Below are positions 1 to 64,000 of a DNA stretch of 64,000 nt, piece by piece (position 1 is the stretch's first letter; each line of letters opens with the position of its first letter). The translations under genes and the position numbers were made by a program. The notes under the pieces are model-generated. The model was not told where the DNA came from and made no database searches. It saw only the letters and a list, made by a program, of their open reading frames with translations. This DNA is from Sphaerolaimus hirsutus (Eukaryota > Nematoda > Chromadorea > Monhysterida > Sphaerolaimidae): the NCBI GenBank assembly GCA_964036195.1, contig OZ038452.1, positions 21,959,785 to 22,023,784 on the forward strand, given 5' to 3'.

Positions 1-705
1 TTCGTCTATTGCCCGGCAACAAAGTGTACGCGTAGTGTTAGATTTCTTGTCGACTCGCAGTCACTTATTTTTATTCTTATTGCCACATGTGCGTGTGCGA
101 AATTGCTGTACGCGCCAGAGCAGAGTTGGCCAAATTACAGTACTTTCTGAAAGTGTATGTAAACAGAGTATTGATAATTTTGTAATGGCCAACTCATGAA
201 AATTAAAACAAAGAATGTGTTACCCAGGAACACAAAAGAAGAATTAATTTTTACCAAAAAAGGAACAACTTGAACCTCAGGAAGGGATATTCAATTTAGC
301 AAGTTCAGAAACATTTAGTCATTTTCTGTTTGAAAAACAAAGAGTAACATCTGTTCAAGACATAATCTCAATACCCAATTTAATATACCAAAAAGTCCCT
401 TTTTCCCAAAATATGTGCAAAATTTTTGAAAGTTGGGACTTTTCAAAAGTCATTTTGCTGGACTCAGGATTGGGATTCTGTTCACACTCTACAACTAAGT
501 TCATTATTACTATATTTAAATTTTCAATTTTCTGATAACCAGGATGCCAATTATCTAGCTGGGTTGAATGTCACTAAATCTTTTTGTAAATATGACATGC
601 CTCTCCCCCCACACTAGCAATTTGTCCTCACATTTGTGTTGAAAAAAGTAAAATCTTCTAAAAAAACTAGATTGCAGCTTGATAAAAATGTCAAGTCCAA
701 AATTT
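1..705. other. Intergenic, no gene seen
   Basis: AT-rich sequence without a protein-like reading frame, splice pattern or recognisable RNA gene. It ends where the tandem duplication starting at about 706 begins. Confidence 0.5.
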
Positions 706-1490
706 GGTAACAAATTCCACACTTTTTTGGTTAAAAATTAAGGGTTGCAGAGCAAACACGTGTCACCATTGGTAATGGGCCTTTTTGTTGTTTGTTTTTA
801 TGGGTGATAGAGCCCCAGCAATACTTAAGTTACATGTAAATATTTACAGTGGGTTTTACATTCTGTAGTACCTGAGTATCTTCTCCCAGAAAAATGTAAC
901 AAAGCATAATTGCATTTTTAGAAAATGTTAGGTATTTGATATTATAAATACTTTAAATACCAGGGTATTCAGTGAACTTTGGCACAACTTTTTGGAACTT
1001 TTTTTCACAACTCTGGCACCCACTACACTACTGTGCCAGTATGGGTGATTGTGATTATGGACCTTGTGTATACAGTTATTTATATACACTGAATTACTGT
1101 GTGACGAATACCGATGTAAATACAGCAGGACATTGAAAACCGTGAATCGACGAACTGTGCCACTACAGTTGTATTTATTACTTTTTAAACTTCATAAATT
1201 CTAATTTTCCGGTGAAGTAAAATCTTTATTTATTTGTACACATTATAGCAGAATTTCGGGGGAACATGGGCGTTTAAAAAGTAGGCATAGCTAAATATTT
1301 ACGTTGGCACAGTGCACAAACCGCAGGTCACCCGACAGTGTTTCCTTACAAATAGGTGCTTATCACATAATCCTGCCTTCCTCCATTCGTGGCATTTTCT
1401 CGCGTATTGAAGCGTGTCCCTGCAGCCAGCTGCGAAGTGAGGTTCTACTTTCGTAAATGCCAAATATAGGCATGCACAGTGGTGACGCCT
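706..1490. repeat. Tandem segmental duplication, copy A
   Basis: Positions 706-1490 and 2090-2874 match almost base for base at a constant offset of 1384, with only scattered substitutions. The unit contains the last (ShKT) exon of the minus-strand TIL/ShKT gene, its 3' flank and a poly(A) signal. After this unit the first copy carries about 180 bp (roughly 1491-1672) absent from the second; both then resume with the same sequence (about 1673-1880 and 2864-3070). Confidence 0.93.
1225..1230 (-). terminator. Poly(A) signal AATAAA, ShKT exon copy A
   Basis: TTTATT on the plus strand reads AATAAA on the minus strand, about 70 bp downstream of the stop codon at 1299-1301. Confidence 0.5.
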
Positions 1491-3554
1491 GAGCCTGTGC
1501 CTCTCTGAATGTATACCCGCCCCGAATGTATACCCGCACCGAATGGAAGCATACCCGCTCCGAAGGTAAGCCCGGCCCGAAGGTAGCATCAGTTACCTTC
1601 GGGCCGGGCTTACCTTCGGAGCGGGTATGCTTCCATTCGGTGCGGGTATATATTCGGAATGAGCCTTGGTCGTGACGCCTCGCCCCTGTGGAGCGTCAAA
1701 AGGGTCTCCACAAGGTGAGGCGTCAGTAGTAAGTAACACCAGCAACCGTGTAGCGGTCCGTGTGGGCGCCGGCACCACGATTTTCAGGATCGAAATTTTC
1801 GATGTTAGATTGTATTCGGGATACCGTGTTTGCAAGAATAATCCCTCCTTGAATAATTCCCCTGTCTTAGACGAGTGAGGAAAAAATAATTTCCCCTTCA
1901 ATAATCCCTCTTCTTAGGCGAGTGAAGAAAAAATATTTCCCCCTTGAATAATTCCCCCTTGAATAATTCCCCCTTGAAAAATTCCCCCTTGAATAATCCC
2001 CCTTTGAATAATTCCCCCTCAAAAAAGTCTGACGAAATAACAATTCCGCCGGGGAATTATTTGAGTAAATACAGTGTCTATCTCGACGGGGTAACAAATT
2101 CCACACTTTTTTGGTTAAAAATTAAGGGTTGCAGAGCAAACACGTGTCACCATTGGTAATGGGCCTTTTTGTTGTTTGTTTTTATGGGTGATAGAGCCCC
2201 AGCAATACTCAAGTTACATGTAAATATTTACAGTGGGTTTTACATTCTGTAGTACCTGAGTATCTTCTCCCAGAAAAATGTAACAAAGCATAATTGCATT
2301 TTTAGAAAATGTTAGGTATTTGATATTATAAATACTTTAAATACCAGGGTATTCAGTGAACTTTGGCACAACTTTTTGGAACTTTTTTTCACAACTCTGG
2401 CACCCACTACACTACTGTGCCAGTATGGGTGATTGTGATTATGGACCTTGTGTATACAGTTATTTATATACACTGAATTACTGTGTGACGAATACCGATG
2501 TAAATACAGCAGGACATTGAAAACCGTGAATCGACGAACTGTGCCACTACAGTTGTATTTATTACTTTTTAAACTTCATAAATTCTAATTTTCCGGTGAA
2601 GTAAAATCTTTATTTATTTGTACACATTATAGCAGAATTTCGGGGGAAAATGGGCGTTTAAAAAGTAGGCATAGCTAAATATTTACGTTGGCACAGTGCA
2701 CAAACCGCAGGTCACCCGACAGTGTTTCCTTACAAATTGGTGCTTATCACAGAATCCTGCCTTCCTCCATTCGTGGCATTTTCTCGCGTATTGAAGCGTG
2801 TCCCTGCAGCCAGCTGCGAAGTGAGGTTCTACTTTCGTAAATGCCAAATATAGGTATGCACAGGGGTGACGCCTCGCCCCTGTGGAGCGTCAAAAGGGTC
2901 TCCACAAGGTGAGGCGTCAGTAGTAAGTAACACCAGCAACCGTGTAGCGGTCCGTGTGGGCGCCGGCACCACGATTTTCAGGATCGAAATTTTCGATGTC
3001 AGATTGTATTCGGGATACCGCGTTTGCAAGAATAATCCCTCCTTGAATAATTCATCTGTCTTAGACGAGTGAAGAAAAAATAATTTCCCCTTGAATAATC
3101 CCCCTTCTTAGGCGAGTGAGGAAAAAATAATTCCTCCTTGAATAGTTCCCCCTCAAAAAAGTCTGACGAAATAATAATTCCGCCGGGGAATTATTTGAGT
3201 AAATACAGTGTCTATCTCGACGGGGATCCCATTTAAATCCTGATTCTTCCCAGAACCTCATACCTGCGCATTGTAGTGCAGTGACGCAATTCCGCCTTCC
3301 CGCGACTGGCATTGTCTTAAAGTATCCCGGCGCACAGATGCACGCCGCTGGACACGGCACGCCTTTGGGCAGGAAAAAGTCCACGCAAATTTCGGTGCTG
3401 TATGGGTGGGTGTAAGAAAGATGGAAATGCCCAGTTTCTCAGTCGATGTCACTGTCAATTCTCAGAAACACTTACTCAATGTGGCCTGTGGCGTTGCAGG
3501 TTTTGTGGCACGAACCACAATATGGCTGCAGGATTTCACCTTCCACGCACTTGG
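1299..3554 (-). CDS. Secreted TIL-domain plus ShKT-domain protein, 5' end missing
   Basis: Exons on the minus strand: 3554-3476, 3397-3264, then a last exon present twice, 2813-2683 (copy B) and 1429-1299 (copy A). The first two exons join in phase to give a trypsin-inhibitor-like (TIL) domain with all ten cysteines: AKCVEGE, QPYCGSCHKTC, EICVDFF, VPCPAACICAPGYF and RNCVTALQC. The intron between them is 78 bp (GTAAGT..CATACAG). The last exon starts in matching phase and encodes one ShKT domain (C-R-D, then KCHEW, CRVTCGLC) followed by VPT and a stop. TIL domains are usually extracellular protease inhibitors. ShKT domains are compact six-cysteine modules of secreted proteins. The protein is probably a secreted inhibitor. 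No initiation codon or signal peptide lies between 3555 and 4505, which is filled by repeats. The phase-1 end of the signal-peptide exon at 5395-5518 would fit the first TIL exon, so both could belong to one locus. Confident on domains, unsure of the 5' end. Confidence 0.78.
1524..1655. repeat. Perfect hairpin inverted repeat
   Basis: Arms of about 62 bp (1524-1585 and 1594-1655) around an 8-bp loop. The arms contain CCGAATGGAAGC and its complement GCTTCCATTCGG. It lies in the stretch present only after copy A of the tandem duplication, so it was inserted after the duplication or lost from the other copy. Confidence 0.85.
1840..2075. repeat. TTGAATAATTCCCCC tandem-repeat element
   Basis: A near 15-bp unit, TTGAATAATTCCCCC, is repeated several times (1941-2020), with degenerate copies on both sides. 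Relatives lie at 3030-3225, 3590-3680 and 4378-4482. The last ends with TCGAGCAAACACGGTA, resembling the CCGTATTT-ended MITE family. Confidence 0.75.
2090..2874. repeat. Tandem segmental duplication, copy B
   Basis: Second copy of the unit at 706-1490, offset 1384. It carries its own ShKT exon (2683-2813) and poly(A) signal (2609-2614). Two nonsynonymous differences separate the ShKT exons: Leu in copy A is Phe in copy B inside the conserved KAG-x-CDKH stretch, and the Leu after CDKH is Gln. The reading frame is intact in both. Confidence 0.93.
2609..2614 (-). terminator. Poly(A) signal AATAAA, ShKT exon copy B
   Basis: The equivalent of 1225-1230 in the duplicated unit, about 70 bp beyond the stop at 2683-2685. 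Each copy of the last exon therefore has its own candidate polyadenylation signal. Confidence 0.5.
3030..3225. repeat. TTGAATAATTCCCCC element, second copy
   Basis: Shorter, diverged copy of the element at 1840-2075, including the block with CGCCGGGGAATTATTTGAG. Confidence 0.7.
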
Positions 3555-3745
3555 CTGAAAGCAAACACACAGCTTTGACACGCCCAAGTACCGTATTTGC
3601 TCGAAAAATTACCCCTTGAATAATACCACCTTTTGAATAATTTCTCCCTGTTGGACGAGTAAGGAAAAAAAATCCCCCCTTATGATCAATGTGTTGTGTC
3701 CAATTTGAACAAAAGTAGCACGTTATAGTGTTGATATGCCTGCCT

Positions 3746-3934
3746 GCGCACACTAGTTTTCACACGAAATTTCGAAAACTCACAAATCAGCTTAGAACGC
3801 ATTTGAGTTTTCTACAATGAGGTGGCCGTCAACTACAGTTGACGGAGATTAAAAATGATTCAGTGTGGAAAACACAAACACGTTCAAAGCTCATTGATGA
3901 GTTTTCGAAATTTCATGTGAAAACTAGTGTGCGC
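3746..3934. mobile_element. Foldback MITE, CACACTAGTT family
   Basis: Starts GCGCACACTAGTTTTCAC and ends with its complement GTGAAAACTAGTGTGCGC. The interior is palindromic around GTCAACTACAGTTGAC. Several further copies occur in this window. Confidence 0.85.
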
Positions 3935-4000
3935 AGGGCCAATAAGGCATATTTCGTTGAATGAGTTGATAGAAACAGGCTTGAAAAATTTGGGGGTGCA

Positions 4001-4368
4001 CTGATACGCACACGTGCCCGATACGCACACATGCCCGTTTTTTTCACTTGACACTTTTTCAAGTGATTTTCAGATATGAGTAAAGTGAAAAAAAGTTGCG
4101 CAATGACATTAGTAAACTTTTTTCACTTCACTCATATCTGAAAATCACTTGAAAATGTGTCAAATGAAAAACAGTGAAAAATGGCTATTTTTCACTGTTT
4201 TTTAACTTGACACATTTTCAAGTGATTTTCAGATATGAGTGAAGTGAAAAAAGTTCACTAATGTCATTGCGCAACTTTTTTTCACTTTACTCATATCTGA
4301 AAATCACTTGAAAAAGTGTTAAGTGAAACAAACGGGCATATGTGCGTATCGGGCACGTGTGCGTATCA
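4001..4368. mobile_element. Large foldback element, ~184-bp arms
   Basis: The segment is one near-perfect palindrome. It begins CTGATACGCACACGTGCCCG and ends CGGGCACGTGTGCGTATCAG. Inside, TTCAAGTGATTTTCAGATAT alternates with its complement, so each arm itself holds smaller inverted repeats. The centre is near 4186. No coding potential. Confidence 0.9.
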
Positions 4369-4377
4369 GGCCTGCCC

Positions 4378-4482
4378 CGAAAAATTTGCCTAAATAATAA
4401 TTCCTCCACTCGAATAGGTCCCCCTCAAAAATCTGACGGAATAATAATTCCCCAGGGGAATAATTCGAGCAAACACGGTATT
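4378..4482. repeat. AATAATTCC-type repeat, CACGGTA end
   Basis: Degenerate copy of the TTGAATAATTCCCCC family ending in GAGCAAACACGGTA, adjoining the foldback at 4001-4368. Confidence 0.6.
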
Positions 4483-4505
4483 AAAGTTCATACATTCTGG
4501 GTAGA

Positions 4506-5518
4506 CTAAGTCGCCAACCAACGAATGCTCGTCACATTCCTCTTGTTAATCAAAATCACGCCGCCAGTGGCGTTGCCGACGGGGAGGCCGTTGCCGTTGC
4601 ACCTGTCCACCAACTCTGTGAAGATCTCGTCCGCGTAGCCGTAGCACGGCTGCGTGTAGCAGTCGCCGTCGGGGCAGTGCGCGCCACGTTTTACCTTGGT
4701 TGGATGGTTGAAGTGGAGTGCGGGGGAGCCTGTCTACCGTATTTCCTTGAAAGACCCCAGGGGGTTTATTTTTTCAGAGTGATGTTTTTGAGGGGGGTAT
4801 TTCGAGGATGTACGGTATTTTCTTGTCTAGGCTTATTTCTCTTCTATTTATATTTGACATGTGTGTGCGCATTGCATACAGTTTGTGATTTTGCCAGCTG
4901 GTTCTACACACGCTAAATGAAATTAGGTATATTCTCCGAAAATTACCCATTTTTGCAACGCTGCGGGCGGGCGACATACCTCACTGCGGGCACAGCGACC
5001 CCTGTTGAATTCCACGGCGCAGCACTCGGCATGCACCTCGCAAGAGGCCCTGCAAACGTCCAGTGTCACGTTCATCAGCGGCCTTTTGTCCAAATTGTGC
5101 CCTGCATGCGCTCACTTGGTGTACTATTTGACATGGCTGGGATTCATACTTCAATGAAACACATCCTATACCTGTACACACCAGTTTTCTATGGAAATTT
5201 ATAAAAATTGGACCCCTCATAATCAGCTTTAAACGCATTTTACCTTGCCGCAATGAGTCGTTTTGAATCTCCTGCAAACAGTAGTTGACGGACACATCAT
5301 TCCGCTAAACTTAAATGCGTTCAGAGCTTAGGTATTTATGAGTCCTCATTTTTTAAAATTGTTGAGAGAAAACTAGCGTGTAGGGCCATTTCACCTCTGA
5401 TGCAAGCGTGCACAGGCGTGGTCCAGCGCAGTTGCGCCAATGAGCTGTCCACCGGCAGGCCGCCGTGCACCACCGCCACAAAAACTGACAGGGTTAGAAA
5501 ATCGTAACAGAATTTCAT
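4506..5518 (-). CDS. Secreted PAN/Apple-like cysteine-rich protein
   Basis: Three minus-strand exons with matching phases: 5518-5395, 5101-4980 and 4694-4506. The start at 5518 begins MKFCYDFLTLSVFVAVVHG, a clear signal peptide; an in-frame upstream start at 5575 would bury it. The mature part has the cysteine spacing of a PAN/Apple domain: HACIRG, then NVTLDVCRASC, HAECCAVEFN, GRCARSE and CPDGDCYTQPCYGYADEIF. The C-terminus runs LVDRCNGNG..INKRNVTS to a TAG at 4506-4508. Total length is about 145 residues. PAN domains bind proteins or carbohydrates outside the cell. Most of intron 1 is a CACACTAGTT-family MITE (5177-5381). The acceptors of exons 2 and 3 have weak pyrimidine tracts, but phases agree and base composition is GC-rich only in the exons. 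The gene could share its first exon with the TIL/ShKT gene downstream. The exact family is not certain. Confidence 0.72.
5177..5381. mobile_element. CACACTAGTT-family MITE inside intron 1 of the PAN gene
   Basis: Inverted ends CACACCAGTTTTC and GAAAACTAGCGTG. It fills about 205 of the 293 bp of the intron. Confidence 0.7.
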
Positions 5519-6156
5519 TATTTTTTGATAAGATGTGTGTAAATAATTCCTATAGTGGCGCCGACATAACTCCACGTAGGTTGTAACTTTTCACATGTGT
5601 GTTTACCTTTTTTCAACACGCAATAAAAATGTATGTTCACCACACGACGCGTGTTGTTATTGACATCACAACGCGCAAAGATGTTTTCAATAAAACCTAC
5701 ATAACTAACGGTGATATTGACAGGAATTTCAATTTCAATCGATTTCACAACTGCGGCCCACGCATACAACGAATAATCAAACCATGAAATCATTGTTCTT
5801 TGAGCACCAATCAACCAATCAATCAATGTAACTTTATCCGTATTTTCTCGAGTGAATAATAAATCCTTTCCCCCCCCCCCCCCTAAATAAATGAATGATA
5901 AAACTGCGGTTGGTTATCATATAAAGCAAAACACATGTTAAAAACAAAGATTTCGTTAAAAACAATGAATAAATCGCGGGTCATGGGCTGGTCCCTTTTG
6001 TTCACCGACGGTCTATCACTGTTCGCAGCTCAATATTTCAAGGGGCGTCATTGTGACTTCGTTTCCTTGTTTATGAAATCAAACATTGAAAAAAGCCACC
6101 GTATCCAAATCATGTTTTTCTTTAAAAAATAAAAATTAGACGGAAATTCCCGCGGT

Positions 6157-9100
6157 ATGGCTATCGAATCCGGCGATCCAACGTCTCAATGGCGCTGCTG
6201 CGGCGCACTCGCCGCCGCGTCGGCCGGACTTGCCGCAATTCTCGTTGTCAAATTTGTTTTTTCGCGGCTGCAGCGAATGGGGCTAACGGCAAAACTGCGC
6301 GATGCCGTTGAAAAAGAGCGAAAACAGCGGGACGAGTCTATCGATTTGGCCGCGCGGCAGAGTAAAGAGACTCCCGTGTGTTTTCAGACATTTTTCGTCT
6401 GAAGCGGCGTACTTTGATAACGGAAATTCCCTCACAGGAGGATCTGCGTCTGCAAATTCACGATTTGAAGATTGAGGAACTGCTCGATGGTTTGCGGTCT
6501 GGTAATTACACTGCGGTCGATGTTCTGCATACGTACCAATTTTTTGCGGTTCAGGTTTGTGTATTTTGGCCGTGGCAAAACGATTCTCAGTGTTACCTTT
6601 ACTAATTGGCTAAGGTCCAAGTGACAATCGCACCTCCTTCCGGAGAATGAGAGTGTCGCCAACATACTCATACCTAAGCCTGAGCAGAGCCTAGATTTTT
6701 GTGGAGATATCACAAATTTATGCGTAAGGTACGCGTTTGTGAAGTACGAACCATACCCTAATAAAAAATACAAACAGTATCCAAATCGGACGTTCTGGCA
6801 CATCAAAAAGATCGCTTTTTCAGCTATTTATCTATCCCTGTTTATGATCGGTTCCAAACTATCCAGCCCCCGCAAGTGTCAATATTCTGGGAACCCCCGC
6901 CACTCAACCCCACTGCGAAACCAGTGAGAATTTCTTTCACCCACCAGGCGCACGAGCGGACAAATTGCGTCACTCGTTTCATCGTCGATGCGGAGGACCG
7001 GGCGCGTCACTTAGACGAGCAGCTCAAACGAGATGCAGATTTTGCCAAGGATAAGTTGCTGTTTGGATTGCCCATCAGTTTGAAAGAAAGCACGGTTGTG
7101 AAAGGTGTGAACTGACGGTTTGGATAACTTTGTTAATCCTACAACAGGGGTTTTGTCGATTTGTACCCGGGAGTTCATATAGATAGTAAATCGATCCGCC
7201 GGAGAGATACTAGGGTTCAAACGGGATCCCGATCCCGATCCCGGATCCCGTGAAATTCCGGGATTTACCAGTCCCGATCCCGAAACCCCAATCCCGATCC
7301 CGATCCCGAAATCTCAAAAATACCAATCCCGATCCCGATCCCGAAAGTTTTCAAATCCCGATCCCGAGAAACTCCCAAGTCCGGGATCCCGATCCCGGAA
7401 AAATTAGTCGAAATTATAAAAAGTGAAATAATGACGTTTTTGCATGCAAAAAAGTGGATGCAAACCCCCAGCGTCAATTTTATGCCACTTTTCTGGCATC
7501 CAACAGTGTTTTGAGACCTTTATGAACAACTGTGAATGCCAGAAAAATGGCCAAAATATCTATCCCTAGAACCCAATCCCGATCCCGGAAAAATGCCTAT
7601 CCCAATCCCGATCCCGATCCCGTGACCCCAATCCCGGCCAATCCCGATCCCGATCCCGAAATCTCAAAAAACCAATCCCGATCCCGATCCCGAAACCCCA
7701 ATCCCGATCCCGATCCCGAAATTTCAAAAAGTGAATCCCGATCCCGATCCCGAAAAGTCAATCCCGTTTGAACCCTAAGAGATACATAGCTGAAAAATGG
7801 GGGCGGGGTCTCAGGGGTTCAATATATATGCTTTTCCAAGGTATAGAAGGATGGAAAGAGAAAAAATCGCTAAAAGTAGGTGAAAAATTGGTATATAAGA
7901 ATATATAGGTAGTAAGTACACAAATAGATGAAAATAGGCAATGAAACAGATGAATTAGCTAGTTTGAAGATGAAAAACTATAAAAGGGTATGAATTTTAG
8001 CGATTTCGAGCGAAAATTGGGGCCAAATTTCTCAAAAATCGCTCCAGACAGGTAGGTAGCTGGCCAATTTGGGGGATAGATAGATAGATTCTGCCAAAAC
8101 GTTTGCCTCCTAGATAGATAGCTTGGCGGCCTCCAGGATAGATCGATAGCTGGCGGTGTGTGGGGGGTTACCTTCTCTACAAATATCTTCATGCATTCGT
8201 AGGTCATCGGGTGACGCGGGGTTACGCGAGTGTTTTGTTGCAAAATGATCCGAGTGATGAGACCGGTTTGTGCGTTGACTTGCTACTGCGCCACGGAGCT
8301 ATTCCCTTTGTTAGTTAGCCAGGGTTGTGCAAGGGACCCTGTGCCTCTGCGCATGTAGGTGGGCCAACAACGGGCGGTGGCACCTAGGGTTCGAACGATA
8401 TGACTTTTCGATGTCGATATTCGATATTTTTTCAAATTTTCGATATTGATATTGGATATAGGGTTCAAACGGGATCCCGATCCCGGATCCCGTGAAATTC
8501 CGGGATTTACCAGTCCCGATCCCGATCCCGAAACCCCAATCCCGATCCCGATCCCGAAATCTCAAAAATACCAATCCCGATCCCGAAAATTTTCAAATCC
8601 CGATCCCGAGAAACTCCCAAGTCCGGGATCCCGATCCCGGAAAAATTAGTGGAAATTATAAAAAGTGAAATAATGACGTTTTTGCATGCAAAAAAGTGGA
8701 TGCAAACCCCCAGCGTCAATTTTATGCCACTTTTCTGGCATCCAACAGTGTTTTGAGACCTTTATGAACAACTGTGAATGCCAGAAAAATGGCCGAAATC
8801 TCTATCCCTAGAACCCAATCCCGATCCCGGAAAAATGCCTATCCCAATCCCGAAACCCCAATCCCGATCCCGATCCCGAAATCTCAAAAAGTGAAACCCG
8901 ATCCCGATCCCGATCCCGAAAAGTCAATCCCGTTTGAACCCTAATTGGATATTTAAAAAAATGGTCGATATCCGATATTGGATACGATATATCGTTTGAA
9001 CACTTGTGGCACCGGCATAATTCTGCTCAAAATTGTAATGTGGGTATTCTGTGTAATTTCTAAAACTATTTGACACTGGCGCATGGTGTTGTGTAATTGA

Positions 9101-12100
9101 TATTTTCAATTTCGATTCTCAGAACCGGAATCAAAAATAGAACTTTAAATTGAACTTCTCAACACCAGCTGACACACCGTTGAATACTGTTGTGGAAAAA
9201 TTGTAATGAAAGTCGGAAAATTAAATTTAAAGTTTTTCAGTTCCAGTTGTAATTTCGGTTCGCATCGGGGCACGTATATCGCTATCGCAATAGGGAGTGA
9301 AGATCGAAATTGAAAAATTTCGATTTCACATAACCGTTCGCTAGTGTCGAATAGGGATGGCACGTGTTTTTTAAACCGTCTTTTAAAAAAAAACAACGTT
9401 TAAAAAAACAGGCATCGAAACCGTTTTTTTAAACAGCAGACACAATTTTTTGTACTTATGCACTAGGTATTTTGCAATTTTTTTGCTCGCGATCGCGCAA
9501 TTTCACATACACATTACCATTTGTGATTGTTTTTATTGGTTTTGAGGCATTTTTAGTGTGAAAGCTTTCATTTGTTCATGCTATTGTGTAATAATAAGCC
9601 GTGATACGTTATAATATAATATAATATCCAGCCAATGTGCTCCCACATACTTCTACAGTGTGAAAAATCACTGTCAATGTATTAGCCTTTTCTTATAACC
9701 TTATTTGAGCACTATTCCATGCAAAACTTGACTTGAAGTCACGAACATTAGACAAAGACAAAATGGGTATTTTTGAAAGAAATTACCACTTATAATGCTA
9801 TCCTATGGCTCCACAGTAATTGTATTACTATATTTGACATCACGAAGTACTAATTTACCTGTATATGTTGACCCATAACCATATCTGTGAGCTTTAAAAA
9901 AATCGTTTTATTAAAAATAATCCGCGGTGCCATTTATGGGGGGGGGTTAGGGTTCAAACGATATGACTTTTCGATATCGATATTCGATATTTTTTCAAAA
10001 TTTTCGATATCGATATTCGATATTTTTTTCTGAAACTCGATATTCGATATCGATACGATATGGAACCTCGATATCGATATTCGATATTCGATATTGAAAA
10101 ATGGTCGATATTCGGTATTCGATATTTTCGATATTCGATATTGCGATATGCTTTTGGTATAGCAAGGCATATTTCAGGTGGCATATTGTATTTTCATGTG
10201 GTTGCACACATGTTTAATCATCTCTTTACTGAAAATTGAATGGTGCAAGTGATTTTAACAAGCTTTACATCACTCAATGGTATAAAATAGAAGAACAACG
10301 TGATGAATCAAAGTGTAACAATTGGTAGATATTAAAGTTCATCCTAACCTAATTGCTTAAGGGCATGTTGCAAAAAAAGTATATCAGCGTTTTCTGGCTT
10401 CAAATTTAGCACTCCAACAACAATGACATTATAAATACTGTACTTTTACTCATCAAATACAATACTATAAGCACATCAGATCAACCATAAACATCTCAAA
10501 GTGAAAATGAAAAGTAAATTTGGGGACACAATACAGGTTTGATATATCGAAAAAATGGTCGATATTCGATATCGATATTTGATATTTTTTCAAAATTTTC
10601 GATATCGATATTCGATATTAAAAAATGGTCGATATCCGATATTCGATATTCGATACGATATATCGTTTGAACCCTAGGGGGGGGTTCAGATTTGCGTTTT
10701 CAGGATACGGCAATCACTAAAAAGTATTTCTCTTCAAATAATCCCCCGGTGCCGAGATAAGGGTGTCTACATTCATTTCCCTCGTGGTATTATCGATCAA
10801 TACAGCACCGTGCATTTGTTCAGGTTCGCACCAACGTTCCCCAGATGTTGTTCAGTTTCGGCTGCTCCAACCCCATTTATGGTCGAACTAGCAATCCATT
10901 TAGCAAGGCGCTCACTGCTGGGGGATCGTCTGGTGGTGAAGCGGCTTTGATCAAAATGCGTGGTCTGTCAATTTGTTTAAATCTTTCGAGACCTGGGCTA
11001 GGGCCTGAATTGGTCCTGTACCGGTGCACAAGTTTACCCGGTACACAAGTAGCAAACGTCAGGGGTCTCCTAGGGGGGGGGGCTGCCCCCCCCAAATCGG
11101 CCAGCTATCTATCTATCCCGGAGGCCGCTCAGCTATCTATCTATCCCGAGGCAAATTTTTTGGCGACTACCCCAAAAGACCCCCCCCCAAATCGCTCAGC
11201 TATCTATCTATCTGGAGTGGTTTTTGAGAAATTTTGCCCCAATTTTCGCTCAAAATCACTAATGTTTGCATATTTTTATAGTTTTTCACCTTCAAAATCG
11301 TGCTTTCCGGCTATATACATGGTTATATACCTATTTTTAGCCATTTTATGCCTACTTTTAACTGATTATTAGCGATTTTTTCCCCTTTCTGCCTTCTTAA
11401 CCTTGAAAAAGCCTATATATTGTGCCCCCGCCAGATATGACCTTGTGTCAACATATATAGGTATATCAGACAGTGGCAATACTCTGTGATGTTATATATG
11501 ACCATATAATGGCTGTGGAGCCATGGGATAGCATTATAAGTGGTGATTTGTGTCAAAAAATATCCATTTTTCATCAACATATTGTTCATATATCGCCTTA
11601 TAGTCGAATGTTTGTGACTTCAGGTAAAGTTTGGCATGGAATAGTGATCAAACAAGGTTATAAAAGGAGGTGGTTACTTTAGGAGTGAAGTTACACACTG
11701 TGGAGGTACATGGAAGCACATTACCTCAGTATTATATACTACAGCAACATATGACGGCTTATTAACCCATGGTAGCACATAGAAATGGATACTTTGATAC
11801 TAAAAATGCCACAAAACCAATGAAAACAACCACCAATGTCAATTTGTGTGTGAAATTGCGCGCTTGCGCGCAAAAATTTTGCAAAATACCTAGTGCTTAG
11901 TACAAAAAATTTCGGTCGATGTTTTTTTAAAAAAAAAAACATTTCGGACGTCATGTTTTTTTTTTAAAAAAACGTTTAAAAAAAACATCGGCCAACCCTA
12001 GCCAGAAATGTTGGATTAAATTGGCAAACAAAACAATGCTATAGATTCATTTATACACTGCGCAATGGGCTGCCTGGCATTGTCATTCACACCACTGTCT

Positions 12101-15100
12101 ACCATATATACATGTGTATTAACCTTAAACTATGGTAATGGGCACTGTATCGAGTCCATTTGTAGTGGTCGATGCCCACGTGACAGAGATAGCGAGGGAG
12201 GTGGGGAAATGCGCGCTTGCGCGCAATTTTTGCAAACTGCACACAAAATGGTCCTTTAAAAGTGCCATTTCTGGCACCTTTTGTGTCTGTGAATTTTTCC
12301 GGGATCGGGATTGGGGCATTTTTTTCGGGATCGGTATTGGGATTTTCAAAATCTCTGGATCGGGATCGGGATTGGCTTTTTCAAATTTCGGGATCGGGAT
12401 CGGGACCACAAAATCCCGAAATTTCTCGGGATTCGAGATCGGGATCCCGTTTGAACCCTATATGTAGATAAATAGCTTGAACGTTTCAGGGGTAACCCCG
12501 TTGGAAGGTAAAATCATAATAAACTGATAAAGTTGCCGGACCGAGACTGGTCTGTGATTTTGGGACTTTTTGAAACGTTTGAGTTGCTAATTTTTCACAT
12601 AATGTTTGTTTTTTCTGTTTCATATCAGGGTCAATATGCGGCATCGGCAGCGATGTGGGCGGTAGCATCAGATTCCCCTGTCATTTCTGTGGAATATTTG
12701 GATTCAAGCCAAGTGAGAAACGGATCACCCAGGTATATATTGGCGCTTGGTATTCTGCAGCAACACATTCTCCCCTACAGAATACAACATATTCTCGAAG
12801 TCCGACTTGAAAATTTTCGGGTTCGCGTCCGGGATTGAAATTTTCAGATATGAACGGCTACAGTAGGCACGTCAGTATGCCCGTGTATGATATTCGATAA
12901 CGTACGATGACATTTGTACTTTGATGTGCTATTGCTTTCAGCTCGGCTGCGTTGGCAGCGTGCCAGGCAGGCAGATGATCTGCGCTTCAGCGGGACCCAT
13001 GACCAACTCTGTCGCCGCCATCGAAATCATCATGAAGGCTTGGTTGTACGATCGGCAATATCTGAGAATGCGCGATCCTTACGTGTTTTATCAACCGTGG
13101 ACACCGGTGGCACAGGTTCGTGTTAATGTATTATACGCAATTGCTCCTAACGACCCGTATTTGTATATTTATATATCGTAGCAAGCATCTCCATAATTTG
13201 TGGTGTGTAAAAGGAAATGAAAAATCGTTGCAAAACGCATATAGTTGAAGCAGCAGTAGTGTAGTGGGGGGGGGGGGGCTTACCGCCATATTAGCTTTTT
13301 CCACGAAATCGCGCTAAATTGGGGTAAAAACTGGCCATTTGGGTGGGGATTCAAGTCGATAGTCAAAATGCCTCTGGATAGCTTCAGGTTACGCTGACCA
13401 ATGTAGTGGGATAACAAACATTTTACCGTGTACATTTGTTTTTGTCTGGTTCGTTTGCGATGGTTTTGTGCCAACCGCGTTGTACGCGAAGCCCACCGTT
13501 TTATAACTCACCGTCTCCAAATCTCACAGGGCACAAAGCTCACCATCGGATACTACGACTCATTCGATTGGTTTCCCACCGCGCCCAGTTGCGCGCGCGC
13601 GGTCCGTCTCGCAGTTGACAAATTGCGTGGGCGGGGCCACGCGCTGGTGCCCTTCGACATGCCCGAGCCCGGCAAGGGCATCCAGCTGTTCGTGGCCACC
13701 GGCACCGTGGACGGGGGCAAGTACTTCATGGACAATCTGGCTGAGGACCTGTGGGAAAAGGACCACGAGAAGATCTACAGATTGATGAGCATTCCGCAAC
13801 GTGTACGCTAGTTTGAGAAAAATGTAGAGTTCAAACGGGATTGACTTATCGGGATCTGGATCGGGATTGGCTTTTTGAGATTTCGGGATCGGAATCGGGA
13901 TTGGGGCATTTTATTCGGGATCGGGATTGAGATTTTCAAAGTCTCGGGATTAGGGTTGGCCGATGTTTTCAAACAACGTTTTTTTTAAACATGACGTCCG
14001 AAATGTTTGTTTGATCACTTTTCCATACCAAACTTCACTTGGAAGTCACGGACATTCGACTATAAGGCGATATACGAACATGTCGACATGTGGATATTTT
14101 TGACACAAATCACCACTTATAATGCTATCCCATGGCTCCACAGCCATTGTATGGTTATAAATAACATCACAGAGTATTGCCACTGTCTTATATACCTATA
14201 TATGTTGACACAAGGTATCTGGGAGCTTTTAAAAAAACATCGAGTTAAAACAACGTTTTTTTCCAACCCTACTCGGGATCGGGATTGGCTTTTTCAAATT
14301 TCGGGATCGGGATTGAGGTTTCGGGATCGGGACCTCAAAATCCCGAAATTTCTCGGGATTCGGGATCGGGATCCTGTTTGAACCCTAGTCGGGATCCCGT
14401 TTGGACCCTTGAAATATGTAAAAAGTGACACGCATTATCAACACTTTTCCCCTTACCTACCCCTGGCAGTTGCGCGCGGCCATGTTGCCGCTGATCGGCT
14501 CCGCCCGCATGCAGTCGTTTTTCGCGCGCCTGCCGCTCAGCACGTCGGATCTGCGGCAGGTGTACGTCGACGTGGCGAATTATCGGCGGCAGGTGGTGGG
14601 CGCGTGGCGTGCCGCGGGGCTGGACGCGCTCGTGTGCCCCGTGCAGGCCAGCGTCGCCATGCCGCACGACCTGCCCATGCGGGTAATTTATTGGTTTGGA
14701 TTTATTGCTTCAAGAAATTAAAAATGCTATTAATTGCGACCTTGCGGGTCATTATTAGTTGGATTTGTGTGCAAAATGCGACTTAACTATATACTTCGAT
14801 TTTTTTTTACTTTTACTTTAAGAAATAAAGTAGGGTTGGATCGATGTCCATCGAATACCAAAAATGTAGGATATGTACATCGAGTACCATGCACTTTTGT
14901 GTCGTATTTAAATCGTTTTTGAAAAGTATCAAAAGCAAAGATAATACCGTCGCAACCGTGATTGTGCCGACTTCATCTTATGTCGCCAAATTACAAGTAA
15001 ACACAAAACCGCCGCTCGCAGGCAACCGGAACGGTGATCTACAGTGCCATTTTCAATCCGCTCGATTTTTGCGCTGGCACTTTGCCAGTCACGGAAGTCT

Positions 15101-15291
15101 CCCAACAGGATGTCGATAACTTTTGCGCAACTTATAACACATCAGTGGACGAATGGGCTCAGATTATGGGTCAGGTGAATGGCACAAAAGATAGTATTGG
15201 TTTGCCTGTAAATGTTCAGATTGTCACGCTGCCTTTTGAAGAGGAGATGTGCGTTTTTCTTATGAAAGAGATCGAAGATTTAATTGGGTGA
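6157..15291 (+). CDS. FAAH: Fatty-acid amide hydrolase (FAAH-1 type), membrane-anchored amidase
   Basis: Hydrolyses fatty-acid amides such as N-acylethanolamines at intracellular membranes. Exons: 6157-6375 (3' edge unsure), 6438-6554, 6948-7104, 8203-8309, 10824-10962, 12629-12732, 12942-13115, 13530-13802, 14470-14682, 15022-15291; total about 585 residues, against 579 in rat. All junctions after exon 1 keep phase. The N-terminus has a membrane segment (CGALAAASAGLAAILVVKF) followed by a charged helix. The amidase-signature triad is intact: Lys in GLPISLKES (exon 3), Ser in AGGSSGGEAAL (exon 5) and nucleophile Ser in GSDVGGSIRFP (exon 6). The end, IGLPVNVQIVTLPFEEEMC, is typical. Exon 1 is ambiguous: the best donor GTAAAG at 6362 breaks phase unless a 26-bp intron is used, whereas GTGTGT at 6376 keeps phase. 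Introns 3, 4, 5 and 8 hold hAT-like MITEs. Confidence 0.96.
7211..7777. mobile_element. hAT-like MITE with (GATCCC)n core
   Basis: Ends TAGGGTTCAAACGGG and CCCGTTTGAACCCTA. Perfect 8-bp target duplication AGAGATAC (7203-7210 and 7778-7785). The core is GGGATC / GATCCC hexamer repeats on both flanks and a short unique middle (about 7400-7560). No transposase. Lies in FAAH intron 3. Confidence 0.93.
7790..8170. repeat. CTATCTATC-type element in FAAH intron 3
   Basis: Contains GATAGATAGATTC and related stretches and a middle with CGATTTCGAGCGAAAATTGG. It is an inverted relative of 11060-11437 and of the element interrupted at 19440-21320. Confidence 0.65.
8385..9005. mobile_element. hAT-like MITE with CGATATT core, interrupted by a second hAT-like MITE
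   Basis: Outer element: TAGGGTTCGAACGATATGAC at the left, ATATATCGTTTGAACACTT at the right, 8-bp target duplication GTGGCACC (8377-8384 and 9006-9013). It is split by the nested element at 8459-8943. Located in FAAH intron 4. Confidence 0.9.
8459..8943. mobile_element. Nested hAT-like MITE with (GATCCC)n core
   Basis: Ends TAGGGTTCAAACGGG / CCCGTTTGAACCCTA, 8-bp target duplication ATTGGATA (8451-8458 and 8944-8951). A close relative of 7211-7777, inserted into a CGATATT-core element of the same end type. Confidence 0.93.
9948..10676. mobile_element. hAT-like MITE with CGATAT core
   Basis: Ends TAGGGTTCAAACGATATGAC and ATATATCGTTTGAACCCTA, flanked by runs of G. Degenerate CGATATTCGATAT repeats lie at both ends (about 9960-10150 and 10535-10665) around some 400 bp of unique sequence without an ORF. 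Confidence 0.9.
11060..11437. repeat. CTATCTATC-type element, FAAH intron 5
   Basis: Starts in a G run then CCCCCCCCAAATCGGCCAGC, several CTATCTATC blocks, and ends GAAAAAGCCTATATATTG next to GCCCCCGCC. Inverted relative of 7790-8170. Confidence 0.65.
11438..12628. repeat. FAAH intron 5 remainder: hAT-like fragments
   Basis: The left half resembles the 13951-14271 and 21660-22325 elements and ends with ACATCGGCCAACCCTA near 12000. A second fragment (about 12295-12461) is GGGATCGGGATT repeats ending CCCGTTTGAACCCTA. No exon seen. Confidence 0.6.
13825..14410. mobile_element. hAT-like MITE filling FAAH intron 8
   Basis: GGGATCGGGATT-core element between near-matching 8-mers GAAAAATG (13817-13824) and GAAATATG (14411-14418). 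It starts TAGAGTTCAAACGGG and ends CCGTTTGGACCCTT. The intron without it would be about 73 bp. A second hAT-like element is nested inside. Confidence 0.8.
13951..14271. mobile_element. Nested hAT-like MITE, TAGGGTTGGCCGATG ends
   Basis: Left end TAGGGTTGGCCGATG, right end TTTCCAACCCTA, perfect 8-bp duplication CTCGGGAT (13943-13950 and 14272-14279). A relative of 21660-22325. Confidence 0.9.
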
Positions 15292-15669
15292 TTTTGAGGT
15301 TCAATCTGTGATAAATCATTAGGTATTATCTGTGATTTTTATCAGGATTACATGAAGGCCAGTTTTCTATGCATTATTTCACATTCCGCTCATAATTTTT
15401 GTTGTGATTTCTAGCTTTGGTCGCTCTTTTCACTCAAGCACTTAACTGTCTATTTATGATTATACCCTTACTAATACTGATTTCTCAAATGAATACCGAA
15501 ACATGCCTAACGGTTTTTGTGGATGAACCGATGTGTCGCACCGTCACTTGGCACCAGACCAAAAACATGTACATATGGCTCATATTTAAGCTCGCCATTC
15601 TTCACACTTTTATCATCCGAATTAGAAAGCGACAACATCGTACAGAACCATTCCGAACAGGTCACCATC

Positions 15670-18600
15670 ATGGATGCCGAATCCACTCCACCCGACGCCG
15701 ACAAAGTCGCTACCGAGTCCGTTTCCAACGGAAAGCGGTCATCGGAAAGGGACTCGGCCAGCCCGGAAGGCGGAGCCAGCGCGAGCAAACGTCTCAAAAC
15801 CGATGAGCCGGAAGAGATGGACACGCCTGAGGATGTGGAGGCTGAACCTGAGGCTGAGGCTGAACCTGAGGATCCGACCATGTCCAAGCTGAAGGGGGAC
15901 ACTGCTGGATGTTTGGAGGAGTTGCTTGACAAAGTTGTCATTGAAGGTCTGCACTTTGTCATACCAAACCCTGAACAGTCCGTGTTTTGTCTGGTGATGA
16001 ATGTCCTGTATAGATCCTGATTTTAAGACTGCCCCGTTGACTGACGAGAAAAGATTTTGATTGAATTAGACAACGCGAAGTCCAAGAATCTGGTCTGGCA
16101 TGTAAAAGATCCTGTTTTGTACCAAATGTCATGTAAACGACTCTTCGTTCAATGGTTAAATCAAATGTCATGCAAAACGTTAAAAATCGCAAAAATAGTA
16201 ATAAAAAATGAATGGTAATGATTTTTTCTTCGAATAAAAAGTAAAAATGATTTTTATAACTAATAATAGAGTGCGTATATTTATATTTACATTATTTTTA
16301 CATTTACCTACATTATTTTTATATCTATTGCGAATTTTAGCGTTTTGCGCGACATTTGACAGTTTACAGGGTCTTTTACATGACACATGACATTTTACAG
16401 GGTCTTTTGCAGTTGTCTGGGACTTTCACCTGGATTGACCATCCCTGGCGATTATAAATATGTCGTATTCCTCCCTTTAATTTTTGTCATATGTACAATT
16501 TGTATTGCGCAGAGGCGATCGAGCAGGTTGTGTCTTCTGGCAATCTGGAAATCACGATACCTCCACAGTTGATAACGGTGGGTTGTTCGTTTGTATTTCT
16601 GCGACTACGCTTGCACAGTATTATGGTTGAGCTATATAATTGACTCAATTGAGGCGTCCAATTCTAAAAGTCTACAAGTCCAAAATATGAAAATTTCGAG
16701 TTAGGCCCGGAAACGTCATCTGGGGCTACTTCCGCAGATTTTTCATCATTTTCCATAAATTTTTTGACCTCACATGCCCATATGGCATAGTGCCAAATTT
16801 GACATTTTTGGTGAAAACTGCAAAAAAATGGGCAAGTCCACTTAGTTTTGGGCTAAAATTCGACAAGTCCATCCTCCGCAACCTTTTTTTTTATGGGAAA
16901 AAACGCAAGAAATGTGATAAGTCCACTATGGGCACCGATTTCTAAAAGTCGACAAGTACATAAATATCCCATAATGGAGGCGCAACGCGGGCGGGAACAA
17001 AAATGTTCTCGCGTGCAAGAAGGCCATTTCCCTCCCAAAAACAGTTTTGCTCTGACCGAATGGAATGATATGGACACACCATTTTTCACATATACGTTGA
17101 CATTAGGGGGAGAAAATTTGACACTTTATTGTCAACATATGGAACTTAATGTAAAGCATGAGAGAGCCAAATTGGACACGCACCACGGGCCTGGAATTGG
17201 GTTTGAAACTTCAAATGCAATTGACTTAAAATCGCATTTTGTTGACTTGTCGACTTTTAGTATTAGACACCTCAATTGAGGCGTTTGGTTCCGTAACTCG
17301 ATAAACGCCAAGGTGAAAAAGATAGAGTTAAGTGCATATCTGATATATATATACTTTTTCTTCAAAATAAAATAAAAATTACGTAAATATCTCATACCGT
17401 TCCCGAGATACAGAGACACCGATTTTTGAAAAAAATGTAAATTTTCATCCGAAACTCGATATCTCCACCATCAAAATGGTGAATTTTCACCTCAAACTCG
17501 ATAACTCGATAAATATATATCATATTTTTCACTCGAAACTCGATAACTCCACTGAAAAAAGTTTGCATCCGAAACTCGTTATAAATTTATACGGAAACGG
17601 CTGAAATGGGCAAAATCCCCATACAAAAATGAAGTTTGCATCCGCAACTCGTTATAAAATTTTATTAGTTAAATTTGTTGCCATAATGACAGTAAAATGG
17701 ACCTAACTCTAGCCATATTTGCTGGCCAGAGGATTGTAATTCTGGAAAATGTAGAGAAATTCGTTGTCTTTTCAAAAAGTATTGGGCAAGGGTTGTCACT
17801 CAAAGCGTACCCGCTCAGGCCACTCTCAAAGTTTCAAATGCAATTTTCACAAAACTGAAATACATGGAGTTATCGAGTTACGGAAGCAAACTCCTCAATT
17901 ATAGTGTCGAGTGAGGATAAAAAAGTCTTGTTTTCATCGTCCACGCATTTTTTCTTTCTGATTTCCGAAAAATTTGTATTTCGAAAATAAGATATTTTAG
18001 AAATGCGTTGTAGGAAATATGTATCCCTCAAAACGCTATTTTGTGCTATTGTGCCTGCGCACACTAGTTTTCACACGATATTTTGAAAACTTACAAATCA
18101 TCTTAGAACGCATTTGAGTTTTCTACAATGAGGTGACCGTCAACTACAGTTTACGGAGATTAAAAAGGACTCATTGTGGATCAAACATATTCAAAGCTCA
18201 TTTACGAGTTTTCGAAATTTCGTGTGAAAGCTAGTGTGCTTCGATTCGATTGGATGGGTCGAACTCTCGTCTGCGTTGTGACAAATTGCGTGTAAAATGT
18301 TGTAGTCTAATTCAACATGACTGAATTTAACATCTACACTGCGTATGCAACACATTAAAATGACCAATTTTGGCTGCCAATTTTGGCTGCACCCTAACGT
18401 TTTCACACAGGACACTCGCTGTATCCTGTGTCGCGCCGAGTTGACAACAATGCAGCAGGCGCGCTTCCACTATCAGGGCAAAGTTCATGCAAAAAAGGAA
18501 AACAACTTTATGACTGACGTTTACGGCCGGCTAGGCATCAATCCAACCAGATTTTTAGTCGCCTCAGCTGATCAGGCGGTTGGCGTTTCTTACCTTAATG

Positions 18601-21600
18601 CGCGTGCACACTAGTTTTTTGCCAGATATTAGTAAACTCCAATAGGCTTTGAACGCGTTTGAGTTTACCAGAATGAGGTGTCTGTCAACTGCAGTTGATA
18701 AGGATTAACAATAACTGATTCCAGTAAACTGCAATGTGTTCGAAGCCGATTTATGAGTTACGAATTTGGCAGTACACTAGTGTGCGTGGTGCCATTATTA
18801 CTTATGAGTGACCATGTGGATACAGGTTGCGCTTTACAGAATATGCGCAAGCGAGCCGGCGGCCCCCAAGCTCTGTGGCGCGCTCAGCTCAATCTCAACT
18901 TGTCCGGAGACGAAACGTACGCTAATTTTTCTATGACTAGCTTCATGGAGCGGGAATTACGGTTCAAGCGGGATCCCGTATCCCGAAAACTACCGGGATT
19001 TTGTAGTCCCGCGCCCGAGACATCAATTGCGACCCTGATCCCGAAATTTCACGAAATCAATCCCGATCTCGATCCCAAAACTTTTCAAATTTGAATCCCG
19101 ACCCCGGAAAAATTAACCAACTTTGTTAAGTGACCATTTTGCACTGGCAACAGCGAATAGAAACATGCCGATCCCTTGACCATAATCCCGATCCGGAAAA
19201 TTCAAAAAGCAGTCCCGATCCGGTAAAGTCAATACCGTTTTTGAACCCTAGTGGCAATGGTTTCTCCGCTTGTTGCAGAAAAGAATTCGGCTGCGCGTCG
19301 TGCGACGCGAAACTGACCGGTGAGACTGCCGCCTTCGAGCATTTCATGTCCGACGAGCACGAGCAGAGCGCCTTCGAATGGAGTACGTTTTTGTTTATGT
19401 GTATTTGTCATTGATTGTTGATTTGTGAAGGCAGCATTTGAACCGCCCCCCCCAAATTGGCCGGCTATCTATCTATCTATACCAAGGCATAGTTTTTTTT
19501 GGCTGCAATCCCCCGAGCCCCCCCCCCAAATCGCCCAGCTTTCTATCTGTGTGGAGCAAATTTTAGGCTATTTACCTCCCATTTTTATTAAAGCACTAAG
19601 TTTTGCTCAATTTTGCGTGTTTTAACCTTCAAAAATAGCTAGATATATAGATGGTTATATACATGACTATATTTCGGTAGGGACCCTTTTCGGCCGCGCC
19701 ATCTCGGCCGTGGACATTTCGGCCGGGCCGTTTCGGCCGGAGGACAGTTCGGACGTGGCCGTCTCGGCCGTGGACAGCTCGGCCGCGAGCCATCTTGGCC
19801 GCGAGGACATCTCGGCCGCAAAGGTATTTACACATGCGGCACATTGGTAATATGAACTCGAGACTCAAATGCACATCACTACACGTGTAGAGCAACATTG
19901 ATGGGGCAGGAACAGACGCCCCAGTTGTGAACCAGAGTTGTACAAATACTGGTATTTTTGGAAAACGAAAACGTAAACGTAAATACCTTTTCCAAATCTA
20001 AAGTATAAATACTAAAACGTAAGGTATTTTTAAAATACCGAGGAATATGTAAAAAAAACGTAAACGTAAAAATTTTATATGCGTAGTATTTGCCATTTTG
20101 CTTTGGAAAATACCATTATTTTCACCTTTATATGGGTCAATCACTGATTTCCATACAATATCTTTATGTTTTAGCACTACATGCTCACCATAATGAACAA
20201 CATCGAGTCAGACAACTATAACAAATGATAATCTCATTTAACACAAACAACAGTTGTTAAAAGTATCTAACTTTTTTCAAAGTATATGTAAACATAAAGT
20301 ATTATTTTTTACTCACCCCTTGAGTATTTATCACTACTTATTTGCATTGCAGCTACACTTAAATGCTCATTTGTGTACAGATGTACATCTATAGCCCCAA
20401 GATAACCTACTTTCTCTGTTTATTAGCATTTTTGTGTATGAAAAAGTGTATTCTTTACTATGAATTTCACGAAAATTTCTGACGAAATAATACCCCCCCC
20501 CCCCAAATAAGCTCCCCTCGAATTGCCCCCTCAAATTTTGCTGGCGAAATACTAAACCCCGATGGGGGTATTGTGAGGTAATTCAGTATACGTAAAAGTG
20601 AGTAAAAACCAGAACTTTTTTTTCAGAGGAAAACGAAAACGAATTTACTCTGTACTCGAGTATACGTGTTTATCGAGTAAAAGTAAATATGTTTTAACAA
20701 CTGTGATCACATGTGCAACCCAGGATTTTTTTGGAATTAAACATAGCATGCACTTGGAACTAATCCGCGGCACGCCCTTTTATGCAGACGGCGGAAATCA
20801 AATGAGTTTGAAAGTTGAATGTGTATGTCATATTTATTTAAGCCTGCCGGAACTCAAGTGCAATGCGCGGCATCATTTTATGTTGGTGCGTCTGTTCGTT
20901 AATGTAGCCGTGAGTAAGGATTACGTTGCCGCATGTGTAAATACCTTTGCGGCCGAGATGTCCTCGCGGCCAAGATGGCTCGCGGCCGAGCTGTCCACGG
21001 CCGAGACGGCCACGTCCGAACTGTCCTCCGGCCGAAACGGCCCGGCCGAAATGTCCACGGCCGAGATGGCGCGGCCGAAAAGGGTGTTAACCCTATATTT
21101 CTGCCTATTTAAAAAAGTTATTTAGCCTCATTTTATCTATTTTTTTCTTTTTTTTTGCCTTTTATACCCCGAAAAAGCCTATAAATTTTGCCCCCCGTGA
21201 GACTCCTCCTGAGCCCCCCCCCCCCCCTCAGAAAATGTTTTAGCTGTCTATCCCTCCGAAGGGGCGATTTGCTATCTATCCAGCCCTCTCGATGGTCAAA
21301 ATCTTATAGACCCCCGATTTGGACTGTTTTGTTGCAAACACCCCGCCCCCAGCCGGCAGAGGGTACCGCTACCACTGCGACATGTGCTACAAGACCATGG
21401 TGGGCAAGGAGTCCGCCATGGCGCACTACATGTCCAAGAAGCACCAGTTCATCGAGTCCTGCTACACCAAGCTGAGCCAGGGCGACGAGAGCATTCTGTG
21501 GGCCATGCCGAAGCACTTGGCCAAGAGGCTCTATGATTTTTGTCAGTTGTATTTTTGCTGTTTTTTTGCTGTCTGTATGATTTTGACAAAGTTTCTCTGT

Positions 21601-23333
21601 TCACAGGTCAGCGAAAGCTACTCGATACAGAGGACCCGGCCGAGCCTGGTACGTGCTACTAGGGACGGCGAAAAAAATTGTTTTTAACGACCCTGTTTTT
21701 AAAAACAACAACATTTTTTTAAAGAAAAAACTACGTTGTTTATAAAACCGTTTTTTAAAGCTCCCAAATATGGTGATGGGTCAACATGTACAGGTATATC
21801 AGACAATTGATTGTACTTTGTGATGTGAAATAATAGCCATACAATGGCTGTGGAGCCATGGGATAACATTATAAATGGTTATTTCTGACAAAAATATCCA
21901 TTTTAATGTGGACTTGTTACGTTTGTCGAATATTCATGACTTCCAACTTCCGGCATGGAATAGTGCTTAATTAAGGTTATAAGAGAAGGCTAATACATTA
22001 ACAGTGATGTTTCACACTGTACAAGTTTGGGGGGAGCACATTGGCTGGGCATTTTATACTACACTAACATATCAGCGCTTATTATGATACAATAGCGTGA
22101 ACAAACGGAAGCTTTCACACTAAAAATGCTTCAAAACCAATGAAAACAACCACCAATGGTAGTGGGTATGTGAAATTGCACGCTTGCGAATAAAAACTGC
22201 ACAACACCTAGTGCATAAGTACAAATATTTTGTTTTGTTTAAAAAACTGTTTCGAAACACACGTTGTGTTTAGAAACAAACATTGGAAAAATAAATAAAA
22301 CGGTAAAAAACATCGGCCATCCCTACGCGCCACATGTTTTTCTCTCTTTGAGTGCGCTAGAATAGGGGGTACACCGTAATTGTTCATTTCACGCGAAATT
22401 TTGAAAGACATGATCGATTATGCGCATGCATGTTTCCATTTAATTCGTTGAAAAATCGGAAAACGGTTTTTATTATTTGATAAAAATTGTTCGTTTATTA
22501 GTTATGCTTCAGTGAAGGTGCAGAAATACGAGAGGTACATATTTTGATGCGCATCCTCTCCTTTGTGCGCTTGTGTCGCTAGTGTGGTCATTCTCACCCT
22601 AGCAACACAAGCGCACAAATTCCGATTTGACGCGCGCTCAAGTTTGTTTTCGAAAATCACACTTTTGTATGGGAAAAACGTCGATAATAGGTGCCCGCCT
22701 GGGCGGTCAAATTTTGTGTGCAGTTTGAAATCTTTAAGTGGACGCGAGTGGGCGGAGTCGAGATGTCTCGTGGTTTACGCGGCCGAAAAATAAAAATAAA
22801 AAGAAACTTGTGCGTGCACTGTAAAAAGTTTATTCCGCGTAACACACGCCTCAGATGCTACACCCTCTAAATGTAATCCAGGGAAACATCACAATTCACT
22901 CATTACAGGTCACTGGCTTCAAACAATGCCAAACCCGGGCAGAGAGGGCGAGCCGGGTCCCAACATGCACCCGCCCGGCTACCACTCCCAACCGATGTAC
23001 GACGGTCCGCCTATATACGGCGGGGGCGGCGGCTTTCCCGGCCCGCACAGGGGTGCCAGGGGCGGGGGCCCCTACCCAATGGGTGGGCCCCCCTTCCGCC
23101 CCAGGGGCTTCCATCCCGGTCCCAGGCCCGGCCCCTACCCGCCATACGCCGATCCCTACGCCATGCCCTACATGGAGCCGTCGCCCTACGGCGTGCCCTA
23201 CGAGGATCTCTACGACCCGAATATGATGCCCGTGGGCGGGGGTAGGGCCAGACGGGGCATGGGCCGTCCCCCCAGGCCGTTTAATCCATATTATGGAGGT
23301 GGGCCCAGACCCAGGGGAAAAGAGTATTGGTGA
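15670..23333 (+). CDS. Protein with three U1-type C2H2 zinc fingers and Gly/Pro-rich tail
   Basis: Exons: 15670-15946, 16513-16577, 18411-18557, 18840-18916, 19279-19382, 21362-21541, 21607-21648, 22909-23333. Phases agree throughout; the exon 3/4 boundary is the least sure. The N-terminus is acidic and Ser/Glu-rich (MDAESTPPDADKV) with a basic SASKRLKTDEPEE that could be a nuclear signal. Three fingers follow, all C-x2-C-x12-H-x5-H as in U1-C, ZNF385 and ZNF346: CILCRAELTTMQQARF HYQGKVH, CASCDAKLTGETAAFE HFMSDEH and CDMCYKTMVGKESAMA HYMSKKH. After DTEDPAEP comes a 140-residue tail rich in Gly, Pro, Tyr and Arg, with GGGGGFPGPHRGARGGG, ending PRPRGKEYW. Fingers of this class bind double-stranded RNA or act in splicing complexes; the tail suggests a nuclear RNA-binding role, which is inference. 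I cannot assign an ortholog. Several introns are mostly MITEs. Confidence 0.85.
16060..16440. mobile_element. Hairpin element of the TTTACAGGGTC family in zinc-finger intron 1
   Basis: Left part has CTGGCATGTAAAAGATCCTG; the right part has TTTACAGGGTCTTTT repeats and ends TTGTCTGGGACTTTCACC. A degenerate relative of the elements that form introns at 59218 and 62151. Confidence 0.55.
16578..18056. repeat. Zinc-finger intron 2: AACTCGATAACTC repeat and unassigned sequence
   Basis: From about 17280 to 17900 the motif AACTCGATAACTCC recurs with GCATTTGAAACTTTGAGAG-type sequence. The same sequences appear in reverse orientation at 39455-39900, so this is a dispersed repeat. 16600-17280 holds no exon that I can support. 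Confidence 0.6.
18057..18239. mobile_element. CACACTAGTT-family MITE
   Basis: Near copy of 3746-3934: GCGCACACTAGTTTTCAC at the left and GTGTGAAAGCTAGTGTGC at the right. Located in zinc-finger intron 2. Confidence 0.85.
18602..18786. mobile_element. CACACTAGTT-family MITE in zinc-finger intron 3
   Basis: GCGTGCACACTAG at the left, CTAGTGTGCG at the right, with the central GTCAACTGCAGTTGAT palindrome. Occupies most of the 282-bp intron. Confidence 0.8.
18959..19251. mobile_element. hAT-like MITE remnant in zinc-finger intron 4
   Basis: Starts ACGGTTCAAGCGGGATCCCG and ends CCGTTTTTGAACCCTA, with degenerate GATCCCG repeats. It makes up about 290 of the 362 bp between exons 4 and 5. Confidence 0.7.
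19440..21320. repeat. CTATCTATC-type element interrupted by a 1.4-kb hairpin transposon
   Basis: The left piece (19440-19675) and right piece (21093-21320) read as one element of the 11060-11437 kind, with CTATCTATC blocks and GAAAAAGCCTATAAATTTTG, split by 19676-21092. Confidence 0.7.
19676..21092. mobile_element. Mutator-like non-autonomous element with ~165-bp terminal inverted repeats
   Basis: The arms (about 19676-19840 and 20928-21092) are complementary over their length and built of GGCCGAGA-like octamers (CTCGGCCGTGGACA and relatives). Ends are GGTAGGGACCCTTTTCGG and the complement of GGTTAACACCCTTTTCGG. A 9-bp target duplication CTATATTTC flanks it (19667-19675 and 21093-21101). Long inverted repeats with a 9-bp duplication are typical of Mutator-like elements. 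The interior (19840-20928) holds repeats of the TAAACGTAAA kind and no transposase. It sits in zinc-finger intron 5. Confidence 0.85.
21660..22325. mobile_element. hAT-like MITE in zinc-finger intron 7
   Basis: Starts TAGGGACGGCG and ends ACATCGGCCATCCCTA, with A/T-runs such as GTTTTTAAAAACAAC at both ends. The flanking octamers CGTGCTAC and CGCGCCAC agree at 6 of 8 bases. It begins only 11 bp after the exon 7 donor. Confidence 0.75.
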
Positions 23334-23426
23334 CGATTGTTTTGTTTTGTTTGGATTATCAAAAGTCATTAGACTATGACGGGATCAAGTTTGAAACGGT
23401 TTTGTTTACGTGAAAATATGTATCGT

Positions 23427-23870
23427 ATTTGCTTCATTATCCCCCTGGGGAATTTTTTTTTCCTCAGCTTTTTTTAGGGGGGGGGGGGTTATTCGAGGGG
23501 GAATTATTATTTCGTCAGTATTTTCAAGCATGTTTCTATCATCTCATTTCACGAAACATGCTTTATTAACAGTTTAACACAATATTGGCCCCACACACGC
23601 TAGTTGACATCGACACCAAATGTCAACTGGTTCCATTCCTAATTCAAAGATTGCGTTTGAAGGTCGTTCGTTCACTCGTCAGCAAGCTTTGAATCGGGAT
23701 CGGCACCAGTTGACATTTGGTGTTGATGTCAACTGGCGTGTGGGGGCCCAACGTGCCATTTTTGTAAAAAAGGCACAAGAAATTTATCAAATCTCTTAAG
23801 AGGGAATTATTCAAGGGGGATTATTTCCCCACTCATTTTACAGGGGGGAACTATTCAAGCATATGCGGTA
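23427..23870. mobile_element. CCGTATTT-type element with GGGGAATTATT core, hosting a CACACTAGTT MITE
   Basis: GTATTTGCTTCATTATCCCC at the left and AAGCATATGCGGTATTTAAA at the right, with GGGGAATTATT blocks between. The MITE at 23588-23749 is inserted in its middle. Confidence 0.65.
23588..23749. mobile_element. CACACGCTAGTTGAC-ended foldback MITE
   Basis: Left CCCCACACACGCTAGTTGAC and right GTCAACTGGCGTGTGGGG are complementary. The CCAAATGTCAACTGG and CCAGTTGACATTTGG blocks are inverted inside. Located just beyond the zinc-finger gene stop. Confidence 0.8.
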
Positions 23871-24557
23871 TTTAAATTTTTGTCTCGCCACTGTCGTTTG
23901 AGTTCATTCCTTGGTTTTAGTGGGGGGTTTTGCGCCCGGCTTTTAATTCTACCGTAGGAGAGGGATATGCTGTTTAGCAAGATCAAACGATTCTTACACA
24001 GCTGTGTTATCGTAGCTGTTACAAGTTTGTTTCTCTGTTCCGCATGTAGCCATTATTGTTTGTACCCATGTATGTTCATGTCCATGTATTCTATCTGTGT
24101 ATGAATCTACTGATAAATATAATAATTGGTTTTTACTGTTGCGTATGATTTAGCGGTGTTATTTAAAGGCGCTAAACGGCGGATGCGTAATTTTAAAATG
24201 TCTTCATGCTAATTTCTTTTCTGGTTTTCACCTTGCGCCCGTCTACATGGGATGAGCAGTAGGGTTGGGAATTTTAAAATTTTCGGTTCCGGTTCTCGGT
24301 TCTCGGTTCCAAAAGATTTCGGTTCGGGTATCGGTTCTCGGTTCCTGAAAATTTTCGGTTCCGGTTCTCGGTTCGGTTCTTTAACTCGGTTCCGGTTCGG
24401 TTCTTTCGGTTCTAAAATGATCAAAATTTCGGTTCCGGGTAATAAAATAACCGGGTATCGGGTAATAATCGTCTGAACAACAGAAAAACAATATACCCAA
24501 TTTTACATGTGTAAGTACATTGGTTGGATATTTCATACTACTGGAGCATATCACAGC

Positions 24558-24990
24558 CAGGGACGTATCCAGGATTTTTGAGCGGGGGGGGCTGCTTGTT
24601 TACGGAGGCCGGCGAGGGGGGGGGGGGCTCAGCCCCCCCCCCCTAAAATTTTAGCTACATAGTGGCGGAATGGCGCCATGGCGCTGGCGCCATTAGTAGT
24701 CGCCACGCCATGGCGCCATCGGCGTTGGCGTCAGCGCCATGGAAGTATGGAACGCTGTATATGTATGTAAATATACATACAAAACAGCAAAAACACAACA
24801 AAAATACAAAGATGCCACATGAGCAAATCGGATGATAATACCTTATGTCTGGTGAAGAATGCGTGCTTGCGCGCAAAATTTTTACGCTGACGTTGAAAAA
24901 ATCGAATTTTCCGGTCACTTTCTGGTCTCGCCCCGGAAGGGGGGGGGCTGCAGCCCCCCCCCGCCCCCCCCCCCCCTGGATACGGCCCTG
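24558..24990. mobile_element. Nested hAT-like MITE, CAGGGACGTATCCAGG ends
   Basis: Ends CAGGGACGTATCCAGG and CCTGGATACGGCCCTG; perfect 8-bp duplication ATCACAGC (24550-24557 and 24991-24998). The interior has long G and C runs and a GGCGCCA-rich block. Inserted in 24260-25766. Confidence 0.93.
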
Positions 24991-25279
24991 ATCACAGCTT
25001 ATTATTTCATGGTAGAATGCAGAAATCAGAGTTGTTAGATAAATACTGGTATTTAAAAAAAGTGTAAAAGCAAACATATATGTTTTCTGTACTTGTGTAC
25101 TTTCAAAAAGTACACGAGTAAATGAGTATTGGTATTTTTTTCTGGAGAAAACGTAAATGTATTTATGTAGTATGAGAGTGAGTACGCGTATTATTTTGAG
25201 TAAAAACATAAATAACTTTTGCCAATTACGGTTATAACTGCCACAAAACCAATGAAAACTACTACCAGTGATAATGTGT

Positions 25280-25468
25280 ATACTGCAGCGACATTACACC
25301 TTACAATGAAATCTACCATATCCCATCTGAATAAACGAACATACATAAAAAAATTTCATCATATTTATCAAAGCAATTTGATAAATATGATGAAATTTTT
25401 TATGTTTGTTCTTTTATTCAGGTGGGATATGGTAGATTTCATTGTAAGGTATAATGTCGCTGGAGTAT
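25280..25468. repeat. Hairpin inverted repeat, ~90-bp arms
   Basis: TACTGCAGCGACATTACACC through the loop near 25373 returns as the complement, ending ATAATGTCGCTGGAGTA. CATATCCCATCTGAATAAA and its inverse lie in the arms. It is inside the hAT-like element 24260-25766. Confidence 0.85.
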
Positions 25469-25774
25469 ATGTGAAATTACACGCTCCCGCGCAATCATTT
25501 TGCAAACAGATGAATTTTGCAATTCTGAACTCGCACCAAGATGTTCAGCTGCTGTTTAAAGGCTTAGATGTAGGTGTTGAAGAAACGCTGTTTAAAAACT
25601 TTAAGATTCCTACTAAATTTCGGTTCTTTCGGGTATTTACTTCGGTTCCGGGTATAAGTGCCGGTGCTCGGTTCCGGTTCGGTTCTCAAGCTCGGTTCCG
25701 GTTCTCGGTTCCAAAATAATACGCGGTTCTCGGTTCGGTTCGGTTCGGTTCGGTTCCCCAACCCTAATGAGCAG

Positions 25775-28085
25775 TTCTGCAGCGGCATTTGTGTTGCCCC
25801 ATAGTTTCCAACTCTCGCTATATACCTTGAAACATCACTGCAACAGACATTTTGGACTGTTTTTACGTTGTGGTCAAATTTGGCGATAGTCTCTGCACGA
25901 GCGGGTTCGGTTTCGGTGAAATTACGCAGATTACAGCTTAAAGCGAATTTCAATGGAAATGTTATAGCTCCAGAGAGCCGATGTCGGTTTTTTAGTTTGT
26001 CACCTGTCTGGGTGGTATTGCTTACAGCAACAAGATGTGTTTTGTAATCGAGTTATTAAAACGAAAAATTAAAATGTTTTGATGTTGGTAATGGATCAAA
26101 TTGAATCATTTCACCAATCTGACTCTTGCTTACATGTCGTTCATGTTCTCGATACGGTAGGTTCCACATCACGGTTCCACATCGGCCAGTATCCCCCGCA
26201 TTAGAAATTTTTTCAAATAGGTTTTTTGATAAGAATGATTTATAACCCTAGTAATGATAGTGCTATGGTGCTGACCCGCTAGCGCTTTGAAAAACGTTGT
26301 GCCACGCTGTATTCCCCCTACAAACGCCGCGCTTTTGCCGCTTGACTCCCAAATCATTATTTATCGCAACTTGCGATCATATTTTCATGCAAATATAAAA
26401 AGGTACAATATGCGAAATATGCCAAACATTGTTTCGATGGACACAGTGCGCTGGGACGAAATCTGGGCGACACGGCAAATATTTAGGTAGACAAACAAAG
26501 ATTGTAAGATGCTGATAAGCTTGTTCTTCGCTCGCGCGTACTGTTCATCATTTCGCCGGATCTGATAAATGGTGACACCAGAAATTAGCGACAAAGCAAT
26601 GTTCCGATTATTTTTCGGAACTGATAAATTTTGCCTTTCTAACTATAAATCATAGATTTTTCCGAAAAATGGAATTTGTGGTGGGTCCTAGTAAATGGTC
26701 CTGATGTGTCTGTTTATAGAGAGGGTCCTATTTCTGTTTTATTCTTAGACAAAATTAAATTCCCCCTAGTATTTTGCACTGAATCGAAAGTTCGTCGAGT
26801 TTCTGTTTCTTTTCAAAAATTTTGTGCCAATGCTGCTAGTTGACATAACGAAATTGGCGGTTGAGCCGGGTACTGCGTAATTTTTGAAAAAAATTGAGTG
26901 AATTGCCTGTGGGATGCAGAGTTGTTATATTTACTGAACTTATTTCAAATTTTGTGTATCGTATTTCCTCGAAATACCCCTCCTTGAATTGATCTCCCCT
27001 TGAAATACCTCAGGTATTGGGGAAAAAATACCCCCCCCTCAAAATACCCTTATTTGGAATAAGGTACATCATGCATGCAATGAACATGTACATATTTATA
27101 GCTGCGATTTGATATCACAGCTATACACAGACTGTTCGTGTAACAATCTATGGTAATGTGACCAAAATATATCCTTTTTGGTCACATTTGTGACGTTTTG
27201 GGTATGTAAATAAAGTAAATACCACCGCTCAACATTTTCACTCTGAAAAAATTAACCCTATGGCGGTATTTCAAGGAAATATGGTATGTAAAATACTTTT
27301 TTGTACTCGCCCCTGAGTACAGAAAATGTGAATATTTGTTTACCTCTACCCATGAGTACATGTGAGTATTGAGTAAATTACTTTTTTCTCCAGAAAAATG
27401 TAAAAATGAGTAATTTTCCCCCGGGAAATGTAAAAGTGAGTAATTTTCGTTTTATTATATGCAAAAACTGGTACTTTTTGATGAAAACGTAAAATTGACC
27501 ACTTTTTACACGTGAAAACTATTTCTACCCTGGAAGACAACAGATATCCTTTTTAAATAATTATTAGGTATTTCTACAGGGAAATGATATGATTTCTTCA
27601 AGGTTTCTTCATTTTAGAAACAAAAATTGCAATTTGTATTTTCTAAAATACATTTTCTGTACCTATGTACATTTAAAAGTACACGTACAGGTACCTAAAA
27701 CGTATATGTAAATGTACCCAGTACTCGAGTATACGTATTTTTTGAGTAAACGTACCTAAATACATTTCCTACCCTAGCCTGGACTGCAAATATTTATGCC
27801 GACCAGTTGTGCGAGCATGATCTCTTATCGCAGCTGCATTGATAATAGCACAACTGATTACGTCACGTCGGTGGGGCACGCGCTTGATAGGAAGCAATTG
27901 GGTAGTTATCACTGCCAACTAGGTTCAAAAAGCGCGTGATAGATAACTTCCCGCTATTTAGTTAGCACTGGGCCGATTCAATTCCGCACGTTTCTCTCTC
28001 CTCCCCGTTTTTCCCATGTCGCTATTTTCGCAGTCTCGAGTAATTTTTACATAATAAATAATTGACGGGAATTATTGAACTGGAA
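25775..28085. other. Intergenic region with repeats, no gene seen
   Basis: Contains a CCTCGAAATACCCC-type element (about 26957-27285) and a TAAACGTAAA / GAGTAAA-type repeat (about 27285-27775). Nothing protein-like or RNA-like is recognisable in 25775-26950 or 27780-28085. Confidence 0.5.
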
Positions 28086-31000
28086 ATGTCCGCCGAAAAT
28101 GGAATCACCGATGGAGTGAACGATGCTGCGGTTGGAAAAATTAAGGTTGGCGAAAATTTGGTCAGAAAGTCGCTTGCGCCCTGTTTGCTTCGATGCTTTG
28201 CGTCAATTTCAATTTTGTTTAAAGGTTTTGTTTGGATACCAGGGCCATGGGGCGATTCTGAAAGTTGAGAAGTGAAAAAGTTGAAAATTTAGTGGTAAGT
28301 AAATCTTTGAATGAAAATTAAATTTAGTGACAATTTAAATTGTGTGAGGCAAGTGAAAGGTTAAAAACTTAAACATTACTTGTCACTTGTCATTTTCTTT
28401 CACTTTTCACTTAAAAATTGGTTCTTACTTCTCAACTCGTCACCTGGTACTCTGCGGCTTGCTGCGCTGACTTGTGTTCCATGTCTATTCTAATTGCTAT
28501 CGATGTTTTATGATTTGAAAAGTATCGTCGTGACGGCCGCTGGAAACTGTTTAATTTTACAAGTGTTTACTAATATTTAAGACACCCACCCCGAAAACGA
28601 GTTGATCTTTTTCACAGTAAACGTAAATACGTTTTGATTATTGAACATGAAATGCCCATGTAAGTTCCTAATTCGAATTAAACGCATGAAAAACAGTATT
28701 GCCTCCTTTCCAAACTAACGTGTTCCCGTTCTCAATGATAGATATTGCTTAAATAGCCCGATCGCATGCGAGCCCTGAAAATTTCGCATAACACGCTCCA
28801 TTTTCAATTTTTTTAAATTTTTATTTTCTGTCTATATTTTTTATTTTTTTGTTGAGCAGCTCGAAGTTCACAGTGAGTCGCCTGGCAGAAGAATGAGCGA
28901 ACCGGCCAAAATGAACTCTGCGCTGCACATGGAAAGTAACAACAACGTCATGTCAGACTTTGATGGTTTTAAGGTATACTCGGTGGACCGTGATACCCTA
29001 AACTCATCTATTCATGTCTCCCGTTGGAAGCGTGCCAATGATAGAGCATGCGATTTTTGTAAAAAAAGTAGAAAAATTCAGTGTTGTGAATGCGTTTGCA
29101 TATAAATAACATCATAAGAACACTGGATTTTTCAACTTTTTATGACCGCGTGCTCTAATTAATTGGCAGCATGGCACGCTTCCAGCGTGAACCACACGTG
29201 CAAGGTGGAGAAGTCACTAGAGTATATTTTCTATGGCATTACTAACCATTCGTGTGCTGTCTATTCATGGGGGTGTTCGTTACGAGGGACCTTTTTTGAC
29301 CAAATACTTGATTACGCGAACCCGACACGGGTAATGATAGAATAGAGCTATCGATCAAATTTTTTTAGTCAGCGCTCGCTAATATATGAAGCACATTGAC
29401 ATGCGCAGCGTATAAGTACAAATTCAATTGGTTGAGCTCCACGAAAACGTGTCCGGCTAATTAAAGATCGTCCAAGGGGCAGTCCGAGCCCTGTAAAGTG
29501 TAAAGTGAAGTGTCAAATGTCATGAAAAATGTCAATCGAAACAAAAACGAAAAAAAATTATTACTGAACTTTGCATGATAATTGACAAATTTGTATGACA
29601 CTTAAATGACATTTGACACTTAACTTTACACTTTACAGGGGTTGGGACTGCCGCCAGTTGTATCCCTTCTGTTTTTACTGCTCTCTCGCCATATTGTGCC
29701 TATGCACACTAGCTGACAACCGAAAATTTCAAAACAGATACCTAAATCAATTTTGAAAACATTTGAGTTAACCATCATGCATTATTTAAATATCCATCAA
29801 GTGTTCTTGACGGAATACACATTTCAGCAAACTCGACATGTGTTTAAAACGGACTTAAAAGATTTTGAAAATTTCCATTGTCAACTAGTTCGCGTAGGAC
29901 CACCATTCCACATTGATTAGCGGGCCAAAACTGCGTTCTTTTACTTCTCAGCGTCACCACGGCTACTTTGGGGACGAGCTGCGCAAGTCGAACAGCAAGG
30001 CGAACTTGATTTTTGTGCTGCCCGAGAAGGTGGGCGTGCTGGCCAAAGCGCTCAAACCGTTCGAGGTGGGTAAGCTAAGCGGTGAACTTTTTGTCAGTGG
30101 TCTGCCAGATAGTATGTAAACACAATGCAATGGCCACACACACACTAGTTGACATCGCAAATAAATGTCAACTGAGTGTCAACTAAAGGAACATAAAAAT
30201 TAAAGCATCACATTAAATTAAACTTAACGGAAGCAATGAAAGTTGAGTGTCACAGTATAAAATTAACCATGTTCTAACACATATTAAAGTTGAAATCAAA
30301 GAATTAACCAAAATTTTGTTGACACAAATTTTGACATCAACTAGTGTCGGCGTCACTTTCGTGCCGCTTGTGACGTCCTTTAATTGCAATCACTGATCAA
30401 TTTGATTATTGTGAGGAAACATTTACAGGAGAACAGCGTCACGCTGCATCACATCGAATCGCGCCCGTCGCGCCGTTTTAACAACGCCTATGATTTCTTT
30501 GTCGAATGTGACTCGGATGAAAAGGGACTGTCGAAGGTGATAAGCGAATTCATTGAAAGCTGTGTGCTGTTCAAAGCTCACAAAATGTTATTATTTTTTT
30601 ATTAACTCCGCAGACGGTGAACACACTGCGCGATGTATCGTTGGATATGGTCGTCAAACTGCATGACCCGCATCCCGACATTCAAGGTGACTAACTTTGG
30701 TAGTTATGGAAAGTTTTATGAAAAATATATTTCAAATTTTCGCTAGTCGAATTTTTATATAACGTAAAAATTCGAACATTCGTCATCCAAAAATTCGTTT
30801 TCGAAGCATTGTTTTGAAGTTGGGTTTATAATTTTCCCAAATACCCCATGATTGTACCCTCACTAGTAATGTAAAAGCGCCATAGCGCTGGGCCCTGGCG
30901 CTAGCGCCAAAGCAAAACGCGCCATGGCGCTTGGTGCTATTTTGATGTGGCGCGATTCACGTTGGCGCTAGGGGTCGGATACTAGCCCTCACTATGGTGG

Positions 31001-34000
31001 GCCCCTGGCCACTTTACATCCTGGACACTTTACATTCTTCCACAACGCGACAGTTTACATCCTATGGTACATTCTGTAGGAAATTGTGTGTCTGTTGTAC
31101 TTGAACATTTTCAGTTCGATTTCAATTCATTTCCCACTTGCCGCACAAATCAAATTCCGATGCATGCCAATACCTTTGTGCCAATACCCATGCTGATTTT
31201 GTGGAGCCATGGATGCACTAAATTTTTCACGTCTGTTGCATGACCCTTGAATGCAAAGTGTGCAAAAAGTAAAGGGTGATACATTCTTTTTACCTGTTGT
31301 TAACAGGTACTGTGGAATGTAAAGTGTCCAAATACAGAGAATGTGAACTGACTAGGATGTGAACTGACGCTAGCTCACTATGGTGATGTTTATCTAAAAA
31401 AATTCTTGGAAATCACCTCATGCAGTAATTCAATCTGAAGACTAATTTTATCATTCCATCACTGCTCCCTCCCTCGCTCACAGATTCGGTGCCGTGGTTC
31501 CCGAAACGCATCAGCGAGCTGGACGAGTTCGCTAACAGGGTGCTGTCCTACGGCTCCGAGCTGGACGCCGACCACCCCGGCTTCACCGACAAAACTTACA
31601 GGGAGCGCAGGAAGGAGTTTGCCGATATTGCCATCAATTATAGACAGTTCGTTTGTTTGATCACTGAATTTGATTTCATGAACTTAATTTTCAGTGCGCC
31701 GTAATTGGACCCCTACAGCATCTGGTGGCTGTTGATGGAATGGCACCAAAATGCGTCATAGATAGTGGCGCTTGGCGCCCTTTTATCTGCTTCCATGTAG
31801 TAAAGCAGCGCCTTGTCGTTGAAATACCCCTCGTCCTTCGCCTCGTTTTACCCCCCGCCCCCCCCCCGAGGGGTATTTCGAGGTTAGGTATATTCACCAT
31901 CCTTCCCTGTGCCCTTTCGTGTCCGGCGCGATTTTCTTGGGTAGCTCCGTGGCGAACTTTGGCACTCATCGCCAGTTTCCGGACTACCACGTTTCTTTAT
32001 GGCGCTTTTTTATGTATACACTCACCCCTTTTCTCCCGCAGTGGCCAACCGCTTCCAAACGTGGAATACAGCGATGAAGAAATCCAAACATGGCGGACGA
32101 TCTACGACGAACTTATAAAGTTGTACCCGACGCACGCGTGCGCAGAGTTCAATTTCAACTTCCCACTGCTGCAGACGAACTGCGGCTATGGCAGGGATTG
32201 CATACCGCAACTCAGGGATGTCAGCAGATTTTTGAAAGGTTTGGGGATTGGTGGATTTTTGGGTGTATATTTCTGGTGGGGTGCTATTTAGTTCGCAGTT
32301 CTATGCATTTTTGATTGTTTAACAAATGACAAGTGACAATGTCTTTGAGGCCTCCCCCAGGCACACTTGTTGACAACAGAAATTTTCCAAACATATAAAT
32401 AGGTAGACGATAAATCCGTTTTAACCACATTTGTAGAGTTGTTAATAGTACTGAACTTTTTCAAAGTAAATGTAAATGTAAAGTATTTGCTTTTCACTCA
32501 ACAATGAGTGCAGTAAACGTAAAGTACAATTTTTTTGCATTTACCGTACTCATGTATAAACGTGAGTAAAATACTTTTTTTTCATTTTTAAAACGTAAAA
32601 GTGAGTAGTTTTGAGAAAATATACAGTCAAAATCGGTAATTTTCGAACTTTTTTTGCCAATTTTCACCATCTAATTCACTAGTTCATCTGCTTTTTGCCA
32701 AGTTTCAGCTATTTTTGACTATATATGTGCTTAGGTTTACAAAATTGTGACTTTTTTCCCCACTTTGAGCTTCTTTCTTAGTTTTTGTTCTTCTATGCCT
32801 TGAAAAAGTGGTATGAATGCCTATATGAAATACGTTTTTTGTACTTGCGTACTTACAAAAAGTACACATGTAAGTGAGTACCGGTATTTTTTGGGAGGAA
32901 ACGTGAACGTATTTACACTGTATAATACACGAGTATACCATAGTTGTTAAAACGTTTTTACTTTTTCTCGATAAATACATACCGTATTTCCTCGAAACAC
33001 CCCCCCCCCCCTTGAAATACCCCCCCCCACCCCTCGTTTGACCCCCCCCCCCCTCTCGAGACCACTATGAAACAATCACCCCCCCTCGAAATACCCCCCC
33101 CCCCCAGATTGAGTGTAAAGAGAACGTACATGACAAATACTGCAGTTTGTGTTCTGCGAAGTGCAGAACACACGTTTAAAACGAGTAATGTTGGAATCAC
33201 GTGAGAACAGTGTATATACCATCTACGTAAATACTAATATTAGTATACAGGAGTTGATACATGTCAGTTATTGATGCATTGTCTACCCCAGCGCACATCA
33301 CAAACCACGATTTTTGTACTAGGATTTCAAAAAACTTCCTGTGAAATAATAACCCCCCCTCGAAATACCCCCTCGTTTAACCCCCCCCCCTCTCGGGAGC
33401 ACTATGAAACAATCACCCCCCGGGGGTATTTCGAGGAAATACGGTATACTCGAGTACTAAGTAAATACATTAACGTTTCCTCCAGAAAAAAAACCGGTAC
33501 TAACTTATTCGTGTATTTTTTGAAAGTACGCCAGTACAAAAAAACGTATTTCAGAAAGGCTTTTATATTGGATTTTTCAAGGGGGAAAAAGGGAGAAAAA
33601 AGCTATAAAATAGGTAAAAATATCCAAAAATACCTTTAAAAGAAGGCAAAGCGCATTAACTTGTGAATTTGATGTAAAATGTCATGAAATTATAAAATGT
33701 CTGGCGAAAAAAGGAAGAAAATTGGCGATTTGCATGACACTTTACTGTTGAACAGGGACTGGATGTGCGCCCGGTCTTCGCACAGTAAGATCCAATCAGC
33801 TGTAACTTGAGCTGTAATAAGATTAACAGCTGTAACTAACTGCAAATACATGTCAGACTGCACGGGCTTCACTCTGCGACCAGTGGCCGGTCTTCTGTCA
33901 TCGAGGGACTTTCTCGCCGGGCTGTCTTGCCGCGTTTTCCACTCCACCCAGTACATCCGCCACCCCAGCAAACCGATGTACACCCCAGAGCCGTGAGTTA

Positions 34001-35440
34001 TTGTTACTGTAAATACCATAGAATTGAGAATATGGTTGATCTCTTCAATTACAGTAACTTTGTTCAGCTCGCATATATGTAAATATCATATTTATATGAT
34101 ATAATTACCGTAAATCCTCAAAAAAGCACTCCTCGAAATACTGCCTCCTCACTCTAATAACTCACCTCAGTTAGCCGAGTGAGGAAAAAGTACCCTCCCT
34201 CGAATAAGTCTCCTTCTTTGATGGGGAACAAAGATAATGATGAACGTAATGTACCTAAATAGTTTGTAATAATATGAACTATGATGCTCACTAGTATTTT
34301 ATTGGTTCATTATGGATTTTCTATTCCAACTCATATCTAACCACATTAATTTAACCTCATTTTTTGCAGTAAATTGAACATGCATTTTAAGGAAAATTCT
34401 GCCGGAAAAATGACTAATCCCTTCTAAAAACTGCCCACTCAATAATGTACCTACCTATTCCAATTTATTTATATTGGCATTTTTGTCGCAACTCAGCGAC
34501 GTGTGCCACGAGCTGCTCGGCCATGTGCCGCTGTTCGCTGATCCGGACTTCGCAAACTTTTCCCAAGAGATCGGCCTCGCGTCGCTCGGCGCCAGCGACG
34601 AGTTCGTGGAAAAATTGGCTACCGTAAGTGTCTGATTGAGACACATTTGAAAAATGCTTTTTATCCACCCCCAAATTGGTTTTGGCACCCGCAGCTGTAC
34701 TGGTTCACGGTGGAATTTGGAGTGTGCAGCCAGGAAGGCGGGCGCAAGGCCTATGGCGCCGGCTTGCTCAGTTCATTCGGTGAACTGCAGTACTGTTTGA
34801 CGGATGAACCGGAGGTGAGTAGCGGCGCATATCCAGTGTAAATCTGCGCTCAGTGGACATCTGCGCTCATTCAGCACTGACGGCACACATGCATGCCGCT
34901 ATTGTATGTTGGCAGATAGTTGCTCTGAATGGCGCCAGCTTGGCAGTGACATTCGGCTGCAGCGCACGCGCAGCAGATGTCCCACTGAGCGCGGATGTCC
35001 ACAGCTGCTGAGTCGCGGGTGGCTGATTGGTGACTCGGTGCTTGGCGCATCTTCCACGCCACCGTTGCATTGACTTCAAATAATGCAGGTGCGCCCGTTC
35101 GATCCGTCAATGACCGCCGTGCAAAAGTATCCCATCACCAAGTACCAGCCAGTCTACTTTGAAGCGAAGAGTTTTCAGAAGGCAAAAGAACAGCTCCTGT
35201 GCGTTGCACGTCATTTACTGTCACAATTCATTGGTTCTGAATATACCTACATACATTCTTTAATTCGCGCACAGCGAGTGGGCAAAGACCATCCCGAAGC
35301 CGTTCAGCGTGCGCTACAACCCGTACACGGAGTCGGTAGACCTGCTGAACAACAAACAGTCAGTGCTCAGAATGGTGACCGACGTGAAGAGTGAGATCAA
35401 TCGCTTGGAAGACGCCTTGCACAAGGCCGCCACTTTTTGA
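28086..35440 (+). CDS. PAH: Phenylalanine-4-hydroxylase
   Basis: Converts phenylalanine to tyrosine with tetrahydrobiopterin, iron and O2 in the cytosol. Exons: 28086-28145, 28860-28973, 29952-30065, 30429-30536, 30614-30686, 31484-31646, 32042-32238, 33857-33992, 34497-34623, 34695-34814, 35089-35198, 35275-35440. All phases agree and the protein is about 454 residues, as in human PAH (452). An N-terminal ACT regulatory domain ([30 protein letters not shown]) precedes the catalytic domain ([20 protein letters not shown]). Iron ligands are present: both His of [12 protein letters not shown] and the Glu of [30 protein letters not shown] favours PAH over tryptophan or tyrosine hydroxylase. The C-terminus is a tetramerisation helix ([15 protein letters not shown]). 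Exon 4 ends at AAG-GTGATA because that keeps the family spacing. Exon 1 is inferred from phase and start context and is less sure; an in-frame ATG at 28893 in exon 2 is the alternative start. Introns contain several MITEs. Confidence 0.97.
29475..29656. mobile_element. Hairpin MITE of the GGCAGTCCC family in PAH intron 2
   Basis: Left GGGGCAGTCCGAGCCCTG and right CAGGGGTTGGGACTGCCGCC are inverted. The arms contain GTGTCAAATGTCATG and its complement. Same family as the elements forming introns at 59218 and 62151, but here it lies inside a larger intron. Confidence 0.75.
29701..29897. mobile_element. CACACTAGCTGAC-ended foldback MITE
   Basis: TGCACACTAGCTGACAACCG at the left, TTGTCAACTAGTTCGCG at the right, partly palindromic interior. 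PAH intron 2, ending about 55 bp before exon 3. Confidence 0.65.
30132..30350. mobile_element. CACACTAGTTGAC-ended foldback MITE
   Basis: CACACACACTAGTTGACATC at the left and GACATCAACTAGTGTCGG at the right. PAH intron 3. Confidence 0.7.
30876..30985. repeat. GGCGC-rich repeat block
   Basis: GCGCCATAGCGCTGG, CTAGCGCCAAAGC and CGCCATGGCGCTTGG in about 100 bp. Degenerate relative of the GGCGCCAAG arrays at 37992-38250 and 38686-38912. PAH intron 5. Confidence 0.6.
32430..32965. repeat. TAAACGTAAA / AAAGTGAGTA-type element in PAH intron 7
   Basis: Starts near AGAGTTGTTAATAGTACTG and ends TAGTTGTTAAAACG, with AAACGTAAAAGTGAGTAG motifs. Relatives lie at 19930-20700, 25026-25210, 27285-27775, 33450-33640, 36045-36565 and 39905-39975. 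Confidence 0.65.
32981..33446. mobile_element. CCGTATTT-ended element with CGAAATACCCC core
   Basis: ACCGTATTTCCTCGAAACAC at the left and GTATTTCGAGGAAATACGGT at the right. Between them are C-rich CTCGAAATACCCCC repeats and about 250 bp of unique sequence. PAH intron 7. Confidence 0.8.
34834..35010. repeat. Inverted repeat in PAH intron 10
   Basis: CTCAGTGGACATCTGCGCTC on the left pairs with GAGCGCGGATGTCCAC on the right. The intron is GC-rich, unlike the others. Confidence 0.6.
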
Positions 35441-35690
35441 GAGTTTTTTTTCTAATTTTACGTGGATATCATTCACAGTTATTTTATCTGGGGAAGTAAA
35501 TGTTCGAGTAAAATGCTTCCGATGTTTTGTCGCTTTCCTGGTGAGACAATTAAAATACATTGAAATCACGCTGCTTTTTGGATTGAAGTAAAATCTCAAA
35601 ATGGTATTATTCTACTGAAAAGCTCTGCATCGGCGCTGGACCGCAGAAGAAGCTTTCATAAATGATTCACCATATTGCCATGAGGTGTAA

Positions 35691-35696
35691 AATAAA
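35691..35696 (+). terminator. Poly(A) signal AATAAA after PAH
   Basis: First AATAAA downstream of the PAH stop codon (about 250 bp after it). Confidence 0.45.
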
Positions 35697-36044
35697 AATA
35701 CCATGACAAGCAGGCACCAATGGACCGTTGCTACCTGACAACTACCTAGATTCATACAACAAATTTATATCACGTTTCTGTCGGCCTACGCAACACCTTC
35801 TGACAAGTGCTTCAAAATGACTCCAAACAGCTTTATTTCGTGGATGGGTCTATTTTTGGCACATTTTCTGCAGAAAAATGGATGAAAAGAAAATGTAATC
35901 TGGATGACATCTTTTCTTTTTATCAGGGTATTTGTTCTATGCTGCCTCATTAACGGGCTGTGAGGCTGATCAAGTCATGGTCGATTCAGGGGTCACACAT
36001 ATCACAATGTCATTTTCATACCCCCTGGTGGAGTGATTGAAATC

Positions 36045-36565
36045 AGAGTGTTAAAAGTACCAAACTTTTTTCAAAGTATACATAAACATAAAGTATTCAT
36101 TTTTTACTCACTCCCTGAGTACAGAAAACGTTAAGTAAAAGTTTTTGTACTTTTACTTGTGAGTAAACATGAGTAAATTACTTTTTCCCGCAACAAAATG
36201 TAAAAGTGAGTATTTTTTGGAATTTTGCCCAAATTTTCACTAAAAAATCACTATTTTTCGTGCCTTTTTCACCATTTTAACCTTCGAATTCAATATTTCA
36301 TGTGCTATTTGCCTATTTTCAGCTATGTTTTGCAATTTTTTCTCCTATTTTTCGCTTTTGTCTCAATTTTTCCATCTATGCATTGAAAAAGCATGTACAC
36401 AAGCTAGGTATCTGCAATAAGTTTTCTGTACTCGAGTACTTTCAAAAAGTATACGTAAAAGCGAGTACAGGTACTTTTTTCAAAGTATACGTAAACGTAT
36501 TTACTCAGTACTCGAGTATACGCACTTTTTGAGTAAACGTAAATACGTTTTAACAACTACGATTG
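36045..36565. repeat. TAAACGTAAA-type element
   Basis: Starts AGAGTGTTAAAAGTACC and ends ACGTTTTAACAACTACG, with TTTTTTCAAAGTATACGTAA in both halves. The inverted ends suggest a MITE. Confidence 0.7.
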
Positions 36566-36826
36566 AAATTTTTGTTGTCACTGAAAAACACTGTGTACAT
36601 CATTTATTCTAGGTATTTTGTTATTTGCTAATTTCTGCTAAAAATGCACAATCCACATTTATTCACATTCACGCACGGTCTGGACACAACTGTAAACAAA
36701 CTGAATATAAATTCACACTTAAAACTGTCATAAACAATATAAAAAGTGTGTTTTGCAGTGCATGTATGGGTAGTGGGGCCATAGAGGGTGTCCCCTCAAC
36801 GATATGTCAATTTCTAATGTAATGTG

Positions 36827-36910
36827 TAGTGATGGAATGGCGCCCTTGGCGCTTGCGCCATTTTCGTTGTTTTGGATGGTGCCGGAAATGGCGCCAAGAT
36901 GCCATGATGA
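36827..36910. repeat. GGCGCC repeat with TAGTGATGGAATGGCGCC end
   Basis: TAGTGATGGAATGGCGCC is also the inverted right end of 38686-38912, marking the terminus of a GGCGCC-rich element family. Confidence 0.6.
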
Positions 36911-36948
36911 ACGGTTATATTTTCCGTATGAAATTGTCTAATTCACAT

Positions 36949-37330
36949 TCGCTTCGCCTAAGGACCAAACCTCCCTTGTTACAAAAAAAAATTTTTGCGT
37001 TTTTTTTCATGGATTTGGAATCTCCATAACTAGAAACTAAAAAATTTCCTTCCATGCATATATCTGGAAATGTCATCTTCCTACTAAAAAAATTGATCAA
37101 AGTCAAAAGTCACCATTTTTCAGGCTGTTTTTTGGAAATTCATAACTTTTGTTTGACTTCATCTATCAATATAATATTTTGTATTTTTATTAAGAAAGTT
37201 GTGGAGATTAATTGGCCCATACAAACTAGTTTCATCAAATGTTTTTTTCTCAACGAAAATGCAGGCTGAAATTTTGAAAATGGCATCAAATTTTCAGTTT
37301 GTAATTGAGAGCTTAGCTTTTTTTGCATAA
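36949..37330. repeat. Dispersed repeat, near-identical to 63662-64000
   Basis: From GCTTCGC onward (GGACCAAACCTCCCTTGTTAC) the sequence matches 63662-64000 in the same orientation for about 340 bp with few changes. A weaker third copy lies at 37600-37750, next to the N gap. Confidence 0.9.
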
Positions 37331-37751
37331 AATGTGCCCAATTGTATAGTTTATTTTACAAAAAATAAAATAGAAAAAGTAGGTCTGCCAATTTTTGCCA
37401 CAACAGTTTGAAACAGCCGACACCCGTCTCACCACTGCAGACAAGCCCACTCTGAAGACTCAGATGAAGTTGTATGAAAAAAGTTTCCATCATAAACATA
37501 GGTTATTTTTCCATGTTCTTTCATTTGTATATCTCCATTTTTTATTAAACATACTTTGGATAGGTGCTCTCATACAAAAACTCACTTTTCACATAAAAAA
37601 TTGTGACCCCCATTTTTATGGTGGATTTGGAATCTTCGTACATAGAAACTAAGAATTTCTGTCCATACATATATCTGGAAATGCCATCTTCCTACAAAAA
37701 AAAATTGATTGAAGTCAAAAATCATCTTTTTTCCAGACGTTTCTTTGGAAA

Positions 37752-37951
37752 NNNNNNNNNNNNNNNNNNNNNNNNNNNNNNNNNNNNNNNNNNNNNNNNN
37801 NNNNNNNNNNNNNNNNNNNNNNNNNNNNNNNNNNNNNNNNNNNNNNNNNNNNNNNNNNNNNNNNNNNNNNNNNNNNNNNNNNNNNNNNNNNNNNNNNNNN
37901 NNNNNNNNNNNNNNNNNNNNNNNNNNNNNNNNNNNNNNNNNNNNNNNNNNN
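37752..37951. other. Assembly gap of 200 N
   Basis: Run of exactly 200 N between two repeat-rich flanks. Open frames crossing it are artefacts. Confidence 0.99.
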
Positions 37952-37991
37952 TATGTAAAAAATATCCACTTGTATTATATCTGTTTATATC

Positions 37992-38250
37992 CCATTGGCG
38001 TAGTGATGGAAAAGCGCCAGAAAAAATGGCGCCAGGCGCCAAGGGCGCCATGGCGCCATTCGGAAAGTGGGTGCCAAGCGCCAAGGGCGCCACAGAAAAA
38101 GGGCGCCAGGCGCCAAGGGCGCCATGGCGCCATTTAGAAAGTGGGCGCCAGGCGCCAGGGGCGCCACGGAATGAGGGCGCCAAGCGCCAAGGGCGCCATG
38201 GCGCCATTTGGAAAATAGGGCGCCAGGCGCCAAGGGCGCCAGGATAAAAA
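37992..38250. repeat. GGCGCCAAGGGCGCC array
   Basis: Begins TAGTGATGGAAAAGCGCC. GGCGCCAAGGGCGCCATGG and a spacer with AAAGTGGG or AAAAAGGG alternate five or so times. The unit is itself palindromic, so both strands read alike. Confidence 0.85.
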
Positions 38251-38685
38251 GGTGCCTACAACACCATGCGTGTGCTAAAAATGTTTCTACAGACCCATTG
38301 TACGCGCATTCACTTCTTAATTCGCGTTCTCCAGGATCTAATGAACAAAAACAAGGCTAGCAACAAAAATTTTTTTGAATAAAATCCACATGATGAATTC
38401 AAACGCAATGGAAATTGTCATTTGACAACAATCCATTCATTACAAATAGACCTTTCCAAACAATGTTTCCTAATTGCAACGATTTAAATCCGTTTATTTA
38501 TGATTTTGCAATTTAGACGGTCCATCATTCTTGTCTTCTGATCCGTCAGACAGATCTGATGAACCGTTGGATGAAAGATTTCCACCCACTGACACCACTC
38601 CGTCCATTTTTCTGGCGAATTTAGATCATCCACGGATGCGTTTTTCATTTTTTTTCGTTTACACAGCACTCACCGTGAAACCATG

Positions 38686-38912
38686 CTGGCGCCTTTTTGG
38701 CGCCCTTCTAAAGCAGGGCGCCAGGCGCCAAGAGCGCCACGGAAAAAGGGCGCCAAGCGCCAAGGGCGCCATGGCGCCTTTCAGAATGTGGGCGCCAGGC
38801 GCCAAGGGCGCCACAGAAAAAGGGCGCCAAGCGCCAATGGCGCCATGGCGCGGCGCCCTTTGGCGCCCTCAAATGGCGCCAGCGCCATGGCGCCATTCCA
38901 TCACTACATTGG
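38686..38912. repeat. GGCGCCAAGGGCGCC array, TAGTGATGGAATGG end
   Basis: Same unit as 37992-38250, ending GGCGCCATTCCATCACTA, the complement of the left end seen at 36827. Probably the core of a MITE family with ends TAGTGATGGAATGGCGCC. Confidence 0.85.
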
Positions 38913-39002
38913 CGACACAGCACGGATCTCCAATGGGGGCTCACCAAATTGTATTCATGTCTTTTTTGCCTTTTTTCAGCTATTTGTTTGCTATATGCTG
39001 TA

Positions 39003-39456
39003 TATACCGTATTTCCTCGAAATACCCCCGTCTCGAATTCCCCCTCTAATGGCCACTATGAATTTATTAGCCCCCCCCCTCAAAATACCCCCCCCCAATT
39101 GAGTGTACAGAGAACGTACATGACAAAACTGCGGTTTGTGATTCGGGCAATGCAAAACACACGTTAAAAACAATGAATTGTTACGTTAAAACAGTGTTTA
39201 TGCCATCTACATAAATACTTAGGTATACAAGTCCATAGACTCTTATATATACCGGTATAGCGGTTATTGTTGCTTTTTTCTACGTCTGCGTACGTTACAG
39301 ACGACGATTTAGTACTGGAATTTCAAAAAAAATTTCTGGCGAAATAATAAGCCCCCCCCCCTCGAAATACCCCCCCTCGTTTACTCCCCGCCCCCCCCCC
39401 TCAAAATTCTCACTCTGAAACAATCACCACAAACAATGAGTATTTGGAGGAAATGA
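39003..39456. mobile_element. CCGTATTT-ended element with CGAAATACCCC core
   Basis: ACCGTATTTCCTCGAAATAC at the left, TATTTGGAGGAAATGAGG at the right (degenerate). Its unique centre (about 39105-39340) resembles that of 32981-33446 and 62444-62813. Confidence 0.75.
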
Positions 39457-39900
39457 GGAGTTTGCTTCCAAAACTCGATAACTCCATGTTTTTCAGTTTT
39501 GTGAAAATTGCATTTGAAACTTTGAGAGTGGCCTGAGCGGCACGCTTTGAGTGACAACCTTCGCCCAATACTTTTTGAAAAGCCAACGAATTCCTCTACA
39601 TTTTCCATAATTACAATCCTCTGGCCGGCAAATATGGCTAGAGTTAGGTCCATTTAACTGTCATTATGGCAACAAATTTAACTAACAAAATTTTATAACG
39701 AGTTTCGGATGCAAAGTTTTTTCAGTGGAGATATCGAGTTTCGAGTGAAAATTATGATAGATATTTATGGAGTTATCGAGTTTCGAGTGAAAATTCATCA
39801 TTTTGATGGTGGAGATATCGAGTTTCGGATGTAAATTTACATTTTTTTCAAAAATCGGTCTCTGTATCTCGGGAACGGTATGAGATATTTACGTAATTTT
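39457..39900. repeat. AACTCGATAACTC dispersed repeat
   Basis: Inverted relative of 17280-17900, sharing TTGAAACTTTGAGAGTGGCC and GAGTTATCGAGTTTCGAG. Confidence 0.75.
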
Positions 39901-40301
39901 TGTTAGGGGTGAGTAAAAAAACTTTTACATTCACATTTACTTTGAAAAAGTTCAGTACTTTTGACAGCTCTGAATTGATAAATAATAAATATATATACCT
40001 AGGTATAATAATAGACTTCATTGGCTTCCTTAGCTGTTATAAATGTAGAATGCACATGCACTGATAAAAGACCGCGGTATTATTCATGCTTTCAAAATGC
40101 TTGGTTACAAAAATACTGCAGCGGCGTTACAATCGGTACAAAAATTGTATTATTATTTTTTTATAAATATAAAATCATTTTTTAACAATGATTGAACTAA
40201 CCAGTAATCTTCATCTTCAAAGATTCATCTGATGATTCAGCATGTTTTTAAGCGAAGTTCTTTCAAATTTGACAGGTTGTTCTCAGATTTTTATATTGAC
40301 A

Positions 40302-40419
40302 TACCGTATTTCTTCTCTAATAGAACGGCATGCCTCCAATAGAACGGCACCTCCAATAGAACGGTAGGAAAAAAGTTGACGAAAAAAAACGACGCTCTTC
40401 TATAAGAAGAAATACGGTA
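40302..40419. mobile_element. CCGTATTTCTTCT-ended MITE with AATAGAACGGC core
   Basis: ACCGTATTTCTTCTCTAATA and AGAAGAAATACGGT ends, flanked by TA on both sides. The core is CTCCAATAGAACGGCAC repeats. Relatives: 41171-41320, 50035-50158, 54033-54152, 57950-58120, 59617-59773. Confidence 0.85.
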
Positions 40420-40628
40420 ATAACTTTCTCTCTCCATATCTAATTTCTCACTTAAAAATAGAAAAAATTTAATAAACTCAATGCATATAACATAAAATCA
40501 AGAGAGATGTCCCACTAATTTCGAAATTGACGAGACGCGCGGCGAGTAGCCGTAAAAAACCTCCCCGCTCCCTTTTTGCTGCGTAATTGAAAGCGGCTTT
40601 TCCTATTTGTCTAAAAGTCTGAGACTAT

Positions 40629-40991
40629 CACAGCAAAAAATAGATCCGTGAAGCGCGTGAAGCGGCGCGCTTCCACACGCTTCCACACGCTTCCACCAAC
40701 ATCACGAGATTCTGGGTGAAGTGTCTTCCACACGCTTCACCTATCTTCACCGCGCGCTTCACGCGCATACAAACATGTGGAAGACACTTCACGGCGCTGG
40801 AGCTTCCACACGCTTCCCCCGCATATACATTTGCATGGGAGCGCCATATTTAGAAGTGTGAAGTGCTTTCACGCAGATTTTCGTGATGTGTGTGGAAGCG
40901 CCGGCAGCTTGGTGAAGCGTTCGGGGAGTGTTGGCGTGAAGACACTTCCCGACGCTTCACCGCGCATCCACACACCCATTTTTTGCTGTGT
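40629..40991. mobile_element. CACAGCAAAAAA-ended hairpin element with CTTCACACGC core
   Basis: Starts CACAGCAAAAAATAG and ends CATTTTTTGCTGTG. The interior alternates GCTTCCACACGCTTCCAC and its complement GTGTGGAAGC, giving nested palindromes. Confidence 0.85.
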
Positions 40992-41170
40992 ATGACGCAA
41001 TACTGCTCATTCGGTGAGATTTTGCGATGCATATTTTTCCAAGCTTACAGCTTCACTTTCTATTTTCTTGTATGATCTATAAAAGTTAAAGAAATTGGTA
41101 TTTAAGACGCTGAGCGCAAACGGATTCTCTCAGAATTTGAGACTCCTTTTTCCGTGGAAAAAAAAACAGT

Positions 41171-41320
41171 TACCGTATTTCACCTAATAGAACGGCATAC
41201 CGCCAATAGAACGGCACCTCCAATAGAACGGCAGGTTTTGGCACTTTTTTGCACTCACGAAATGAATAGAACGGCAGCCTGCAATAGAACGGCACCTCTA
41301 ATAGAACGGCAGGTAGAAAT
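41171..41320. repeat. AATAGAACGGC-core MITE fragment
   Basis: TACCGTATTTCACCTAATAG start and seven AATAGAACGGC units; the right inverted end is missing. Confidence 0.7.
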
Positions 41321-41991
41321 TACGTTGGGAGAGTGCCAGAACACAGAAATATAAGAAAAATGGGTGGTGAGCAGGGTTGGTTTTATAAAAATCATTTGTA
41401 TACAAATTGTATAAAAATTGTATAAAAATGTATTTTATTTTTATTTTATTCTTGTTTCATTTTATTTTATTTTATTTTATTCCAAAATAATAATAAAATA
41501 ATAAAATGGACCATTTTACAAAAATTTTACAAAAATTTTACAGAAATTTTACAAAAAATCAGAATCTTGCATGCAAGGTCACAAAAATGTGATAATTAGG
41601 TAGACCTAAACATGAAAAACGTGTGACAAATTTTTCCATTACCTTGCAAAAGTTGCATGCAGTAGGTATTGTTAGCTAGTTGCAAGTGTTAAGTTACAAT
41701 TATCGATAAGAATGGTTTGCATTTTCAGTAGAAGGATTACTGTAGTAGAAGGATAATTGTCATGACAAATGTCATGCAGAGTGTAAATTGTGTATCTGAA
41801 TATTATGTTTTGGTATCCAAACCTTATATTTTGGTATCCAAATCTTATGTTTTTGTATTCAAATGTTCACACAAGATTTGGTTACAAAAACAACAAGATT
41901 TGGATACAAAAGCTTAATTCGGATACAATTTGCTTTACAGTTTCCACTTTAATTTATATTTGTCATGACAATTGACACTTAACATTGACAT

Positions 41992-42130
41992 TTTTCGGGG
42001 CCCCAAGTAGAACGAGAGAGATTTTGATGCTGTGGTTTATTCATCCGGTCACCACGACCCATCCGAATCACATTTAAATAACAGAGATTTGGGAAACAAC
42101 TTTTAACAAACTTAATCCACACAATCCGAC
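41992..42130 (-). repeat. 3' LTR of the Ty3/gypsy element
   Basis: About 139 bp, essentially identical to 49420-49558. On the element's strand it starts TGTCGGATTGTGTGG and ends GGGGCCCCGAAAA. It is short for an LTR. The near identity of the two copies implies a recent insertion. Flanks share CATTGACA, so the target duplication is CATTG or slightly longer. Confidence 0.93.
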
Positions 42131-42226
42131 ATCATATTTCTCCAGAAAAATCAAATAAAATCAACATTCACAAATTTCCTATCTTTCATCCCACTTTTAT
42201 TTTTTGTTTGAAAATGAAAGGGTGCA

Positions 42227-42661
42227 TCAGCGGGAATGTGAGCGAGGACGTTTAGATTCTGTGTTGCGGTGACGGTAGCGATTTTTTGAAATACGCGAGA
42301 AAACCCCCCTGCGGCGCAGTCGATGTCCGCCCTGCCTGTTGTAGTTGTGGTAGCTGTTCGGGGCGGGCGTGCGACACCGGTTGTAGTGGCGACGTGGATA
42401 ACGATCCACTGCTGGCGCACGCTGCACCAGAGAAGGTCGGGCACGTTGCTGACTGGTGCTCGGAGCGTCCTCGTCGTAACAACCCTTCAAATGTTGTGGC
42501 AGTGGGTTTATTAGTGTGCGGCGCGATGTTTGCAAAATCAGCGAAATTGCCTGTGCCTGCTGGCGCCGCAATTCAGCTGGGCTGACTTCAAGCAGCCCAT
42601 CAAAACGCATCAAGGGTCCATGTTCCGGGCGGCGATAGAATTTCGCCCCGTCTAGGTCCAC
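42227..42661 (-). CDS. Last ORF of the gypsy element, Arg-rich C-terminus
   Basis: An open frame of about 145 residues from LDGAKFYRRPEHGPLMRFDG to an Arg/His/Ser-rich end (RRRGVFSRISKNRYRHRN). TGTTACAG upstream (about 42675) could be a splice acceptor that joins it to the ORF at 42938-43393, but I cannot prove this. The function is not recognised. Confidence 0.35.
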   Translation of the reverse strand: MDLDGAKFYRRPEHGPLMRFDGLLEVSPAELRRQQAQAISLILQTSRRTLINPLPQHLKGCYDEDAPSTSQQRARPSLVQRAPAVDRYPRRHYNRCRTPAPNSYHNYNRQGGHRLRRRGVFSRISKNRYRHRNTESKRPRSHSR

Positions 42662-42937
42662 GGACCCAGTCTGTAACAGGGCTCACCAACGTCACCAAAG
42701 AAACTCAAAAAAAAAACCACAATTTGCCTCGACAAAAGAAACAGAAACACACTGGTGGGAAAAAAGTAGTCTCAGTTTGCATAGAGACTGTCACGGTGGG
42801 TGAATGACTTTGTTGTGACACTTTAAGCAATTCTAAAGCTTCTGTCAAGTTGCGGATAGTGATATTTTTGGTGGCTGACTCCGCCTCAACTCTCACAAGC
42901 GCTTCCCCAAGGTGAGCATTCTCTAAGCGAAACCCCA

Positions 42938-43393
42938 CTACTGTCCTGTGTCGATCTTCATTCTCTTGCTGCAAGGAATGAAACCCGCGACGCAGCTGGC
43001 GATATTTGTCCCCAAGCGAGTCAAAATCCTGGGACATTTCGCCAGTAAATTCAACTTTCCAGCTAGAAAAGACCCAGTTAAAACTGTCACCTGACACATC
43101 TGGTCGTATAGATGTTTGTTTGCTGTGTCGCGGCGTTCGATTTCACTGGGTGACTGGTGGGCTGAGCTGCCAGGTTGTGTTGTGTCCGCGTCATATTGCG
43201 GTGTCCTTGTTCCTTGCATGACTTGCTCATCTTGGGTTTCTGCCTCACACGGCGGTTCTTCGTATGTTGGAGTTGCTGGCGGCGGTGGGCTGGGGGTCCG
43301 AGATGCAGATTTGCTTTTTCGATGCTTGCGGCGACCCGATTCTGCAGGCCCCAACAGCAACAGCAGGAAAGTAGCAACCACGCACACATTCAT
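42938..43393 (-). CDS. Downstream ORF of the gypsy element with signal-peptide-like start
   Basis: Between integrase and the 3' LTR. An ATG at 43393 starts MNVCVVATFLLLLLGPAESG, a good signal peptide, followed by a basic/Ser/Pro-rich stretch (SKSASRTPSPPPPATPTYEE). An overlapping minus-strand frame at 42705-43097 carries a heptad-like coiled coil (YRQLRRGFHSLQQENEDRH) and two N-glycosylation sites (NITIRNLT). This is the position of envelope-like genes in some Ty3/gypsy lineages. I see no fusion peptide, furin site or family match, so the role is open. The two frames may be joined by splicing. Confidence 0.45.
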   Translation of the reverse strand: MNVCVVATFLLLLLGPAESGRRKHRKSKSASRTPSPPPPATPTYEEPPCEAETQDEQVMQGTRTPQYDADTTQPGSSAHQSPSEIERRDTANKHLYDQMCQVTVLTGSFLAGKLNLLAKCPRILTRLGTNIASCVAGFIPCSKRMKIDTGQ

Positions 43394-43557
43394 GATTTTG
43401 CTGTTGGTGACTGCAACTGCCTTTCGCTTTTGGTTTCGAAAAAATTTTCTCCGACTTTTAATGTTATAAAGATCCTTTAAAATGCGAAAAAATGGAAACA
43501 TACATGTTGGAAACTAGTAAACGCTGTTGACAAAATAATTTTTTTTTTTTAAACAGT

Positions 43558-45570
43558 TCACGCTGACAAATGTTTAATTTTCCAACAGTACCGTCCAGGC
43601 ACTGTTGTCAGCATGTTGTCACTTTGGTAGCTGACATTGGGACCATTTGTGTCGACAACTTGAAACGGTCCTGAAAAACGCGGAACAGTTTTGTCTGGGG
43701 TATAGTTGCGGATCATTACATGATCGCCAGGGTTAATTTGTCTATCGGGCTTGCTGTTGAAATAAGCCTGGTATCTGGCCCGATTCCGGTCACTTTGTGA
43801 ACGTGCCACTGTCCGAATATTTTCTGGATTTGAACTTTTTGCTGCTACAAAAAACAGGTTCCAGTGTGGCAAATGGCCAAACACTAGATAAAATGGGCAG
43901 CAAGTGACATTTTTATTCATCGTCAAGTTGAGCTTCAAGATGACAAGTGGAAGTAAGTCTTTCCAGTGTGTGCGCGGGTGTTCAGCTTTGACAAAACTGT
44001 AAACATCGCGAATGCGCCCATTAGCCCGCTCAACCATCCCATTCGCAGCGGGGTTATGAGCTAAAACTGGTGAGTGCCGGACTCCAAATTGTTCACACAA
44101 CGTTCTTAAGCTGGAATTTACAAATTCTGTGCCTTGATCTGTTATAATCAAACGAGGTGCGCCATAAATCAGAAATATGTTTTTGAAGATCTGTTTAGAA
44201 ACGATCTCGGCGCACAATGAAGACAGAGGAAATGCTATGACATATCGTGTGAAAGCGTCCACGGCAACTAGAACTTTTGATTTAGATGTGTTGAATTCGA
44301 ATTGCATGGTGTCTAAGTGAATGACATCAAATGGCTGTTGAGGTGTTTGAGTTGATCCCAGCGGGCTGGGACGTAACGCGTGCGGTTTGCGTTGCATACA
44401 CTCCGAACACTGCTTGCAAAATTCCAATATTTGAGTTTTCATGTCAGGCCAAGCAAAGTATTGGCATAATAAATCCAATGTTTTCTCCTGGCTCCCATGG
44501 CTGGCATAGATGCCCATGTGGGCATGCTCTAAACATGCCTGCTGCCATGACCTGGGTGGCCAGATGGAATAAGATTCGTCTTGTGTGGGCGTTTTGCAAT
44601 AGAGCACATTGTCAACAAGTATTACGTCACGTAGGGATCGTGGATTTTCTTCGAGTTGTAGAATGACGTCATTGAGTTCAGGGTCCTGTCGCTGTATCGT
44701 TGCCCAGTCAAATTCTGTTTGTTGTGTGATCAGTTTGGCCTGATGAACTGGGCCGGTTATGTGGAATCCACGCGTGGTTTTTAACGCCATTCCGCGCACC
44801 AAATCCGCAGGCACAGCCAATTCGTCGTCACCGAACTCAGGCTCCGTGATCGGATTTCTAGATAATGCATCTGCTACACAATTAAATTTTCCGGCCCTGT
44901 GGACGAACTTGGTCACTTTATCACTTATATAGAGGGACCAACGTTCCAATTTACTGTGCGATGGCGTCTTTAGCGCTTGTTGTATCCCGCTATTGTCAGT
45001 GATGACAATCAATTGTTGTCCCTCGACAAAATCCGCCAGGCGCCTTATTGCCCATGCTATGCAGAGGCTTTCCAGCTCCGCTGCCGAAAAAGTTTTGTGT
45101 GGGTGTGTGAGCCGTTTAGATATGAATGAAATGGGATGTAGCTTTCCCTCATCATCATACTGCGACAGGACAGCCCCTAAACCGATTTGACTTGCATCTG
45201 TTTCGAGTATGTATGGGCGGCCATCTCGGTATGGGTGTATCAGAACTGACGGCGTTGCCAGACAGTATTTCAGGGTGCCCCATGCGTCTAACATGGGCTC
45301 TGTCCAGTCAAATGGCGTGTTTCTGTGTTTTGGCACTTTTCCTTTAAGAACTTCGTACAGTGGTGCGGCGACACGGCTATAATTAGGTATGAAGTGTGAG
45401 TAGTATACACACTTCCCTAAAAACTTTCGCAAGTCTTGTTTGTTGTGTACCTTTGGCAGGGTAAGCATCGCGTTCACCCGCGATGGTGCTGGCGAGATGC
45501 CAGCTGCTGATATTTGGTGCCCAAGGTATTTCAAGGTGGAAGTGAAGAAATTGCACTTTGCTGGTTGCAT
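43558..45570 (-). CDS. Ty3/gypsy Pol C-terminal part: RT end, RNase H, integrase
   Basis: 670 residues in the frame after the break. The RT thumb begins AKCNFFTSTLKYLGHQI. RNase H has ILETDASQIGLGAVLSQ, AAELESLCIAWAI, VITDNSGIQQAL and CVADALSRN. Integrase has an HHCC zinc site (HAHMGIYASHG, then CKQCSECMQRK) and the DDE residues: LDTMQF, ITDQGTEF and GMVERANGR. The C-terminal part carries a small SH3-like tail (NPGDHVMIRNY) and ends just before the downstream ORFs. The order RT, RNase H, integrase defines Ty3/gypsy rather than Ty1/copia. Catalytic residues are all present, so the only visible defect of the polyprotein is the frame break shared with 45531-49289. Confidence 0.93.
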   Translation of the reverse strand: MQPAKCNFFTSTLKYLGHQISAAGISPAPSRVNAMLTLPKVHNKQDLRKFLGKCVYYSHFIPNYSRVAAPLYEVLKGKVPKHRNTPFDWTEPMLDAWGTLKYCLATPSVLIHPYRDGRPYILETDASQIGLGAVLSQYDDEGKLHPISFISKRLTHPHKTFSAAELESLCIAWAIRRLADFVEGQQLIVITDNSGIQQALKTPSHSKLERWSLYISDKVTKFVHRAGKFNCVADALSRNPITEPEFGDDELAVPADLVRGMALKTTRGFHITGPVHQAKLITQQTEFDWATIQRQDPELNDVILQLEENPRSLRDVILVDNVLYCKTPTQDESYSIWPPRSWQQACLEHAHMGIYASHGSQEKTLDLLCQYFAWPDMKTQILEFCKQCSECMQRKPHALRPSPLGSTQTPQQPFDVIHLDTMQFEFNTSKSKVLVAVDAFTRYVIAFPLSSLCAEIVSKQIFKNIFLIYGAPRLIITDQGTEFVNSSLRTLCEQFGVRHSPVLAHNPAANGMVERANGRIRDVYSFVKAEHPRTHWKDLLPLVILKLNLTMNKNVTCCPFYLVFGHLPHWNLFFVAAKSSNPENIRTVARSQSDRNRARYQAYFNSKPDRQINPGDHVMIRNYTPDKTVPRFSGPFQVVDTNGPNVSYQSDNMLTTVPGRYCWKIKHLSA

Positions 45571-48500
45571 TTTAAGGTTGCCCAGCGTAACCTAGCAAAT
45601 AGTCGCCGTAAATGATGCAAATGTTTGTCTACTGTGTCGCTACAGCATAAAATGTCGTCGATGTATGCGCGCACCCATGCGCGCGTCAAATTTTTGTTCA
45701 AATCCATGAGCATAACGTTCATGAGACGCATGAAAGTGGCTCCAGCGTTGCAGGTACCGAACGGCATTCTTGTATACCTGTACTGTCCGAGGCTGCACAC
45801 AAAACTCGTTTTCTCGCAGGTGTCCTCGTCTGTCAACGGGATATTGTAATAACCGTGTCGTATGTCGACAGCACTAAATATTTTCCTCCCAGAGAATTCA
45901 GCCAAGATTTCTCCAATCCTAGGCAATGGGTAACTGTCTATTTTCGTGATCAAATTCACCTGTTTAAAATCCACGCAAAAGCGGAAGTTATCGGTGCCTT
46001 TGGGTGCAATTGTTATGGGTGACGCCCATGGGCCGTTCGATTGTTCAATGATTCCCTCCTTCAACATGCTGCGGATAGTTTTATTAATAAATTCTCTTTT
46101 GTGAGGTGCTTCGTAGCGCGGTGCCTGCTTTATTGGAGGGTGTTTTGGGTCAGTCACAATTTGATGTGATATCAATGGCGTCTTCCCGACATTGTAGTCG
46201 TGACATGAATAAATGTCATGAAATTCTAACAGTAGTTTTTTAAAGCTGCATAGTTGTTTTTCATCCAAATCAATTCTGTTGGTTGCAGGTAAATGGTCCC
46301 AAATGTACTCAAATCTTTCCTGCGCGGTGGTTGGCACTTTGGCATTTTCATATTGCGGGTTATCTGGCGGTGTAGGCAGGTGAACAGCGGGGCACGCGTG
46401 TGCGTTGGTCGCATGCATTCCTATTGTTTTTTGGAAAACATCATCTTGAAATATGCGTGAGAAACGAGCGCCAGGGGAAAAACAGTTTGTCAGAGAAACT
46501 AAAGCCACTTCAGCCACCTCCTCATTAGGCGGCAAACAAACTGGTGAATCCGTGGGATTGAAAAATGTCAAGTATCCCTTTGATGATGCCACATCGATTT
46601 TCGTGTCATACATTTGTAAACCGTGCGTGTTGTTTATCAGTGTATTGGAATAAATGGCTGCGCATTGTGCCCATTTTGCAGCTGGGATTTCTTTGGGTTT
46701 TTTATCGATATTCACAGGGAGTTGAGCTGTACTCCTAGCTGGGACATACATTTTGTTGTGCAATTGTATTCTTTTTGTCATTCTGTCCAGAAACTTTTCC
46801 TCAAGTTCTTTTAGCTGTTGATTGGCAGTTTCATCTGGTGTTGGTGAAATTCTGGTGTCATGATCAAGTGCCACTGGTATTATCCAGGATAATTTCAGAT
46901 AGGGCATGATGTCTGTCCCAACTAGGATTTCTGGCATTGCTGCAGGGAGCATGTTGACCAGAATTACCGCGAGCACATTCCTTGTCACATTGTCTATTGG
47001 CGAGGTGTGTTCGAAGAAAAGTGGAATTTCACACATTTCGCCTTGTTCTGTAGCGCCTGTAACCATGTGCACCCGGACATCACTTTTCTTCAAATATTTT
47101 TCTAAATCCAGACCACTTTTAGTCGCGATTTCCCGTAAAATAGCTATAGGAATGATTGTCCTGGTGCACCCGGTGTCAAGCAACATGCTGCACGGTATAT
47201 TTTCGACGTTAACACGTGCGTATACTTGTGGGCCGTTCGTGGTTTCTACTTTTACACACGTTCTCTGACGATCTCCCACACAGGTGAATGCATGTATTTT
47301 GCGAGTAGTATTGGTGCCAAACACTGGGATCTCATCAGAAACATCACGGCTGAATTTCACATATTCACTAAAACTGAGTAGGCGACTCGAACAGCTCGCT
47401 AAACAAGTCGGCGACACGCTGCTCGCCCGTGTCTGCGGATCGGGAACAATGTCATTTTGTTTATCATGGCTGGCATGGAACTTCTCCCAAAAAACGCATT
47501 TCCATTCATCACACAAACCTGGATCGTTCTCGAACATCTCTGCGACTCTGTGCCTGAACTCGGTGCAGTAAATTTCCCATGGCGGTTCGTCATCTGGCAA
47601 GCCATTTTCATGTTCGGATTTGGGCTCGGCATCGTCCTGCGCGGCCTCGTCATGCATTTGTCCGTAAGTTGCAAATGCTGGTTTGGGCAGTGCAGCATTT
47701 GTAGTGTGAGGCGGTCCCACTCGTTTCACTTGACCGTAGCCTTCGGAACGCTGGCTGGTCTGTGACGGGTTAACGGCACTACTACTTTGAAATGGTGCAG
47801 AAGATGAAGATGTCGTTTGTTTTTGACGCTGAGTAATCCTGCAATCTGATACGCGGTGACCTGTGTGGTTGGGCAGGGGGCACCAGGGGTTGGTGTTATT
47901 TTCGGTCAAAAACTGCTTAAACGTTGAGCGGGGCTTATTTATTCTCTCCACACGATTTTCATTGTTGGATCGCTCATTTTGTCGGTCAATTTTGTTTTGT
48001 TTGACGGTTCGAAAGTATTCATCGATGCTGTGCACGATTTGTGGCACAGTTTGTTGAGTATTTTTGCATTTTGCCTTGAAATTCGCCATCATATATTTAT
48101 CGAAACGTGAGTCGTCATAGCGATTCCAAATTTTAGTCATGACAAGTTTATCTATCATTTTGCGATCAAATTCGACGGATTCCTTCAATTCAATCGGAAT
48201 TTTTGACAAGAGTCGAATGTAGAAATCCATTATGTTTTCCGATTTAAACATTGATTCGAGTTCCCATTCTGCATAAGTATAACTTTTTTCAGTTGTTTTG
48301 AACACAGACGTCAATTCTTTCATGATTTTGGCATGGTCAGTTAAATCTGTTGGCGTGAACATTGTTGTTAGCACTTTATGGGCGTCGCCTGTCAACTTAG
48401 TGGTAAACACTTCTAGCCAGAAGTGTTGCAGCAGTGCATGATCGGGTATGGATAGTGCTGCCATATTTACCACGCGTGACCATTCCCCGAAACTTTTGGC

Positions 48501-49289
48501 ATCCATTTTCCCAGCATATGTTGGGATTGTATCGAACACGTGTGGTCTAATAACGAACCAATTTTGAAGTAGCTGCGCGTCAGTGGTTTTGTTCATCGCC
48601 ATTGGCAGCTGTGTCAGCTGGTCATTGTGCCATGGGTTGTGGTGGTGCGATGGCGGTTGAGTTGGTGGTAGTGCATTGATCTCTGTCGGTGGTGCCACTG
48701 CAATGTTGTCCGCTGTCTGAAATCGGTGTAAATGCGAGAAACGGCGTTTGAGGTCGGCATACGCCTCTAAAAATTCCCTCTCTGAGTCTGTGTTGCCTAA
48801 GGGTAAATTGGAATGGTTTTGATGAATTGGTCGAGTATCATTGGTAGTGTGACGTTGCAAAATGATTGGCTGTGAAAATTGCACCGCTGGTCCTACAGCA
48901 ATTTTTTCAGCCATGTGCACAGGGTTAGCGTAACGCGTAGAGCAAAATTGGTGCATTCGCACGTGCCACGGTGCGTCATCATGAATTGGATACTCTTGCA
49001 GAGAGATGACGGGCAGTGTAGGTTCGCTGACAGTGATGTGCGGTTGATACCGCGAATTGCGATAAACACGTCCCCGTAAGGGAGACAAATGTGCCGTTCC
49101 TGGCGAGTTGTAATGAGCGACTGGTAACATAACCTGTACTGGCCATCGACGTGTGCCCTGTGCTAATCGGTCATCCTCAAACCGACGGGCATCTTTGGCA
49201 TGAAGCGTTGCATCGGGCAACGTATTGATCGGGTGCTGTCTCGTGTGGCGTTCCTCGGCAGGCAGTGAGCTTTCGGAGTTGCAGCTCAT
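45531..49289 (-). CDS. Ty3/gypsy Gag-protease-reverse transcriptase (N-terminal) polyprotein
   Basis: The ORF is open from 49568 through the LTR; the likely start is ATG at 49289 in good context (MSCNSESSLPAEE), with ATG 49355 as alternative. About 1250 residues. Gag: a helical region around FGEWSRVVNMAALSIPDHA and AKIMKELTSVFKTTEKS, then a zinc-knuckle-like WCPLPNHTGHRVSDC. Protease: SMLLDTGCTRTIIP with the DTG catalytic motif and PEILVGTDIM. Reverse transcriptase: FCVDFKQVN, YNIPLTDEDTCEKTSF, MPFGTCNAGATFMRLM and the catalytic YIDDIL. Gag and Pol are fused in one frame. The ORF leaves the RT frame after FARLRWATLK, where the continuation lies in another frame (43558-45570). The break is in the RT thumb region, an unusual place for programmed frameshifting, so a one-base indel is more likely. 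Confidence 0.9.
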   Translation of the reverse strand: MSCNSESSLPAEERHTRQHPINTLPDATLHAKDARRFEDDRLAQGTRRWPVQVMLPVAHYNSPGTAHLSPLRGRVYRNSRYQPHITVSEPTLPVISLQEYPIHDDAPWHVRMHQFCSTRYANPVHMAEKIAVGPAVQFSQPIILQRHTTNDTRPIHQNHSNLPLGNTDSEREFLEAYADLKRRFSHLHRFQTADNIAVAPPTEINALPPTQPPSHHHNPWHNDQLTQLPMAMNKTTDAQLLQNWFVIRPHVFDTIPTYAGKMDAKSFGEWSRVVNMAALSIPDHALLQHFWLEVFTTKLTGDAHKVLTTMFTPTDLTDHAKIMKELTSVFKTTEKSYTYAEWELESMFKSENIMDFYIRLLSKIPIELKESVEFDRKMIDKLVMTKIWNRYDDSRFDKYMMANFKAKCKNTQQTVPQIVHSIDEYFRTVKQNKIDRQNERSNNENRVERINKPRSTFKQFLTENNTNPWCPLPNHTGHRVSDCRITQRQKQTTSSSSAPFQSSSAVNPSQTSQRSEGYGQVKRVGPPHTTNAALPKPAFATYGQMHDEAAQDDAEPKSEHENGLPDDEPPWEIYCTEFRHRVAEMFENDPGLCDEWKCVFWEKFHASHDKQNDIVPDPQTRASSVSPTCLASCSSRLLSFSEYVKFSRDVSDEIPVFGTNTTRKIHAFTCVGDRQRTCVKVETTNGPQVYARVNVENIPCSMLLDTGCTRTIIPIAILREIATKSGLDLEKYLKKSDVRVHMVTGATEQGEMCEIPLFFEHTSPIDNVTRNVLAVILVNMLPAAMPEILVGTDIMPYLKLSWIIPVALDHDTRISPTPDETANQQLKELEEKFLDRMTKRIQLHNKMYVPARSTAQLPVNIDKKPKEIPAAKWAQCAAIYSNTLINNTHGLQMYDTKIDVASSKGYLTFFNPTDSPVCLPPNEEVAEVALVSLTNCFSPGARFSRIFQDDVFQKTIGMHATNAHACPAVHLPTPPDNPQYENAKVPTTAQERFEYIWDHLPATNRIDLDEKQLCSFKKLLLEFHDIYSCHDYNVGKTPLISHQIVTDPKHPPIKQAPRYEAPHKREFINKTIRSMLKEGIIEQSNGPWASPITIAPKGTDNFRFCVDFKQVNLITKIDSYPLPRIGEILAEFSGRKIFSAVDIRHGYYNIPLTDEDTCEKTSFVCSLGQYRYTRMPFGTCNAGATFMRLMNVMLMDLNKNLTRAWVRAYIDDILCCSDTVDKHLHHLRRLFARLRWATLKCNQQSAISSLPP

Positions 49290-49419
49290 GGTGCCGGGTC
49301 CCGCCGACGACAGCCACCAAACGAGAAGACAGCACTTGACAGCGGATGACAGCATGTGAAGACTGCACTCTCTTGGCGCGCGGTAGGGCGTCGGGAACGA
49401 AGGCCAGCACGTCCACCAC

Positions 49420-49558
49420 TTTTCGGGGCCCCAAGTAGAACGAGAGAGATTTTGATGCTGTGGTTTATTCATCCGGTCACCACGACCCATCCGAATCACA
49501 TTTAAATAACAGAGATTTGGGAAACAACTTTTAACAAACTTAATCCACACAATCCGAC
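49420..49558 (-). repeat. 5' LTR of the Ty3/gypsy element
   Basis: Matches 41992-42130. The sequence just inside, TGGTGGACGTGCTGGCC on the element strand, sits where the tRNA primer-binding site should be; I did not identify the tRNA. Confidence 0.92.
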
Positions 49559-50034
49559 ACATTGACACTTAACATTTTCATGAAAATTGACACTTTCCAT
49601 TCCATTTAATATGACATTTTGACACTTTACATGGCTAGGGACTGCCCCAGGTCTGTGAATGAACAGGTTGAACTATAAACAACAGAAAAAATTTTTACAA
49701 AAAATATGAATTTTTATACAATTTTTACAAAAATATGAATTTGTATACAATTTTACAAAATTTTTACAAAAATTCGAATTTTTATACAATTTTTATTTTT
49801 ATTTTGAAATTTTCCATTTTATTTTATTTTATTTTATTCTTCAATTTTCCATTTTATTTTAATTTTATTTTTATTCTTTTCTGAGATTTTGCCAACCCTG
49901 GTGGTGAGAACATCCAAGCTGTTCAGAATTATGATTTAGGGTTATTTTCACCTTTGGTTTTGTTTGAATTGATGCTCTGATAGTAAAATGTTGTTCATTT
50001 TTGATTAAAAGCGCTATGTTCAAATGGAAAATGT

Positions 50035-50158
50035 CTGAAAAATATCGGTGAAAAAATAGAGCGGCAGCCTCCAGTAGAACGGCACCTCTAATAGAACGGC
50101 AGGTAAAAAAGTTGACGAAAAAAATAGAACGGCGCTCTTCTATTAGAAGAAATACGGT
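50035..50158. repeat. AATAGAACGGC-core MITE
   Basis: AATAGAACGGC units ending TTAGAAGAAATACGGTA; the left end is eroded. Followed by C and A runs. Confidence 0.7.
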
Positions 50159-50627
50159 AATCACCCCCCCCCCCCCAAAAAAAAAAAAAAAGATGATCTC
50201 CAGGTTGCATTTGACACGCGTCGCATATAGCGGTCGGAAATGGATTACAAGTCTGGCACGCGACAAGAATAAAGTACAGATGGTACAATAGAACTCGTCC
50301 GTGCGTGGCGCTGGTTTGAATCGTGAAGATGGCACCAAACGTCACATCCGAAAGTGACGTAGACGTAGAGTGTGCAGAAGTATTGATTGTGAGATTTAAC
50401 ATCACGTTAGCTATAATTTTTTTGCATGTGCGTTGCTAAATGCAACAAAATCGTTTCTCTTAACACGCGGCCAGTTTCCACAGACGATTCCACACGTTGC
50501 TCAATGACAATATTAACGTTTTGAATTTTGTCAGGAACCCACGCTGCAGCTTTCATCGCTAAAACGCTCTACATTGACATACATGTAAGACAAGTGACCC
50601 TCCTCTACCAAATATTACGCTATCAAA

Positions 50628-50800
50628 GTACCTAAAAAACGCGTGCCAGCGCGGCACCAAACGAAAGTCCACGCCGGAGCGCCCAATGTCCGTGTCCAGT
50701 GAAGACCGCATTCCATTACGACCGTCCAGCCACGCCGCCGCCGCCCGCAACACGCGCTTGCCCACGCCGCCGCCCGCGCACCGCTAGCGTTTGGGACCGC
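50628..50800. other. Orphan GC-rich open segment, possibly an exon on one strand
   Basis: A GC-rich island in AT-rich surroundings, as seen for real exons here. The plus frame after GTGCCAG (50650-50787) reads KRKSTPERPMSVSSEDRIP to a stop. The minus frame reads GVGKRVLRAAAAWLDGRNG and DTDIGRSGVDFRLVPRWHAF before a GTACTT donor. Only one can be coding. No family is recognised and no neighbouring exons are certain. Confidence 0.3.
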
Positions 50801-50895
50801 ACCGGAAAAACATCGGTAAATTGGATTTTTAGCTGGGGAGGCGGGAAATTCCTATATGGCTGAGCGGACGCTAGTAGATTATTGACACGTTATTA

Positions 50896-51402
50896 AGGGC
50901 CCACATACTAGTTGACATCACAAATTCGTGTCAACTGAATGTCAACTGAATAACACAACAAATTTTTGAAAGCATCACACTAAACAGAAGCAATGCTATA
51001 AAGTATCACAATATAAAATATCACAATCATATTACCTCAAAATACCCCCAGGCAGGGGGTTTATTATTCCCCCAGCAAATTTTAAGGGGGTGGGGGTTAT
51101 TCGAGGGGACTGGCTTATTCAAGGGGGTAAATAGAACAAAACATACTGTATTTCCTTGAATTAACCCACGGGGGTTTATTTTTTCAGAGTGAGAATTTTG
51201 AGAGAAAAACATGAACAATGCAACAATAACCACCATTTATAAATTTTTACAGCCTTGTATAAGGATGTAGATGGTAAAAACGATGTTCTAACGTAACACA
51301 GTAAGTGTTTTGAACATCTGTCATGCATTTCCTGGACCACAAATTCATAGTGCCCATTTTGAGGGGGGTATTTCGAGTGGGGGGTATTTCAAGGAAATAT
51401 GG
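50896..51402. repeat. CACACTAGTT fragment followed by CCGTATTT-type elements
   Basis: CCCACATACTAGTTGACATC (about 50898) has no matching right end. From about 51010 come CAAAATACCCCCAGG and TTTCCTTGAATTAACCC blocks, ending GTATTTCAAGGAAATATGGT at 51402. Confidence 0.6.
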
Positions 51403-53397
51403 TACCCAAAACTGGTAATAAGTGTGAACAAACAGGATATATCTGTACAGATATAGGATATATCTGCACAGACTAGTATATGTGTGGCTGCGATGTAATT
51501 TGGAAGCAATTAATACATCATGCACATTGCATACATGATGTAAACTGGTGGAAAATATAAATGAGAAAATCACTTTATTGTATTTTACAAATCCCACATG
51601 CAACCTGTTAGGCTCTCATCTTGTGTGAGGGTGCTCCCAAGTATTTACTATATATACCCTAGGGGGCAGCACCCTCAGGCCACCCTTGCTGCAGAAAAAA
51701 AAGTTTTTCCACATTTTTTCTGGAAAATATAAATGAGAATTCATACAAATTTTTGTTCCTGAAGAAATTTATATTTTTAATATCTTTTTTTCTGGACATT
51801 TGAGACCAAAAAGTTCTTTTCACATTAGAAGATTGTAAGTATGTTTTACTTTTCTACCCCATCAGAACCCCCAGAAGCCCCACACAATGATGGCGTTGTT
51901 GATCAAATCCAAAAAATATTTTTGAGAAAAACATACGTTTGAAAAGGTGGACAATCCACTATCCCAAGCTATTCATGGAGCACATGGGGTCCAGAATTGG
52001 CTCGCTCAGAGTCAGGGGCAACATATGGCTGCTCCTGGGCCCCGTTTTTGCACTTATGTATTTTTTATAGCAAATGATAAAAACAGCCCTGTGTAAAGAG
52101 GGCACTCGCGTGACAGCGTGTCCAGCACCTGCAGTGTCGTGATGCAAATTACAAAATACTTGTGCCCATTCAATGTAGGCACTAATTATCTGATAAAAAC
52201 CTGTAGGGGCCAATGGCCAATGTGCCCTGTATCTAGTGTGAGTGGGCCACACAAATAAAGAGGTCATGTCCAGAAAATCAAAAATCACAGTTTTTTAATC
52301 ACAACCACAATTTAGGTAATAACAAAGTTTAAAATCATTGTTGACGTGGCTCCGTGGCACATGTCTGTATATCTGGGGTGATTTTTGTGCAGGGGAGTGG
52401 GCAGGGGGTCAAAATATACCCCCTAATTACCAGGGGGTCAAAAGATGGCTTTGGGCAAGCCACAAGGACTTTTAATTTTTTGAAAAAGCACCAACACAAG
52501 TGTATTCATCACTCGTGTTGTAACCACACCAAAAAATGGCTGCACACTTCACCACAACTATATTTTGTGTGGTTTTTTAAAAATTCTCATTTATATTTTC
52601 CGGGAAAAAATTGGCAAAAAATCTTCATCAATCTGTAGCAGCAGAACAGGGGGGTGCCATGGGGTGCCACTTGGCATATGTGTAGGCAAATGTTGTGGGC
52701 ACCCCCACTACAAATGGCAGCCATATTGGGCTGCACGTTTTACTGTGAGATTGTTATGAAAAATGAGGTACCTGATTTCTCATTTAAATGTGCCACCAGT
52801 TTACATCATTCAAAATGGGCTTTTTGAGGGGTTTTCTATTACGTCAGGTCCCTCAGATCCAGGGTTATTTCGACAGGCAGTGTCAATTCGAGGGGGGTTA
52901 ATTTGAGGTCATACAGTATGCTCTTTCGCATAGGGAAGTTAAAATCACATCCTTAACCAGAGTTAGGTTGAATTTCATTGACATGAATTTTGATGTAAAC
53001 TGGTGTGTCAGCCCAACGTCATGACGTTTGAGACAACACACATTTTTAAATTTCTTCTTTCTTTTAATTTTAATCATGGTGCAATTCTGGTGCCATTCAC
53101 ATGGACAATTCACAAGTCGTCTCCAGAACGACCTGTGCATTGTCCAAAACGAACTTTAAAACCTTCTGCTCACTATGTTTAAATGGAAAACAAATTTATA
53201 GTTTTTGCCAGTTTCATTGCTGAAGGCATTTTGTTTCTTTAAAGCATGCGTTCCAGTTTGCCAGTGCACACAGCTTAAATGCGTTCGCACCCGGAGCCAA
53301 CGTATACATCAAGCACAATTAATCCACCTTTTCCACAAATAATGACCCGGGTTCCTAAATACTCAATCAAAAAAGTCGGTTAGTTTTCCCAACGCTA
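51403..53397. other. Intergenic, no gene seen
   Basis: AT-rich, with a short CCGTATTT-type relic near 52850-52920 (GGTTATTTCGACAGGCAG). Apart from isolated repeat words I see no exon, RNA gene or element with clear ends. Confidence 0.5.
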
Positions 53398-53487
53398 GTG
53401 GCGCGTGTGGCTGCGCATCGACCGGCAGTGAGCTGTTGCCGCCGCGGCTACTACGCGGACATCGCGCTGCCGCGGCGGCAGTAAAGT
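53398..53487. other. GC-rich island, unassigned
   Basis: Ninety bases including GCGCATCGACCGGCAG and CCGCGGCGGCAG, each a possible splice-acceptor-like end. Could be an exon or promoter-proximal CpG-rich DNA; no convincing product. Confidence 0.2.
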
Positions 53488-54032
53488 AGGCCAATTTATT
53501 GCTATTTTCATCATTTGGCAATCGCCTTCGGGCTGTGCTGATATTATTCTATCAATATTGAGTAGGTGAGTAACTATTTGAGTCTACTGACGACATCTTC
53601 AGATAGTAGAATGCGTAAATTATTGAATTCAACTCTTTCTCGAATTCTCTTTCTCTTGATGCTCGATTTTCAACGGGCACAGTGAAAGTGAAAGCGTCTG
53701 CAAAACATACCCGCGTTGAACGATTTCTGACAGTTTTTGTGTATAAATATCATAGAACTGTAATTTCATGTAGGTATGTACGCTTAGCTAGGTATACTTA
53801 TTAAGAAAGGCACGTGCACTTCAGATGTTCACTTCGAGGCTATTTGTTCTCTCAAGTACTACTTTCTCACCTTCCTAGCTGACGTTAAGCGCAGTGGAGC
53901 ACATTTTGTTCGTAAAAAAACTTAGGTTTAATCTCGTACTTAGGTATTTCTTTGTGTAGAAACCTATGCAAACAGTGTTCTTCTGTTGTTCACTTATCAT
54001 ATGGTAAAAACATCCAAATACCCTAAATGGAA

Positions 54033-54152
54033 TACCGTATTTCTTCTAATAGAAGAGCGCCGTTCTATTTTTTTCGTCAACTTTTTTACCTGCCGTTCTA
54101 TTGGAGGTGCCATTCTATTGGAGGTATGCCGTTCTATTAGAAGAAATACGGT
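54033..54152. mobile_element. CCGTATTTCTTCT MITE with AATAGAACGGC core
   Basis: ATACCGTATTTCTTCTAATA to TTAGAAGAAATACGGTA, flanked by TA. The best-preserved copy of this family in the window. Confidence 0.88.
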
Positions 54153-54570
54153 ACCCTAAAAAAGTCAACTGAAACTGACTCAGTCGACAGTTTGACACTC
54201 AGTGGATTTTAGGTCTGCCTGTTACAGCGAGCTAAAATCATTTATTAGCTTTGTCATTTGTTCAAAAACACTTCCACAAATATTCAGTTTACTGAAAAAA
54301 TAAGTTTACAGAATGGACTTGTGCATCCACCAAGGGTGGAAAATGCATAATTTAAAAGCCAATTTCAAATTTATGACTATCTATGCCTTTAATGTGATTA
54401 AAGCTCCTGTCTGCTTCATGTCTGTTCAGAACGCTTGGGATTGAATTCATTTTGTGCGTGCTTTGCATTCTCATGTGTCATGTGCCTTGAATTTTTGACC
54501 GGTGACCGGACTATTAAAGTAAAAAGTAGTTGGTATAGGTATCTCTGATATTGGAATGTGAGGTGTACAG

Positions 54571-55105
54571 GTGTCACTCCCAACCGTGTAAAAGACCCTG
54601 TAAAGTGTAAAAGACCCTGTAAAGTGTAAAAGACCCTGTAAAGTGTAAAAGACCCTGTAAATTGTGAACTATCCTGTAAAATGTCATGTGGCATGTAAAG
54701 GACCCTGTAAAATATCACGTGTCATGTAAAAAAAACACTGAAAAATGTGTCAAAGATCCTGTAAAATATCACTTGTCATTTAAAAAAAACACTGAAAAAT
54801 GTGTCCAAGACCCTGAAATGTGCCACGTGTATCCAAATCTTATTTTATCATATCTAAATATTATGTTCTGTATCCAAATCTTACTTTTTGACATAATATT
54901 TAGACACAAAAACATAAGATTTGGATACAATGAAATAAGAATTGGACGCACATGACACTTTACAAGGTCTTTTACATGACACAAAACATTTTACAGGGTT
55001 TTGCATGACACATGACATATTACAGGGTCTTTTACATGACACATGGCATTTTACCAGGTTTTTGACACTTTACAGAGTCTTTACAGGGTCTGGGAGTGCC
55101 TCCAG
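54571..55105. mobile_element. Long member of the GGTGCCAGTCCC hairpin family
   Basis: Left CAGGTGTCACTCCCAACCGT, right GGTCTGGGAGTGCCTCCAG. AAAGACCCTGTAAAGTG repeats on the left mirror CTTTACAGGGTCTTTTAC on the right. The middle (54830-54930) has inverted TATCCAAATCTTA words. Confidence 0.8.
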
Positions 55106-55363
55106 ATTGAACAGCGTAATCCGGGGATGTGTAATCCGACTTTGTGGCTTGTGAGATTTGACACAAAATGTACATCACTATTTCAATTGGAGCAGTGTGG
55201 TAACACACTTAACGCAAAATGGAATGTGAAACGTTCCATGATGAAATGAATTAAAATGATGCAAATTACGTTGCCAGAATGTAAAGTGATTTATCCTTTA
55301 CTGAACGTGGCCACTGGCGCTGTTGGCGCCAGCGCCAGAGCGCCCACCTTTTTCCAATATACC

Positions 55364-55680
55364 GTATTTGCTTGAATAATCCCCATGGGGGATTATTATT
55401 TCCTCAAACTTTTTTTGAGGGGGGTGACTATTCGAGGGGTGGGGTGTTATTTCGTCAAAATTTTCGAGCATGTTTCGATCAAGTCATTTCACGAAATGTG
55501 CATCATTAACACAATGTGCCATTTTTGTTAAAATTAAGCACAACGAATTGATCAAATCTCTTAAGGGGGAATTATTCAAGGGGGGCGGGGAATTATTTTT
55601 TCCTCACTCGTTTCACAGGGGGGGCGGATTATTCGAGGTGGGGATAATTCAAGGGGGAACTATTCAAGCAAATACGGTAA
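55364..55680. mobile_element. CCGTATTT-ended element with GGGGAATTATT core
   Basis: ACCGTATTTGCTTGAATAAT at the left, ATTCAAGCAAATACGGTAA at the right. Shares its core with 23427-23870. Confidence 0.8.
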
Positions 55681-55961
55681 TCCCAGTGCACCGCGCGCTC
55701 ATATCAATGCGGTTGGGGGCTACGCACTGCGCAGAGCCACGCTTGTCACATTCAGCCGGACGGCGCATGTATTTATTTATCTGGCCGCTATGTCGCGTCC
55801 GCTCCGCACTACGCACGTTGTGTTGTCAAGCGGCAAGATGTATGTCAAGATTATACAATGCATTGTATATTTTTAGCTACCTAGGTAATTCAAGGTTGAC
55901 TTGGTTTTGTTTTTGACGTGGCGGCTTATTTGTGTTGGGTAGGTAAATAAATATGAGCGTT

Positions 55962-56168
55962 CAGGTGCAGTTCCGCAAGTGGAGAAGCGAGAAGTAAAAT
56001 GGCAAAACCGAAGTAAAAAAGTAAAAGTAAAAAGTAACTTCTTTTCACTTTGCCATTTTACTTCTCAATTCACTTTGTCATTTTACTTCTCAATTAACTT
56101 CGCTCTTACCCTTTCACTTCGCTTGTGCCATTTTACTTCTCACTTCTCTACTTGCAGAACTGGCCCCA
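55962..56168. mobile_element. GTGCAGTTCCGC-ended hairpin MITE
   Basis: CAGGTGCAGTTCCGCAAGTG at the left and CACTTCTCTACTTGCAGAAC then TGGCCCC at the right. The interior is GAAGTAAAATGGC and its complement. Sister subfamily of the intron-forming hairpins. Confidence 0.8.
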
Positions 56169-56948
56169 AGATTCTGCGCGCTCGCCTGATCACAGAAACA
56201 AGATACAGAAAAAACGTCCACTTTCATCAATTGTCGTGAAACTTGTGTAACTTTCTGAATCCTCACCCCACATGACATATCGCTTGGCAAAATTTCGAAT
56301 TCAATCCGGCACCTGGAAATGTATCCAGCGTGCGCACGCCGGAGCTAATGGCGGTCGCTTGAAAATGGCATACATACACTTTTTCGGAATGCATTCAATC
56401 CACCCTCTGGTGGCAGATTCAATTTGAACGTAAGGCGCATGTAAGGCGCCAGAGAGACGGGTAAGAGCTGAAATCGTTCGCGCTTGCTATAGCGCCTTGC
56501 GCCTTAACTGCACCCTACGTTCTAATTAAATCTGGGTCCTGGTCGCACTATTTGAACATGCTAATGAACTCGCCCGCCGGGCGCAGATTGCATTTAGGTA
56601 TTTATTTGTTTTCAACAAAACACGAGGATTGAATTGTTAACGTCCGCGTGCGTTTTTGCCTAACATAATCGCTAGCGCGCGAATTGTCTGCCGTTTTGTT
56701 AGATGTGGGAAGCGTTTTTGTAAAGGTATCATGGTTTTAATGTTTGTTTTCATTATTTCGAGATTTGTGGAATTTGAATGCATTTGTTTGTTTGCCGTGT
56801 GAAAATTATTATGCATGGCATTTTATTAGGCTATTTCTGTGCTAATGTTGCCGCTTCTGTGTTTACTTTTTGTCAAATTGTGTGCTCATAAATCAGCTTT
56901 GAACGTGTTCGAGTTTACCAGAATGTGTTATTTTCAATCTTTAACGTT

Positions 56949-57178
56949 CTTTTTGTCGCTGCACACACTAGTTTACTTTCACCAGTAAACTTAACTTTAA
57001 GTACTCATAAATCTACTTTGTACGTATTTCAAGCTTTAATTTTGAGTTTACCTTGTAATCCCTGTCAACTGAAGATTACAAGGTAAACTCAAAATCCAAC
57101 TTAAATACGTTCAAAGCTGATTTATGAGCACTCAATTTCGAGTTTACTGTACTTTTATTAGTAAACTAGCGTGAGCAG
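56949..57178. mobile_element. CACACTAGTTTAC-ended foldback MITE
   Basis: CACACACTAGTTTACTTTC and GTAAACTAGCGTGAGC ends; CAACTGAAGATTACAAGG and related palindromic centre. Confidence 0.75.
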
Positions 57179-57190
57179 TGTCATCCTGGT

Positions 57191-57415
57191 GCCAGTTCCG
57201 CAAAATGAGAAGTGAGAAGTGAAATGGCAAAGGCGAAGTAAAAGCGCAAAGGCCAAGTGAAATGGCAAGTGAAATGGCAAAAGCGAAGAGAAATTACTTT
57301 TTTAAGAATTTTTTTTACTTTGCTTTTGCCAATTCACTTGCCATTTCACTTCGCATTTGCGCTTTTACTTCGCGTTAGCCATTGACTTCTCACTTCTCAT
57401 TTTGCGGAACTGCCC
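57191..57415. mobile_element. GCCAGTTCCGC hairpin MITE with 6-bp duplication
   Basis: GCCAGTTCCGCAAAATGAG to CTCATTTTGCGGAACTGCCC, flanked by CCTGGT on both sides (57185-57190 and 57416-57421). Core GAAGTGAAATGGC repeats. Non-genic copy of the hairpin superfamily. Confidence 0.85.
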
Positions 57416-57949
57416 CCTGGTAAACCTAAGTACGTTCAAGGCCAATTTATTAGTTTACAAAATCCGAGTTTACTGGCAGTAAACTAGTGTGCGAAGCGCC
57501 AATGTGACACCAGTCTGAGACAAATATTTTCGTGCACTTTCCGAATGTGTCAAATGCAAATAGCAGTAGCAATCGTCAATTCTTGTTATCGTTCTAATCT
57601 GGGCATATGCATATTCTAAAATTCCCGCTTTTTCGTCTGAGGCTTTTTTGTTTTGTTCTTGAAGCCTCGTTCCATTTTTGCACAAACTATTAAAGGAGGC
57701 TTAATTAAAATCTTTAATATTCAAGGAATGCTTCGACGGTTCTTGAAAACTTTCGCGATATTAATTACGAATTACCGTATTGCCTCGAAATATCCCAGGG
57801 GGTTCATGATTACGCCACAAAATGGGAATTGGAGGTTGCTTATTCGAGGGGGTATATTTTTATGAAATTCCAGTAACTATTCATTGTTTGTAAATTGTAA
57901 CATAAATAATACTACAAATGTGGACGCGGACAAATACAATACCTAATAC

Positions 57950-58310
57950 TGTATTTTTTCTAATAGAATGTCATACCTCCAATAGAACGGCACCTCCAAT
58001 AGAACGGCACCTCCAATAGAACGGCACCTCCAATAGAACGGCACCTCGAATTGAACGGCAGGTTTTGGCATTATTGCATTCACGAAAACAATAGAACGGC
58101 AGCCTCCAATTGAACGGCAGGTATCTCGAGGGTGGGTTTATTATTTCTCCAGCTCGTACAGACCTGGCTGGGGATATTTCGAGGTGGGGTTAAATTAAGG
58201 GGTATTTCGAGTGCGTTAAATCAAGGAGGATTTCGAGGGGGTAAAATCAAGGGTGTATCTCGAACGGGGTTTATTCCAGGGGGTGGTACTTTTAGGGAGT
58301 ACTGTACAAG
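57950..58310. repeat. AATAGAACGGC MITE next to a GTATTTCGAGG repeat
   Basis: Six AATAGAACGGC units (57965-58115), then GGTATTTCGAGTGCG-type degenerate repeats to about 58310 ending GGGAGTACTGTAC. Confidence 0.65.
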
Positions 58311-58468
58311 TGGATCAACTCTTCAAACATGCATCGAACTGATGAAATTATTAAATATCGCGCCAGATGCCAACCCGAGAACAATAGATCCATCGCGCAG
58401 ATTTTCAATCCACAATAACTATCCACATTTCACTTTGTGCACTTTTTACCGCACACATTGGCTGCCAG

Positions 58469-58514
58469 CGAGGACTACTTGCACCAGCAGCAGAACATCG
58501 ACAAAACCACATTG
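58469..58514 (+). other. Possible small exon upstream of the galactosyltransferase
   Basis: Between CTGCCAG and GTAACT lies a 46-base open stretch reading EDYLHQQQNIDKTTL. It ends in phase 0, which would fit a further candidate exon at about 59011-59217. No family match; could be chance. Confidence 0.25.
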
Positions 58515-58730
58515 GTAACTGGTCTGTTCCAAAAGTTGTAGGACACGGCGCCGGAAGACACAGTGAAATTATCAGATATTCTGATTTCTCCTGCAGAGAT
58601 AAATGTGTCTTGAATGTGTCTATCAATTCAATCGTTGAATTCCGTATTTGTACCCATTTCCGCAGCTGTGGCCATTTTTGCACATGGGTCATAATTTAAG
58701 GAATAAGTTAGACCCTTAAGGTCATAGACC

Positions 58731-58883
58731 TGGGGGCAGTTCCGCAAATTGAGAAGTGAGATGTAAAGTGGCATAAGCGAAGAGAAATTACTTTTTCTTT
58801 TTATTTTTTTCACTTCGCTTTTGCCAATTTATTTCGCATTGGCCATTTTACTTCAAACTTCTCAATTTGCGAAACTGGCACTA
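58731..58883. mobile_element. GGGGGCAGTTCCGC hairpin MITE
   Basis: TGGGGGCAGTTCCGCAAATT at the left, AATTTGCGAAACTGGCAC at the right, hairpin interior GAAGAGAAATTAC. Confidence 0.8.
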
Positions 58884-59010
58884 GAAAACATATATTTGTA
58901 ATTTAATTTACATTATCCGGCCGGCAAATGACTAGATATGGGGATAAAATCTCAGTTAGTAAAATATTTAGTATGCTAGTTAGCGCGCGCACACTATCTT
59001 GGCCCTGCAG

Positions 59011-59217
59011 AAAAGTTTGCACCAGACCAGTCCAAACCCAATCTCAAAGATAACTCAACGCGCTCAATTAGCCACCACAACTTTTGGAACACCCCCTTGT
59101 ACATTGTCCGGCTCTGTGCTGGGGGCGGTCGGGGGTCCGTGGAGGGCGGCCGGCCCTGGGACGTGGGCGGCGGCGGAGGGCCCTGGGGCGGGCGTCGCCC
59201 GTCTCGTCGGCTACCAG
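59011..59217 (+). CDS. Candidate 5' exon of the galactosyltransferase (uncertain)
   Basis: A GC-rich segment (from about 59100) ending ACCAG just before the hairpin element. In phase with exon 59412-59564 it reads GPGAGVARLVGYQ at its end and lacks a methionine, so the start must lie further upstream. It would encode part of the cytosolic tail of a type II Golgi protein. Codon evidence is ambiguous because several frames are open and GC-rich. Confidence 0.4.
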
Positions 59218-59411
59218 GTGCCAGTCCCAGACCCTGTAAAATGCCCTGTGAAATGTCAAATGTCACGCAAAGTGTCAAAAGTCATGTAAAATGCCCTAGA
59301 AAATGGCAAACGCGTTTGCCATTTTGCAGGACATTTTACACGACTTTTGACACTTTGCGTGACACTTGACATTTTCCAGTGCATTTTACAGGGTCTGGGA
59401 CTGCCCCCCAG
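59218..59411. mobile_element. Hairpin MITE forming an entire intron (introner-like), copy 1
   Basis: 194 bp. Begins GTGCCAGTCCCAGACCCTG right after exon sequence ACCAG; ends CAGGGTCTGGGACTGCCCCC then CAG before the next exon. The two arms pair along nearly the whole length around AACGCGTTTGCC. CCAG stands at both edges (59214-59217, 59408-59411). The element supplies both the GT and the polypyrimidine-AG. Confidence 0.8.
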
Positions 59412-62400
59412 TTGCCCGCGCCGCGAGGCTGGTACGACGGCGGCGGCAACGGCAACGGCGGTCGCGCCCGGGCGCCCTGTCTGCGCTGGTGCTGCAGACC
59501 TTGCTGCCTGCCCAACTTGCTGCTCGTGCTGCTCATATTGCTTTTCGCCGCCGCTACTGTGCAGGTTGGATTTGGGCTGTCGCTTTATTCGTTTTGGAAA
59601 GGGCTTTGTGCGACTGCCGTATTTCTTGTAATAGAAGGGCGCCGTTCTGTTGTTTCTTAGATTTTTGACCTGATGTTCGGTTGGAGGTGCCGTTCTATTT
59701 TTTTCGTGATTGCAAAAATGTCCCGAAACGTGGCGTTTTATAAAAGGTGCCGTTCTATTAGAAGAAATACGGTTGAAGAACTCGTGTATTCTCACGCAAA
59801 TTACAAAAAACGTTTAATATCAAATCTAAATGCCTAAGCATCTGGCAGCATTTTTAAAACCAAAATCTGAACGCAGGTGGCCCTGTTCCACTACTACGGA
59901 ACGGCGTACGCGATGGGCGGGGCGGGCGGCGCGGCGGACGCGGCCGACACGGCGCTGCTGCTGCGCACCGGCGTCCTGCCCGGCATTCTCAGGTGTTTTT
60001 TGGGCGGAGAAAATAATGATTGATTTTTGGGTCAAACTTGATTCACGCATCCTCGATATTTTTATGCGGACATTCGTGAGGATCGTAACTGTGCGGCCAA
60101 GTGTACACAATCCGTCGTATTTAGGTTTTTTTTCGCTGGCAGATATTTATGCATCAAAATTGATCATTATGGGCGCTAAAAACTTTTAGTGCGTAAACAT
60201 TTCCTTGCAGCTAGAATCGTTTCCGTCCTTTCATACATGTGCGAAAGGGAGTCACACAGGCAGGCAGATGGAAGTTCAAAAACTTGAATTTGGTAGATAA
60301 AAAAATCGTCATTGCTTAAAATATGATATTGATAGTGTCTAGCGTAATGATAGTGCTATTGTCAATCGACGGTATCAGTTGCGGAAACATTTTGAGTGTT
60401 CTACCGACTCGGTGAGAGGCGCCTTTGTAAATCCACTTTTGGAATATTTTGTCAGCGTCAAAAAATTTAATTTAAATTTTCAAAATGGCACAGAGCGGCG
60501 GGGCGGCCGCAGCCGCCCGTGCGGATCAATCTACGCGAGTTGCTCAGCAAAAACGTGCCCTCGATTGAGCATAATTACAGGTGGGTCAGACGAATTTTAT
60601 AAACTGAGTATTTTGCTCTGAGTTAAGTTGATCATCATTAAGTTACCTAATGCTTTGAGTTGAGCTCTGGGTTAAGTTGATCAAGTTTAATATCAGCGGT
60701 AAAATGAGCACAGCAGTGGGAATCTTATGTTTATTGAGCACAGACTTGGAAAGAAGTTCCAGCACCATAGCGCCATTCGTATTGATGAGTGGAAAGCTAC
60801 AAACAGCGCCCGATTTTTCTGGCGCTACTGAGCACTGATCAATAATCATATTCAAATTTGTGTGGTAGGATCCACGAAGACACAGAGTTACCCGACCTAG
60901 CCCGTACACCGCAGAGAGTTGCTGCAGTCTAAAAACGAGCGCCGCATCAACGAGATCATCACCGCGGCCAGCACATCGCAGTCGGCAACCGGCGTGGGGG
61001 ACTCGGTGCTGCGGCGCTGCGAGAGCGTGCCGCCCGAGCTGCGCGGCCGCACGGCGCTGCACACCGGCGGCAACGACTCGGCGCAGCACTTCGACGCGGC
61101 CAGCGGCACCGACGACCAGTTGGCTGCCGCCGCGCTGCTGAACGGCGACAATGTGCTGCCCGGCGGCAAGTGGCAGCCCAGCCATTGTGCCGCCAATCAC
61201 CGAGTTGCCATCATCGTTCCCTACAGGTGTGAACAGTAACTTCCTATGCTATGTGAATCGGCCATTTTATGACATTTCATCGAAAAGCTATAAAGTAAGC
61301 ATTATGTGGTGCAAAAGTCATGCTTAGAACCCATTCTAATGAGGTATTTTTCCAGCACCATTTCTCAAGCTCCGCCCACACAGAGACCGGCATGCGCATT
61401 TGGCCACTTTGCTGACGCATTTGCACCCGATTCTGCAGCGGCAACTGTTGGACTACCAAATCTATGTGGTCGAACAATTTGGCAATGACACATTTAATAA
61501 AGCCAGGATAATGAACATTGCCTTTGTTAGCGCGTTGCAACAGAGGGACTGGGATTGTTTCATATTCCATGATGTGGATTTGATACCCGAGGATGATAGG
61601 AATATGTATTCTTGTCCGGAAATGCCGAGACACATGAGTGTGGCCGTGGATGAAATGAACTATAGGTGCATTGGGAATGCTACAAGATGTCCAAATAGTT
61701 CCAACAGTTGACAGAATGTGCACTATAAAAAGAGACAAGTGAAATAAAAAAACATTTCCTGATGTTTTTTTTTGTCAAAGTTCTCAAAAATTATCAATAG
61801 TGCCAGTTAAAAAAGTCCTGACATATCCGGATCAATGCTAGATGCTTTTTCCATGTTTGACAAAATTGTTTTATTTTGAACTTTTGAAAACTGGGCGCCG
61901 TTCAGTTTCTGTAAATTCGCAAAAAAAATCAACATAGTCAGCTTTCACATCTTTACGCCAGATATCTTTTCCCTCAATTACCCCCCCCCCCAATCAGAAT
62001 CCCGTACGAGCAGCTGGTGGGCGGAGTGTTCGCGCTGCGCACGGAGCACTTCATCCAGGTGAACGGCTACTCGAACCTGTACTGGGGCTGGGGCGCCGAA
62101 GACGACGACATGGCTTACAGACTGCAAGCGGCCGACTTGCCCATCACCAGGTGCCAGTCCCAGACCCGGTAAAAAGCCCTGTAGAATGTCAAATGTCATG
62201 CAAAGTGTCAAAAGTCATGGAAAATGCCCTGCAAAATGGCAACCGAGTTGCCATTTTGCAGGGCATTTTCCATGACTTTTGACACTTTGCATGACATTTG
62301 ACATTCTACAGGGCTTTTTACACGGTCTGAGAGTGGAGCCAGGCCGCCGCACGCCGTCGCCAGGTACACCATGATCAGGCACACAAAGAGACCTGCGATG

Positions 62401-62414
62401 GATGGCCGAATTAG
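59412..62414 (+). CDS. Beta-1,4-galactosyltransferase family enzyme, 3' end beyond window
   Basis: Type II Golgi glycosyltransferase that transfers galactose (or GalNAc) from a UDP-sugar to GlcNAc-type or xylose-type acceptors. Exons: 59412-59564, 59877-59992, 60494-60580, 60915-61226, 61384-61665, 61998-62150, 62343-62414; phases agree. Exon 59412 has a Cys-rich tail (CLRWCCRPCCLPN) and a membrane anchor (LLLVLLILLFAAATVQ). A stem follows (PPVRINLRELLSKNVPS). The catalytic domain shows KWQPSHCAANHRVAIIVPYR, LQRQLLDYQIYVVEQFGND, FNKARIMNIAF, the metal-binding DVD in CFIFHDVDLIPEDDRN, PRHMSVAVDEMNYR, VGGVFALRTEHFIQVNGYSN, YWGWGAEDDDM and YTMIRH. The last exon ends in a donor (GTGGGT), so the C-terminus is missing. 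I cannot choose among B4GALT subfamilies. Two introns are transposon hairpins (see 59218 and 62151). Confidence 0.95.
59617..59773. mobile_element. AATAGAACGGC-core MITE in galactosyltransferase intron
   Basis: GCCGTATTTCTTGTAATAGA at the left and TTAGAAGAAATACGGT at the right, inside the intron 59565-59876. Confidence 0.8.
62151..62342. mobile_element. Hairpin MITE forming an entire intron (introner-like), copy 2
   Basis: 192 bp. Begins GTGCCAGTCCCAGACCCGG after ATCACCAG and ends CACGGTCTGAGAGTGGAGCC then AG. The arms pair around AACCGAGTTGCC. CCAG lies at both edges (62147-62150 and 62339-62342). Removing exactly this segment joins LPIT, Arg and PPHAVARYTMIRH, which is the conserved order of the galactosyltransferase family. 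Confidence 0.93.
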
Positions 62415-62443
62415 GTGGGTTTTGGGGGTAGGGTAGGGGGGAT

Positions 62444-62813
62444 TACCGTATTTCCTCGAAATACCCCCGGGGGGATTATTTTTTCAGAGTGAGAATTTTG
62501 AAAGGGGGTTAAACGAGGGGGGGGGGTATTTCGAGGGGGGGGGGTTTATTAATTCGCCAGAAATTTTTTGAAATCCCAGTACTAAAATGTCGTCTGAAAC
62601 GTACGCAGACGTCGAAAAATGCAACAAAAATCACCATTTATAAGACTCTAAAGACATTTATAAGTGTGTAGACGTACAAACACTGTTCTCACATAACAGA
62701 GTCATCGTTTTTAACGTGTGTTCTGCATTGCCAAGATGACAAACCGCAGCCTTTGTCATTTACGTTCTCTATACACTACATTTGGGGGGGGGGTATTTCG
62801 AGGAAATACGGTA
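62444..62813. mobile_element. CCGTATTT-ended element with CGAAATACCCC core
   Basis: TACCGTATTTCCTCGAAATA at the left and TATTTCGAGGAAATACGGTA at the right, TA on both sides. Unique middle about 62560-62770, shared with 32981-33446 and 39003-39456 in inverted orientation. It lies 30 bp after the last visible galactosyltransferase exon. Confidence 0.85.
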
Positions 62814-63661
62814 TTTGAGGTTGGGTAGAAGGGTTAGATATGGCACTTTTGTATTGCATGCGTACTTTGAATGATTGAGTGAAAGACAGCAAATACAAGT
62901 TATCCACAGACAGAATCACATTCACACACTGACATATTACTTCAATTATTGGCTCGTCTGAGGTTTTGGCAATACACTAGCGGCCAGAATAGTTGAGACT
63001 CTCCACCATTGTCTCATAAGGGAAATTTGTTCAGGTGAGGTCCGACTGTGTTTGCATGCACGTCACTCCTTAACCGCTGAGCGAAAATAGTTGGTATTTC
63101 AATATAATGTAATTTTATGTCGGGGCTAACGTGAAAATCGATGGAATTTTTATATGACTACCCTGACCCGAGATATGGTGGGTCTGAAAAAAAGTAAATT
63201 TTTCTTAAAAAAATTGGGTGTCGCCCAGAAATAACAAAATGTGCATGTCAATAACTTGTTCATTTGCCGACCGATTTTTGTCAATCAACTTTTAAAAGGA
63301 TCACAAATGATTGGAGAGTTCATTTTTGAGGTCAAATCGGTGATGTAGAATTGTGCATATATCGATTTGCGGTTATTGATACACGGCATGATTGATATGA
63401 AAGGCAGAAGTTTGAAATGCTATAACTTTTGATTGGTATAAGATATCGATCTGATGTTTTCGGTATTGTGTTTCTCTCAATCAATAGTATACGATAGCAT
63501 GTTCAGGAAAAAATATTTTTTGTGTTGAAAAAATGGTCAAATCGGCATACGATATTCATACATCACTAATCTGACGTCAAAATTAGAATCTTCAGGTTCT
63601 CCCCATCATTGTAAGAGTTGAATGATCCAAATCGGCCCAGAAATGGCCAAGTTATTAAGAC
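62814..63661. other. Galactosyltransferase intron or intergenic, nothing recognised
   Basis: AT-rich DNA. The expected next conserved exon of the galactosyltransferase is not found here, so the intron probably continues past the window. Confidence 0.5.
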
Positions 63662-64000
63662 TTCGCTTCGCTTAGGACCAAACCTCCCTTGTTACAAAAA
63701 AATTTTTTGCGTTTTTTTTCATGGATTTGGAATCTCCATAACTAGAAACTTAAAATTTCCTTCCATGCATATATCTGGAAATGTCATCTTCCTACTGAAA
63801 AATTGATCAAAGTCAAAAGTCACCATTTTTCAGGCTTTTTTTTGGAAATTCATAACTTTTGTTTGACTTTATCTATCAAAATAATATTTTGTATTTTTAT
63901 TAAGAAAGTTGTGGAGATTAATTGGCCAATACAAACTAGTTTCATCAAATGTTTTTTTCTCAATGAAAATGCAGGCTGAAATTTTGAAAATGGCATCAAA
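63662..64000. repeat. Dispersed repeat, near-identical to 36949-37330
   Basis: GCTTAGGACCAAACCTCCC onward matches 36949-37290 in the same orientation with few differences, and is cut by the end of the window. Confidence 0.9.

Follow-up and report, generated by a model that had tools for sequence, protein, structure and literature searches.

How new introns originate is an open question. The comparisons with published systems made here draw on excerpts of the articles cited. According to those of a survey of 3,325 genomes that worked from annotated introns (Gozashti et al. 2022, PMC9860276), introners occur in only two animal groups. The element described here was found in a 64,000-nucleotide stretch of DNA from the nematode Sphaerolaimus hirsutus, referred to as the window. 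Like the introners in the survey's excerpts, it probably derives from a transposon, has inverted repeats and a target duplication, and would leave the exon exactly restored; like the Chrysochromulina introner described there, which makes a 4-bp duplication, it would obtain one splice site from the element and the other from the duplication. What sets it apart from the introners of those excerpts is its CWG target, a hairpin that is almost perfect, a rule of orientation that depends on one of its tips, and putative TG-ended copies.

Other systems share single features with it. The excerpted text on Amoebophrya (PMC7789003) reports introners with widely varying splice motifs and a failure to detect U1; hairpin introns, direct repeats of 3–5 nt at the borders and the occurrence (here predicted) of introns without GT-AG are common to both, while in the present family there is a GT tip (fixed by our selection of copies), the ending varies in A/T only and U1 genes are present. 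The nonconventional introns of euglenids, as excerpted from PMC4770533 and PMC6221363, likewise have a stable RNA structure uniting the intron ends, but are described there as lacking conserved borders, unlike the fixed GTGCC tip and the animal host found here. A TG acceptor, in our case a predicted one, is shared with the human TG 3' splice sites, which in the excerpts of PMC2374985 are always alternative sites beside a nearby AG and never act by themselves; at our CTG-flanked copies, exact exon restoration would depend on TG as the only acceptor. Among transposons, NuwaI of the PHIS (PIF/Harbinger-related) superfamily makes CWG duplications and has tips that usually begin with GGG (PMC4482050, in excerpt). 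The 3-bp CWG duplication and an animal host are found in both, and the right tip of the present element, GGGG in consensus, may correspond to a NuwaI tip. The present element has one GTG tip and is a non-coding hairpin of ~190 bp, and the excerpts on NuwaI do not mention use as an intron. Among the open-licence articles listed by our searches, we recognised no report of this combination of features. The element is very probably an introner, in this case a hairpin-forming MITE (a non-autonomous DNA transposon) whose landing would make a spliceosomal intron.

The predicted galactosyltransferase intron

The beta-1,4-galactosyltransferase gene was modelled with eight exons (59097–62414, Table 1) that form one open frame after intron removal; the start of the first exon is arbitrary and homology support for this exon is absent. 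The protein resembles invertebrate galactosyltransferases, and the COX1 of the host reads with the invertebrate mitochondrial code 5. Among the 120 best of 7,999 COX1 matches, identity is 91% to one contig, 82% to another and 68–71% to named arthropods and a priapulid. The original prediction had proposed that 62151–62342 is an intron of this gene, consists of exactly one hairpin transposon, and leaves an uninterrupted conserved protein when excised. Excision of this segment, together with the six other introns of the model, indeed gives DLPIT-R-PPHAVARYTMIRH in a single frame and restores the domain: the joined protein matches Pfam Glyco_transf_7N with 175 bits and Glyco_transf_7C with 101 bits, the latter match (residues 305–382) spans the focal junction, and the junction is gap-free in the two alignments examined to solved galactosyltransferases. 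The segment starts with GTGCCAGTCCC, ends with GGAGCCAG and is 94% self-complementary over 62154–62336; folded as RNA with 10 bases of each flank it reaches −163.4 kcal/mol (z = −25, 200 shuffles).

The GT was rightly attributed to the left end of the element, whose GTGCC tip comes first at 62151. The AG had been assigned to the right end of the hairpin; it lies within the second CAG target copy and is therefore not the transposon's own end. The 192-nt intron stands as a prediction, but it is made up of a 189-bp element plus a 3-bp CAG copy rather than of the hairpin alone. The duplication that had been read from CCAG at both edges holds for CAG, the first C being a preferred preceding base (63 of the 112 copies dissected below), and where the duplication had been expected to supply part of the splice site, it actually gives the entire AG. 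The focal intron is in all likelihood an introner insertion.

The nearest relative of the focal element in the window is a second copy (88% identity over 186 bases), which the original prediction had overlooked. Like the focal one, it has an open exon of the gene model on each side, and it looks like another intron of the galactosyltransferase gene. Two paralogues of the gene, located ~11 kb apart on contig C14, have the introner at the identical site. In one of them (L002), 191 of the 192 intron bases are the same as in the focal copy, with four synonymous and no other changes in 225 coding bases, while in the more diverged one (L006) 178 of the 192 intron bases are alike and the frame is open across the junction.

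Other fates of the segment were also considered. Retention in the message was rejected on account of in-frame stops, which would occur at the 7th codon of the focal segment, at codon 24 of the copy at 59218 and within 12 further copies when the frame of the Pfam match is followed (for a 13th copy, L114, the check did not follow that frame). Splice sites inside the element (GTAAAA..TTTACAG, picked by hand on the consensus) would leave ~37 nt of it and shift the frame, and the focal copy is without the inner ACAG.

Table 1 Features of the window, with positions counted from its first nucleotide
Feature	Position	Strand	Details
Galactosyltransferase exon 5' of the focal intron	61998..62150	+	
Galactosyltransferase exon 3' of the focal intron	62343..62414	+	
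Remaining model exons	59097-59217, 59412-59564, 59877-59992, 60494-60580, 60915-61226, 61384-61665	+	
Predicted focal intron	62151..62342	+	192 nt, GT..AG, phase 2; splicing predicted
Focal hairpin element (putative introner)	62151..62339	+	189 bp, GTGCC tip first
Target duplication, copy 1	62148..62150	+	CAG; would remain exonic
Target duplication, copy 2	62340..62342	+	CAG; source of the AG
Second element copy	59218..59408	+	CAG at 59215-59217 and 59409-59411; predicted intron 59218-59411, galactosyltransferase gene
Diverged longer relative (~500 bp)	54571..55102	+	CAG at 54568-54570 and 55103-55105; surrounding coding sequence not noticed
Second hairpin family	57189..57416	+	GTGC and GGGG tips; CTG on both sides
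Second hairpin family	58733..58881	-	Edges CTG and TAG
Second hairpin family	55965..56166	+	Edges worn
CCGTATTTCCTCGAAATA- and CCGTTCTATTAGAAGAAATACGG-rich repeats	33440-33500, 54030-54150, 55360-55680, 57770-58290, 59610-59770, 62440-62815		All approximate; by eye

Anatomy and target of the element family

The genome searched comprises 348 Mb on 762 contigs. The original prediction had suggested a genome-wide search with the element. A search for its exact left end returned 3,357 places beside CAG or CTG, and the genomic copies have the form GTGCCANTCCCAGACC ... GGTCTGGGANTGCCCC between CAG or CTG on either side. Exact left ends adjoin CAG in 1,794 cases (932 + 862) and CTG in 1,563 (788 + 775), exact right ends on the element strand adjoin CAG in 1,364 and CTG in 975, and the backward-pattern control gave 0 for all four end searches. 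For dissection, we took the places at the head of the lists for contig C1, 70 with CAG and 60 with CTG; 18 of the 130 were dropped (right end or second CWG not found), resulting in 112 copies (59 with a left CAG and 53 with a left CTG). These copies were chosen by an exact GTGCCA tip, so that the GT of the left tip is set by selection, while the right tip is not.

The preferred bases around the target in the 112 copies were A at −2 (45), C at −1 (63), G at +1 (61) and T at +2 (47), which places the CWG within a palindromic ACCWGGT; as this target is palindromic, no strand preference is expected for insertion. The arm consensus, built from 89 copies of 140–215 bp, is equal over the first 39 positions except for tip positions 2 and 4, with GTGC at the left tip (fixed by selection) and GGGG at the right (consensus of the 89 copies). 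Since the tips are unlike, a GT donor is available in one orientation only. As a separate observation, GTGC tips are present at both ends in 4 of 162 mined elements, as if a near-palindrome had been corrected.

The two target copies read CAG/CAG in 51 elements, CTG/CTG in 38, CTG/CAG in 15 and CAG/CTG in 8. W thus differs between the two copies in 23 of 112 elements, with a skew towards CTG/CAG (15 vs. 8, P = 0.06) in which some of the eight CAG/CTG copies are perhaps misread. We would have expected fewer such mismatches from drift, and our guess is that an imperfect palindrome was corrected.

The family is short, non-coding and present in high copy number, with inverted repeats and a target duplication, as is characteristic of MITEs, and similarity reaches both intron edges in unrelated genes, as is characteristic of introners, the edges being those read from domain continuity. 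Of the three hairpins outside genes that had been named as relatives, the one at 54571 is a diverged member (71–78% matches to the focal element, in short stretches only), while those at 57191 and 58731 belong to another family with GTGCCAGTTCCGC tips, for which the genome contains 493 exact left ends next to CAG. Like the introner family, this second family targets CWG, and its tips show the GTGC/GGGG asymmetry. The CCGTATTTCCTCGAAATA- and CCGTTCTATTAGAAGAAATACGG-rich stretches are apparently further repeat families. Rfam gave nothing at gathering scores within 53000–64000, and an exact 23-base pattern searched with a viral origin in mind was unmatched among viral contigs.

Orientation in coding sequence and conserved domains

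A codon model trained solely on the galactosyltransferase was used to score both strands of repaired sites that have ≥ 22 open codons to the left and to the right (72 sense and 70 antisense locus-strands). Within the sample, L050/L051 and L071/L072 are near-duplicates and the pairs L077/L078, L049/L114 and L121/L122 apparently belong to one gene each. A score above 9 was reached by 29 sense and 2 antisense strands, so the copies are GT-first in 29 of 31 cases (sign test, 2e-7). By target, the sense/antisense counts above 9 were 16/2 for CAG/CAG, 10/0 for CTG/CTG and 3/0 for CTG/CAG, with none for CAG/CTG. The bias is weaker at lower cut-offs (32/5 above 6, 40/7 above 3, and 46/14 above 0). One of the two antisense cases, L076, scores 12.4 in antisense and 11.9 in sense and has a Pfam match on neither strand. 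An extra sample chosen by the CTG right end (8 loci, 7 dissected) added two sense scores above 9, L167 with 28.6 and L173 with 16.5; the opposite strand of L167 scores 11.8, and here the Rcd1 match decides for sense. Taken together, the strand bias, the symmetric target and the near-symmetric arms indicate that exons tolerate the element in one orientation but not in the other.

The 29 coding junctions fall in phase 0 (22), phase 1 (2) and phase 2 (5), and ribosomal bypass is unlikely given that all three codon phases occur. The arms of the coding copies have a median divergence of 0.14, compared with 0.20–0.25 in the others, and because they are less diverged the coding copies may be younger than the other copies.

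Sense peptides (n = 33), picked by codon score and by eye, were compared with Pfam at E ≤ 0.001, together with 17 antisense peptides (the seven best plus the ten next best among loci without assignment, some of them skipped). Pfam matches were obtained for 14 of the sense peptides, in 12 of them through the junction, while the other 19 had no match at this cut-off; none of the 17 antisense peptides had a match, also at E ≤ 0.05. At CAG/CAG sites the match runs through the junction in L088 (Cation_ATPase_C) and L049 (Oscp1), crosses it by three residues only in L040 (LRR), and lies beside it in L078 (cadherin-like) and L098 (calpain), while at CTG/CAG sites it runs through the junction in L147 (cyclin) and L121 (CHGN). 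Seven CTG/CTG junctions lie inside Pfam matches, all GT-first: Rcd1 in L167 (122 bits over 73 residues, gap-free across the junction), and, each spanning the junction, Oscp1 in L114 (63 bits), Xan_ur_permease in L148 (47 bits), CHGN in L122 (42 bits), E1_dh in L146 (25 bits), the 7TM family Srx in L144 (25 bits) and CBS in L125 (21 bits, under the Pfam cut-off). Judged from domain continuity, conserved coding domains are thus exactly interrupted by copies of the element.

L049 and L114 are 0.8 kb apart and match adjoining stretches of Oscp1, and L121 and L122, 1 kb apart, match two parts of CHGN; these two pairs imply that apparent single genes hold AG-ended plus TG-ended copies. Beyond the Pfam names, we take the element-bearing loci to include genes for AMPK gamma, CNOT9, BCKDHA, SLC23, cyclin Y and tyrosinase. 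The MITE-type introner that had been proposed is the best reading of the high-copy inverted repeats, the 3-bp CWG duplication and the exact interruption of conserved domains in one orientation. That reading is incomplete, however, as CTG-flanked copies seem to act alike without an AG. It also does not extend to an acceptor taken from the target, to the rule of orientation or to conserved genes with putative TG-ended copies.

Predicted acceptors, removal and transposon affinity

In a GT-first pre-mRNA of the form CWG/GTGCC...GCCCCCWG/ (slashes mark the predicted splice sites), the hairpin would draw both ends together, the GT of the tip would serve as donor and the last two nucleotides of target copy 2 as acceptor, and removal of the element with one CWG would restore the original exon exactly. 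A CAG target would provide an ordinary AG acceptor, as in the focal intron, and a CTG target would result in a GT-TG intron, in which case conserved genes with CTG copies would imply that the host removes TG-ended copies too. That the animal constitutively splices TG-ended as well as AG-ended introns is a proposition to which, going by sequence patterns, we give an even chance.

It is possible, though somewhat doubtful, that the elements are introners of which AG-ended copies alone are spliced exactly, the CTG/CTG copies being harmful or silenced alleles or being spliced to a later AG with loss of residues. Genome-wide, AG is more common in the 3' target copy (1,364 of 2,339) than in the 5' copy (1,794 of 3,357; P = 3e-4), consistent with AG being slightly advantageous, and in the ten CTG/CTG coding loci the next AG follows 4–60 nt downstream (≤ 28 nt in eight of the ten, where an AG may therefore assist in the first step). 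The excerpted report on human TG acceptors, which places them solely beside an AG (PMC2374985), points the same way. Against this, the 10 to 0 bias of CTG/CTG copies above a score of 9 is expected only if such copies are removed, and the use of the next AG would lose conserved-domain residues or shift the frame. TG-ended copies are also not scarcer in coding sequence than elsewhere (10 of 29 vs. 36 of 83, P = 0.5), and the arms of coding CTG/CTG copies are as diverged as those of coding CAG/CAG copies (medians 0.139 and 0.137).

The donor GTGCCA fits the donor consensus poorly, which counts against splicing of the introner by the usual route. This weak donor, the strong hairpin that unites the ends and the lack of need for an AG at CTG/CTG copies would all suit a non-spliceosomal removal from RNA that reads the structure and the tips, as proposed for the nonconventional introns of euglenids and for Amoebophrya. 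We regard such a removal as unlikely: the reverse orientation, which forms a nearly identical hairpin, is almost missing from coding exons, the fixed difference is precisely a GT at the tip, and U1 genes are present in the genome (25 matches over the cut-off). Splicing would see the GT/GG difference between the tips, while DNA excision or hairpin recognition would not, and from this we infer spliceosomal removal. Excision from somatic DNA, which would keep the element out of RNA altogether and which resembles clean transposon excision in its exact target restoration, is most improbable, since gene strand should then not matter (yet it does, 29 vs. 2) and the elements are present in the assembly. 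Transposons commonly insert into introns, but the idea of an old intron later hit by a hairpin transposon is most improbable, as nothing of an older intron is left outside the element and the duplicated target, and copies fit from edge to edge in unrelated genes as well.

As to the origin of the introner itself, the element resembles a miniature NuwaI transposon in its sequence features, and we infer that the GT tip derived from a GGG tip; a G to T change at the second base of one tip would be a possible step turning a NuwaI-like element into an introner. The genome has 163 matches to DDE_Tnp_4. When L161, L164 and L165 were searched for an autonomous partner, the introner tips were not found as element ends. 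Many of the DDE_Tnp_4 matches (e.g., L161–L163) have near-identical scores and take up ~630 bp per 147 profile positions, mostly with four TGA inside, which suggests that these transposase genes contain an intron or insert. At L164 (G000:C1:28876200-28880600) and L165, a DDE_Tnp_4 transposon occurs in two places that are 99.8% identical over 3,850 bp, and given this identity it is probably recent. Next to an open frame, at ~3678–3875 of L164, this transposon contains a related hairpin whose edges are CTG and CAG.

The family suggests a simple route to new introns, with one GT tip, a symmetric target and an orientation rule that is readable from the genome alone. With CAG and CTG paired as targets, AG and TG acceptors can be compared for one and the same element within conserved genes. 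If the host does splice TG-ended as well as AG-ended introns, a substitution of one or two bases in a single tip would be the step by which the transposon family came to generate introns. The many copies, each a hairpin that draws its ends together, would in that case amount to a natural experiment, with internal controls, on the requirements of the spliceosome at the 3' end of an intron. If RNA confirms the exact removal of TG-ended copies, the rule that TG is never the sole acceptor, as given for human in the excerpts of PMC2374985, would fail in the host species, and annotation that demands an AG would overlook such introns.
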